Below are positions 1-33,982 of a stretch of DNA of 33,982 bases, in pieces; the stretch's first letter is position 1; every line of letters starts with the position of its first letter. This DNA comes from a virus. A model generated the notes under the pieces. The model ran no database searches. It worked only from the letters and a program-made list of their open reading frames with translations, and was not told where the DNA came from. The position numbers were made by a program, and so were the translations under genes. The DNA is taken from the IMG/VR virus record IMGVR_UViG_3300040806_001225, positions 1 through 33,982 of that record; one strand, given 5' to 3'.

Positions 1-234
1 ATGAAAGACAGTTTCATCATCCATTGGTTTACCTTGGAAGATACATTTTTTAACAATTTCACTAAACTCTCCTCCTTCTGATGCAATACCAATTGCACCT
101 GTTAGTAGCAATGCAGGATTAACCTTTTCGCTAATCTCAACCATTCTATGATGCATGTGTGCAACATTGTTACTTTCTTCACTTGTTACTTGTTCTACAA
201 ATTCTTTGTATTTGTTTAGGTCGACGTTTGCCAA
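1..234 (-). CDS. mazG: MazG-like nucleotide pyrophosphohydrolase (partial, C-terminus outside window)
   Basis: Seventy-eight residues are visible and the C-terminus runs off the left edge. Residues about 36-58 (LLLTGAIGIASEGGEFSEIV) match the first helix of the all-alpha MazG/dUTPase-like NTP pyrophosphohydrolase fold, with the ExxE metal-binding pattern (EGGEF). Such enzymes hydrolyse (d)NTPs to the monophosphate; marine T4-like phages often carry one, where a role in nucleotide or alarmone levels is proposed. The start is taken as TTG at 234, which directly follows the upstream gene's TAA and has AGGAG 7-8 nt before it. An AUG start is absent at the right distance. The family call is fairly firm, the substrate unknown. 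Confidence 0.7.
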   Translation of the reverse strand, partial: MANVDLNKYKEFVEQVTSEESNNVAHMHHRMVEISEKVNPALLLTGAIGIASEGGEFSEIVKKCIFQGKPMDDETVFH

Positions 235-450
235 TTACTTCTCCTCTGGCTTTTGATGTTCCCAATAGATGAACTTTTCACCTGTTTCCTGATTTACTAC
301 AGGTAGTGAATATTTGTATTCATCGGCTTTCTGTTTTCCTACATATTCAAACTTATAACCTTGTTCACGTTCTTTTTTAACTTCTGCGAAAAAGGCTGAG
401 TTGTCATACATAAACAAACCAGTTATGGTCACTAATACTGCTGTGAACAT
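235..450 (-). CDS. small membrane-anchored protein, unknown function
   Basis: A 71-aa protein with a short hydrophobic N-terminus (FTAVLVTITGLFMY) that looks like a membrane anchor or signal sequence, followed by a charged, Lys/Glu/Tyr-rich domain. AGGAG precedes the ATG by 5 nt. It sits between the Hsp10-like gene and mazG in one tightly spaced minus-strand operon. I do not recognise the family. The N-terminal segment suggests the inner membrane, with the polar domain on one side. Confidence 0.6.
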   Translation of the reverse strand: MFTAVLVTITGLFMYDNSAFFAEVKKEREQGYKFEYVGKQKADEYKYSLPVVNQETGEKFIYWEHQKPEEK

Positions 451-452
451 TT

Positions 453-926
453 TTACTCCTCTGTTACTTGTTTAGGTGCTTTTCTAATTGTAATTGCAGG
501 ACCGTCTGAAGCATTATCCATTGCTTCACGTTTCTCTTTGAGATACTGTGTTGATTCTCTATGCAATGTAATCCATTCTGTAACTTCTGCTGGTTCGTCT
601 TCAGTAACCATTAAAATAGCGTCTGTATCTGCTTTTCTAATAATCCATTCAACTCCATCAGTGTCTTCGATATGAATACCTCTTGACCAACGACCGTGCT
701 CTAATAATACCCAGTCGCCGATCTTAATTTCGTCTTGATGTTTGTAACCGGGACCAATTGAAAATACTTGTCCCCAACGAGGTTTAATGCCACGTTCCTT
801 GCCGTCGTCTGAACTAATAATTAAACCGCCTTTAGTTTTTTCTTCGCCAAAGTACATGTTAGTTAATAGAACATCTTCACCTTTGGCTTTAACATTACCT
901 TTATGTATTGTCATTGATGCTGGCAT
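453..926 (-). CDS. GroES/Hsp10-like co-chaperonin
   Basis: A 157-aa protein whose residues about 17-105 follow the GroES beta-barrel: DVLLTNMYFGEE, then KTKGGLIISSD (the place of the GroES mobile loop, canonical GGIVLT), then RWGQVFSIGPG and IKIGDWVLLEHGRW. The GG-I-I-S segment would contact host GroEL. In T4 the analogous protein gp31 replaces GroES to fold the large capsid protein; Hsp10-like proteins occur in marine T4-like phages. At 157 aa it is longer than GroES (about 97) because of a C-terminal extension of about 50 charged residues with no partner I recognise. The ATG overlaps the TAG of the upstream gene region (AGATG), with GAGAAG as ribosome site. Confidence 0.8.
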   Translation of the reverse strand: MPASMTIHKGNVKAKGEDVLLTNMYFGEEKTKGGLIISSDDGKERGIKPRWGQVFSIGPGYKHQDEIKIGDWVLLEHGRWSRGIHIEDTDGVEWIIRKADTDAILMVTEDEPAEVTEWITLHRESTQYLKEKREAMDNASDGPAITIRKAPKQVTEE

Positions 927-1373
927 CTATTCTTCTCCTGTTGCTTCTTCAATACCACTACGTCTACGTCTTGCTCTTTGTACTGCTTCAATTGTTTTTT
1001 CAGCAACTTTTTCTTCAACTTTAGCAAGTGTTTCGTTTTCCATTTCAGGTGTTTTAGGCTCTTCCACAGTTTCTTCTACAACTGTTGATACTAGTGTATC
1101 TTCAATTTTCAAATTTTTCGGTGGCGGCACAGCATTACCTTGTGTTGTTTCTGTTTTTACTTTTGCTTTAGGATCTGGAGCCGCATTTGGATTTGCTTCG
1201 TAATATTCAGCCATAATTTGCTCTCTAGTACGTACAACTTTTCCACCTGAGCCAAGTTCATCACCACGTGCATTTACTTTCATGTTTCCTACAGCAGGCA
1301 TGAGTTCATTTTGGGCACGGAGTTTTTCCATGTCAATTTGTCTGCCCTGCATTGATCTATATGTTTTTCCCAT
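927..1373 (-). CDS. conserved marine T4-like phage protein, possibly structural
   Basis: A 148-aa hydrophilic protein. Its N-terminus (MGKTYRSMQGRQIDMEKLRAQN, then PAVGNMKVNARGDELGSGG) is a pattern I recall from T4-like cyanophage and marine phage genomes, where it is annotated as hypothetical or virion-associated. The middle is Pro/Glu-rich and likely disordered, and the C-terminus has a basic RARRRR patch (about residues 132-138). AGGAGG lies 7 nt before the ATG. A degenerate late-promoter-like CATAAGTA lies about 19 nt before the ATG. No enzymatic motif is seen. The abundance-type ribosome site fits a virion protein, but that is inference. Confidence 0.65.
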   Translation of the reverse strand: MGKTYRSMQGRQIDMEKLRAQNELMPAVGNMKVNARGDELGSGGKVVRTREQIMAEYYEANPNAAPDPKAKVKTETTQGNAVPPPKNLKIEDTLVSTVVEETVEEPKTPEMENETLAKVEEKVAEKTIEAVQRARRRRSGIEEATGEE

Positions 1374-1409
1374 ATTGCCTCCTTTGTAATACTACTTATG
1401 TAGAAGAAA

Positions 1410-1979
1410 TCACCTTAAAAATTCTTCTGGATTTAGATCATATTTGATACTATCTACCTTATGTACACCCATCAAATACAATACATAACTTGCCACTGAA
1501 CTTCCTCTACCTACACCCCAAATTAAGTTATTGTTTCGAAGTGTATCAATAATGTATTTTAAACATTTTAAAACATCTATCATAGCATGTGATCTGTACA
1601 ATTCTAATTCTTTTTGCACACGTTCAGTTTCTGCAGGCGTTTTACATAAGTCTAACACATACTGTTCAATATCAATATCTTTATATTCTTGTGGAATAAA
1701 CCAATTTTCTCTATTACGTTGATCAAACCCATCACGATCTACGTCATCTTCTTGTGTATTAAACTTTTGAAAATTGTCTTTATTTAAATTAACAAATTGT
1801 TTATACTTCTTTATATCATCTGTATTTTTTACAATACAAGACTGAACATTTTCTTGTTTGTCTTGATATAACAGTTCAAGTATATTAGTTTCGTCTAAGA
1901 CTGTCTTGCCGTTAGAATTAACTTCTACCGCCGTCCAGGATGGTTGGTTTGAATTCTTTTTTAGGTGCATTTGATCCAT
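1410..1979 (-). CDS. DNA polymerase III alpha (C-family)-like fragment
   Basis: A 189-aa protein. Residues about 95-189 align by eye with the segment of bacterial DnaE that leads into the palm: IPQEYKDIDIEQYVLDLC, then a helix ending WGVGRGSSVASYVLYLMG (residues 154-171), then VHKVDSIKYDLNPEEFLR. DnaE has GPGRGSAAGSLVAYxLGIT, DPLxYxLxFERFLNP here. The protein stops exactly where DnaE continues into its PDxDxD catalytic aspartates, so it cannot be a polymerase on its own. Similar stand-alone proteins are, as I recall, found in cyanophages. The first 60 nt overlap the upstream gene in another frame; the ATG at 1979 or the one at 1970 (AGGATA upstream) could be the start. Confidence 0.7.
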   Translation of the reverse strand: MDQMHLKKNSNQPSWTAVEVNSNGKTVLDETNILELLYQDKQENVQSCIVKNTDDIKKYKQFVNLNKDNFQKFNTQEDDVDRDGFDQRNRENWFIPQEYKDIDIEQYVLDLCKTPAETERVQKELELYRSHAMIDVLKCLKYIIDTLRNNNLIWGVGRGSSVASYVLYLMGVHKVDSIKYDLNPEEFLR

Positions 1980-2550
1980 ATCCTAAATCTCTCCAACTCT
2001 TAGCACCTTGCCAGTATTTGTCTTCACCAATAACTTGATCAAAAGTTGCAGTGTCATTTCTTTCCCACCAAGGCTTTTCAATAATTTTTTTATTCCATTC
2101 ATCTGTATTCAAACTACTGTTTTCATAACTATCAGTATCTACTGTATATTGTACATTATCTCCTAACTTGCTGTCAAGAGTTATTTGTCCAAAATGGATA
2201 TATTTTCCTGATATTGCTTTGCATTTATGAAATAATGTAATCGCCAATAATTGATCATATGGATTGCCTGGTAACAAAATTTTGTTTACAGGCATTTTGA
2301 AAAAGACATTTTCTAAAGAACTTTTTGGTTGTAAAATTACACTGTTTTCGCACAGTTTGTGAAACAAATATTTTATTCTTTCGAAACTATTGTTTTGTAA
2401 TTTAATATCTGTTATTTTTGGTAGAAAACTTATTTTTACATTATAAGTATTAGGATACACAATGTCGTCTATTGCAACGATTGAATCAAATTGTGTTTCC
2501 CATGAAAAAAAGTTTGCTACTAAATCTTTATCGCTATTGTTTGTCAACAT
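1918..2550 (-). CDS. hypothetical protein
   Basis: A 210-aa protein I do not recognise. It is rich in Asn, Lys and aromatic residues, with a C-terminus containing KPWWERNDTATFDQ and AKSWRDLGYG and no membrane segment. It overlaps the small coiled-coil gene upstream by 17 nt and the DnaE-like gene downstream by about 60 nt, so the three are probably translated as one operon. The position between virion fibres and the DnaE-like fragment suggests a conserved phage gene, but no function can be assigned. Confidence 0.6.
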   Translation of the reverse strand: MLTNNSDKDLVANFFSWETQFDSIVAIDDIVYPNTYNVKISFLPKITDIKLQNNSFERIKYLFHKLCENSVILQPKSSLENVFFKMPVNKILLPGNPYDQLLAITLFHKCKAISGKYIHFGQITLDSKLGDNVQYTVDTDSYENSSLNTDEWNKKIIEKPWWERNDTATFDQVIGEDKYWQGAKSWRDLGYGSNAPKKEFKPTILDGGRS

Positions 2551-2794
2551 TTACTAACTCGTTTAAATCGGTTTCAACTTCGTCTTTTGCTTGAGAAATA
2601 GTTTCTTGATACTGTTTTCTCAAACGCCTAGTTTGTTCTTCCTTGTAAGTAGTTAGTAGCATTTGCATTTGTCCTAGCACAGACTGGTTGCTATATCGAC
2701 TCGCTAGAAGATATTTTTTAGAGAGGTTTCTAATTTTTTCTTCCAATTCATCGTCTTTAAGAAGTGTTACGTCTTCTTGTAGTGGATGTAGCAT
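2534..2794 (-). CDS. small coiled-coil-like protein, unknown function
   Basis: An 86-aa, mostly helical, charged protein (HPLQEDVTLLKDDELEEKI at the start, TYKEEQTRRLRKQYQETI later). The pattern fits a short coiled coil. A protein of this length and N-terminus is, as I recall, conserved in T4-like marine phages. Its ATG overlaps the TAA of the upstream structural gene (TAATG), which points to translational coupling. No catalytic motif is visible. Confidence 0.6.
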   Translation of the reverse strand: MLHPLQEDVTLLKDDELEEKIRNLSKKYLLASRYSNQSVLGQMQMLLTTYKEEQTRRLRKQYQETISQAKDEVETDLNELVNVDKQ

Positions 2795-3426
2795 TATGGT
2801 GTATAAGTGTACTTGCCTACGTAATCAACAAAAAGGTTTGCAGGTACACCTCCTGAAGTTGACCAAGTCCATACGTCAAACACATATCTAGAGTTATCAT
2901 CTTTAGTTAGATCCATTGGAAAACTTAATGCAGAACTCTCATCATTCGGTAGTGTTTGTTTAAAGTATATAGGTGAACCGCCGATGTTGATTTCAAATGC
3001 TCTTGCAGTTTTTCCAGCATCGCCACCTTCTTGACTTGTAATTTCTAATCTAACATGTGTAAGTGTATCGTTTGGTCCGAAGTTTCTAAAGTTAATACTA
3101 TTAACATCATCTTTTTCAATTTGTAGTGTAAGTCTTTGATACGAACCTGCACTAAAATCAATCACATCATCAGTACCATTAATAATATTTTGATTTGTTT
3201 TTTGTGTTATATCTTTAGTAACTGCATTACTAATTACTCCTCCATTAAAATCATTGTCTGATGTTAATGATGGTGAATTGTTTTGTAAATCAGTGATTTC
3301 ACTTTTTGCAACACCTATTGCAGTTTTAATGTTTTGAAAGTTATCTCTGAATCCTTGTGAATCATTATCCTGTCCAGCGACTGGATACGTTTCATCAATG
3401 TTATTTGTGTCTATATTACTTGCCAT
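2794..3426 (-). CDS. virion structural protein (short fibre/baseplate-associated type)
   Basis: A 210-aa protein with an N-terminus (IDETYPVAGQDNDSQGFRDN, then FQNIKTAIGVAKSEI) that resembles the N-terminal attachment modules of the two giant fibres downstream (xGFxxxNxNF). The rest is beta-rich, with a Tyr/Trp-rich C-terminus. It ends in TAATG, shared with the next gene. A late promoter octamer (GATAAATA at 3459-3466) lies upstream with a 27-nt leader containing GGAAGG. Likely a virion component transcribed late. The precise role is not determinable. Confidence 0.65.
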   Translation of the reverse strand: MASNIDTNNIDETYPVAGQDNDSQGFRDNFQNIKTAIGVAKSEITDLQNNSPSLTSDNDFNGGVISNAVTKDITQKTNQNIINGTDDVIDFSAGSYQRLTLQIEKDDVNSINFRNFGPNDTLTHVRLEITSQEGGDAGKTARAFEINIGGSPIYFKQTLPNDESSALSFPMDLTKDDNSRYVFDVWTWSTSGGVPANLFVDYVGKYTYTP

Positions 3427-3427
3427 A

Positions 3428-5683
3428 TTAAATTACCTTCCTTTTTGGAAATGCAATGTATTTATCACCCTTCAGTCCCTCAACACTATCTATGGTTAAG
3501 CGATCTATATCAAAGTTAATGTTTTTGAAGTCAAATTCACTATCTTCAATATTCTTAATAATACTTATGCTAGTACCAGGCTTAACATACGCAATCGGGA
3601 CTGCTTTAACATATCCTAAACTAGTACCCGAATCAGGTTGAATACTACGCATCCAAAGTGGTAGGAATCTATCATTAATCTGAATCAATGTACTGTCGTT
3701 TTCAGGATACATTTGGGCAAAACGCTCCTTCATAGCAGTTGTGCTGTTAGGATAAACAAACTTTTCAACTAGTTGATCTACTGTAATCAAGTTAGTTGAT
3801 ACTTTAAACTTATCCTGACTGGTATCAATTGTTTTGCTATCGCCGCTTATTGATACTCTGCTACTAACGGATTTGTCTCCACGTTCAAGTTCATCTACCA
3901 TTTCCACATAGATGATCTCATATATTACTTCGTTATTACTATTTTTTGCAACAGCACTTTTGATAGCACCGAAGCGATAATTTTTTCTGCTAAAGTTACG
4001 AGCAAGTGTTGGCACATATTTTTCAATAGCCAACGTTTCTATACCATGTTGTAACAGCATAGATAAATTCTTTTGAATGCCAAACTGTTCATCAGCAGGT
4101 CTGTACAAACTGTTCAGAGTAAATATTTTGTCATCTGTAATAAAGTTGTAGTAGTACAGTCTACTTTCTTTTGATAGCAATGGTCTTAAAAAGATATTAC
4201 TGTACTGTGTTAAACTATCAGCACTAATACTTACTTTAAAATCTTTTGTAACTGCACTAGCAAGATAGTAATCTTTAGCCTGTACAGTAAATCTGTATTC
4301 TTTGTCAATTGATGTAGAACCGCCATCAAGTAGGAAACTATTAAGACCGAAACTATTTAGATCGATAGTTGTTAAACCGTTTTGTTGTCCTGTATCTGGT
4401 ATCTGTTGTACTTTACCAATTAGTGTTCCGTCGCCTGCAAGTTTAATGCCCGGAGGCAAGTTACCACTTACAAGACTATATCTTACATCAGCATTTGGTA
4501 GTGTTGTTTCGGCAACAACTTGAAGTGTACTAAATTGATTAGGAACAAGTGTACCAATAAGTTCGTTGCTTGTAAATTTGATTGTACTATCAACTTCACC
4601 TTGTATCTTGATAATAAATGTTCTTTGGCTAAAAGTCTGTTCACCATTTACACTGTCAGTTCTAGTTGCTCTTACTCTAAAAGTAAATGTTTCTGTAACC
4701 GCCGGTTGATATGGCACTTTACCAAAAAGAACTCCGTTAGTACTATCAATATCTAATCCTTTTGGTAAAGCACTTGGTGTGCTATCTTCTAGAGGAACAA
4801 TTTCATAAACTACATCACCACTGTATTGGTTAGGATCATAAACTTCTAATGGAATAGTTACGTAATTGTTTGATCTGCGTATTCCAAGATTACCTGTTGT
4901 TAACCAAATAGGTGCTCTTAGATATGTTGCACTTGATAAAAGTGTCTCACTATCAATACTAATAAGTGTAGTATCTGTTCTAAACTGTTGTTCGTTGATA
5001 ACAAAGATTCTAAACTTTCTTCGTTCCCTAGTAATACCATCACTTACGGTAACTTCAAATTCATAAAATCGTGAAAGGTACTTTGGTACTGCATCACCTT
5101 CTTCTGTTCCGCCGCCGTAGTCATAAGGAAATGCATCAAACTGTTGTTGATCGTAATTTGCGTTTGTTGCTTTATAATCTAGTGTAAGTGGAGCATTAAT
5201 AATACCTGTAAGTTTTCCGTCTCTACTTAAAACAATACCAGGCGGTAGACTACCACTTAAATCATCTAGATAAAATTCTAGTTCATCACCGGCACTTAGA
5301 TCTAAATCACTTGCACTTAATTGATAATCAATTGGTGACTTATTCATAATAAAATATTCGCCATTAGGACCAATATCTAATGTACCTTGAGGTGTTAACC
5401 AAATTGGTGGATCTTCACCTTCTACTGTTAATGTAAATGTTCTATCAATTGACCCTTCGCTATTACTTGCTCTAATTACAAATTCATATCTTGTTGATTT
5501 TGCAACATCAAAAGGAGTACCAACTAAACTAGTTCCTTGTAAACGCATACCAGCCGGTAGGGTTCCACTTATTAATTTCAGTGTTACATTATCGCCTGAG
5601 GTACTAAGGCTAATATTTTGTGTTTCTTTTTCTTGAATAGTACCAAGGCTACCTGCTTGTGTGATCCATGTAGGTTTAGACAT
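3428..5683 (-). CDS. virion protein with Ig-like (He_PIG/cadherin-like) repeats
   Basis: A 751-aa protein. Residues about 1-490 hold at least four beta-sandwich repeats of the putative-Ig (He_PIG) type, each with a GxLPxGxxL…G…GTP/GxI signature: SGTLPAGMRLQGTSLVGTP near residue 40-57, then SGSLPPGIVL, then SALPKGLDIDSTNGVLFGKV, then SGNLPPGIKLAGDGTLIGKV. The C-terminal 260 residues are a separate non-repetitive domain. Ig-like domains on phage virions often mediate weak adhesion to surface glycans. The start is well supported: ATG preceded by AAGGAG 12 nt away and a perfect late promoter (AATAAATA). It forms the first gene of the lower fibre operon and is followed closely by the 210-aa structural gene. 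Confidence 0.8.
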   Translation of the reverse strand: MSKPTWITQAGSLGTIQEKETQNISLSTSGDNVTLKLISGTLPAGMRLQGTSLVGTPFDVAKSTRYEFVIRASNSEGSIDRTFTLTVEGEDPPIWLTPQGTLDIGPNGEYFIMNKSPIDYQLSASDLDLSAGDELEFYLDDLSGSLPPGIVLSRDGKLTGIINAPLTLDYKATNANYDQQQFDAFPYDYGGGTEEGDAVPKYLSRFYEFEVTVSDGITRERRKFRIFVINEQQFRTDTTLISIDSETLLSSATYLRAPIWLTTGNLGIRRSNNYVTIPLEVYDPNQYSGDVVYEIVPLEDSTPSALPKGLDIDSTNGVLFGKVPYQPAVTETFTFRVRATRTDSVNGEQTFSQRTFIIKIQGEVDSTIKFTSNELIGTLVPNQFSTLQVVAETTLPNADVRYSLVSGNLPPGIKLAGDGTLIGKVQQIPDTGQQNGLTTIDLNSFGLNSFLLDGGSTSIDKEYRFTVQAKDYYLASAVTKDFKVSISADSLTQYSNIFLRPLLSKESRLYYYNFITDDKIFTLNSLYRPADEQFGIQKNLSMLLQHGIETLAIEKYVPTLARNFSRKNYRFGAIKSAVAKNSNNEVIYEIIYVEMVDELERGDKSVSSRVSISGDSKTIDTSQDKFKVSTNLITVDQLVEKFVYPNSTTAMKERFAQMYPENDSTLIQINDRFLPLWMRSIQPDSGTSLGYVKAVPIAYVKPGTSISIIKNIEDSEFDFKNINFDIDRLTIDSVEGLKGDKYIAFPKRKVI
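3459..3466 (-). promoter_or_regulatory. T4-type late promoter, GATAAATA
   Basis: The octamer reads GATAAATA on the minus strand inside the 3' end of the 751-aa gene. Using the T4 geometry (octamer at -13 to -6), transcription would start at 3453, giving a 27-nt leader with a GGAAGG ribosome site before the gene at 3426. Confidence 0.5.
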
Positions 5684-5700
5684 TATTCACTCCTTGCAAG

Positions 5701-5708
5701 TATTTATT
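5701..5708 (-). promoter_or_regulatory. T4-type late promoter, AATAAATA
   Basis: Five nt (CTTGC) separate the octamer from the predicted +1 at 5695. The leader is 12 nt, AAGGAGTGAATA, with a clear Shine-Dalgarno site, before the ATG at 5683. It lies in the gap between the 968-aa and 751-aa virion genes. Confidence 0.7.
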
Positions 5709-5718
5709 TTGCTGTATA

Positions 5719-8625
5719 TTATGTTTCAATGTATTCACTTACTAGCCACCAACTTCCCGAGTGCCAAATAAGTGTAAGGGCGCCATGCTCGTTATTGGTT
5801 CCATTACTTAAATCTATTGTACTTGCGGCACCGTTAATTTTTAATGAAACTTCAACATATCTATCAAAGAATGAAACACCGTCTAATGAATAACGTCCTC
5901 GATTTTTCATTTTAAGGATCTTCATTTGGCCTTCTTGTCCACCGTCTGGTAATGTAGCAAACGCTAATCCAGCACTTGCACTAGTCCAATCATTTGCTGT
6001 TACAAATGTTACAGTTGATGCCATATTAATTGTAGACGGTGATTGTGTGCTACCTATGATTAATTCATTTGTACCACTTAAACTTACTACACCATTTAAT
6101 CTTACATCGCCTTCAAGTTCTAAGAATCCAGTACCATTTGCGGCAATTCTTAAGTTGCTGTTTGATGTTTGTGTTTCAATATTGTTTGCGTCAATACGCA
6201 AGTCACCTAAATCAATTTGTCCATTAACATCTAGTTTATTGTTAATAGTAGTAACACCACTTACTGTAAGTGTACCAGTAATGTTTGTGTTATCATTTAA
6301 TTCAATATCTCCGGAAGAGTTTGAAATTGTTCCGCTTACTGTTAAACTGTCAAATGTACTATTACCTGGACTTGTAATGTCACCTGTAAATGAATTTGCC
6401 GTAATGTTTCCTGTTGCACTTGCACTTGCAATATTAACGATATTAAACACACTTGTTCCGCTAGTAGCATTTACATTACCGTTGTGTATACCTGTTGTAT
6501 TACCAGTTAGGTTACCTGTAACATTACCAGTTACGTTACCTGAAATATCTGCTGTAATACTACCGCCGCTAACTGATAACGCACCTGTTAGTGTGATATT
6601 ATTAAATGTGCTTGTACCTGTAGAAGTAACATTACCTGTTACATTACCAGTTACATCACCAGTTACGTTACCTGTTAAGTTTCCTGTAACGTTACCTACA
6701 ACAGCACCAACGTGTTGTCCTCTAAAGTTATTTGCATAAATGTCTCTTGCTGGAGTTCCACTTGAACCAATGTCAGTGTTTGCAGTTGCAATAATATCTT
6801 GTACTGTGATATTACCACTAAATGTTCCACCTGACTTAGGCATAAAGCCTTTGCCTTCAATGTAGGTTGCATTTACAATATTATCTATACTTGTAAATTC
6901 AATTCCATCACCTGTTGCATTTACCTGTACTATCTTATCAGCATCACCTGCCGCGGCCGCATACGAACTAGGAGTATCAGTTAACCCAACAAAGTCTACT
7001 GAACCACTACCACTTGCTTCACCTGTTGCAAACCCACTGCCATCATTTGCGTATGCAGTAAATCCTGATGTGTCTACTGTTGTGCTTAATGTGTCATCGC
7101 TATAAAGAGCAAACGTAGTTGAACTTAGTACATCCGCATAATATTCATTACCATTAAGTTCAGTCATTCCAACAACATCTGTAATTGTTACAGGTTGTCC
7201 ATCACTTAATCCGTGTGCTTCAGCAGTTGTAATAACGCCAGGATTTGCTTGTGTAATAGCAGTAATTGCCTTAGGCGTACCGCCTCCACCTCCACCACCA
7301 ATACCCCATTCTAATACTGTACCTGATGTTGGAACTTTTAATACTTGTCCTGCTTGTCCAATGCTTCTTGGAAATTGATACGCACCGTATAAGTCTACAT
7401 AACCAGCACCATCTGCATTTAATTGTAAATTGTTGTTTGAAGTACCAACTGTTTCAATAGTACCTGCACTAATTTTGATCTGGCCTTCACCGGCACCTAA
7501 AATAATTTCGTTGTTACTTTTGAATTCTGCTACTGGTGCAAACGTTTCACCGATTGGGTTTAATGGATCAATTGGTTGAATAATAAATGCGTTAACACTT
7601 CCTGATTTTCTATAAGCACCTAATTGTCCTAGTGATTCTCCAACACCACTTGATGTACCAATTAGATAATCAATACCAACGCCCATTCCATTGTTGACGT
7701 TTGCTTGGGTAGTATGGTTACTTACAGTTAAGAAAGATTCAATTTGATCGTTTTCAGTACCTAAACGTCTAAATGCCGCAGTTGGTGATGTTTCATCTAA
7801 TTGTACATAAAAGTCACCGTCTGCAATTTCATCTGCTAGTACATTGTTAGCAGGATCGCCTCTGCGTAATTTAAATCTGTGTCCGCCTTCAATAGTGTAA
7901 CCGTTTGTTGCAAGATTGCCACCTAGGCCGCCAATAAGATTACCTGTTACATTACCTGTCACATTACCAGTTAGGTTACCTGTAACACCACCTGCCGCGG
8001 TTACAACACCAGTTAATGTAGTTAACCCGTTTACAGTAAATTGATTTGATACAGTTGCATCAGTAAATGTTGCATCAGCAGATTGTATATTTGTTAAAGA
8101 AGTAATTTCACCTGGGCCAATAATGTTATTACCCTGCATAGCAAGGTTGCCACCTAGTTCTGGACTAGGATCTTGATCAACAGTAAATGCACCAGTGATT
8201 ACTAAATTTCTACCTGATTGTGATAATGTTATATTTGATCCACCTACAAATCCAACACTTTCGTTTCCTGTGCTAGTTGTAATAGAATTATTAACATTGT
8301 TTACGTCATTACTAAACTGTATAGTTCTTACTGCTGGAGTAGCAACAGCACTGTTGTCTAATATGATACTTTCGCCGTCACTAGTAATTGTAAGTCTTGC
8401 TGGATCAGCACTTCTTATTCTTTTAAATTGTAAATTAAAACCTGACTTGCCCGCAAAAAATGCTTGACCATCGGCCTGTTCAGTACCTAGGTTTACACCT
8501 GTATTACTTTCACCGCCTCTAGCATCAAGTTCCGCAAACTTAGTGTTAACCTTTTGGAAGGCCGTTCTTAGATCATCACCTGTTCCGTCGTTTACGTTAT
8601 TACCAATTTTAACTACGTCTGCCAT
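5719..8625 (-). CDS. large modular tail fibre / virion protein (968 aa)
   Basis: The N-terminus (ADVVKIGNNVNDGTGDDLRT, then AFQKVNTKFAEL) matches that of the 2198-aa fibre and probably docks the protein to the virion. Residues about 213-233, 642-665 and 685-715 are runs of the short repeat NVTGN/NLTGN, typical of trimeric, beta-structured fibre shafts. A glycine run (about 442-447) is followed by an FCCH-like beta domain (about 453-538: GVITTAEAHGLSDGQPVTIT and GMTELNGNEYY). The C-terminus (residues 900-968) looks like a knob region. It has an AGGAA ribosome site, a 12-nt leader and a late promoter. Tail fibre is the best call; which adsorption structure it belongs to is unknown. Confidence 0.8.
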   Translation of the reverse strand: MADVVKIGNNVNDGTGDDLRTAFQKVNTKFAELDARGGESNTGVNLGTEQADGQAFFAGKSGFNLQFKRIRSADPARLTITSDGESIILDNSAVATPAVRTIQFSNDVNNVNNSITTSTGNESVGFVGGSNITLSQSGRNLVITGAFTVDQDPSPELGGNLAMQGNNIIGPGEITSLTNIQSADATFTDATVSNQFTVNGLTTLTGVVTAAGGVTGNLTGNVTGNVTGNLIGGLGGNLATNGYTIEGGHRFKLRRGDPANNVLADEIADGDFYVQLDETSPTAAFRRLGTENDQIESFLTVSNHTTQANVNNGMGVGIDYLIGTSSGVGESLGQLGAYRKSGSVNAFIIQPIDPLNPIGETFAPVAEFKSNNEIILGAGEGQIKISAGTIETVGTSNNNLQLNADGAGYVDLYGAYQFPRSIGQAGQVLKVPTSGTVLEWGIGGGGGGGTPKAITAITQANPGVITTAEAHGLSDGQPVTITDVVGMTELNGNEYYADVLSSTTFALYSDDTLSTTVDTSGFTAYANDGSGFATGEASGSGSVDFVGLTDTPSSYAAAAGDADKIVQVNATGDGIEFTSIDNIVNATYIEGKGFMPKSGGTFSGNITVQDIIATANTDIGSSGTPARDIYANNFRGQHVGAVVGNVTGNLTGNVTGDVTGNVTGNVTSTGTSTFNNITLTGALSVSGGSITADISGNVTGNVTGNLTGNTTGIHNGNVNATSGTSVFNIVNIASASATGNITANSFTGDITSPGNSTFDSLTVSGTISNSSGDIELNDNTNITGTLTVSGVTTINNKLDVNGQIDLGDLRIDANNIETQTSNSNLRIAANGTGFLELEGDVRLNGVVSLSGTNELIIGSTQSPSTINMASTVTFVTANDWTSASAGLAFATLPDGGQEGQMKILKMKNRGRYSLDGVSFFDRYVEVSLKINGAASTIDLSNGTNNEHGALTLIWHSGSWWLVSEYIET
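6480..6710 (-). repeat. tandem short repeats encoding (N-[VL]-T-G) units
   Basis: On the minus strand a roughly 12-nt unit, approximately GGTAACGTTACA or GGTAATGTAACT, recurs many times in two clusters here (about 6486-6550 and 6630-6705); a third cluster lies near 7925-7985. All are in frame and encode NVTGN/NLTGN repeats of the fibre shaft. The units vary at the third codon position, so they are maintained for protein sequence and are not recent identical copies. Confidence 0.75.
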
Positions 8626-8642
8626 AATCTTTTCCTATACTA

Positions 8643-8650
8643 TATTTACT
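8643..8650 (-). promoter_or_regulatory. T4-type late promoter, AGTAAATA
   Basis: The octamer overlaps the TAA stop codon of the 2198-aa fibre gene. The predicted +1 is at 8637, giving a 12-nt leader (TAGGAAAAGATT) before the ATG at 8625, with AGGAA as ribosome site. Confidence 0.65.
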
Positions 8651-11600
8651 GCCTTCCAACTACAACTTCGATGACACCAACTTCATCGCTATCATAGTTT
8701 TCAAGTGCTTTACCTATAACTGATCCTAGTTTTGGATCTTCACTTGCTGTACCAACACCTACAATTGAACTTGCAACAATCATGTCACCTTTTTCAATTC
8801 TACCAACAACCTTACAAGGTACTCTTCCTTGTAGTGCTAACATTGCAACATGATCACCTTCAAGTTTGTTGTTCATTGTATAACCTGGTGCTGTTGAAAC
8901 TACTCCAGCAACTTTAGTAGTTCCCTCTTTGTTAGAAGCAGTAACTTCTTGTTCGCCACCGAACATTAATACTGTGCCTTCTTCATAATCTGTGTCTGCA
9001 AGGTATTTCTCTGCTAAGTCAGCAAACTCTGCTTCAGAAGCAGTACCTTCAAATCTAACTGCGTAAACATTTGCGTATCTATTATTACTAGCACCAATAT
9101 CGTATGAATTATCTGCAAGTGTGTTTACTCCGCCGCTTACGCCGTCACTTGGTACAATTTGTTTAGTACCAAATACTCCAACCATATTACTATCATCACT
9201 TAAACCGTTTCTACGTACATAAGTTCCATCATATGGTGAACCTGCCGCAACGGCCGCCGCAAGTGTTACAGTTACGTCTTGGCTACCATCGAAATCAACA
9301 GTACCAGTTGCCGCACCTGTAAATGTAAATGTTCTTGCAGTTGTTAATGTATCCGAACTACCAATAAATCTACTATCAGTATAGTTGTTACCTTTGTCGA
9401 GTGTTAGAATTTGTGTACCATCTGTACCTAATACAAGATCGAATATTGTACTCGCTGTACCACCTGATGTGTATGTAGTAAATCCTGAAGTATCAGTTCC
9501 ATTTGTTAAACCAGCGTCTTCATAAATTTCAAAACTGTTCGTTGTTACACCACCTACATATTTTACTAAACCATTAAGTTCAGTCATCCCGCTGATGCTT
9601 AAGAACTTGATCTTGTCACCGTTCTTAAATCCGTGTGCAACACTTGTTGTAATTACAGCAGGATCTGTTTTTGTAATAGCAGTAATGTTAACAATATTAC
9701 CACGTGCTTCTTGAATAGTGTCTGTGTTAACCTGTTTTGTGTAAATGTTTCTATAACGTGCTGTTGTTAAACCTAGATCACTTGTTTCGTTACTAGCAGG
9801 TCTTACGTTAAGAGTTTGTAGTGTACCAGTCATAGTACCACCAGTCTTAACAAGAGCACCGTTGTTATCTAGCACGTTCTCATCAATGTATGCTTCAACA
9901 GAGTTATCAAAATCAATAAGTGATCTTACTTCACTTGGTGTTAATGCTTCTACAGCATTTTCACTCACTTGACTGTTACCAAGAATACTTGTACCAGTAA
10001 TAAATTCTATTTTGTCAAGTGTTACACCGTCATTTGGATTTGATAGTGTAGGAGTTTTTAAAGTAATAAATCCGTTTGTTGCTGAAAATTCTGTATTATC
10101 AAAACTTGCAAGTCCTAGATCAGCCTGTGTAATACCAGATGCATTTGCTCTAGTAGTTGCGGCATTCATGTTTAGTTTGCTTTGTGCAATAGCCGCCGCG
10201 GCACTTACATCTGCATTTTTAACTGCACCGTTTGCAAGTTGAATATTAATTTCGTTATTGGTTCTAATAATTCTTACATCAGAACCTGTTCCAGTTGGTT
10301 CACCAAATGTTGGGCTACCGCCTGTGTTATCAACTGTTGTATCTAGTGATACGTTAACTGCACCTTGGATAGCATTGCCTAATCCGTCTGTATGATTAGA
10401 TCCGCTAAACATTAACAGGTCGGTGTTATTAGGATTACCTGTTATAGCAACACCTTCTAAACCACCAATTCTGTTTTGTTCGTCAACATATTGTTTTGTA
10501 ACAGCATCACTTCCATCTTCTGGATCACGCATTGATTTAATTCTGTTACCATTCATGTCAATAGCACCACTATCAAGTGTACTATCATTTAACATTGTAA
10601 ATGCTTTTACGTCTGTTCTAATAGAATCTGTTGTTGCTCCACGGAATACATTGTCAGCATATAATTTGTTAACACCGTCAACGTCTTGAGCACCTGTCAT
10701 TGAAATGTTTGTAATCTTGTTGGTGCCCATATTAAGTTCACCATACATTCTATTCCATGAAAGATTAGTTCCGTTATAACCTGCTCTACTTAGAACACCA
10801 AATGTTCCACCTGCTTGTGAACCTGTTGTTGTCCATTCAGGGAAACTAGTACCATCTTCGTGTTGTCCTATGATTGCTGAGTTTAGATACGTAACAATAC
10901 TTGCTTCTGTTGGAACAGCATCATCTGACTTACCTAATAGTTTATCGTCTGTTGAAAATTCATCAACAACAGTACCTTTTGTAAATCCTAAACCATCAAC
11001 GTTTGTTAATGAAATGTTTGCATTAAGTTCAACTGATCCGTCACCTTGGTTAACACGGAAGAACTTACCAACTCTAAAGTTACCATCTTGGTCTGTACTT
11101 GCATAGAATACTCTACCTGCACCCACTTCAACTGCTTCACTTGCTTGGTCTGCCGCAAAGTCTGGACGTCCTGCTGGTGCACCAAACACGTTGTTTGGAT
11201 AATTTGAGTTTGCATAGTTACCCCAACCAATGTTCATGAAGTCATGACCGGTTGCTCTTAGTGTACTAATTGCAGTTGTAACTTTAACAACATCAGTATT
11301 AAATCTATCTTGTGGGAATTGTAAATCCAAACTCATAAGTTGGAAGTCAACATTAGGATCATTAACTTCGTTTGTTACAAGTCTTTCAACACCTAAAATT
11401 CTAAATACTGTTTGGTCGCCAGTAGCAAAAGTTAATGCAGAACTAGGTAAAACTCTTGGAGTATCTGTTAAGTTTCTTACAGTAACTTTCTTACCAATTT
11501 TAATAATAACTTCACTGCCATCAGGTACTCTTGTACCAGTACCAATCGCAAGTGCTTGTCCTAGTTTAAGAACTGCTCTACCACCGCCTTTTACAGTACA

Positions 11601-14600
11601 GCCAGTACCACCGTAACTTGGATTACCTTTTGTAGTTGTATCTAAGAAAGTTGTAAGTGCGGTGTCAGTACACAGTTTAAATGTGTTTGAAGAAACAACT
11701 TTTACATAGTAAGCACCGTCAACATCATTCATTCCGTTTGCATTTGCACCAGATACAAATACCATTGCACCTTCTCTATAGTAGTGGTTAACACTTGTTG
11801 TGAACACTGCTTCAGAAGCAATAGTAATACCTGTAACGTTAATGGTTACATCTTCTAATTCATCAACTGAGTAATCAGTTCCGTCATTGTTTGAACTGTA
11901 TGCTGTTAATCTAAATCTACTACCTTCCATTGGACGATAGTTGAAATCTCTAATTTCTAAATCAGTATCACCTGTACCAGCCGCTGTGTTTGCAGGGTTG
12001 TGTACCTTAAATGGTTGTGAAAAGTCTTGTCTTGTTGAGTCTGCTTCAACTGTTGCATTTAATTCTCTAAAGAAGATTGCACCCGACTGAATATTTTCGT
12101 TTGGATCTGAACCTTCTGCTTTAAGAGCAAGTCTACCATACGCATTAGATCCGTTAAGTGATCTAATTTGTCCACCGTTTCTTGCCCAGTATGCCGTATC
12201 ACAGTAGTATGTAAACACAGAAACTGTTTCAACTAATCCGTTGTTTGTAGCAACTAGACCATAACCATCGTTGTTAACCTGGGTATAGTCATTTGAAGTC
12301 ATTGACTTGTTACCAGCAGTTTCAACTCTAATTTCATCACCTTGTGGAATAGTGCCTGCTGGTAATGTTTTAGAATCTACAGCAATTTCTGTATCAGCCG
12401 CGAGTGTTAACTTTTGTTTAAATGTTGTTGGTGTATTTCCGTCGCCGTCATCTACAGGTGCAGTTACACCGATAACTCTGTAAGTTTTCTTTTCTACTCC
12501 ACCACTGCCTTGATATAAGAAAGTTGTTGGAATCTGGATTCCTCTAGTCAACCCTTTTAGGGTAATTTCAAAACCACTTGCAGGGTTGTCAACAACAGTA
12601 CCATATTGAACACCGGCGTTACCATCAACATATTGTCCTGAACCGCCCTGTGATGAGAATGAAGAACAAGTTTGTACATAAGGTGATTTGGTTAAAATTT
12701 GACCTTCAGGGTCAAGCACCATAATAGCACCTTGGTGTCTTCTAACTGTAATGTTTCTTAAAATTGTTGCGTTGTTAACCAAGAACACATCACAGTGTTG
12801 GTTAAGCATTTTTAATTCAATTACAGTATTGTTAGGAATATCATCTTGTAGTGTTGTTGTAGTTGTTAAGTTGATATCGCTATAAAGTGATAAATCTGCT
12901 CTTGTAAAATCTTCTACACCATCAGGATCAAAACTAATTTCTTTTACGTAGTACGTTGTACCATTGTATGTAAAGTATTGTCCCCAACGTGGATAGTAAA
13001 CTAGATCTTTTAATCTAATCTGCGCCGCACCTGTTTGGTTAACACCTACGCCAGTGTCGGCTCTTGAATACTGTGAGTCATAGTGATTTCTAAATCTTGC
13101 GGCTTTAGGTGTACCAGTACCATCGAACCGCTTTTGATCTCCACGTTCAAATTTTAAATCTAATGCACGTTGTGGAGGTCGAACACCTACTTTAGATTGA
13201 ATGATTACACGTCTAAATTCGTCACCTTTGATCGAACAGTTCTCTGGTAAAACAATTGGTGTTAGTTCTTCGTAGAAACCTGATTCAATATGAATAGTTA
13301 CTTCAGGTAATGGAACATTTTGTTCTCTACCTTGACCGCCAATCTTAGCAGGTAATGCACCTAGTCCGTTAGTAATAACATCGGTAACAATATCCATCAA
13401 GTTACCAATTTCAGTACTTGCTCCTGTTTCTGCAATAACAGTTGTATCAATAAATTGTTTAGCACCACTTTGATTACTGTAAGTACCTTCTAGTACAGGT
13501 AAGTTGCCTAGTCCGTTAGTAATAACGTCAGCAATCATATTCATTAGTGTATTAATTTTTGTACTTGCCGCTGATTCGCCGTTGTTTGAATTTATAACCT
13601 GTTCTGTTACACTTTGTCTTGAAGTATATGCTGTGTTTAGAATAATATAACTTCTTACTAGGTCTTTAGTAAAGTTTAATGCATCAACTGTCTGTGGCTG
13701 TTGACCTGCAACATAACTTGTAACACCATTCCAATAACGTGAAGCATTTTCTCTAGATTTACTGTTACCACCGTATTTTAAATCAAAACTAATACCATCA
13801 AGAATAATTTTTACATCACGCTCACATTTTGTTTTATCGTATGTAAATCCATTCCATATACCGGCACCTGCCGCAATTTGTGCTTCAATGTAAGCAATAG
13901 TTTCATCTGCAATGTATTCTCTGTTTGCATCAATAAGTGCAACAGCATTTGGATTTTCTGTGTTTGCTGGAGCAACATAAGCCGTATTTGTTAACACATT
14001 GTTTTGAATTAGATTCTTAGCAAATTCAAGTGCCGCAACGGTTTCTGTTTGTTGTCCTGCTACTCTTGATGTAGCACCATCCCAATATGAAGCCGCCGCA
14101 TCAACTGTTTTTGAGTTACCAACATAAGTTAAGTCGAAACTAACAGCATCAATAATTAATCCAATATCACGGAAACATTTTTCTCTATTAAATGTAAAGT
14201 TAGAAGCAAAGTCATCTGAATTATCACCGTCATTGATTTCTGCTTCAATATATGCAAGTGTTTCGCGTTGAATGAATTCTCTGTTGTTAACAAACAATTT
14301 GTTTGCTAATACATAGGTTGTGTCTTCCGTACCATCAGCCGCCATGTTAACTGTATACGGTCCAGGCTTTCTACCAGGCACAGGGAAAATAACATCACCG
14401 GTTAGTAGACCTTGATCCTTAAGTGTAATATCACCTTTGATAATTCTTTCTGCATAGAACGCCGCTTCTCTAACATTGTTAAATGCGTATGCTAAAGAAC
14501 GACCAATTTGTGTTCTGTCAACACCATCAGAAATCATTTCCTGTTCTGTTCTACCGGTAGTGCTTACGAATAAATTTTTCTTACTTGTAAAACTATTATT

Positions 14601-15242
14601 ATCTACATATTCTTTAGTAGCCGCTTGTAGACTACTTGAAGTAAATGTAGGTGATTGTGATAGAACCAATGGTCCTGTCATTGTGTCACCAGCAAGTCTT
14701 ACTTTTGTATCAGCATATTTTTTGTTTACTGCTTCGTCTTGACTGTTCGGTACTCTTGGTTGTCCTGCATTTTGTAATCTAATAACACCAGTTGCTATAT
14801 CACCTGCAACATCTAAGAACTTGTCATCTGCATATTTTTTAGTAACAGCATCTTGATCTTTTTCTGGAGTACCTAAGTTTTCAATCAAGAATGTTTGTGC
14901 ATTCAAGTCACCACCTAGTTCTGGTGTAGTATCAAGTCTAATTTCTGTACCAGTTGTTCTAAGTGTTAATTTAGTAGGATCAGAAGTGAAGTCGATAGCA
15001 ATACCTTCACCTTCGATAGTTCTTAAATTAACAGCATCGCCTGCTGTATTTGTAGCAAGTACTTTGTTTGGTGCTAGTGTAGATGGAGTGTCGTCTAATG
15101 ATGAAAACGTTAATCCACCGCCTAGTCCTAATGATGCATAGATTTCAGTAAAGTTTTGATTAACTTTATTAAAACCTTCCCTGATACTATCGCCTGTAGC
15201 ATCATTACCAGTAGTACCAATATTAATTACTTTACGTGCCAT
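8646..15242 (-). CDS. giant tail fibre / virion protein (2198 aa)
   Basis: The largest gene in the window. Its N-terminus (ARKVINIGTTGNDATGDSIR) is the same module as in the 968-aa fibre. Residues about 125-215 carry DAVTKKYADDKF-type repeats common in tail fibres. Two tandem copies of an 80-residue helical domain (FNREKCFRDIGLIIDAVSFD and YDKTKCERDVKIILDGISFD) lie at about 340-530. A pectate-lyase-like beta-helix entry (VTIHIESGFYEELTPIVLPE) is near residue 640-680. FCCH-like beta domains lie near 1133-1220 and 1851-1934. The last 130 residues (FADLAEKYLADTDYEEGTVL, ending GVIEVVVGRQ) are a terminal domain I recall from other marine phage fibres. GGAG precedes the ATG. It probably forms a long adsorption fibre; the exact homologue is not assigned. 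Confidence 0.8.
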   Translation of the reverse strand: MARKVINIGTTGNDATGDSIREGFNKVNQNFTEIYASLGLGGGLTFSSLDDTPSTLAPNKVLATNTAGDAVNLRTIEGEGIAIDFTSDPTKLTLRTTGTEIRLDTTPELGGDLNAQTFLIENLGTPEKDQDAVTKKYADDKFLDVAGDIATGVIRLQNAGQPRVPNSQDEAVNKKYADTKVRLAGDTMTGPLVLSQSPTFTSSSLQAATKEYVDNNSFTSKKNLFVSTTGRTEQEMISDGVDRTQIGRSLAYAFNNVREAAFYAERIIKGDITLKDQGLLTGDVIFPVPGRKPGPYTVNMAADGTEDTTYVLANKLFVNNREFIQRETLAYIEAEINDGDNSDDFASNFTFNREKCFRDIGLIIDAVSFDLTYVGNSKTVDAAASYWDGATSRVAGQQTETVAALEFAKNLIQNNVLTNTAYVAPANTENPNAVALIDANREYIADETIAYIEAQIAAGAGIWNGFTYDKTKCERDVKIILDGISFDLKYGGNSKSRENASRYWNGVTSYVAGQQPQTVDALNFTKDLVRSYIILNTAYTSRQSVTEQVINSNNGESAASTKINTLMNMIADVITNGLGNLPVLEGTYSNQSGAKQFIDTTVIAETGASTEIGNLMDIVTDVITNGLGALPAKIGGQGREQNVPLPEVTIHIESGFYEELTPIVLPENCSIKGDEFRRVIIQSKVGVRPPQRALDLKFERGDQKRFDGTGTPKAARFRNHYDSQYSRADTGVGVNQTGAAQIRLKDLVYYPRWGQYFTYNGTTYYVKEISFDPDGVEDFTRADLSLYSDINLTTTTTLQDDIPNNTVIELKMLNQHCDVFLVNNATILRNITVRRHQGAIMVLDPEGQILTKSPYVQTCSSFSSQGGSGQYVDGNAGVQYGTVVDNPASGFEITLKGLTRGIQIPTTFLYQGSGGVEKKTYRVIGVTAPVDDGDGNTPTTFKQKLTLAADTEIAVDSKTLPAGTIPQGDEIRVETAGNKSMTSNDYTQVNNDGYGLVATNNGLVETVSVFTYYCDTAYWARNGGQIRSLNGSNAYGRLALKAEGSDPNENIQSGAIFFRELNATVEADSTRQDFSQPFKVHNPANTAAGTGDTDLEIRDFNYRPMEGSRFRLTAYSSNNDGTDYSVDELEDVTINVTGITIASEAVFTTSVNHYYREGAMVFVSGANANGMNDVDGAYYVKVVSSNTFKLCTDTALTTFLDTTTKGNPSYGGTGCTVKGGGRAVLKLGQALAIGTGTRVPDGSEVIIKIGKKVTVRNLTDTPRVLPSSALTFATGDQTVFRILGVERLVTNEVNDPNVDFQLMSLDLQFPQDRFNTDVVKVTTAISTLRATGHDFMNIGWGNYANSNYPNNVFGAPAGRPDFAADQASEAVEVGAGRVFYASTDQDGNFRVGKFFRVNQGDGSVELNANISLTNVDGLGFTKGTVVDEFSTDDKLLGKSDDAVPTEASIVTYLNSAIIGQHEDGTSFPEWTTTGSQAGGTFGVLSRAGYNGTNLSWNRMYGELNMGTNKITNISMTGAQDVDGVNKLYADNVFRGATTDSIRTDVKAFTMLNDSTLDSGAIDMNGNRIKSMRDPEDGSDAVTKQYVDEQNRIGGLEGVAITGNPNNTDLLMFSGSNHTDGLGNAIQGAVNVSLDTTVDNTGGSPTFGEPTGTGSDVRIIRTNNEINIQLANGAVKNADVSAAAAIAQSKLNMNAATTRANASGITQADLGLASFDNTEFSATNGFITLKTPTLSNPNDGVTLDKIEFITGTSILGNSQVSENAVEALTPSEVRSLIDFDNSVEAYIDENVLDNNGALVKTGGTMTGTLQTLNVRPASNETSDLGLTTARYRNIYTKQVNTDTIQEARGNIVNITAITKTDPAVITTSVAHGFKNGDKIKFLSISGMTELNGLVKYVGGVTTNSFEIYEDAGLTNGTDTSGFTTYTSGGTASTIFDLVLGTDGTQILTLDKGNNYTDSRFIGSSDTLTTARTFTFTGAATGTVDFDGSQDVTVTLAAAVAAGSPYDGTYVRRNGLSDDSNMVGVFGTKQIVPSDGVSGGVNTLADNSYDIGASNNRYANVYAVRFEGTASEAEFADLAEKYLADTDYEEGTVLMFGGEQEVTASNKEGTTKVAGVVSTAPGYTMNNKLEGDHVAMLALQGRVPCKVVGRIEKGDMIVASSIVGVGTASEDPKLGSVIGKALENYDSDEVGVIEVVVGRQ
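13615..14225 (-). repeat. diverged tandem duplication of a fibre domain
   Basis: Two copies, about 13980-14225 and 13615-13865, encode matching blocks: F-x-K-C-x-R-D-x-x-x-I-x-D-x-x-SFDL-x-Y-x-GNSK, then YW(D/N)GxTSxVAGQQ, then VxALxF, then ILNTAY or VLTNTAY. Nucleotide identity is only partial, so the duplication is old. A smaller repeat (DVITNGLG with the codons around cctagtccgttagtaataac) follows at about 13357-13555. Confidence 0.7.
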
Positions 15243-15246
15243 CTAG

Positions 15247-15570
15247 TTATACTCCAAAACTTTCGCCGCAACCGCATGACGAAGTTGCATTAGGGTTGCT
15301 TATATTCATATAAGAACCAAAAACTTCTTTCTTAAAGTCTATTGTTGTACCCGCTACATACAATAAACCTGCTCCATCAATAGCAAACTTGCCATTGGTT
15401 AAATCAAAAATCTCATCATCATCTGCAACTGCATCTACAGCGTCCCACTGATATGTAAAACCAGCACAACCACCGCCTTTAACACTTAATCTAACGTACT
15501 TTTTACCTTCTTTAGCAAGTACGCCTTCCATGTGTTCTTTTGCTGATTCAGTCACAGTTACTATGCTCAT
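15247..15570 (-). CDS. A-type iron-sulfur carrier (IscA/ErpA/HesB family)
   Basis: A 107-aa protein, the family's usual length. It holds the three Fe-S cysteines, C35 in VKGGGCAGFTYQW and C99/C101 in SSCGCGESFGV at the C-terminus. The N-terminal VTESAKEHMEGVLAKEG helix is also typical. Such proteins receive and deliver Fe-S clusters to apoproteins in the cytoplasm; phage copies may support Fe-S enzymes or virion assembly. It lies head-to-head with the plus-strand zinc-ribbon gene and immediately before the 2198-aa fibre gene. CATAAATA stands exactly 5 nt before its ATG and no Shine-Dalgarno is present, so a leaderless late transcript is predicted. Confidence 0.88.
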   Translation of the reverse strand: MSIVTVTESAKEHMEGVLAKEGKKYVRLSVKGGGCAGFTYQWDAVDAVADDDEIFDLTNGKFAIDGAGLLYVAGTTIDFKKEVFGSYMNISNPNATSSCGCGESFGV

Positions 15571-15575
15571 GATAA

Positions 15576-15583
15576 TATTTATG
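15576..15583 (-). promoter_or_regulatory. T4-type late promoter abutting AUG (leaderless), CATAAATA
   Basis: CATAAATA is followed by TTATC and then the ATG of the Fe-S carrier gene. With the octamer at -13 to -6, +1 is the A of the start codon. No Shine-Dalgarno sequence is present upstream. It is back-to-back with the plus-strand promoter at 15611-15618. Confidence 0.65.
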
Positions 15584-15610
15584 TTATTATTCTATAATCC
15601 GAATGTAAAG

Positions 15611-15618
15611 TGTAAATA
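15611..15618 (+). promoter_or_regulatory. T4-type late promoter abutting AUG (leaderless), TGTAAATA
   Basis: TGTAAATA is followed by CGAGC and then the ATG at 15624, the same 5-nt spacing as on the minus strand. Upstream of the ATG there is no purine-rich ribosome site. This promoter and the one at 15576-15583 point away from each other with 27 nt between octamers. Confidence 0.6.
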
Positions 15619-15623
15619 CGAGC

Positions 15624-15911
15624 ATGTATATAAGAACAGATATTATTACCAAGTCCTATATGCGTAAGTCTAAAGCAGGCAGATACCATCCTTATACACG
15701 TAAATCGCAAGTAGTAGTTTTTAAGTGCGATCAATGCGAAGAAGAATTTATAAGAGAAAAGGGCAAAGTGGATCCTAGACGTTTAAGCAACAACTATTTC
15801 CACGTTTGCCCTAAATGTGATCCTAAACGCTTTGCTCAAAAGCGTGGTGTTGAGAAGCGTTTAGTTTGGGATATGTCTGTAAGCACAGACAAACCAATTG
15901 GTAAAATGTAA
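15624..15911 (+). CDS. zinc-ribbon-like small protein
   Basis: A 95-aa basic protein with two CxxC knuckles, C35-C38 (KCDQCEEEF) and C62-C65 (VCPKCDPKRF), spaced 23 residues apart, as in a zinc ribbon or treble clef. The flanks are rich in Lys and Arg (YMRKSKAGRYHPYTRKSQ), which suits nucleic-acid binding. It is one of only two plus-strand genes in the window and its stop codon directly abuts that of the minus-strand gene (TAATTA), with no terminator between them. A divergent late promoter 5 nt before the ATG supports this start. HNH endonucleases also use such knuckles, but I see no HNH His-Asn pattern. Confidence 0.75.
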   Translation: MYIRTDIITKSYMRKSKAGRYHPYTRKSQVVVFKCDQCEEEFIREKGKVDPRRLSNNYFHVCPKCDPKRFAQKRGVEKRLVWDMSVSTDKPIGKM

Positions 15912-16085
15912 TTACTCAGACTTCCAAATAGTCCAAGCACCGTATGCGATTGCCGCATAGGCTAGTAATCCTGCTAGTGGTTTAGCAATTAACACCACAA
16001 TGCCTAGTGCAATAAGTGCCGCACCATCCCAAGAAGTTCTTTCTGTGAAACGTTTTGCTACCCAACCTTTAAATTTATCTAACAT
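15912..16085 (-). CDS. small membrane protein (57 aa)
   Basis: A 57-aa protein: a basic amphipathic start (MLDKFKGWVAKRFTERTSWD) followed by a hydrophobic stretch with one or two membrane segments (about residues 20-52: ALIALGIVVLIAK and LLAYAAIAYGAWTIW). AAGGAG precedes the ATG. I recall similar short proteins with the TSWDG start in marine T4-like phages. It starts 11 nt after the stop of the SAP/Rho-N-like gene and is convergent with the plus-strand zinc-ribbon gene. Function unknown; a holin-like or membrane-associated role cannot be decided. Confidence 0.7.
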   Translation of the reverse strand: MLDKFKGWVAKRFTERTSWDGAALIALGIVVLIAKPLAGLLAYAAIAYGAWTIWKSE

Positions 16086-16095
16086 AGTAATCTCC

Positions 16096-16317
16096 TTATT
16101 TTTTAGGTTTTACTTCTTTCCATAATTGATCAACCAATTTCGCTTTGGTTAATCTTTTATCTAACTCAATGCCATGAGCACGGCCTAATTGTTCTAGATC
16201 GTTCTTTGTCATTTTTGTTAGTTCTGCTTTTTTCATTACAACAGGTTTATCAAGAACCAATGGTGCTTCTTTCTCTAAATCTGCTGGCATGAAAACTGTT
16301 TTAAGCCACTTTAACAT
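16096..16317 (-). CDS. small protein with SAP/Rho-N-like helix-extended-loop motif
   Basis: A 73-aa protein. Residues about 32-68 (ELTKMTKNDLEQLGRAHGIE, then LDKRLTKAKLVDQLW) match the helix-loop-helix pattern of SAP, LEM-like and Rho N-terminal domains, which bind nucleic acid. The N-terminus (MLKWLKTVFM) is short, hydrophobic and basic. GGAG stands before the ATG and the stop of the SOD gene is 1 nt upstream, so the genes form one operon (SOD, this gene, the 57-aa membrane protein). A DNA- or RNA-binding role is likely but unproven. Confidence 0.65.
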   Translation of the reverse strand: MLKWLKTVFMPADLEKEAPLVLDKPVVMKKAELTKMTKNDLEQLGRAHGIELDKRLTKAKLVDQLWKEVKPKK

Positions 16318-16318
16318 A

Positions 16319-16882
16319 TTATTCTCCTGATTTGTCTTTAAGTGTAATTACTCCGCAGGCAACTCTTTCGCCTGCATTTCCGGTTTTGAGTGATTCTTCG
16401 TCTCCACCTTTACCCAAATCATCTTCATCTGAATGGATAACAATGGCTCGACCAACTATACTACGGTCTCCACTTAGATCTACTCTTTTTGCAACTATGG
16501 TGAAATCGGCTACGCCGGACGGGTTCGCTGTGATATTTCCTAAATCTCCCACATGCCCTTTATCAACATCACCGTGGTCTACACCATCGGGATCATAATG
16601 AGGGCCAGCAGAATCACAACCATTTGACAAATCACCAAATTCATGTATATGAAATCCGTGCTTACCAGGTTCTAAACCAGTAACTCTACCTTTAATTAGA
16701 GTTGGTTCACCAGGACGTTGCATAAACAGTATTTGACCTTTTACTTTATCTGTGTGGATTAGTTCTGATACAACAGCATAAACAGTTTCGTTTGCTTCTG
16801 TGAGTGCATTAACACTTTCACACCAGCACTGCTTCGCTTTTGTTCTCGGACAACTTGTTTGTGTTAGTTCCGTTATTTTCAT
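16319..16882 (-). CDS. sodC: Cu/Zn superoxide dismutase
   Basis: A 187-aa protein with all ligands of a Cu/Zn SOD visible: H78 and H80 (GFHIHEFGD), H95 (SAGPHYDP), H103, H110 and D113 (GHVGDLGN), H150 (IVIHSDEDDLG). The disulfide cysteines C89 and C176 and the catalytic Arg173 (GERVACGVI) are present too. It should convert superoxide to oxygen and hydrogen peroxide. About 30 residues precede the domain without a convincing signal peptide, so location is unclear. The start at 16882 is chosen over a GTG at 16906 because CATAAATA stands 5 nt before this ATG. It begins inside the 3' end of the UV endonuclease gene. Confidence 0.92.
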   Translation of the reverse strand: MKITELTQTSCPRTKAKQCWCESVNALTEANETVYAVVSELIHTDKVKGQILFMQRPGEPTLIKGRVTGLEPGKHGFHIHEFGDLSNGCDSAGPHYDPDGVDHGDVDKGHVGDLGNITANPSGVADFTIVAKRVDLSGDRSIVGRAIVIHSDEDDLGKGGDEESLKTGNAGERVACGVITLKDKSGE

Positions 16883-17906
16883 GTAGATATTTATGCAGAT
16901 TAGCACTAGCCAAATTTTTTGCCTTGCTTTCTACCATTATATCTGCATAGTCCCAAAAACTTAATGCCCAGTCATTAACTGCATTATTCCACATAAAATC
17001 ACTGTGAGCACGTAGTTTTTGCTTCTTATACCCTGTTTCTAATAGTGTTGTCATGTCAGGCTTAACATCTGTAGGAAAGTCTACAAGTAAGTCTTCACGT
17101 GATACGGAGTAGTGTATGACAGGACGAACACCACGCCAACTATCTACTATGCGAGCAAATCTATCGTCGGTGGGTTGAATGTATTCTCCACTATTGACCC
17201 AGTGATGGTGTATGTCAAGAACGAGAGCGAGGTCTTTTGCAAGTTCGAGGCTTGCGTCGATGCCCCAGGACATTTCGTCGTTTTCGATCGTGATAGTGTT
17301 TCTTGCTTCGGGCGAGAGTCTCTTGAGGGCGTCTTTGATGCCTTGTGGACCTTTTCTACCCGATATGTGTACATTGCATTTAAAGTCTTGATATGTGCGA
17401 CCGTATCCCATCCACCTGATGACATCCACATGATATTCAAACTCCTCTATACTTCTATTTACGATATCATCGTTATCGCTAGCCAGAACAGTAAACTGCC
17501 CAGGATGCATAGACAACCGTACGTCCAACGCTTTAGCACGTTTGCCGACGTTAGCGAAGTTCGACTCGCAATAATTGACCACGTCAGGTAACTTCCAAAA
17601 ATAGCACCAAGTAGGCTCAGTGTATACAGGAAGTACATCACTTCCGAGTCTAACCATTCTAAGTTCATTAGGTAAACCTCCTACGTAATTAATAAGGTTC
17701 ATAAACGACTGTATGTTATGAACCATAATGTCCCAAAGTCTTTGTTCAGCAACTTCCTTAGTCTGCCTGTTAAGCCAAGCAACAGTTGTGCTTCGTGTGT
17801 TAAGCGGACGTTGTATTTCTTCTAGTAACTTTTTCTTTTGTGTTTGATCAGGGTGCATGTACTTACATGCAAAGCCTATACGATTAGTCTGGGTTTGAGA
17901 ATTCAT
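16818..17906 (-). CDS. uvsE: UV damage endonuclease (UvsE/UVDE family)
   Basis: A 362-aa TIM-barrel protein of normal family length. Motifs in order: RIGFACKY (9-16), VRLGSDV (95-101), RLSMHPGQF (140-148), NVHISG (188-193), TIENDE (216-221), LVLDIHHH (238-245), VIHYS (273-277) and RAHSDF (309-314), which supply the His, Glu and Asp metal ligands. Family members nick DNA 5' to cyclobutane dimers, 6-4 photoproducts and abasic sites, a useful repair route for a surface-ocean phage. Its first 23 nt overlap the phosphomannomutase gene, which suggests coupled translation. The last 60 nt host the SOD promoter and start. In T4, DenV does a similar task with an unrelated fold. Confidence 0.92.
   Translation of the reverse strand: MNSQTQTNRIGFACKYMHPDQTQKKKLLEEIQRPLNTRSTTVAWLNRQTKEVAEQRLWDIMVHNIQSFMNLINYVGGLPNELRMVRLGSDVLPVYTEPTWCYFWKLPDVVNYCESNFANVGKRAKALDVRLSMHPGQFTVLASDNDDIVNRSIEEFEYHVDVIRWMGYGRTYQDFKCNVHISGRKGPQGIKDALKRLSPEARNTITIENDEMSWGIDASLELAKDLALVLDIHHHWVNSGEYIQPTDDRFARIVDSWRGVRPVIHYSVSREDLLVDFPTDVKPDMTTLLETGYKKQKLRAHSDFMWNNAVNDWALSFWDYADIMVESKAKNLASANLHKYLHENNGTNTNKLSENKSEAVLV
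16888..16895 (-). promoter_or_regulatory. T4-type late promoter abutting AUG (leaderless), CATAAATA
   Basis: CATAAATA, then TCTAC, then the SOD ATG at 16882. It lies inside the coding end of the UV endonuclease gene. The 15-nt block ATAAATATCTACATG is identical to that before the gene at 25863. Confidence 0.65.
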
Positions 17907-18606
17907 CTTTTAATATTTTCCAAGTATCCTTATAGTTCTTTATATTATAACAGAAGCCAAGATCCTTGTCAAGTATAACTTTCTTCAATGGATAATCATT
18001 TCCTTTTGGATTAGTTTTATCTCCAAAAAACTGTAAAATATCATTGTGCGGATCAAAGTCTTTGATGATTTGGCTTTTATCGTTGCCTTTTTCAAAAATA
18101 TCTAATCCTGTTTCACCACCCACTACTGCTTGTAGATTTGGAAATTCTTTATTAAATTGTTTTGCTAGTTTGTTTCGTTCGTTATGTTCTTGATCATATT
18201 TTACATAAAACTTGCGTTCGCCCAGTGTAGCATTACGTCCAACTATACTAAAATTAACCATGCCAGGACGTTCCTCAATATGTAATCCTGTTCTTAAAAC
18301 AAAACGGCTTTCATCTAATTTAATGTTTAACCATTTACGTGCATCATCAGGCAACGTCCAATCTGTTGTGTAGATATTTTTACCATGTTCGTAAACATCA
18401 CTGCCCGAACAATTATATACACGTTCTACACTTTCACAAAGTTTTTTACCTAGTTGTTCTACTGTTTTAGGATAGTCACTACCTGTGACAAGATAAACAT
18501 AGTTTTCTTTTGTAAAATTTAAAAACCAATCGTGGAATTTAGGATCTATTTTTTGTCTGCTTGGTGTGAGAGTACCGTCGACGTCGAATATAAATCTATA
18601 TACCAT
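17884..18606 (-). CDS. eukaryote-type phosphomannomutase (HAD superfamily, PMM2-like)
   Basis: A 240-aa protein that follows human PMM2 rather than the bacterial AlgC/ManB family. Motifs: FDVDGTLTPSRQKI (7-20, with nucleophile D8 and acid D10), TGSDY (41-45), RPGMVNFSIVGR (113-124, cf. RNGMLNVSPIGR), a GGETGLDIF block (163-171) and FFGDKTNPKGNDY (193-205, cf. FFGDKTMPGGND). It should interconvert mannose-6-phosphate and mannose-1-phosphate, the entry to GDP-mannose. Neighbours are a DxD glycosyltransferase and two 2OG oxygenases. It starts 8 nt after the upstream stop, with a weak ribosome site, and overlaps the UV endonuclease gene. Sucrose-phosphatase-like HADs are the other possibility but fit less well. 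Confidence 0.85.
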   Translation of the reverse strand: MVYRFIFDVDGTLTPSRQKIDPKFHDWFLNFTKENYVYLVTGSDYPKTVEQLGKKLCESVERVYNCSGSDVYEHGKNIYTTDWTLPDDARKWLNIKLDESRFVLRTGLHIEERPGMVNFSIVGRNATLGERKFYVKYDQEHNERNKLAKQFNKEFPNLQAVVGGETGLDIFEKGNDKSQIIKDFDPHNDILQFFGDKTNPKGNDYPLKKVILDKDLGFCYNIKNYKDTWKILKDEFSNPD

Positions 18607-18613
18607 TTATACA

Positions 18614-19198
18614 TTACTCGTCGTAAGTAAACCAACCAGTGATGATATATTTGTAACCATCATAAATTGGGTTGCCTCTGTGGGGGTGTTGCCATGTTGC
18701 AGGAAAGAATACTAGTTTACCTGCTACAGGTTTTGTTTTCATTCCTTGATATAAAAATTCTGTTTCGCCGCCTTCTTTAACTGTGTTAAGATACAGCATA
18801 TAAACAGCAACACGATTACCTGCAGAAATACTATTGTTTTCAATGTGCCAAATATGATATGCTTCTTTAGGACCGTTTCGTTGTACACTCATTCCTTTAG
18901 GAGAGTGTTTAACCATGCTGTCTTTTAGTACAGTAAATTCGGGTATGTATTTTTTGTAGTAGTGTTCTCCTACAACTTTATAAAATTCTTCAACAAGTTC
19001 CGGATCATGATAGAACATGTTATGATGTGGTGCCCAATCATAAACTACTCTTGTGTCTTGATTATATTTGATACTACCATCGTAGTCTGAGGTTTGTTTT
19101 TGTTTGCACATTTCTTCAAAACGATTGATAACTTTATTGCAATACTCTTTTGAAAATGCGTTTGGGTATTCTCTAATATATGATTCTGCTATACTCAT
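18614..19198 (-). CDS. 2OG-Fe(II) oxygenase (prolyl-4-hydroxylase-like)
   Basis: A 194-aa protein. The double-stranded beta-helix signature is visible: YHIWHIENN (first His and acidic ligand, about 114-122), GGETEFLYQG (138-147), and GKLVFFPATWQHPHRGNP (second His, about 159-176), followed by KYIITGWF. It uses 2-oxoglutarate, oxygen and Fe(II) to hydroxylate an unknown substrate, possibly protein or glycan. Such oxygenases are frequent in marine T4-like phages. The ATG overlaps the stop of the upstream gene by 4 nt (ATGA-type overlap), so it is coupled to the second oxygenase. The HxE rather than HxD in the metal site deserves attention. Confidence 0.8.
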   Translation of the reverse strand: MSIAESYIREYPNAFSKEYCNKVINRFEEMCKQKQTSDYDGSIKYNQDTRVVYDWAPHHNMFYHDPELVEEFYKVVGEHYYKKYIPEFTVLKDSMVKHSPKGMSVQRNGPKEAYHIWHIENNSISAGNRVAVYMLYLNTVKEGGETEFLYQGMKTKPVAGKLVFFPATWQHPHRGNPIYDGYKYIITGWFTYDE

Positions 19199-19788
19199 TG
19201 TTCCATTCCACGTATATTTAATGTATTAAAACTTATGACCATACGGTTTTCGGTTTGGTTAGTTTCGCTTCCATGCTCTAACCAACTAGGAAAAAGATAT
19301 AATACTCCTTCCTTAGCAGGAAATTCACCATTGTCAGCATTGTACATTGTAGTTTCTTGATGTGTTTCACACATCTTATAAATTTTAGTTGGATTAAAAA
19401 ATTTAAGTCCAACGCTATTGTCAGGTACTTTTGGATAATAAGCACCGCTGATTACACTGTTTTCATGTCTGTGCGGGACCAATGTGCTATCCTTGTCCAT
19501 AATACTCATCCAACTGTTTGATATCACACATTGCGTTAGTCCTGCTGTTTCAATATAAGCATTTACACAGTTTGTAAAACAATCTTTTAAACGTTTTACT
19601 AGAGGATGATCGATATCAAGTATATTGTGATTACCGGCAAAGTATGAACTCTGTGCATTAACTAGTAAAGGGTGAGGTTTAGTTTGTTCTTTAAGCAATA
19701 CATTTTGTAGAAGTTTAGTATCTACATCTGCATTCAAATTGAACTCCATTACTAGAGTTGGGAATACATTATGAATTTGACTTTGCAT
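19195..19788 (-). CDS. 2OG-Fe(II) oxygenase superfamily protein
   Basis: A 197-aa protein. Key segments: SWMSIMDKDSTLVPHRHENS (the His-x-His region, about 92-112), SGAYYPKVPDNS, then LYLFPSWLEHGSETNQTENR (C-terminal His and the 2OG-binding Arg), then MVISFNT. It belongs to the family of putative 2OG-Fe(II) oxygenases seen in cyanophages (often annotated only as such). It is a different subfamily from the neighbour at 18614-19198, so the pair is not a recent duplication. GGAAG stands 5 nt before the ATG. Substrate unknown. Confidence 0.8.
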   Translation of the reverse strand: MQSQIHNVFPTLVMEFNLNADVDTKLLQNVLLKEQTKPHPLLVNAQSSYFAGNHNILDIDHPLVKRLKDCFTNCVNAYIETAGLTQCVISNSWMSIMDKDSTLVPHRHENSVISGAYYPKVPDNSVGLKFFNPTKIYKMCETHQETTMYNADNGEFPAKEGVLYLFPSWLEHGSETNQTENRMVISFNTLNIRGMEQ

Positions 19789-19789
19789 A

Positions 19790-20638
19790 TTACTTCCAGT
19801 TATTTACTACCCATGAGTCATTACAGTTGTGAGGATTGGGATCTCCATGAAATACTGCAATGCAACAGTTTTCGTCAGGTTCGACGTTTTCTTTATGAAT
19901 AAATTTACGCTCACCTTTTTGTCCTGCTGATAGTTGTCTATCTTTTCTTATTTCCCATTTATAACTTCTAATCCATTCGTCAGGCCAAAGTTTTGCTGTT
20001 CCTCTTGCGGCTGTCCATAACCAGTCTTGATCTCCAAAATGGCTACCTATAACTTTTTGTGGATCATCATTAAAACGTTTCCACACATCATGAAGTTGAC
20101 CTTTTCTAAATCTAATTACAGAACTGTTATACTTTTCCCATTTAGGTTGCATTGCACGAGTAAAGTCTCTAATTACACACCACTCACCTGGTTGATATGT
20201 AAACAGTTTATCTAGTTTACCTGAAATAACAACGTCAAGGTCTATATATAAAATAGTACAATCATCAGGTAAAGGTAGATTGCTATTATACATATAAGGC
20301 TTGCACCACCAACCTGTTAAGTTTTTAGGTAAATCAATACACTGGATATCGGGATTTAATCCTGCTCTATCATCGGTTAGACACACCATAGTAAACGGAA
20401 TGCTAAGATTTCTTTTTACCATGTTGTATAGAATGTTAACATAATCAGCACTATACTTTGTACCATGTTTCAAGCACATTACATAATTGTTAATGCCTGG
20501 ATTTTCTGCAATCTTCTTTGCACGAAGTTGTTCGTATTCTTTGAAGTTAACACTTTTCTGAATCTTGGCATTTCTACGTTCCTGACGTATTCTTGCCCAC
20601 TCGGCTTTAGTGTATTTTGATTTGTCTATCTTTGCCAC
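19790..20638 (-). CDS. glycosyltransferase with DxD motif (GT8-like)
   Basis: A 282-aa protein. It has a basic N-terminal helix (about 40 residues) and then a GT-A-like fold: NNYVMCLKHGTKYSADYVNI (50-69), IPFTMVCLTDD (80-90), the metal and nucleotide-sugar site ILYIDLDVVISG (129-140, D133 and D135) and the C-terminal FHGDPNPH (about 266-273), which in this family binds diphosphate. It should transfer a sugar from a nucleotide sugar to an unknown acceptor. The start is GTG at 20638 with no clear ribosome site. It lies between the QueD-like gene and the oxygenases, suggesting a glycan or decoration pathway. Confidence 0.8.
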   Translation of the reverse strand: MAKIDKSKYTKAEWARIRQERRNAKIQKSVNFKEYEQLRAKKIAENPGINNYVMCLKHGTKYSADYVNILYNMVKRNLSIPFTMVCLTDDRAGLNPDIQCIDLPKNLTGWWCKPYMYNSNLPLPDDCTILYIDLDVVISGKLDKLFTYQPGEWCVIRDFTRAMQPKWEKYNSSVIRFRKGQLHDVWKRFNDDPQKVIGSHFGDQDWLWTAARGTAKLWPDEWIRSYKWEIRKDRQLSAGQKGERKFIHKENVEPDENCCIAVFHGDPNPHNCNDSWVVNNWK

Positions 20639-20643
20639 GAGGA

Positions 20644-21093
20644 TTAAACCTCATAGATTGCTGAGTTTGCACCGTGTTCTGCACATTCTACTTTAACGCA
20701 ATAACAACGATTATCTGTTTTTTCTCTAATTAGTTTGTCTGCAAAATTAAATGCATGTTCTGCAAACTTCTCTGCACCAACACCGTCAAACACACGAATC
20801 TCTGCTAGTCCTTTTCTTTCAAGATCACGCATAGTTCGCATCTCTGGATCTGCTGAATCAACTACAACTTTGTGATCAAAACTGTCTTCAAGCCAAGCCT
20901 TCAAAGGTTTTAGTCCTCCAAAGTCTACTGCCCAGTTCTTGTTGTCTAGTTCATCACAACCAAATGTAAATGTAAATGCTAGACTGTAACCGTGTAGTAA
21001 GTGACAGTGTGAATGATCTGCATTGGGTTGTCTAAAGACTGCCGAAAGACCAATGTTGTGTCCATAATGTTTTGTACTTAAATGCCTTGCCAT
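20644..21093 (-). CDS. 6-carboxy/6-pyruvoyl-tetrahydropterin synthase-like (QueD-like)
   Basis: A 149-aa protein of the T-fold PTPS/QueD family. Visible: GLSAVFRQPNADHSHCHLLHGYS (split at about 15-37, catalytic-type C30, His34), VDFGGLKPLKAWLEDSFDHK (56-75) and GAEKFAEHAF. In QueD the zinc is held by three His (FSAxH and HGH). Here the first position is Phe20 and the third is Tyr36, so the metal site is altered, although other His (27, 29, 31) lie close. QueD makes 6-carboxytetrahydropterin for queuosine and deazaguanine synthesis; no other deazaguanine gene is visible in the window. GGAG precedes the ATG. Confidence 0.75.
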   Translation of the reverse strand: MARHLSTKHYGHNIGLSAVFRQPNADHSHCHLLHGYSLAFTFTFGCDELDNKNWAVDFGGLKPLKAWLEDSFDHKVVVDSADPEMRTMRDLERKGLAEIRVFDGVGAEKFAEHAFNFADKLIREKTDNRCYCVKVECAEHGANSAIYEV

Positions 21094-21104
21094 TGTTGCT
21101 CCTG

Positions 21105-21365
21105 TTATTTGTTCCCGTTGATAAGTTTCTGTCCAAGATCTCTAATACCTTGTGATAAATTATTTTTTAATCCTAATTGGCTATCAACTACTGCTTGTAC
21201 TATCTTAATTAGTCCAACACTATCAACCACAAAATTTTCTGACTGTATGTTGATTCCATTACCGTCCATTATCTTTACTAGTTCAGTAGATATTTGTTGT
21301 GTAATCTCCTGACTTTTTTGTTCAGGTGTTACTGTATTACCTGGAAACTCTATAATATTATTCAT
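21105..21365 (-). CDS. small hypothetical protein
   Basis: An 86-aa acidic-to-neutral protein (begins MNNIIEFPGNTVTPEQKSQE) with alternating amphipathic pattern around QQISTELVKIMDGNGINIQS; no membrane segment and no recognised motif. It has the strongest host-type promoter in the region just upstream and AAGGAT before the ATG, so it is likely the first gene of a unit that reads through the QueD-like gene (start 12 nt after its stop) and glycosyltransferase. I recall small proteins of this kind ahead of QueD-like genes in marine phages, without known function. Confidence 0.6.
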   Translation of the reverse strand: MNNIIEFPGNTVTPEQKSQEITQQISTELVKIMDGNGINIQSENFVVDSVGLIKIVQAVVDSQLGLKNNLSQGIRDLGQKLINGNK

Positions 21366-21387
21366 GTTATATCCTTAATATTATATT

Positions 21388-21415
21388 AGTATAACAGATT
21401 ATTTAGATTTGTCAA
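21388..21415 (-). promoter_or_regulatory. sigma70-type promoter, TTGACA-N16-TATACT
   Basis: Minus strand: TTGACA at 21415-21410, spacer 16 nt, TATACT at 21393-21388. The -35 overlaps codons near the 3' end of the upstream gene (Leu-Ile-Asp-Lys). It drives the 86-aa gene and probably the QueD-like and glycosyltransferase genes. This type of promoter would be read by host RNA polymerase. Confidence 0.7.
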
Positions 21416-22019
21416 TTAGTTTTTTGAAATTTTCGTAATTATCGATAAAAAAATTATCAAACTGATCCCATTCTTCAGGTGGTTGCCAATCGTCTGGCTG
21501 TATTTGTAAGAACTTGATGTTTGGATATAGTTCAAATAATTTTGCAGTTTGATATATCCAATAGGAAGGATCTGTTGCTGGTTTAGTATTATCGTTATAG
21601 TTTTCAGTGCTTTTGTATATGTTATTGAATAGTTTATCAGTGCTGTACAAATCAAAACCTAGCATTACTACAAACTTCGGATCCATTGTACAAGCCAAAT
21701 TAAGTGCATGTCCACCACTGCCCCATTGGAAAGGATCATCTATTCTTTTGTCACCTTTATACGGTAGTTCCGGCAACTCTCTTACATTTTGCCAATAACT
21801 AAAATTCTTACGCCAATCTGGTCTAGTGTATAATGGATTTTTATAATTGTTGTTTACTGCTTCGCTAACCATTCTACGATCACAACAAACTAGATAGTTG
21901 GGTATAAAATCTCTATGCACAGCATTAGTTCCAATAGACTCTCCTAACCATTCTAGTGAATAGAGGTCAAACCCGCTTCTACTTTCACCATTACCGATGA
22001 CTGTGATATACTTGCTCAT
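21399..22019 (-). CDS. GNGES-motif Rossmann-like protein (DUF115/MptE- or GT29-like)
   Basis: A 206-aa protein. Its start, KYITVIGNGESRSGFDL, then GTNAVHRDFIPNYLVCCDRR, is a motif set shared by phage proteins annotated as DUF115/MptE-like or sialyltransferase-like: a nucleotide-binding glycine loop, then an NAVxxD segment, then CDRRM. Further segments are PLYTRPDWR, QWGSGGHALNLAC and VMLGFDLYS. A nucleotide-sugar or pterin-linked role is likely; the exact reaction is not known. Its neighbours (glycosyltransferase, QueD-like, PMM) fit either. It starts exactly 5 nt after an AGTAAATA octamer and has no ribosome site. Confidence 0.65.
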   Translation of the reverse strand: MSKYITVIGNGESRSGFDLYSLEWLGESIGTNAVHRDFIPNYLVCCDRRMVSEAVNNNYKNPLYTRPDWRKNFSYWQNVRELPELPYKGDKRIDDPFQWGSGGHALNLACTMDPKFVVMLGFDLYSTDKLFNNIYKSTENYNDNTKPATDPSYWIYQTAKLFELYPNIKFLQIQPDDWQPPEEWDQFDNFFIDNYENFKKLIDKSK

Positions 22020-22024
22020 AGCAG

Positions 22025-22032
22025 TATTTACT
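22025..22032 (-). promoter_or_regulatory. T4-type late promoter abutting AUG (leaderless), AGTAAATA
   Basis: AGTAAATA, then CTGCT, then the ATG at 22019. It overlaps the TAA stop of the upstream 110-aa membrane protein gene (stop at 22028-22030). No Shine-Dalgarno sequence is visible. Confidence 0.6.
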
Positions 22033-22360
22033 TACGATTATCTTTGATGTCTTGAAAAAGTTGGCGTATAACTTTGAGATCTGTTAGAACGTCCTGTATT
22101 CCATCTTCTGCTTTGTGTACCCTATCTGAAATATGACCGATAGTGTTTATTGTCCAGAACCACCACGAAATAGCAGTTATAGCAAATAGAATACCAGCAA
22201 TAACTAAGATGTCATTAAAGTTCACCATATTCATTTTATAACAAACAAACCCTGCCCCAGCAAATGCAAAAGGTGCGAATTTAGCAAAGAGGTTCCAATA
22301 TCGAACCTCTTTTTTAATACGGTTAGGAATATCCTTCTTTAAAAAGATTACGTTCTTCAT
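22028..22360 (-). CDS. membrane protein with two transmembrane segments
   Basis: A 110-aa protein: a basic N-terminus (KKDIPNRIKKEVRYW), two hydrophobic helices (about 25-40 and 50-70: FAPFAFAGAGFVCY and DILVIAGILFAITAISWWFW), and a charged helical tail of about 40 residues that could form a coiled coil (VHKAEDGIQDVLTDLKVIRQ). The layout resembles phage spanin or pore-accessory proteins and known hypotheticals in T4-like cyanophages, but no firm call is possible. AATAAATA stands 5 nt before the ATG and there is no ribosome site. A 10-bp perfect inverted repeat lies inside its first 30 codons. Confidence 0.7.
   Translation of the reverse strand: MKNVIFLKKDIPNRIKKEVRYWNLFAKFAPFAFAGAGFVCYKMNMVNFNDILVIAGILFAITAISWWFWTINTIGHISDRVHKAEDGIQDVLTDLKVIRQLFQDIKDNRK
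22286..22315 (+). terminator. terminator-like hairpin inside a coding region (plus orientation)
   Basis: Plus strand: AAAGAGGTTC, loop CAATATC, GAACCTCTTT, followed by more T residues (22310-22315 all T). The 10-bp arms are perfect. It lies within the gene at 22028-22360, so it would end antisense (plus) transcription; on the minus strand it has only three T residues after the stem. Confidence 0.35.
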
Positions 22361-22365
22361 ACCAA

Positions 22366-22373
22366 TATTTATT
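22366..22373 (-). promoter_or_regulatory. T4-type late promoter abutting AUG (leaderless), AATAAATA
   Basis: AATAAATA, then TTGGT, then the ATG at 22360. The predicted +1 is the A of the start codon. No Shine-Dalgarno sequence is present. Confidence 0.65.
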
Positions 22374-22401
22374 ATTTTTCAGGAAGTTATAAAGTTGATA
22401 G

Positions 22402-23508
22402 TTAATACGGCTTGCCGATAAAACCGAAACTGTTCCACTGACCTGGATTACCACCAGCAGTGCAAATCCATCCTACAGGAGCATCTTCTTTAGGACTTTT
22501 ATTCCATACAGTATCGCCCTTGTTCCAACTGCCTTTTAGTGGTGGACGATCAGCAACAGTAAACACCCTGTTTTGAAACTTGATGTTGCCTACAGCATCT
22601 AAACTGTGTTGTGGGTTTTTGATGCCTATTCCAACTTTTCCGTATATATGATGAACTGCATCATTGTTGCCTTCGTTACCTATAGTAATGTTACCGCTTG
22701 GGTCTATGCTTAAACGTACTTGGTCATCTGTAATTAAACCAACACTTTTATTGTTATAAGCACCTAGTTTAATAATACCTTCGTCAGCATCAACTATAAA
22801 GTTAGTATCAAATGCAAAGTTAAAAATAGCAAGATCGCCTGCAGGCTTGTCTGTTCCTAATCCTAGTCTATCTAAGTTAGGATCAAAGAATATATGCTCG
22901 CCTATTTCAACTCGGCCACTTACTTTGAGATTTTTAAGTTGACCTACCTGTTGTAAACTACTTTTAACAACACTAGAACCTAGTGTTGATTGTGTAAGCA
23001 CATCTTGTTGTCCTATCATAAAGGACTTGTCTTTGTGTAATTCGATAGGTTCTGTGCTGTAGAATCTGTCAGGTTTATTAAGATATACAAATTGTTTTGT
23101 ATACTGTTTAGGATGTGTCCAAATAAATCCTGTGCCTACACTTGTTTGACGTTTGTTCTTATGACTAAACTCTACATACTGACGTTCAGTAGTTTCGTCA
23201 GCAATTAATTGTTTTGTAATAAGTTCGTCTACTTCGAGTTTGCCAGCAACAAAAACATTCTTTTTAAAATTAGCATTTCCTGTAACATCAATATCACTAT
23301 TAATAGATTTTGTTTTGATGTTGTCAACTATTATTGTATCATCAACAACAGTTAAAGAAATACGACTAGCACGATCATCTATACCATCACTGCTAAAATT
23401 TTGTATAGGTCCACCTTTGACCCACTCGCCAGGGAACTCGCCCTTTTTAATATCTAATTGCGAAACCCTAATATTATCGATTGGTTTGTCAAAGGTTGCT
23501 ACAGGCAT
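22402..23508 (-). CDS. tail fibre / virion adhesion protein
   Basis: A 368-aa protein. N-terminal part about 1-110 has KxxFxKP-like and IKTKSINSDIDVTGNANFKK repeats typical of fibre shafts. The middle has GKVGIGIKNPQHSLDAVGNI, a fibre motif (VGIGTxxPxxxLDVxGNI) found in many phage and intramolecular-chaperone-containing fibres. The C-terminus (SWNKGDTVWNKSPKEDAPVG, then WICTAGGNPGQWNSFG) matches a short beta domain common at tail-spike ends (GDxVxNxxPxxxxxxGWxCTxxGxPGxW). The start is set at the ATG at 23508 that overlaps the upstream stop (TAATG). Host receptor binding is the likely role. Confidence 0.75.
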   Translation of the reverse strand: MPVATFDKPIDNIRVSQLDIKKGEFPGEWVKGGPIQNFSSDGIDDRASRISLTVVDDTIIVDNIKTKSINSDIDVTGNANFKKNVFVAGKLEVDELITKQLIADETTERQYVEFSHKNKRQTSVGTGFIWTHPKQYTKQFVYLNKPDRFYSTEPIELHKDKSFMIGQQDVLTQSTLGSSVVKSSLQQVGQLKNLKVSGRVEIGEHIFFDPNLDRLGLGTDKPAGDLAIFNFAFDTNFIVDADEGIIKLGAYNNKSVGLITDDQVRLSIDPSGNITIGNEGNNDAVHHIYGKVGIGIKNPQHSLDAVGNIKFQNRVFTVADRPPLKGSWNKGDTVWNKSPKEDAPVGWICTAGGNPGQWNSFGFIGKPY

Positions 23509-23669
23509 TATAGTTCTTCCGCAATACCTAGAATTTCTGCGGCTAAAAGTGCTCCAGGTAACCACATAATGTTTGCACCTAGTAATACTGCTACACAACC
23601 TGCAATACGTAAACCACTCTTTACAATACTAATGTAAAAATGTTTACGACTTGGATCTACTGGTTCCAT
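23508..23669 (-). CDS. small membrane protein (53 aa)
   Basis: A 53-aa protein: short polar N-terminus ([20 protein letters not shown]) and one hydrophobic stretch (about residues 20-44: RIAGCVAVLLGANIMWLPGALLAA divided over the membrane). Its ATG overlaps the ClpP stop codon (TAATG) and its own TAA overlaps the ATG of the next gene (TAATG), so it is coupled on both sides; AGGAGAG is the ribosome site. It is real by context. Holin-like size, but no further evidence for that. Confidence 0.65.
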   Translation of the reverse strand: MEPVDPSRKHFYISIVKSGLRIAGCVAVLLGANIMWLPGALLAAEILGIAEEL

Positions 23670-24262
23670 TAATCTCTCCTTTTAAAGATTTCATCAATTA
23701 GTCCATAGTCTAATGCTTCTTGAGCAGTCATAAACTTATCACGTTCCATATCATTGCTTAATTCTTCAAAGGTTTTGCCTTTGCTGTTATGCTGAACGTA
23801 TACGTTAGTTAATTCTTTTTTCAACTTGATAATTTCTTCTGCGTGAATTTGAATATCAGTTGCTTGTCCACTAGCACCACCACTTGGTTGGTGAATCATG
23901 TGTCTTGCGTGTGGTAACATAAAACGTTTGCCTGGCTCTCCTGCTTGTGCTAATAATGAACCCATTGAGCAAGCCTGACCCATTACATACGTGTACACGG
24001 GAGATTTGATGTACTGCATGGTATCATAGATAGCCATACCTGAACTTACTACACCTCCTGGTGAGTTAATATAAAAGTGAATTGGCTTTGATCCACTATC
24101 TGATTCTAACAAAATTAACTGTGCTGTTAGACTGTGTGCAACTCCATCGTGCACCGGACCGTTTAGAAAAACGATACGTTCTTTAAGCAAACGACTAAAA
24201 ATGTCATATGCTCTTTCACCGTCATGTGATTTTTCAACCACCATAGGTACTAGATTGCTCAT
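23669..24262 (-). CDS. clpP: ClpP protease, canonical proteolytic subunit
   Basis: A 197-aa protein with the full catalytic triad: S99 ([10 protein letters not shown]), H124 (HMIHQPSGG) and D175 (ERDKFMTA). It also has the INSPGG strand (65-70), the [13 protein letters not shown] loop (125-137) and the start NLVPMVVE, as in alphaproteobacterial ClpP. It would form the tetradecameric chamber that works with ClpA/ClpX from the host. The start lacks a long propeptide. It overlaps the upstream 428-aa gene (TAATG) and has GGAG before the ATG. Closeness to bacterial ClpP suggests acquisition from a host, and it differs strongly from the second ClpP at 31351-31917. Confidence 0.92.
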
Positions 24263-25548
24263 TAATATACTCCTATCAATAATGTTTCTGGGTTGAGTCT
24301 GCCATTCATTTTAGTTGGCGTAGTAGTAACAGTCTCCCACCAGTTTTCAAATTTACGTTTTGTGTTTAGGTTACGCACTTCCTCAAGTTGTTGTTGAGGC
24401 TTACGCAATACTTTCCAAACCGATTTTTCTTCATCGTACCTTTGTAAAGTTTGTCCCTTCAAATAAAGTCCTGTACCATCTCTTTTTTGCTGTAAAGGAT
24501 CTTCATTACTCGTATAGTATACGCCCAACTTACGATTTTTGCAATTAAAAATTACAAGCATATTTGCCGAAATAAACTTATGTGCTTCGACACTTGCTCC
24601 GTAAGTTTCATCAACTACTTTATACTTCAATTTGGCTACTACTTGTTCTGGTGCCTTTTTGCTTAGTTTGCGTGGCTTTCTATTTGCTTTGCGTTCTGCA
24701 ATAATACCTTCACAGGCAGTAATAATAGAAGCATAAAATTCATATAATTGTTTAATTTGTTTTTTACTGTAATGACTATATCCATCTTTGAGTTGCTGTG
24801 CCCAATCTTTTTCATGATCTGTTTTAGCAACTGGTGGATTTATGAGTTCACGCATTTCTACTAATGCCGGTTCATATAAATCAGCAATAATTTTAGCATG
24901 TGGTTGTTTAACTTCTAATTGTCTAAAAAATGTTAATGCTTTTATATCTCTAAAGTCTGTACGAGTACCTACTAAAAACTCATCAATACTTTTTTCAAAC
25001 GGATCAATCATAGCAGGTATAGCCGCGTTAATACGTTCTTGGATAGTAGGAATATGTTTGCTTTTCTTTTCTTCTTCTTTCTTTTCTTCTTCTTTTTCTT
25101 CTACAATCTTTTCGCCAGATGCTTTTAGTTCGTGTAAAGTTTTATTAATAAATTCGCTTATAGGTTTAGGAGTACCCATAGTACCTGGAAGATTTTCCCA
25201 ATACTTGTTGTATTCTTCGTTGCTATCAGCAAGTCCTCTAGTTCGCATTCTGCAAAGTCCACCTAATGTACACCCAAAACTGCTGTCAGGATTCTTTTTA
25301 ATTACAGATAAGTGATCTTTCCAATCACCATATGCAACTTTCTCTATATAGTCAATAGTGTACTGTTTATAGTCTGAACTCTTATATTCTAGTCTATAAT
25401 GTTCCATGGCCGCACTTTTAAAGTCACCATAAGCCTTACCTTCTAGTTTATCTACGTCATTGTAGTCAGGCTCAGAACCTTTGGTGCGTCTAGCAACAAC
25501 TTTCTTTTTCTTACGACTAGTTTTTAAGAAACCAGGTACATCGCTCAT
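24262..25548 (-). CDS. conserved-looking phage protein, possibly structural
   Basis: A 428-aa hydrophilic protein. It has a basic N-terminus ([16 protein letters not shown]), an acidic Glu/Lys segment near residues 145-165 ([13 protein letters not shown], likely disordered), a middle helical domain and a C-terminal domain ([20 protein letters not shown], then [20 protein letters not shown]). I recall proteins of this kind in marine T4-like phages listed as hypothetical or virion proteins. No enzymatic motif is evident. AGAAAAA precedes the ATG (GGAG further on), and a sigma70-like promoter lies upstream. It is coupled to clpP by a TAATG overlap, so co-regulation with the protease is possible. 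Confidence 0.6.
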
Positions 25549-25575
25549 ATTTTTCTCCGTTAATAACTTTTACAA

Positions 25576-25604
25576 ATTATATATATGTTTTATCAGAAAA
25601 GCAA
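25576..25604 (-). promoter_or_regulatory. sigma70-type promoter, TTGCTT-N17-TATAAT
   Basis: Minus strand: TTGCTT at 25604-25599, 17-nt spacer, TATAAT at 25581-25576. It stands about 30 nt upstream of the 428-aa gene with GGAG before its ATG. The -35 is adjacent to a palindrome, aaccggtt (25603-25610). The 72-nt gap between genes holds nothing else I can see. Confidence 0.55.
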
Positions 25605-25620
25605 CCGGTTAGAAAGTGGT

Positions 25621-25863
25621 TTATGACTCAAAAGTGAATTTTGTTTGCCATTGTTTATAAATCTTGTTAAAATCAAGAAGATTGGCTCCAAATACTTTTT
25701 GTTCTTTGTTTTGATCTAGATGGGGAAATTCGTACTTTAACCAAGTCCAAAATTGCTGTACATCAACATCTTGTGTAGAATTATTAGATACAACTTTGTA
25801 TCTTTTGGTTATTTCACCTGTAGTTTCTACTGGTCCTGACTTGGTTCTAAATACTAATCTCAT
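25621..25863 (-). CDS. small hypothetical protein (80 aa)
   Basis: An 80-aa protein that I do not recognise; beta-like N-terminal half (RLVFRTKSGPVETTGEITKR) and aromatic C-terminal half (VQQFWTWLKYEFPHLDQN). The start is set at the ATG at 25863 because GATAAATA lies 5 nt upstream, with the same TCTAC spacer as the SOD gene, and the upstream gene would otherwise be overlapped. It is therefore predicted to be made late from a leaderless message. Function unknown. Confidence 0.65.
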   Translation of the reverse strand: MRLVFRTKSGPVETTGEITKRYKVVSNNSTQDVDVQQFWTWLKYEFPHLDQNKEQKVFGANLLDFNKIYKQWQTKFTFES

Positions 25864-25868
25864 GTAGA

Positions 25869-25876
25869 TATTTATC
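25869..25876 (-). promoter_or_regulatory. T4-type late promoter abutting AUG (leaderless), GATAAATA
   Basis: GATAAATA, then TCTAC, then the ATG at 25863. The TAA within the octamer is also the stop codon of the upstream gene (25872-25874). Confidence 0.65.
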
Positions 25877-26063
25877 GGTCTTTCTTCTTTAAAGACCATC
25901 TATTGCTATCTAGTTCTTCCCAGATTAGATCATCACCTATATCCCAACCTACTTGTGCAAGGGCTTCTGGTGGCAACTCAATAAACAATTCTTTTGTTTT
26001 ACCGTCTTGTCGAACTTGAATAGTCCAACTGTTTTCACCTGTCTTTTTCGGATATTCTGACAT
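25872..26063 (-). CDS. small hypothetical protein, AbrB-like pattern
   Basis: A 63-aa protein, SEYPKKTGENSWTIQVRQDG then KTKELFIELPPEALAQVGWD. The pattern W-x-I-x-V-(7)-LxIxLPxxxLxxxGWxxGDxLxW resembles AbrB/SpoVT or MazE-type swapped-hairpin domains and has been seen in small phage proteins. AGGAG stands 8 nt before the ATG. Possible DNA-binding regulator, low certainty. It is followed immediately by a leaderless late promoter. Confidence 0.6.
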   Translation of the reverse strand: MSEYPKKTGENSWTIQVRQDGKTKELFIELPPEALAQVGWDIGDDLIWEELDSNRWSLKKKDR

Positions 26064-26064
26064 T

Positions 26065-26235
26065 TTATACTCCTATTAATCCCCAACCATGATTTGCTAT
26101 TGCGTTTAAGATAATAGCAAGGCAAGTAAGAATGTGCAACACCACCCACCCAGTACGAATAATTGCAACTCTGTCAGCCTTATTGTCATCTTCATATGCT
26201 TTACTCCCTATTGCTTTACACCAATATTTCCACAT
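26065..26235 (-). CDS. small membrane protein (56 aa)
   Basis: A 56-aa protein: polar N-terminus (MWKYWCKAIGSKAYEDDNKA) and a hydrophobic helix (about 22-48). I recall near-identical starts in T4-like marine phages (MWKYWCKA…SKAYEDD), so it is a conserved phage membrane protein of unknown role. It begins 3 nt after the TAA of the upstream gene (TAATAAATG) and no strong ribosome site is seen; its end overlaps the ribosome site of the next gene. Confidence 0.7.
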   Translation of the reverse strand: MWKYWCKAIGSKAYEDDNKADRVAIIRTGWVVLHILTCLAIILNAIANHGWGLIGV

Positions 26236-26238
26236 TTA

Positions 26239-26829
26239 TTAGTCCCATAAACTTTCATAGTATTTTCCAAATAGCCGGAAACCGTTACTAATTCTTTTCT
26301 GTTCTGCTTCCATTGCGTCTCTTTCTGTCTTTATATCAAAACGCATATATACATCGTCTTTGTTTGCTTTACAATCGAACGCATATATCATTTCGTCCAA
26401 TACCCAATCCCAACGTGCAAAATGGGTATCATCAGTACCATACTCATCTTGTTCTTTTGGACGAAGATCCTTTGGGCAATCATCTGGATCTACATATGGA
26501 GCACCGTGTTTGGTTTCTTTAAGTTGTTTGAGCATGGGCAAAACAATATAAGCAAGGGTATGATCCATACTCCAGGTATCCCAACGATCAATATGTATCT
26601 TTATCTTTTGCACTCTCCTGTCAAGGAATAGATTGATAGTGAAGTTATAAATTGATTGTATAATATCCTCTGCTTGTTCACGCCACGCTTCTGCAAAAGG
26701 TTGTGCTTTGACTCTTAAACCTTTTTGTTTGTATTCAGGCCAATCTACATATCCATACTTTTTATTCATATAGTTTGTATGTAAATTACAGATTGCTCTG
26801 TTAGGGTAGGGTCCAATCTTAATTTTCAT
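26239..26829 (-). CDS. conserved T4-like marine phage protein, unknown function
   Basis: A 196-aa hydrophilic protein. It begins MKIKIGPYPNR and has the highly conserved-looking segment KIKIHIDRWDTWSMDHTLAY (about 76-95) followed by IVLPMLKQLKETKHGAPYVD, and later RWDWVLDEMIYAF. I recall this protein from cyanophages and other marine T4-like phages. Its abundance of Trp and His, and the conservation, suggest an enzyme or scaffold, but no catalytic motif is recognised. It overlaps the upstream gene by about 11 nt, part of an unbroken operon. Confidence 0.75.
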   Translation of the reverse strand: MKIKIGPYPNRAICNLHTNYMNKKYGYVDWPEYKQKGLRVKAQPFAEAWREQAEDIIQSIYNFTINLFLDRRVQKIKIHIDRWDTWSMDHTLAYIVLPMLKQLKETKHGAPYVDPDDCPKDLRPKEQDEYGTDDTHFARWDWVLDEMIYAFDCKANKDDVYMRFDIKTERDAMEAEQKRISNGFRLFGKYYESLWD

Positions 26830-27010
26830 ATTTCACAACCTTCACGTTCATTTCCTTGCCCTTGAGGCGCCACACGGATGCGGCCTGTTCTGCCTGTTCA
26901 AAGGTTTCGTATAGTTCGGGCATTAGATCCCAGCAGTTATCCGTTTGTTCGGTAACATAGATCCAATCACCGTCACCCATCCGTATCTTAATTGCCCACT
27001 TATCGCTCAT
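26819..27010 (-). CDS. small hypothetical protein
   Basis: A 63-aa protein read from the ATG at 27010 (MSDKWAIKIRMGDGDWIYVT, ending VKVVKYEN), preferred over an earlier ATG because GGAGTGGAGTT lies just upstream. It looks like a small beta-rich domain with a WIYVTEQ strand; similar short proteins of phages exist, as I recall, but no function is known. It overlaps both neighbours. Confidence 0.65.
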   Translation of the reverse strand: MSDKWAIKIRMGDGDWIYVTEQTDNCWDLMPELYETFEQAEQAASVWRLKGKEMNVKVVKYEN

Positions 27011-27206
27011 AACTCCACTCCTTGATGGCTTCAAAACTTTCTGCAGGATCCATCATATCAAACTTGCGAGGATAATGCTTGAGTAGGCTACTTGCCTGCT
27101 TTCGGACTTCACTTGGCACCCGTGGATACTTTTTAGGATCTCGCAAGTCCATTAGGAATCGTTCTACGTTTAATACTGCGTTTGTTCTTTCAATTGGTAG
27201 TGTCAT
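27000..27206 (-). CDS. BPSL0761-like small protein
   Basis: A 68-aa protein with the signature TLPIERTNAVLNVERFLMDL then PRVPSEVRKQASSLLKHYP. This pattern (ERTxAVLxxxxFLxDL…PRVPxxVRxxAxxLLxHYP) is that of the BPSL0761 family, present in phages and proteobacteria and of unknown function. It starts inside the previous gene (17-nt overlap) and ends inside the next. The conservation supports a real gene. Confidence 0.75.
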   Translation of the reverse strand: MTLPIERTNAVLNVERFLMDLRDPKKYPRVPSEVRKQASSLLKHYPRKFDMMDPAESFEAIKEWSYER

Positions 27207-27480
27207 CTGCCCACCTTATCCGTTTTCCATAGTGTGCTTCGAACTGCTCAATAAGTTTATTATACGGTAACAGTTCTTCTGTTGTCAAGTCCCACAGGTA
27301 GTCGCTGAGTGCATTCCAGTCTTCCCCGTGCATTGGTGCAACACTGTATTCGTCCCATCCGGCATATCCTTCTTTAGTATCGTCACGAATGTCAATGCGA
27401 CCAGCACTCCAGCCTTCTCCATGTTTAGCAATCCAGTTCTCGTTGATTGGACCCATCCAGTTGGTGCTATAGGTTATCAC
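27190..27480 (-). CDS. conserved small phage protein
   Basis: A 96-aa protein starting ITYSTNWMGPINENWIAKHG with many Trp and Tyr residues. I recall homologues beginning MITYSTNWMGP in T4-like phages, all hypothetical. The start is GTG at 27480 overlapping the upstream stop (GTGA), which means coupled translation. No motif identified. Confidence 0.7.
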   Translation of the reverse strand: MITYSTNWMGPINENWIAKHGEGWSAGRIDIRDDTKEGYAGWDEYSVAPMHGEDWNALSDYLWDLTTEELLPYNKLIEQFEAHYGKRIRWADDTTN

Positions 27481-27791
27481 AGTTCTACAATCCTTACCAT
27501 GTCATCATAGCGTTCTTTAAGTTCATTCCAAACACCAGCATTAGCCATACGCAATCCTTGACGACTTCTAAACAGCACATAATTAGATCCACTTTCAGTT
27601 TTCACTTCAGCACAATCACTATTATTATCAATTTTAAGTTCTTTGATAGTACTGCTCAAACGCCAACTGTCACCATACAAATAACTGCCACTCCAGCCTG
27701 ACAAAACCTTTTGGAACTGCTCGCCATTGTGATTGACTTCAATGATCACCCAAGCATCTGGCACGATACCCTGTTCTGGTGGCAATTTCAT
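27477..27791 (-). CDS. hypothetical protein
   Basis: A 104-aa protein (KLPPEQGIVPDAWVIIEVNH at the start, SGWSGSYLYGDSWRLSSTIK in the middle). Phages encode similar short proteins with a DSWRLSS core, as I recall, without function. The ATG has GGAG about 8 nt upstream and sits 9 nt after the stop of the previous gene. Nothing more can be said. Confidence 0.65.
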   Translation of the reverse strand: MKLPPEQGIVPDAWVIIEVNHNGEQFQKVLSGWSGSYLYGDSWRLSSTIKELKIDNNSDCAEVKTESGSNYVLFRSRQGLRMANAGVWNELKERYDDMVRIVEL

Positions 27792-27800
27792 ACATAACTC

Positions 27801-28085
27801 CTATATCTGCTGTGGAGTATTTCCTGTAAACAAATACATTTTCTTTAGTATCATGTTTACATCTTCTTCTGTGAGATACCCTTTAACAGTATCACCTTCA
27901 GCAGTAATACCAGGTAACTCGACTTGGCCATTATCTTTGAACACAGCAATTTCATACAAACCTTGTTTGTTACCATATGAACTTTCGTTCTGTACAATGC
28001 TTAATTCGTACTCGCCAAAATCGAGAATAGCCTGTACTCCTTTAGGCATTTCTGTTTCTAGCATTTTAAAATCTTTTAATTTCAT
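27801..28085 (-). CDS. hypothetical protein
   Basis: A 94-aa protein from the ATG at 28085, which overlaps the TGA of the upstream gene (ATGA) and has AGGAG about 10 nt before it; a TTG at 28094 would be too close to the same site. Sequence KLKDFKMLETEMPKGVQAIL and LTEEDVNMILKKMYLF. A mixed alpha-beta domain is likely, with no recognised motif. Confidence 0.6.
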   Translation of the reverse strand: MKLKDFKMLETEMPKGVQAILDFGEYELSIVQNESSYGNKQGLYEIAVFKDNGQVELPGITAEGDTVKGYLTEEDVNMILKKMYLFTGNTPQQI

Positions 28086-28555
28086 ACCTGACAATCTCCT
28101 CCAGGATAAACGTATTCTATATCGCCTTGTTTAATTAAACTTTGCGTATCCGCCGCGAAAAACTTACCGTCAACTACTCGCATAACAATAACGTCACTGC
28201 TACTACGAACATATACTCGACCGCCATCAATCATAGAACCATTAGGAAAACTTTTATAATCATGATGGCTTTGACTGTAATGCCACACACTACCGTCATT
28301 GACCATGCCAAACTCTAGTTCTTCGACTAGATCAGCATTGCAAATCATCATGTGGTCTCGTAGCGTATCAAAATATAAACCAAAGTACCTATTACCAAAC
28401 TTAGGGTGTGCTGTATCTCTGTAATAGACATCAACAGGACAGTCACTAGCACGGAGATCACTAGTGCAAACGTATGAGACAGGAACTCCGTCTTGTTCGG
28501 TGTAGTGCTCAATTATTTTGTCTCTATCGAATAAAGGTTCATGATTGATGATCAT
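28082..28555 (-). CDS. hypothetical protein
   Basis: A 157-aa protein with scattered His and Asp residues (DRDKIIEHYTEQDGVPVSYV, GRVYVRSSSDVIVMRVVDGK). No family is recognised. It overlaps the upstream 56-aa gene by 17 nt and the downstream gene by 4 nt. It belongs to the same small-gene operon as its neighbours. Confidence 0.6.
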   Translation of the reverse strand: MIINHEPLFDRDKIIEHYTEQDGVPVSYVCTSDLRASDCPVDVYYRDTAHPKFGNRYFGLYFDTLRDHMMICNADLVEELEFGMVNDGSVWHYSQSHHDYKSFPNGSMIDGGRVYVRSSSDVIVMRVVDGKFFAADTQSLIKQGDIEYVYPGGDCQV

Positions 28556-28709
28556 CGCTAATATCCTTATCCATCAATGCAAATCCTATATTGCTCATAA
28601 CTGTTTCAGCCAGATTAGGATAAGTGTTGACTAGCGATTCAACAAACTGTTCACGTTCTTCATTGCTCATACGTGCTAAATTTTCTGCTTGTTCATTAAT
28701 TGTTGACAT
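28539..28709 (-). CDS. small hypothetical protein (56 aa)
   Basis: A 56-aa acidic helical protein (STINEQAENLARMSNEEREQ at the start), read from the ATG at 28709 with AAGGAG 8 nt upstream. A longer frame opens further up but would cover the promoter, so it is rejected. It is the first gene after the promoter at 28733-28760 and probably heads the small-gene operon down to about 25870. Confidence 0.65.
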   Translation of the reverse strand: MSTINEQAENLARMSNEEREQFVESLVNTYPNLAETVMSNIGFALMDKDISDDHQS

Positions 28710-28732
28710 GTTAATCTCCTTAGTATTCATAT

Positions 28733-28760
28733 ATAATAACATCATTAAAAAAGTTGTCAA
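28733..28760 (-). promoter_or_regulatory. sigma70-type promoter, TTGACA-N16-TATTAT
   Basis: Minus strand: TTGACA at 28760-28755, 16-nt spacer, TATTAT at 28738-28733, about 25 nt before the ATG at 28709. It begins 7 nt after the CCA end of tRNA-Trp, so it separates the tRNA locus from the small-gene operon. Confidence 0.7.
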
Positions 28761-28767
28761 CCGAAAT

Positions 28768-28841
28768 TGGCATAGGAGCAAGGAATCGAACCTCAATTTT
28801 TGGGTTTGGAGCCCAACGTAATGCCATTATACCACTCCTAC
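28768..28841 (-). tRNA. tRNA-Trp (anticodon CCA)
   Basis: The acceptor arms GTAGGAG and CTCCTAT pair (one G-T), the anticodon stem is TTGGG/CCCAA around the loop CTCCAAA (anticodon CCA), and the T arm is TGAGG-TTCGATT-CCTTG. A CCA end follows the G discriminator at 28770-28768. The D stem is short (GTA/TAC). Confidence 0.85.
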
Positions 28842-28859
28842 AAATTAGGTCTTTCTTGT

Positions 28860-28934
28860 GAGGGCGCCTTTATTTCCCACCTACGTCTTAATTTTAATGA
28901 GGTTGTAGGCTTAACCGCGTTACTTCCGCTCCTC
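28860..28934 (-). ncRNA. possible structured RNA between deaminase and tRNA-Trp
   Basis: A gene-free segment of about 75 nt. The ends pair: GAGGAGCG (28934-28927) with CGCCCTC (28866-28860), a 7-bp helix with one bulged A. Inside, CCTAC and GTAGG also pair. It is not a standard tRNA: I find no T-loop consensus. A tRNA spacer or processing element is the alternative. Confidence 0.3.
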
Positions 28935-29307
28935 AATCAACTGTGTAAAAAACTTTGTTAATACCAAAACTGGCAATAAGTTTTTCACATCCTTTGCAAG
29001 GTTTTGCTAATCCATGAATCCATTCTTTCGAATTTGACCCAGGACGCTTTACCCTTACAATATACAACTCACACTTGGTAAGTTGTTCCACGCTAATAAG
29101 TTTTAATGCATTTTTAATTGCATCAACTTCTGCGTGTAAAAAGTATTGACCTTCTTTATACCAGTTATTAGACATTAGCGGATGTGTTTTATAACTGTTA
29201 ACACCAGTTGCAATAATATTATTTTTATATACAACTGCCGCCGCTAATTTAAACTTCGTCCTCCCTGTAGACCCTGCACCAGTGTTCTTGATAGCAAGGT
29301 CGGTCAA
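28933..29307 (-). CDS. cytidine/deoxycytidylate deaminase family protein
   Basis: A 124-aa protein with both zinc motifs of the CDA/dCMP deaminase superfamily: H58-A59-E60 (FLHAEVDAIKNAL) and P103-C104-K105-G106-C107 (KPCKGCEKLI). The zinc-bound water attacks the cytosine ring; in T4-like phages dCMP deaminase feeds dUMP to thymidylate synthesis, but this short form could act on another cytosine nucleoside or base. The TTG at 29307 is used as start; the longer frame would run through tRNA-Leu. No ribosome site is seen, so it may be translated from the message left after tRNA processing. Confidence 0.78.
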   Translation of the reverse strand: MTDLAIKNTGAGSTGRTKFKLAAAVVYKNNIIATGVNSYKTHPLMSNNWYKEGQYFLHAEVDAIKNALKLISVEQLTKCELYIVRVKRPGSNSKEWIHGLAKPCKGCEKLIASFGINKVFYTVD

Positions 29308-29321
29308 TACTTTTATCGTTT

Positions 29322-29409
29322 TGGTACGAGCGGGGGGACTCGAACCCCCACGGCCATTACAGCCTACGGATTTTAAGTCCGTTATGTCTACCAATTCCAT
29401 CACGCTCGC
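29322..29409 (-). tRNA. tRNA-Leu (anticodon UAA)
   Basis: A class II tRNA of 88 nt including an encoded CCA. Acceptor GCGAGCG/CGCTCGT, anticodon arm ACGGA-CTTAAAA-TCCGT with anticodon TAA, T arm GGGGGTTCGAGTCCCCC, long variable arm. The A73 discriminator is normal for Leu. Confidence 0.9.
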
Positions 29410-29421
29410 CTATTCCAATTC

Positions 29422-29512
29422 TGGTAGCAGGACCCGGATTCGAACCGAGATTAGCCAATTATCTGTTGCTACGGAGTATAAACCCGCTGTTTTACCGTTA
29501 AACTACCCTGCC
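29422..29512 (-). tRNA. class II tRNA with apparent anticodon UAU, identity uncertain
   Basis: 91 nt with encoded CCA. Acceptor GGCAGGG/TCCTGCT (two G-T pairs), D arm GTTT-AACGGTA-AAAC, anticodon arm GCGGG-TTTATAC-TCCGT and T arm CTCGG-TTCGAAT-CCGGG. Between anticodon and T stems there are 21 nt (AGCAACAGATAATTGGCTAAT) that can fold as a variable arm (AGCAA with TTGGCT). Long variable arms belong to Leu, Ser and bacterial Tyr, none of which uses UAU. The Leu tRNA follows 12 nt downstream. Confidence 0.7.
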
Positions 29513-29519
29513 TTTAAAC

Positions 29520-29678
29520 TTAGACTGGTATAGCAGTAAAACTGTTACGTCCTGCTCCGGTGTACCTACTGGCACTACCGAACTTCATGTATGCTTGATC
29601 TATTGCTCCCTCTTGAGAAAAATCTTTAAATGTACCGACAAATTTGCCGCTTAGAAAAACGTTGTAATAGTTGAACAC
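29520..29678 (-). CDS. small hypothetical protein (52 aa, GTG start)
   Basis: A 52-aa protein read from GTG at 29678 (FNYYNVFLSGKFVGTFKDFS, ending SRYTGAGRNSFTAIPV) with GAGAGGA upstream. Small beta-strand pattern YNVFLxGKFVGTF, similar in style to short phage proteins with a 'FxG' turn. It is the first gene after the promoter at 29711-29739 and ends 7 nt before the class II tRNA, so it is co-transcribed with two tRNAs and the deaminase. Function unknown. Confidence 0.6.
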   Translation of the reverse strand: MFNYYNVFLSGKFVGTFKDFSQEGAIDQAYMKFGSASRYTGAGRNSFTAIPV

Positions 29679-29710
29679 TTGTTCGTCCTCTCGTATCTAA
29701 CTATGTTTAT

Positions 29711-29739
29711 AATATACTACCGAATGTGGTATTTGTCAA
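29711..29739 (-). promoter_or_regulatory. sigma70-type promoter, TTGACA-N17-TATATT
   Basis: Minus strand: TTGACA at 29739-29734, 17-nt spacer, TATATT at 29716-29711. The TGA stop codon of the zincin gene (29736-29738) lies within the -35 box. It would drive the small ORF, two tRNAs and the deaminase. Confidence 0.7.
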
Positions 29740-30437
29740 GCGTTTTGTATGTAAAAAAATATTTTTTTGAGCAACTTTTTTATCACAGGGTGTTGCGTGT
29801 TGAATCCCCACATAGCAAGATAACCTAATAGGTTAGGTGAAAGTAGGTATCCCATCTCGTCTTTGAGACCTGAAGATGAATTTGCATTCCTTAATAGAGC
29901 CATTGCTCCGTCCTTACCTTTTGCTCTTAGTAGTTCACTTGAAATATTTTTAGCAAATGCTTCGATCTCGTCATCATTACCTAGATATTCTTTTGCACGT
30001 TTTACATCAGGTTCTGTTGATTTAGTTTTATATTTTCTTTGTTTCACAAAGTTGCGTGAACGATACTGTTTCATATGAATCATTTCGTGTTCTAGTGCAT
30101 CAATGATTCTGTCTTTGATATTTTTTACACCGTCAGGCGTAAACTCTAGCGTTTTGTCTTTTTCACTAAAAATCAAGTCAATATAAAAAGGGTCTAGTTC
30201 GTCCTCGTCATCAAACGGATCATATGCGGCATTCATATTCATATCACCGCTTTCTACTTTATCACTTACTTCAACACCAACTTCTGCTACGCCATAACGC
30301 TTTAGTGTATTGTGTAATTGCTTTGCAATGTCTTTTCTGCTAATAGGTTCTCCACTTGAGAGAAATGTTGTAAAAGAATCTAGTGCAGAATCTAGTTCTG
30401 TACGATCAACTGGTTCTGTAAGTTCTTGAAGTAGCAT
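29736..30437 (-). CDS. zincin-type metallopeptidase
   Basis: A 233-aa protein with the zinc motif H117-E118-M-I-H121 (ALEHEMIHMKQY) and a downstream acidic ligand candidate in DDEIEAFA (E157 or E159), the layout of gluzincins. The acidic stretch AAYDPFDDEDELDPFYID lies before it. Marine T4-like phages carry proteins of this kind near structural genes; it may cleave a virion or host protein. No signal peptide, so cytoplasmic. The start (ATG at 30437) has no good ribosome site. The end is AT-rich and includes the promoter of the tRNA locus. Confidence 0.75.
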   Translation of the reverse strand: MLLQELTEPVDRTELDSALDSFTTFLSSGEPISRKDIAKQLHNTLKRYGVAEVGVEVSDKVESGDMNMNAAYDPFDDEDELDPFYIDLIFSEKDKTLEFTPDGVKNIKDRIIDALEHEMIHMKQYRSRNFVKQRKYKTKSTEPDVKRAKEYLGNDDEIEAFAKNISSELLRAKGKDGAMALLRNANSSSGLKDEMGYLLSPNLLGYLAMWGFNTQHPVIKKLLKKIFFYIQNA

Positions 30438-30445
30438 GACTATAA

Positions 30446-30871
30446 TTATTTCTTTTTGACGCTGACTGTGGCACCTTTGCCCTCTTGCTTCTTAATCCAC
30501 TCTTTTGTTTTCTTTTTGATTTCTTTAGGATCGTAATCTACTTTTTGTATTACACTAACACTTTTTTCGTATTCGCCATACACTGCTGTTGGATAAACAT
30601 TGTCAAACTCTTTAATCCGACTGCTTTCAATTGGCTTATATCCTACGTCCATCTGTGTAGCATGACGATCTGTTATACCTTTTTTAGTTTCCCATTTTTT
30701 ATCTCTAGGGTTCCATTCTTCATCGGCCATTCTTAAATTAGGCGCGGCAGTGATTTGTGTTTTAACTTTTTGTGTTCCGCAATTAGGACAAGTATCAACT
30801 GACTCATTCATACCAATAAGTTGATCCCATTCCATTTCGCATTCTTCACAAGCAAATGATCTAATTGGCAT
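30446..30871 (-). CDS. FmdB-like zinc-ribbon protein
   Basis: A 141-aa protein with an N-terminal zinc ribbon, C8/C11 (FACEECEMEW) and C28/C31 (DTCPNCG), in the FmdB/CxxC_CxxC pattern (MPIYxYxCxxC…CPxCG). The remaining 110 residues are hydrophilic and Lys-rich, with the last 20 very basic (KKTKEWIKKQEGKGATVSVK). FmdB-like proteins are putative regulators; a phage version might bind DNA or RNA. A late promoter with a 12-nt AAGGAG leader precedes it, so it is expected late and is followed 8 nt on by the zincin. Confidence 0.75.
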   Translation of the reverse strand: MPIRSFACEECEMEWDQLIGMNESVDTCPNCGTQKVKTQITAAPNLRMADEEWNPRDKKWETKKGITDRHATQMDVGYKPIESSRIKEFDNVYPTAVYGEYEKSVSVIQKVDYDPKEIKKKTKEWIKKQEGKGATVSVKKK

Positions 30872-30888
30872 AGTATACTCCTTTGATA

Positions 30889-30896
30889 TATTTAAC
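30889..30896 (-). promoter_or_regulatory. T4-type late promoter, GTTAAATA
   Basis: GTTAAATA, then TATCA, then a 12-nt leader AAGGAGTATACT and the ATG at 30871. The octamer overlaps the TAA stop of the GNAT gene (30892-30894). Confidence 0.55.
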
Positions 30897-31341
30897 TATC
30901 TGCATATTCAAAATTTTGACAATCGAGATGCTTGGCCAAAAATTTAGCACCGTTGCTAATATGAAACTTACGTGCCATTTCTGTTAATGGCGACAGTGTA
31001 ACAAAACGTTCGCAAGGTGTTTCTTTTTTTAGCAAATCAAAAACTTCGTTTACAATTTGTCTACCAGCACCTTTGTCATAACTCCATACCGTGTAAAACA
31101 CAGCAACACGACCGTGTTGACCATCTTGTACTGCTTGTTGTGACCATAACTCCATGTCACGTTCATTAGTTGGAACTTCATCACAGTAGGCTACACAAAT
31201 AACAGCACGAACTTTACCAGCATCGTCATCTAGTACAAATATATCCTTGCCGGCACCTATACGCTGATGAAATGGGATATGTGGTCTAACGGGATCATTT
31301 GCAATCAAATGCTCTTCACCATTTTGAATTTTTCTAAGCAC
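30892..31341 (-). CDS. GNAT-family N-acetyltransferase
   Basis: A 149-aa protein with the GNAT motif A: VAVFYTVWSYDKGAGRQIVN (about 94-113), including the acetyl-CoA pyrophosphate loop KGAGRQIV, and a C-terminal TLSPLTEMARKFHISNGAKF (about 120-139). The acceptor is unknown; phage GNATs may modify host proteins or small molecules. The GTG start at 31341 has AGGAGG upstream. It lies 9 nt after ClpP2, so the two are in one operon. Confidence 0.8.
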   Translation of the reverse strand: MLRKIQNGEEHLIANDPVRPHIPFHQRIGAGKDIFVLDDDAGKVRAVICVAYCDEVPTNERDMELWSQQAVQDGQHGRVAVFYTVWSYDKGAGRQIVNEVFDLLKKETPCERFVTLSPLTEMARKFHISNGAKFLAKHLDCQNFEYADS

Positions 31342-31350
31342 ACTGGCCTC

Positions 31351-31917
31351 CTATAATATATGATCTGCTACACCAAGATCAATCATCTGTTTAGCGGTGT
31401 AGTATTGGTCGCTTGGGTTTTTGATGAATTCATTGCGAACTTTTTGTATTGTCATACCCGTAGCATCCTTTAAAATATTTAAGCATCTAAGTTCACAGTT
31501 TTGATTTTCTTTCATCTGTGCTCTCATGTCGTGCATTTTAGATTCCATTGAATCACTATGTTGATGATTCATGCTACCTGCATTTTTACCAATGTAACGT
31601 TCTCCTTGTTTTCCACTGGCAAAAATTAAAAATCCAGCACTCATAACAGCACCAATACCTACAGTAGAAATATTGTGATAACTGTTCTTCATAACATCTA
31701 TAAGAGCAAAGGCTTCATATAGATCTCCGCCATATGTGTTGATGTATAATTTAAGTGTGCGTTTTGGTTTCTTCTGTAGGTTTGCTGAAAGAATCCATTT
31801 AATACATTCACTAACATTGTCATTAGAAATATCACCACTAAGATAGTGAATATCATTATCTAGTAGACTTTTGTCTATTGCATCGCTGGCTGTCCAATTT
31901 TCGTATTTTGTAGGCAT
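31351..31917 (-). CDS. ClpP-like serine protease, divergent (second copy)
   Basis: A 188-aa protein with a ClpP fold but little sequence resemblance to the copy at 23669-24262. The triad is recognisable: S93 (GAVMSAGFLIFASGK), H118 (GSMNHQHSDS) and D170 (NPSDQYYTAKQM). INTYGGDLYEA takes the place of the INSPGG strand. Related phage ClpP-like proteases cleave virion scaffolds or form host-independent chambers; here it is a plausible prohead or regulatory protease, but a role in host ClpP interference is also possible. No ribosome site is present; see the nested promoters just upstream. Confidence 0.8.
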   Translation of the reverse strand: MPTKYENWTASDAIDKSLLDNDIHYLSGDISNDNVSECIKWILSANLQKKPKRTLKLYINTYGGDLYEAFALIDVMKNSYHNISTVGIGAVMSAGFLIFASGKQGERYIGKNAGSMNHQHSDSMESKMHDMRAQMKENQNCELRCLNILKDATGMTIQKVRNEFIKNPSDQYYTAKQMIDLGVADHIL

Positions 31918-31922
31918 AATAT

Positions 31923-31952
31923 ATTATATACGCATATTTAGCATGTTGTCAA
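31923..31952 (-). promoter_or_regulatory. nested sigma70-type and late promoters before the second clpP
   Basis: Minus strand: TTGACA at 31952-31947 and TATAAT at 31928-31923 with an 18-nt spacer (TATATA at 31930-31925 gives 16 nt). GCTAAATA (31942-31935) lies in the spacer, a late octamer whose +1 would be 12 nt before the ATG. With the -10 box at 31923, the sigma70 start falls on or next to the ATG. Confidence 0.6.
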
Positions 31953-31993
31953 GTTATTTGATCCAAGTACGGCCCCCATCCCGCCTACTTAGT

Positions 31994-32052
31994 GATCTGG
32001 CTCATTATGAACACGGAGTCCCATACAAACTACGCTCACGGATCCCCAGATC
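31994..32052 (-). ncRNA. possible structured RNA in a G/C-rich intergenic island
   Basis: The island from about 31967 to 32055 has roughly half G+C, clearly above its neighbours, and no gene. The ends GATCTGG (32052-32046, minus 5'-3') and CCAGATC (32000-31994) pair in a perfect 7-bp helix closing a 45-nt interior. Interior segments such as GAGCG...GACTC could pair too. Not a standard tRNA; no T loop found. Confidence 0.3.
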
Positions 32053-32063
32053 TTTCCATATTT

Positions 32064-32083
32064 GCAGTACTTTCGTGTACTGC
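32064..32083 (-). other. perfect 7-bp hairpin 3' of tRNA-Arg
   Basis: GCAGTAC, loop ACGAAA, GTACTGC on the minus strand, only 4 nt beyond the CCA of tRNA-Arg. No T tract follows, so it is not a classic terminator; it may help tRNA 3' processing or stop. Confidence 0.4.
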
Positions 32084-32087
32084 GATT

Positions 32088-32165
32088 TGGCCTGCCCGGC
32101 AGGACTCGAACCTGCGACCTACGGTTTAGAAGACCGTTGTTCTAATCCAACTGAACTACGGGCAG
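32088..32165 (-). tRNA. tRNA-Arg (anticodon UCU)
   Basis: Acceptor CTGCCCG/CGGGCAG, anticodon arm ACGGT-CTTCTAA-ACCGT with anticodon TCT, T arm CGCAGGTTCGAGTCCTGC, discriminator G and encoded CCA. AGA is a favoured Arg codon in AT-rich genomes, which fits a supplement to the host. Confidence 0.9.
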
Positions 32166-32172
32166 AATAAAA

Positions 32173-32442
32173 TTAGATATACTCCTTATTTGACTTCAAA
32201 AACCAACGTTCCAAAACAGGTCCATTTTCATCCTCATCTGTGATTATGTACGCCACAGTCTTTTTAACCTTGCCATGACGCCATCCACGCATACCACACA
32301 CGCCTTCTCCACCTACCCAAATTTTGTGTGGATAATTCTCCGCCCATTCGACATCATCGTTTTTGGAATACTCAAAATAGTTTCCAGTATCCTTTTCTAC
32401 GAAGCATCCGATTGGATCTTTAGTGTAAGTGTAAAATGACAT
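32173..32442 (-). CDS. small hypothetical protein
   Basis: An 89-aa protein (SFYTYTKDPIGCFVEKDTGN at the start, VKKTVAYIITDEDENGPVLE later) with two Cys near GEGVCGMRGW. I recall phage proteins sharing the VKKTVAYI(V/I)xDEDExG core. It begins about 30 nt after a sigma70-type promoter and ends 7 nt before tRNA-Arg, so they are probably co-transcribed. GAGGT stands before the ATG. Confidence 0.65.
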   Translation of the reverse strand: MSFYTYTKDPIGCFVEKDTGNYFEYSKNDDVEWAENYPHKIWVGGEGVCGMRGWRHGKVKKTVAYIITDEDENGPVLERWFLKSNKEYI

Positions 32443-32479
32443 GCAGTTGACCTCTTCTGCGTTTTCTAACTATATGCAT

Positions 32480-32507
32480 AGTATAACACCTTTGACACTA
32501 GTGTCAA
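32480..32507 (-). promoter_or_regulatory. sigma70-type promoter, TTGACA-N16-TATACT, overlapped by a palindrome
   Basis: Minus strand: TTGACA at 32507-32502, 16-nt spacer, TATACT at 32485-32480. The -35 is half of a perfect 16-bp palindrome, TTGACACTAGTGTCAA (32492-32507), which could be an operator. It drives the 89-aa gene and tRNA-Arg. Confidence 0.7.
32492..32507. promoter_or_regulatory. perfect 16-bp palindrome, operator candidate
   Basis: TTGACACTAGTGTCAA reads the same on both strands. It overlaps the -35 box of the minus promoter and lies 42 nt upstream of the plus-strand late octamer. A bound dimer would block RNA polymerase. Confidence 0.45.
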
Positions 32508-32548
32508 CCACTTTTTTAAACTGTATGGTTAATTTTTTTCCAAAAGCC

Positions 32549-32556
32549 AGTAAATA
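32549..32556 (+). promoter_or_regulatory. T4-type late promoter, AGTAAATA
   Basis: AGTAAATA on the plus strand with predicted +1 at 32562, giving a 29-nt leader that holds GAGGG before the ATG at 32591. It fits the pattern of other late octamers in the window. Confidence 0.5.
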
Positions 32557-32590
32557 ATATTGTCCCCTAAGAGCGAGGGTAATTACATTG

Positions 32591-32950
32591 ATGGAACTGT
32601 TTTTCTTATACTGTATTAAACATACAGTCGCTGATCTTGCTTTACAAAGATATTTTGTATCAAGGTCAGTGAAACAGTTTTATCTAAATCGGGCGGCACA
32701 ACTTCACTATCTACATCATTCGATACTCACATTTTTAGTAAGTTTATTTTTTGTAGATTTGCATTTTGCAATTTTACTAGGTTTACTTGATCACATAGCA
32801 CATTGGCACATTGACTTTGTTAAAAGTTATGTGAAGCACAAATACAATATCGTGGAAAGTAAGCGGGAATTTTGGTTGTTGCAGACTTTAGATCAAAGCC
32901 TGCATATCACAACCTACTATTGTCTATTTTTACTTGTAGCAACTGCGTGA
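32591..32950 (+). CDS. DUF3307-like membrane protein
   Basis: A 119-aa protein that has the His/Asp signature of DUF3307: HTVADLALQRYF (about 11-22), HYLHHSILTF (38-47), LLDHIAHWHIDFVKS (64-78) and LLQTLDQSLHITTYY (94-108). It has three or four hydrophobic segments, so it lies in the inner membrane. Function of DUF3307 is unknown. The ATG at 32591 is preferred to an in-frame TTG three bases earlier because GAGGG sits about 13 nt upstream. Its last 34 nt overlap antisense with the minus gene at 32917-33141. Confidence 0.7.
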   Translation: MELFFLYCIKHTVADLALQRYFVSRSVKQFYLNRAAQLHYLHHSILTFLVSLFFVDLHFAILLGLLDHIAHWHIDFVKSYVKHKYNIVESKREFWLLQTLDQSLHITTYYCLFLLVATA

Positions 32951-33141
32951 ACAGGTTTTTCTAGATCAGAATCAACTGCTTCTTCTCTGTTCTTATCTTC
33001 CCATTCGACCTTAGGATCAACACCTGCTTCAGGAGCAGGAGCCTTGCCTGCTTCTACGGCTTTTCGCTCGCTTTTTGAAGCAACCCAATTTTCGTCTTCA
33101 ACCCTGTCTACTTTTTTAACATTAAGTACTTTTTCAGTCAT
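32917..33141 (-). CDS. small acidic protein, unknown function
   Basis: A 74-aa hydrophilic, probably disordered protein (TEKVLNVKKVDRVEDENWVA at the start, Ala/Pro-rich APAPEAGVDP in the middle). The start is the ATG at 33141 with AAGGAG 7 nt upstream and a late octamer further up. It overlaps the 3' end of the plus-strand gene by 34 nt. I do not recognise a family. Confidence 0.6.
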   Translation of the reverse strand: MTEKVLNVKKVDRVEDENWVASKSERKAVEAGKAPAPEAGVDPKVEWEDKNREEAVDSDLEKPVHAVATSKNRQ

Positions 33142-33163
33142 AGCAACTCCTTTTTGTTGTATA

Positions 33164-33171
33164 TATTTAGT
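33164..33171 (-). promoter_or_regulatory. T4-type late promoter, ACTAAATA
   Basis: ACTAAATA, then TATAC, then a 17-nt leader with AAGGAG and the ATG at 33141. It overlaps the TAA stop of the small membrane ORF at 33167-33271. Confidence 0.6.
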
Positions 33172-33271
33172 GTAAACTGCGTAACCATTCCACACGTTCT
33201 ATCCATGCTAAATGGTTTAAAACTATAAAGACTACTAATACAATTATCCAGAATTTAGTTGTTTCTAGCAT
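33167..33271 (-). CDS. very small membrane protein (34 aa)
   Basis: A 34-aa ORF with one clear hydrophobic helix (FWIIVLVVFIVLNHLAW, about 7-23), starting at an ATG 17 nt inside the 3' end of the upstream gene. No strong ribosome site is seen, which makes it uncertain, but the composition is typical of a small phage membrane protein and there is no other gene in the 113-nt gap. Confidence 0.45.
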   Translation of the reverse strand: MLETTKFWIIVLVVFIVLNHLAWIERVEWLRSLH

Positions 33272-33686
33272 CACGATTATCCCAAGGTGCAGTTTCAAAA
33301 CAGCCTGCTGGCATAGTATCCTTGTAACTTACACCTGCTCTAAAGCCATCACCTGTGCGTTCAATATAAGCACTTTCAAATGGCATTTCTCTTGGCTTGC
33401 CCCAGCAACGATTGTTGCTCTGTCCTGGGAATCTATAGCGTGGATTGTGCTTTAGGAAGTCACGTAGTTCTGCGTACTCCGCTCTCATTACACCCACACG
33501 ATAGTCTGAATGACACTTTGCGGCCTTGCGGAAGTCAAACGTGTCAAAGTTTTCTACCTTGTATCCAGTTTGCTCCAAGCACCACTTCATTGCCTGATTG
33601 CTTTCACTTGCTTGTGCTGTGGTTACCCATACCCACGACACCACTGCCGCGAGCAATAGTCCGAATGCTACTAGGTTGTCTTTCAT
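33255..33686 (-). CDS. secreted Cys-containing protein with signal peptide
   Basis: A 143-aa protein from the ATG at 33686 (GAGGG upstream). It starts with a typical signal peptide (MKDNLVAFGLLLAAVVSWVW, VTTAQA; cleavage after AQA, about residue 26). The mature part has four Cys (WCLEQTGY, AKCHSDY, NRCWGKP, AGCFETAP), likely two disulfides, and many aromatic and charged residues. I recall no function for it. It lies directly after the curlin-like gene in the same operon, so an export or adhesion partner role is likely. Confidence 0.65.
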   Translation of the reverse strand: MKDNLVAFGLLLAAVVSWVWVTTAQASESNQAMKWCLEQTGYKVENFDTFDFRKAAKCHSDYRVGVMRAEYAELRDFLKHNPRYRFPGQSNNRCWGKPREMPFESAYIERTGDGFRAGVSYKDTMPAGCFETAPWDNRDARNN

Positions 33687-33705
33687 TGTTTTTACCCTCT
33701 CTGCT

Positions 33706-33982
33706 CTATTGTTGTAACAGTGTGGTTGTTCCACACCCATTTGCGTTCAAACAGGTTTGATCCAGTGAATATGTTTGACCTGTTGAACTGTCTTGTGTAA
33801 GATCAAGTCCTGCATCGTATCCGCTCATTGATATTGATGCATTGTGATTGCCTGATCCGTCTTGTGTTATATCAACAGTTTGATCACTGCCGACTGCTAT
33901 CTCAACGTAGTGTGATCCTGATCCCTGCTGTAACAAATCTATATCATTGCTGTTGCCCTGAACGCTTATGAATGATTTCTTG
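33706..33982 (-). CDS. curlin-repeat (CsgA/CsgB-like) protein, partial
   Basis: The 5' end is outside the window; 92 residues are visible. They hold repeats with the curlin signature (x6-Q-x-G-x-G-N-x-A): IDLLQQGSGSHYVEIAVG, VDITQDGSGNHNASISM and LDLTQDSSTGQTYSL, ending with a Cys pair (CLNANGC) and LLQQ. CsgA-type repeats stack into amyloid-like fibres on bacterial surfaces. I recall curlin-repeat genes in marine T4-like phages, so this is not unique. The next gene downstream (20 nt) encodes a secreted protein. Confidence 0.75.
   Translation of the reverse strand, partial: KKSFISVQGNSNDIDLLQQGSGSHYVEIAVGSDQTVDITQDGSGNHNASISMSGYDAGLDLTQDSSTGQTYSLDQTCLNANGCGTTTLLQQ

Follow-up and report, generated by a model that had tools for sequence, protein, structure and literature searches.

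A tRNA gene on the minus strand of a phage genome fragment, at positions 29422-29512 of the 33,982 nt stretch of DNA analysed here (the window), has two anticodon-type arms in tandem, the second of which carries the cognate anticodon, and of this structural description we are all but certain. The same arrangement recurs in tRNAs with the anticodons UCA and CUA, where the second arm carries a Trp-type and a Gln-type anticodon. Our reading, to which we would give a probability of about 0.8, is that the first arm (ASL1) would decode on the ribosome whilst the second (ASL2) would present the cognate anticodon to the synthetase, the two arms swapping at a weakened junction.

The gene was called as tRNA-Ile(tat) by ARAGORN and matches the Rfam tRNA family RF00005 with 54.5 bits (E=3e-9, against a gathering score of 29), which bears out the original prediction of a tRNA with a UAU anticodon and 21 nt ahead of the T stem, the strand being minus. 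From the acceptor the order begins with a D arm (29489-29503, GUUU-AACGGUA-AAAC) of class I type, with a 4-bp stem, a 7-nt loop and A15, placed by RF00005 and by the 15-48 pairing of the family. Next comes ASL1, the putative decoding arm (29471-29487, GCGGG-UUUAUAC-UCCGU; ARAGORN, RF00005 and family statistics), with the UAU anticodon at 29478-29480 in the loop UUUAUAC, U33, C38 and a weak G27-U43 pair. The 21 nt from the 43-end of this stem to the T stem hold ASL2 (29454-29470, (AG)CAA-CAGAUAA-UUG(GC)), which was recognised by direct reading, invariance and covariation and has C29-G41 and A38; in its 7-nt loop CAGAUAA the triplet GAU, the ordinary Ile anticodon, stands exactly at 34-36 (29461-29463). 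The ASL2 stem has the length of five pairs, of which three are formed. It is followed by the 4 nt UAAU (29450-29453), a short class I-like variable loop whose U48 would pair with A15, as judged from spacing and 15-48 covariation, and by the T arm (29433-29449, CUCGG-UUCGAAU-CCGGG; RF00005). Discriminator A73 (29425) was read directly, as was the CCA encoded in the gene at 29422-29424. As the spacing counted from the T arm puts ASL2 at the normal anticodon position, it is ASL1 and the linker that constitute the insert. Two anticodon-type hairpins, the second with its cognate anticodon at 34-36, are what we define as a tandem-anticodon tRNA.

The extra nucleotides had been taken originally for a long variable arm of the kind found in Leu, Ser and Tyr tRNAs, and the second anticodon stem-loop that they form had been missed. 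The D arm of class I, the spacer of 4 nt and the pair 15-48 place the window tRNA outside the Leu/Ser/Tyr class II group, and with the anticodon UAU it is no tRNA-Ile2 (CAU) either. The suggestion that a tRNA of Leu or Ser type had been recoded to AUA finds no support in view of the D arm, A73, the 7-nt loop with its invariant GAU and the 15-48 pair, present in 80/80 of the relatives listed, whilst that of an unusual Ile tRNA with an insertion fits the GAU-bearing second arm, the class I D arm and A73. A fold with a Leu or Ser anticodon was not found, and a sequencing error is ruled out by relatives in many phages. Bacterial Ile determinants as given in Table 1 of PMC9976931 include C29-G41, G34, A35, U36, A37, A38 and A73; from the set in that table the window tRNA has A73, U12-A23 and, in ASL2, all those of the anticodon arm, and lacks the minor determinant C4-G69, having A-U there. 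Thermodynamic folding of this tRNA was uninformative (z=-0.32), and the predicted minimum-energy fold leaves the ASL2 loop as drawn unopened.

The window, with 37% GC, is a 34-kb piece of a tailed phage genome, in which a tRNA-Leu(UAA) gene adjoins the tandem gene and a dCMP deaminase-like gene lies nearby. AUA is used 14 times per 1000 codons in the window (22% of Ile codons), in keeping with the earlier proposal that a UAU tRNA would be useful. Elsewhere the window contains a copper/zinc superoxide dismutase gene (16319-16906, minus strand; PF00080, E=2.5e-47) within what is a phage genome, and unusual auxiliary genes on the minus strand at 16818-17906, 15247-15570, 20644-21093 and 17884-18606, whose products are a UvdE-type UV endonuclease, an iron-sulphur cluster protein, PTPS and a phosphomannomutase-like protein. 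There are also two ClpP-like proteins (23669-24262 and 31351-31917, minus strand), one matching a phage head maturation protease and one a Clp protease. At 1410-2550 (minus strand) an ORF whose 189-aa product matches a DNA polymerase family overlaps a second ORF in another frame, the pair possibly being a split polymerase.

Homologues of the window tRNA, which the original prediction had proposed to look for, are numerous. BLAST located its core of anticodon and ASL2 in 43 Vibrio phage records, with 89% identity, as well as in Acinetobacter phage qsb1, with 78%; in qsb1 an A-U pair within ASL2 is changed to G-C; three other IMG/VR contigs also hold the core, and the BLAST relatives are mostly annotated as tRNA-Ile. 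Searches of plasmids and of E. coli genomes gave no match to the tandem tRNA. Pattern scanning raised the number of distinct relatives to at least about 80. An unbiased scan of IMG/VR, with a pattern that fixed the D arm and UUAUA only and was silent on everything downstream, yielded at least 96 distinct UAU tRNAs, which ARAGORN divides into 23 of class I and 73 with the length of class II, and GAU was found in a second 7-nt loop in 73/73 of the distinct long UAU tRNAs among the matches listed. As about a quarter of the UAU tRNAs among those matches are plain class I, the second arm is not always needed. When the scan is combined with the other searches, all 80 distinct long UAU tRNAs listed have AGAU in the arm, always in a 7-nt loop (CAGAUUA in 42, CAGAUAA in 30, others in 8), and AGAU mostly lies 11 nt from the T stem, the spacing being constant in 74/80. 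From all sources GAU occupies loop positions 34-36 in 121/121 long UAU tRNAs, a total that includes copies from a genome scan picked by a pattern containing CAGATNA, which are hence not evidence for GAU.

The stem of the second hairpin shows compensating changes. For its three inner pairs, scored over 37 distinct Ile ASL2 segments, 111/111 cells hold a standard pair, compensatory double changes occur in 36 cells against 9.0 in shuffles, and covariation reaches 0.875 against 0.149 for shuffles and at most 0.194 for slid controls. The pair C29-G41 is conserved in 79/80 although the pairs beside it are free to vary, with position 30-40 taking all four Watson-Crick forms, and the stems are often only 3-4 bp long. 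A38 is present in ASL2 in 74/80, A73 in 78/80 and C-G at 4-69 in 56/80; U12-A23 is found in 80/80, imposed by the scan pattern and so not evidence. The Levitt pair 15-48 (A-U in 63, G-C in 17, 80/80 in total) involves the nucleotide before the T stem. A33 is found in all Ile ASL2 sequences, and A38 is not strict in ordinary phage GAU tRNAs (35/50). For bacterial IleRS t6A37 ranks as a strong determinant (PMC9976931), and position 37 of the Ile ASL2 is U, not A, in about half.

If synthetase recognition has moved to ASL2, ASL1 would be expected to lose A38, and among the matches listed A38 is retained in ASL1 in only 9/73 tandem tRNAs against 14/23 class I UAU tRNAs (p=1e-5). There is no such relaxation of C29-G41, for which ASL1 of the tandem tRNAs does not differ from class I UAU tRNAs (p=0.62). 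The pair 27-43, which in ASL1 is the one nearest to the junction, is Watson-Crick in 80% of class I tRNAs but in only 7% of the Ile family (p=3e-60) and 8% of the Gln family (p=5e-8), the figure for the Trp family being 47%; its weakness fits a labile junction.

The first UCA case was met among the long-arm controls (L096, 5558-5653), with a second loop GUCCAAA that is near the Trp loop CUCCAAA. A targeted scan for UCA tandem tRNAs gave 18 distinct sequences, and in these Trp determinants are present in the tRNA body (A1-U72 in 17/18, G73 in 18/18). A scan blind to the second loop listed 28 UCA tRNAs, 8 of class I and 20 of about 95 nt, and among these matches CCA stands in the second loop of 20/20 of the long ones, including L318, whose loop GUCCAUA could not have been selected by the earlier targeted pattern. 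In all, some 20 opal tRNAs besides that of L096 have a second Trp-type CCA hairpin (L217, L222, L232 and L318 among them), and the covariation of the ASL2 stem in this family is 0.810 against 0.242.

A third scan, also blind to ASL2, was for tRNAs that combine a long arm with a D arm of class I, whatever their anticodon as long as it lacks A35, and in 12/12 of the distinct CUA tRNAs listed the second loop has CUG, a Gln anticodon, at 34-36. These amber tRNAs with a Gln-type hairpin include those at L354 5384-5472 and L381 1488-1578 and others in L338, L342 and L351. U33 is mostly kept in the ASL2 of both the Trp and the Gln family. For all long-arm tRNAs collected the rule is that UAU goes with GAU, UCA with CCA and CUA with CUG, in a table that includes loci fetched by patterns naming the triplet, the unbiased counts listed being 73, 20 and 12. 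In long-arm Leu, Ser, Tyr, Asn, Thr, Gln, Gly, Cys, His and Trp(CCA) tRNAs no recurrent cognate triplet was seen. The long arms of phage Asn, Gln, Thr, Gly and other tRNAs (L138, L142, L145, L149, L355, L357, L364, L327 and L209) are mostly closed by ordinary tetraloops and represent a different enlargement of class I tRNAs. In the tRNA-Gly(UCC) of Vibrio phage Thalassa (L004, 4198-4284) a GAAA tetraloop caps the long variable arm.

Several of the CUA tandem tRNAs sit in TAG-recoded phages, the published phAss-1 among them. When TAG is opened, ORF coverage climbs from 0.44 to 0.92 in L354, from 0.45 to 0.83 in L351 and from 0.54 to 0.82 in L379; with TGA opened instead, the gain is from 0.59 to 0.96 in L267 and from 0.52 to 0.79 in L294, whilst some UCA and CUA tandem phages gave no clear recoding within the stretch examined. 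At TGA sites W is the commonest aligned residue (13/46 sites) and 12 align to a stop; at TAG sites Q is the commonest residue at 3/31 aligned sites, too few homologous sites to assign Gln, and a search for relatives to enlarge this test returned only the query's own contig. On the 133-kb contig L354, possibly a fragment, the tandem tRNA is the sole CUA tRNA detected, ARAGORN having listed 23 of the 27 tRNAs found by Rfam. In phAss-1, for which TAG has been inferred to be Gln (PMC10607447), the tandem CUA/CUG tRNA (L381, 91 nt, second loop CUCUGAA) is accompanied by a class I CUA tRNA. For two crAss-like phages metaproteomics has demonstrated that TAG is read as Gln (PMC9523058).

In the adaptor logic of tRNAs one anticodon couples decoding to charging, so that a suppressor tRNA, or one that reads AUA, is usually cut off from its synthetase. 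The standard IleRS, TrpRS and GlnRS should reject or poorly charge tRNAs with anticodons for AUA, UGA and UAG because these enzymes read the anticodon; charging by each of them would be recovered if a second arm supplied the cognate anticodon. In the window tRNA ASL1, with UAU and U33, would read AUA on the ribosome, and the CAGAUAA arm would mimic the anticodon arm of tRNA-Ile(GAU), giving the host IleRS the determinants missing from the UAU loop and allowing charging with Ile without the lysidine enzyme TilS; A33 should bar this arm from decoding. In the same way a UCA+CCA tRNA would read UGA and be charged with Trp, and a CUA+CUG tRNA would read UAG and be charged with Gln. An exchange of the arms is proposed because only a single arm at a time can sit under the D stem: ASL2 would be there in the synthetase-bound form and ASL1 in the ribosome-bound form, in which ASL2 would be held in the manner of a long variable arm. 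We infer the charging through ASL2, the exchange and a benefit from the arrangement on the strength of sequence comparison. Kissing of the two loops (UAU with AUA) was considered and rejected as not general, since AUA occurs only in the CAGAUAA variants.

It would seem quite unlikely that both arms decode (AUA by ASL1, and AUC/AUU, UGG or CAG by ASL2) or that ASL2 alone does so. ASL2 does occupy the place expected of a class I anticodon arm, and the U33 retained in most Trp and Gln second arms would suit decoding, but the Ile ASL2 always has A33, and U33 is required for the U-turn in elongator tRNAs. Moreover ordinary GAU or CCA tRNAs are already encoded on the phage contigs L096 and L354, and recoding of TAG and TGA demands decoding by ASL1. 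Phage tRNAs often counter anticodon nucleases, and an additional anticodon loop, being exposed, would naturally act as bait for those of the host or for another tRNA-binding factor; we nevertheless think it very improbable that ASL2 is a decoy or shield and not an identity element, as neither a cognate match nor the Ile-specific C29-G41 would be needed, yet the second triplet is always cognate and confined to tRNAs whose anticodon the synthetase should reject.

A tRNA of Leu, Ser or Tyr type that bears UAU and puts the wrong amino acid at AUA, as nematode nev-tRNAs do, has in its favour the class II length, an A73 that would suit LeuRS and the leucylation in vitro of the long-arm nev-tRNA-Ile(UAU) (PMC4300185). 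The D arm and the 15-48 pair are however those of class I, the 7-nt loop with invariant GAU is unlike the Leu, Ser and Tyr arms of the same loci, and the rule holds in the Trp and Gln families with the matching synthetase identities, so that we regard such mischarging as extremely doubtful. Least probable of all, and barely to be entertained, is intron-like removal of one arm after transcription. A normal class I tRNA would remain if either arm were deleted, and in DNA alignments some ordinary tRNA-Trp genes align to the UCA tandem in two pieces; against removal stand the lack of group I intron features at such a size and junction lengths that vary by several nt with no splice motif, and we know of no tRNA splicing endonuclease in bacterial hosts.

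Tandem Ile tRNAs are also found in bacteria. One scan of genome contigs, with a pattern requiring CAGATNA, gave 42, with isolated copies in Xanthomonas, Stenotrophomonas, Pseudoxanthomonas, Microbulbifer and Marinobacter (L407, L390, L402, L425, L387 and others among the Xanthomonadaceae, Microbulbifer and Marinobacter), and no conserved synteny was seen around the bacterial copies. The idea that the carriers lack TilS is ruled out, TilS scoring over the cut-off in 15/16 bacterial genomes with a tandem Ile tRNA; as a CAU tRNA-Ile2 is also likely in most of them, the bacterial tandem tRNA would be an addition and not a replacement. In Stenotrophomonas (L407) a nearby 594-aa ORF resembles a site-specific recombinase by eye, and the tandem tRNA gene there may be an integration site.

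With somewhat less assurance than we attach to the exchange of arms, we consider it probable that decoding and identity anticodons placed on separate stem-loops, which alternate at a weakened junction, form a general architecture that arose in or spread through phages and some bacteria, one that would let an anticodon-reading synthetase charge a tRNA for an otherwise rejected codon (AUA, UGA or UAG) and would explain part of the stop-codon recoding of phages. A two-anticodon tRNA, if the reading is true, would uncouple decoding from charging and would explain how the UAG-Gln and UGA-Trp tRNAs of recoded phages are charged by standard host enzymes. If confirmed it would represent a novel means of reassigning or rescuing codons and a new evolutionary route for codon reassignment, and it would offer a simple suppressor-tRNA design for genetic code engineering.

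The tandem-anticodon tRNA is apparently new, as a literature search, with most subscription papers and preprints outside its reach, found no description of a tRNA with two anticodon arms, though there may be an earlier report in preprints or subscription papers. The genes themselves have in part been published, since the 91-nt CUA tRNA of phAss-1 is one of them; the words "anticodon" and "variable" are both absent from PMC10607447, and the available part of PMC12386605, on the TCA and CTA tRNAs of Lera phage, mentions no second loop. The nematode nev-tRNA-Ile(UAU) likewise combines a long arm with a UAU anticodon, but it accepts leucine in vitro, and the part of PMC4300185 available does not mention an anticodon mimic; a nev-like misreading tRNA would have a Leu-type body, and the body of the window tRNA is of class I type. 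Class II tRNAs (Leu, Ser and bacterial Tyr) are about as long as the tandem tRNAs and, like them, have an additional arm following the anticodon stem, whereas the tandem extra loop is of 7 nt with a fixed cognate anticodon and the spacer to the T stem is a class I variable loop of 4-5 nt. The tRNA-Ile(UAU) of Mycoplasma mobile and Lactobacilli are ordinary class I tRNAs served by an adapted IleRS. In these too UAU reads AUA with no lysidine; the tandem family differs in its second Ile-type arm and in an ASL1 that mostly lacks A38. Finally, tRNA-Ile2(CAU) with the lysidine made by TilS solves the same problem of decoding AUA whilst being charged with Ile, there by modification of C34, and in the tandem tRNA, which has no CAU, apparently by a second anticodon arm.
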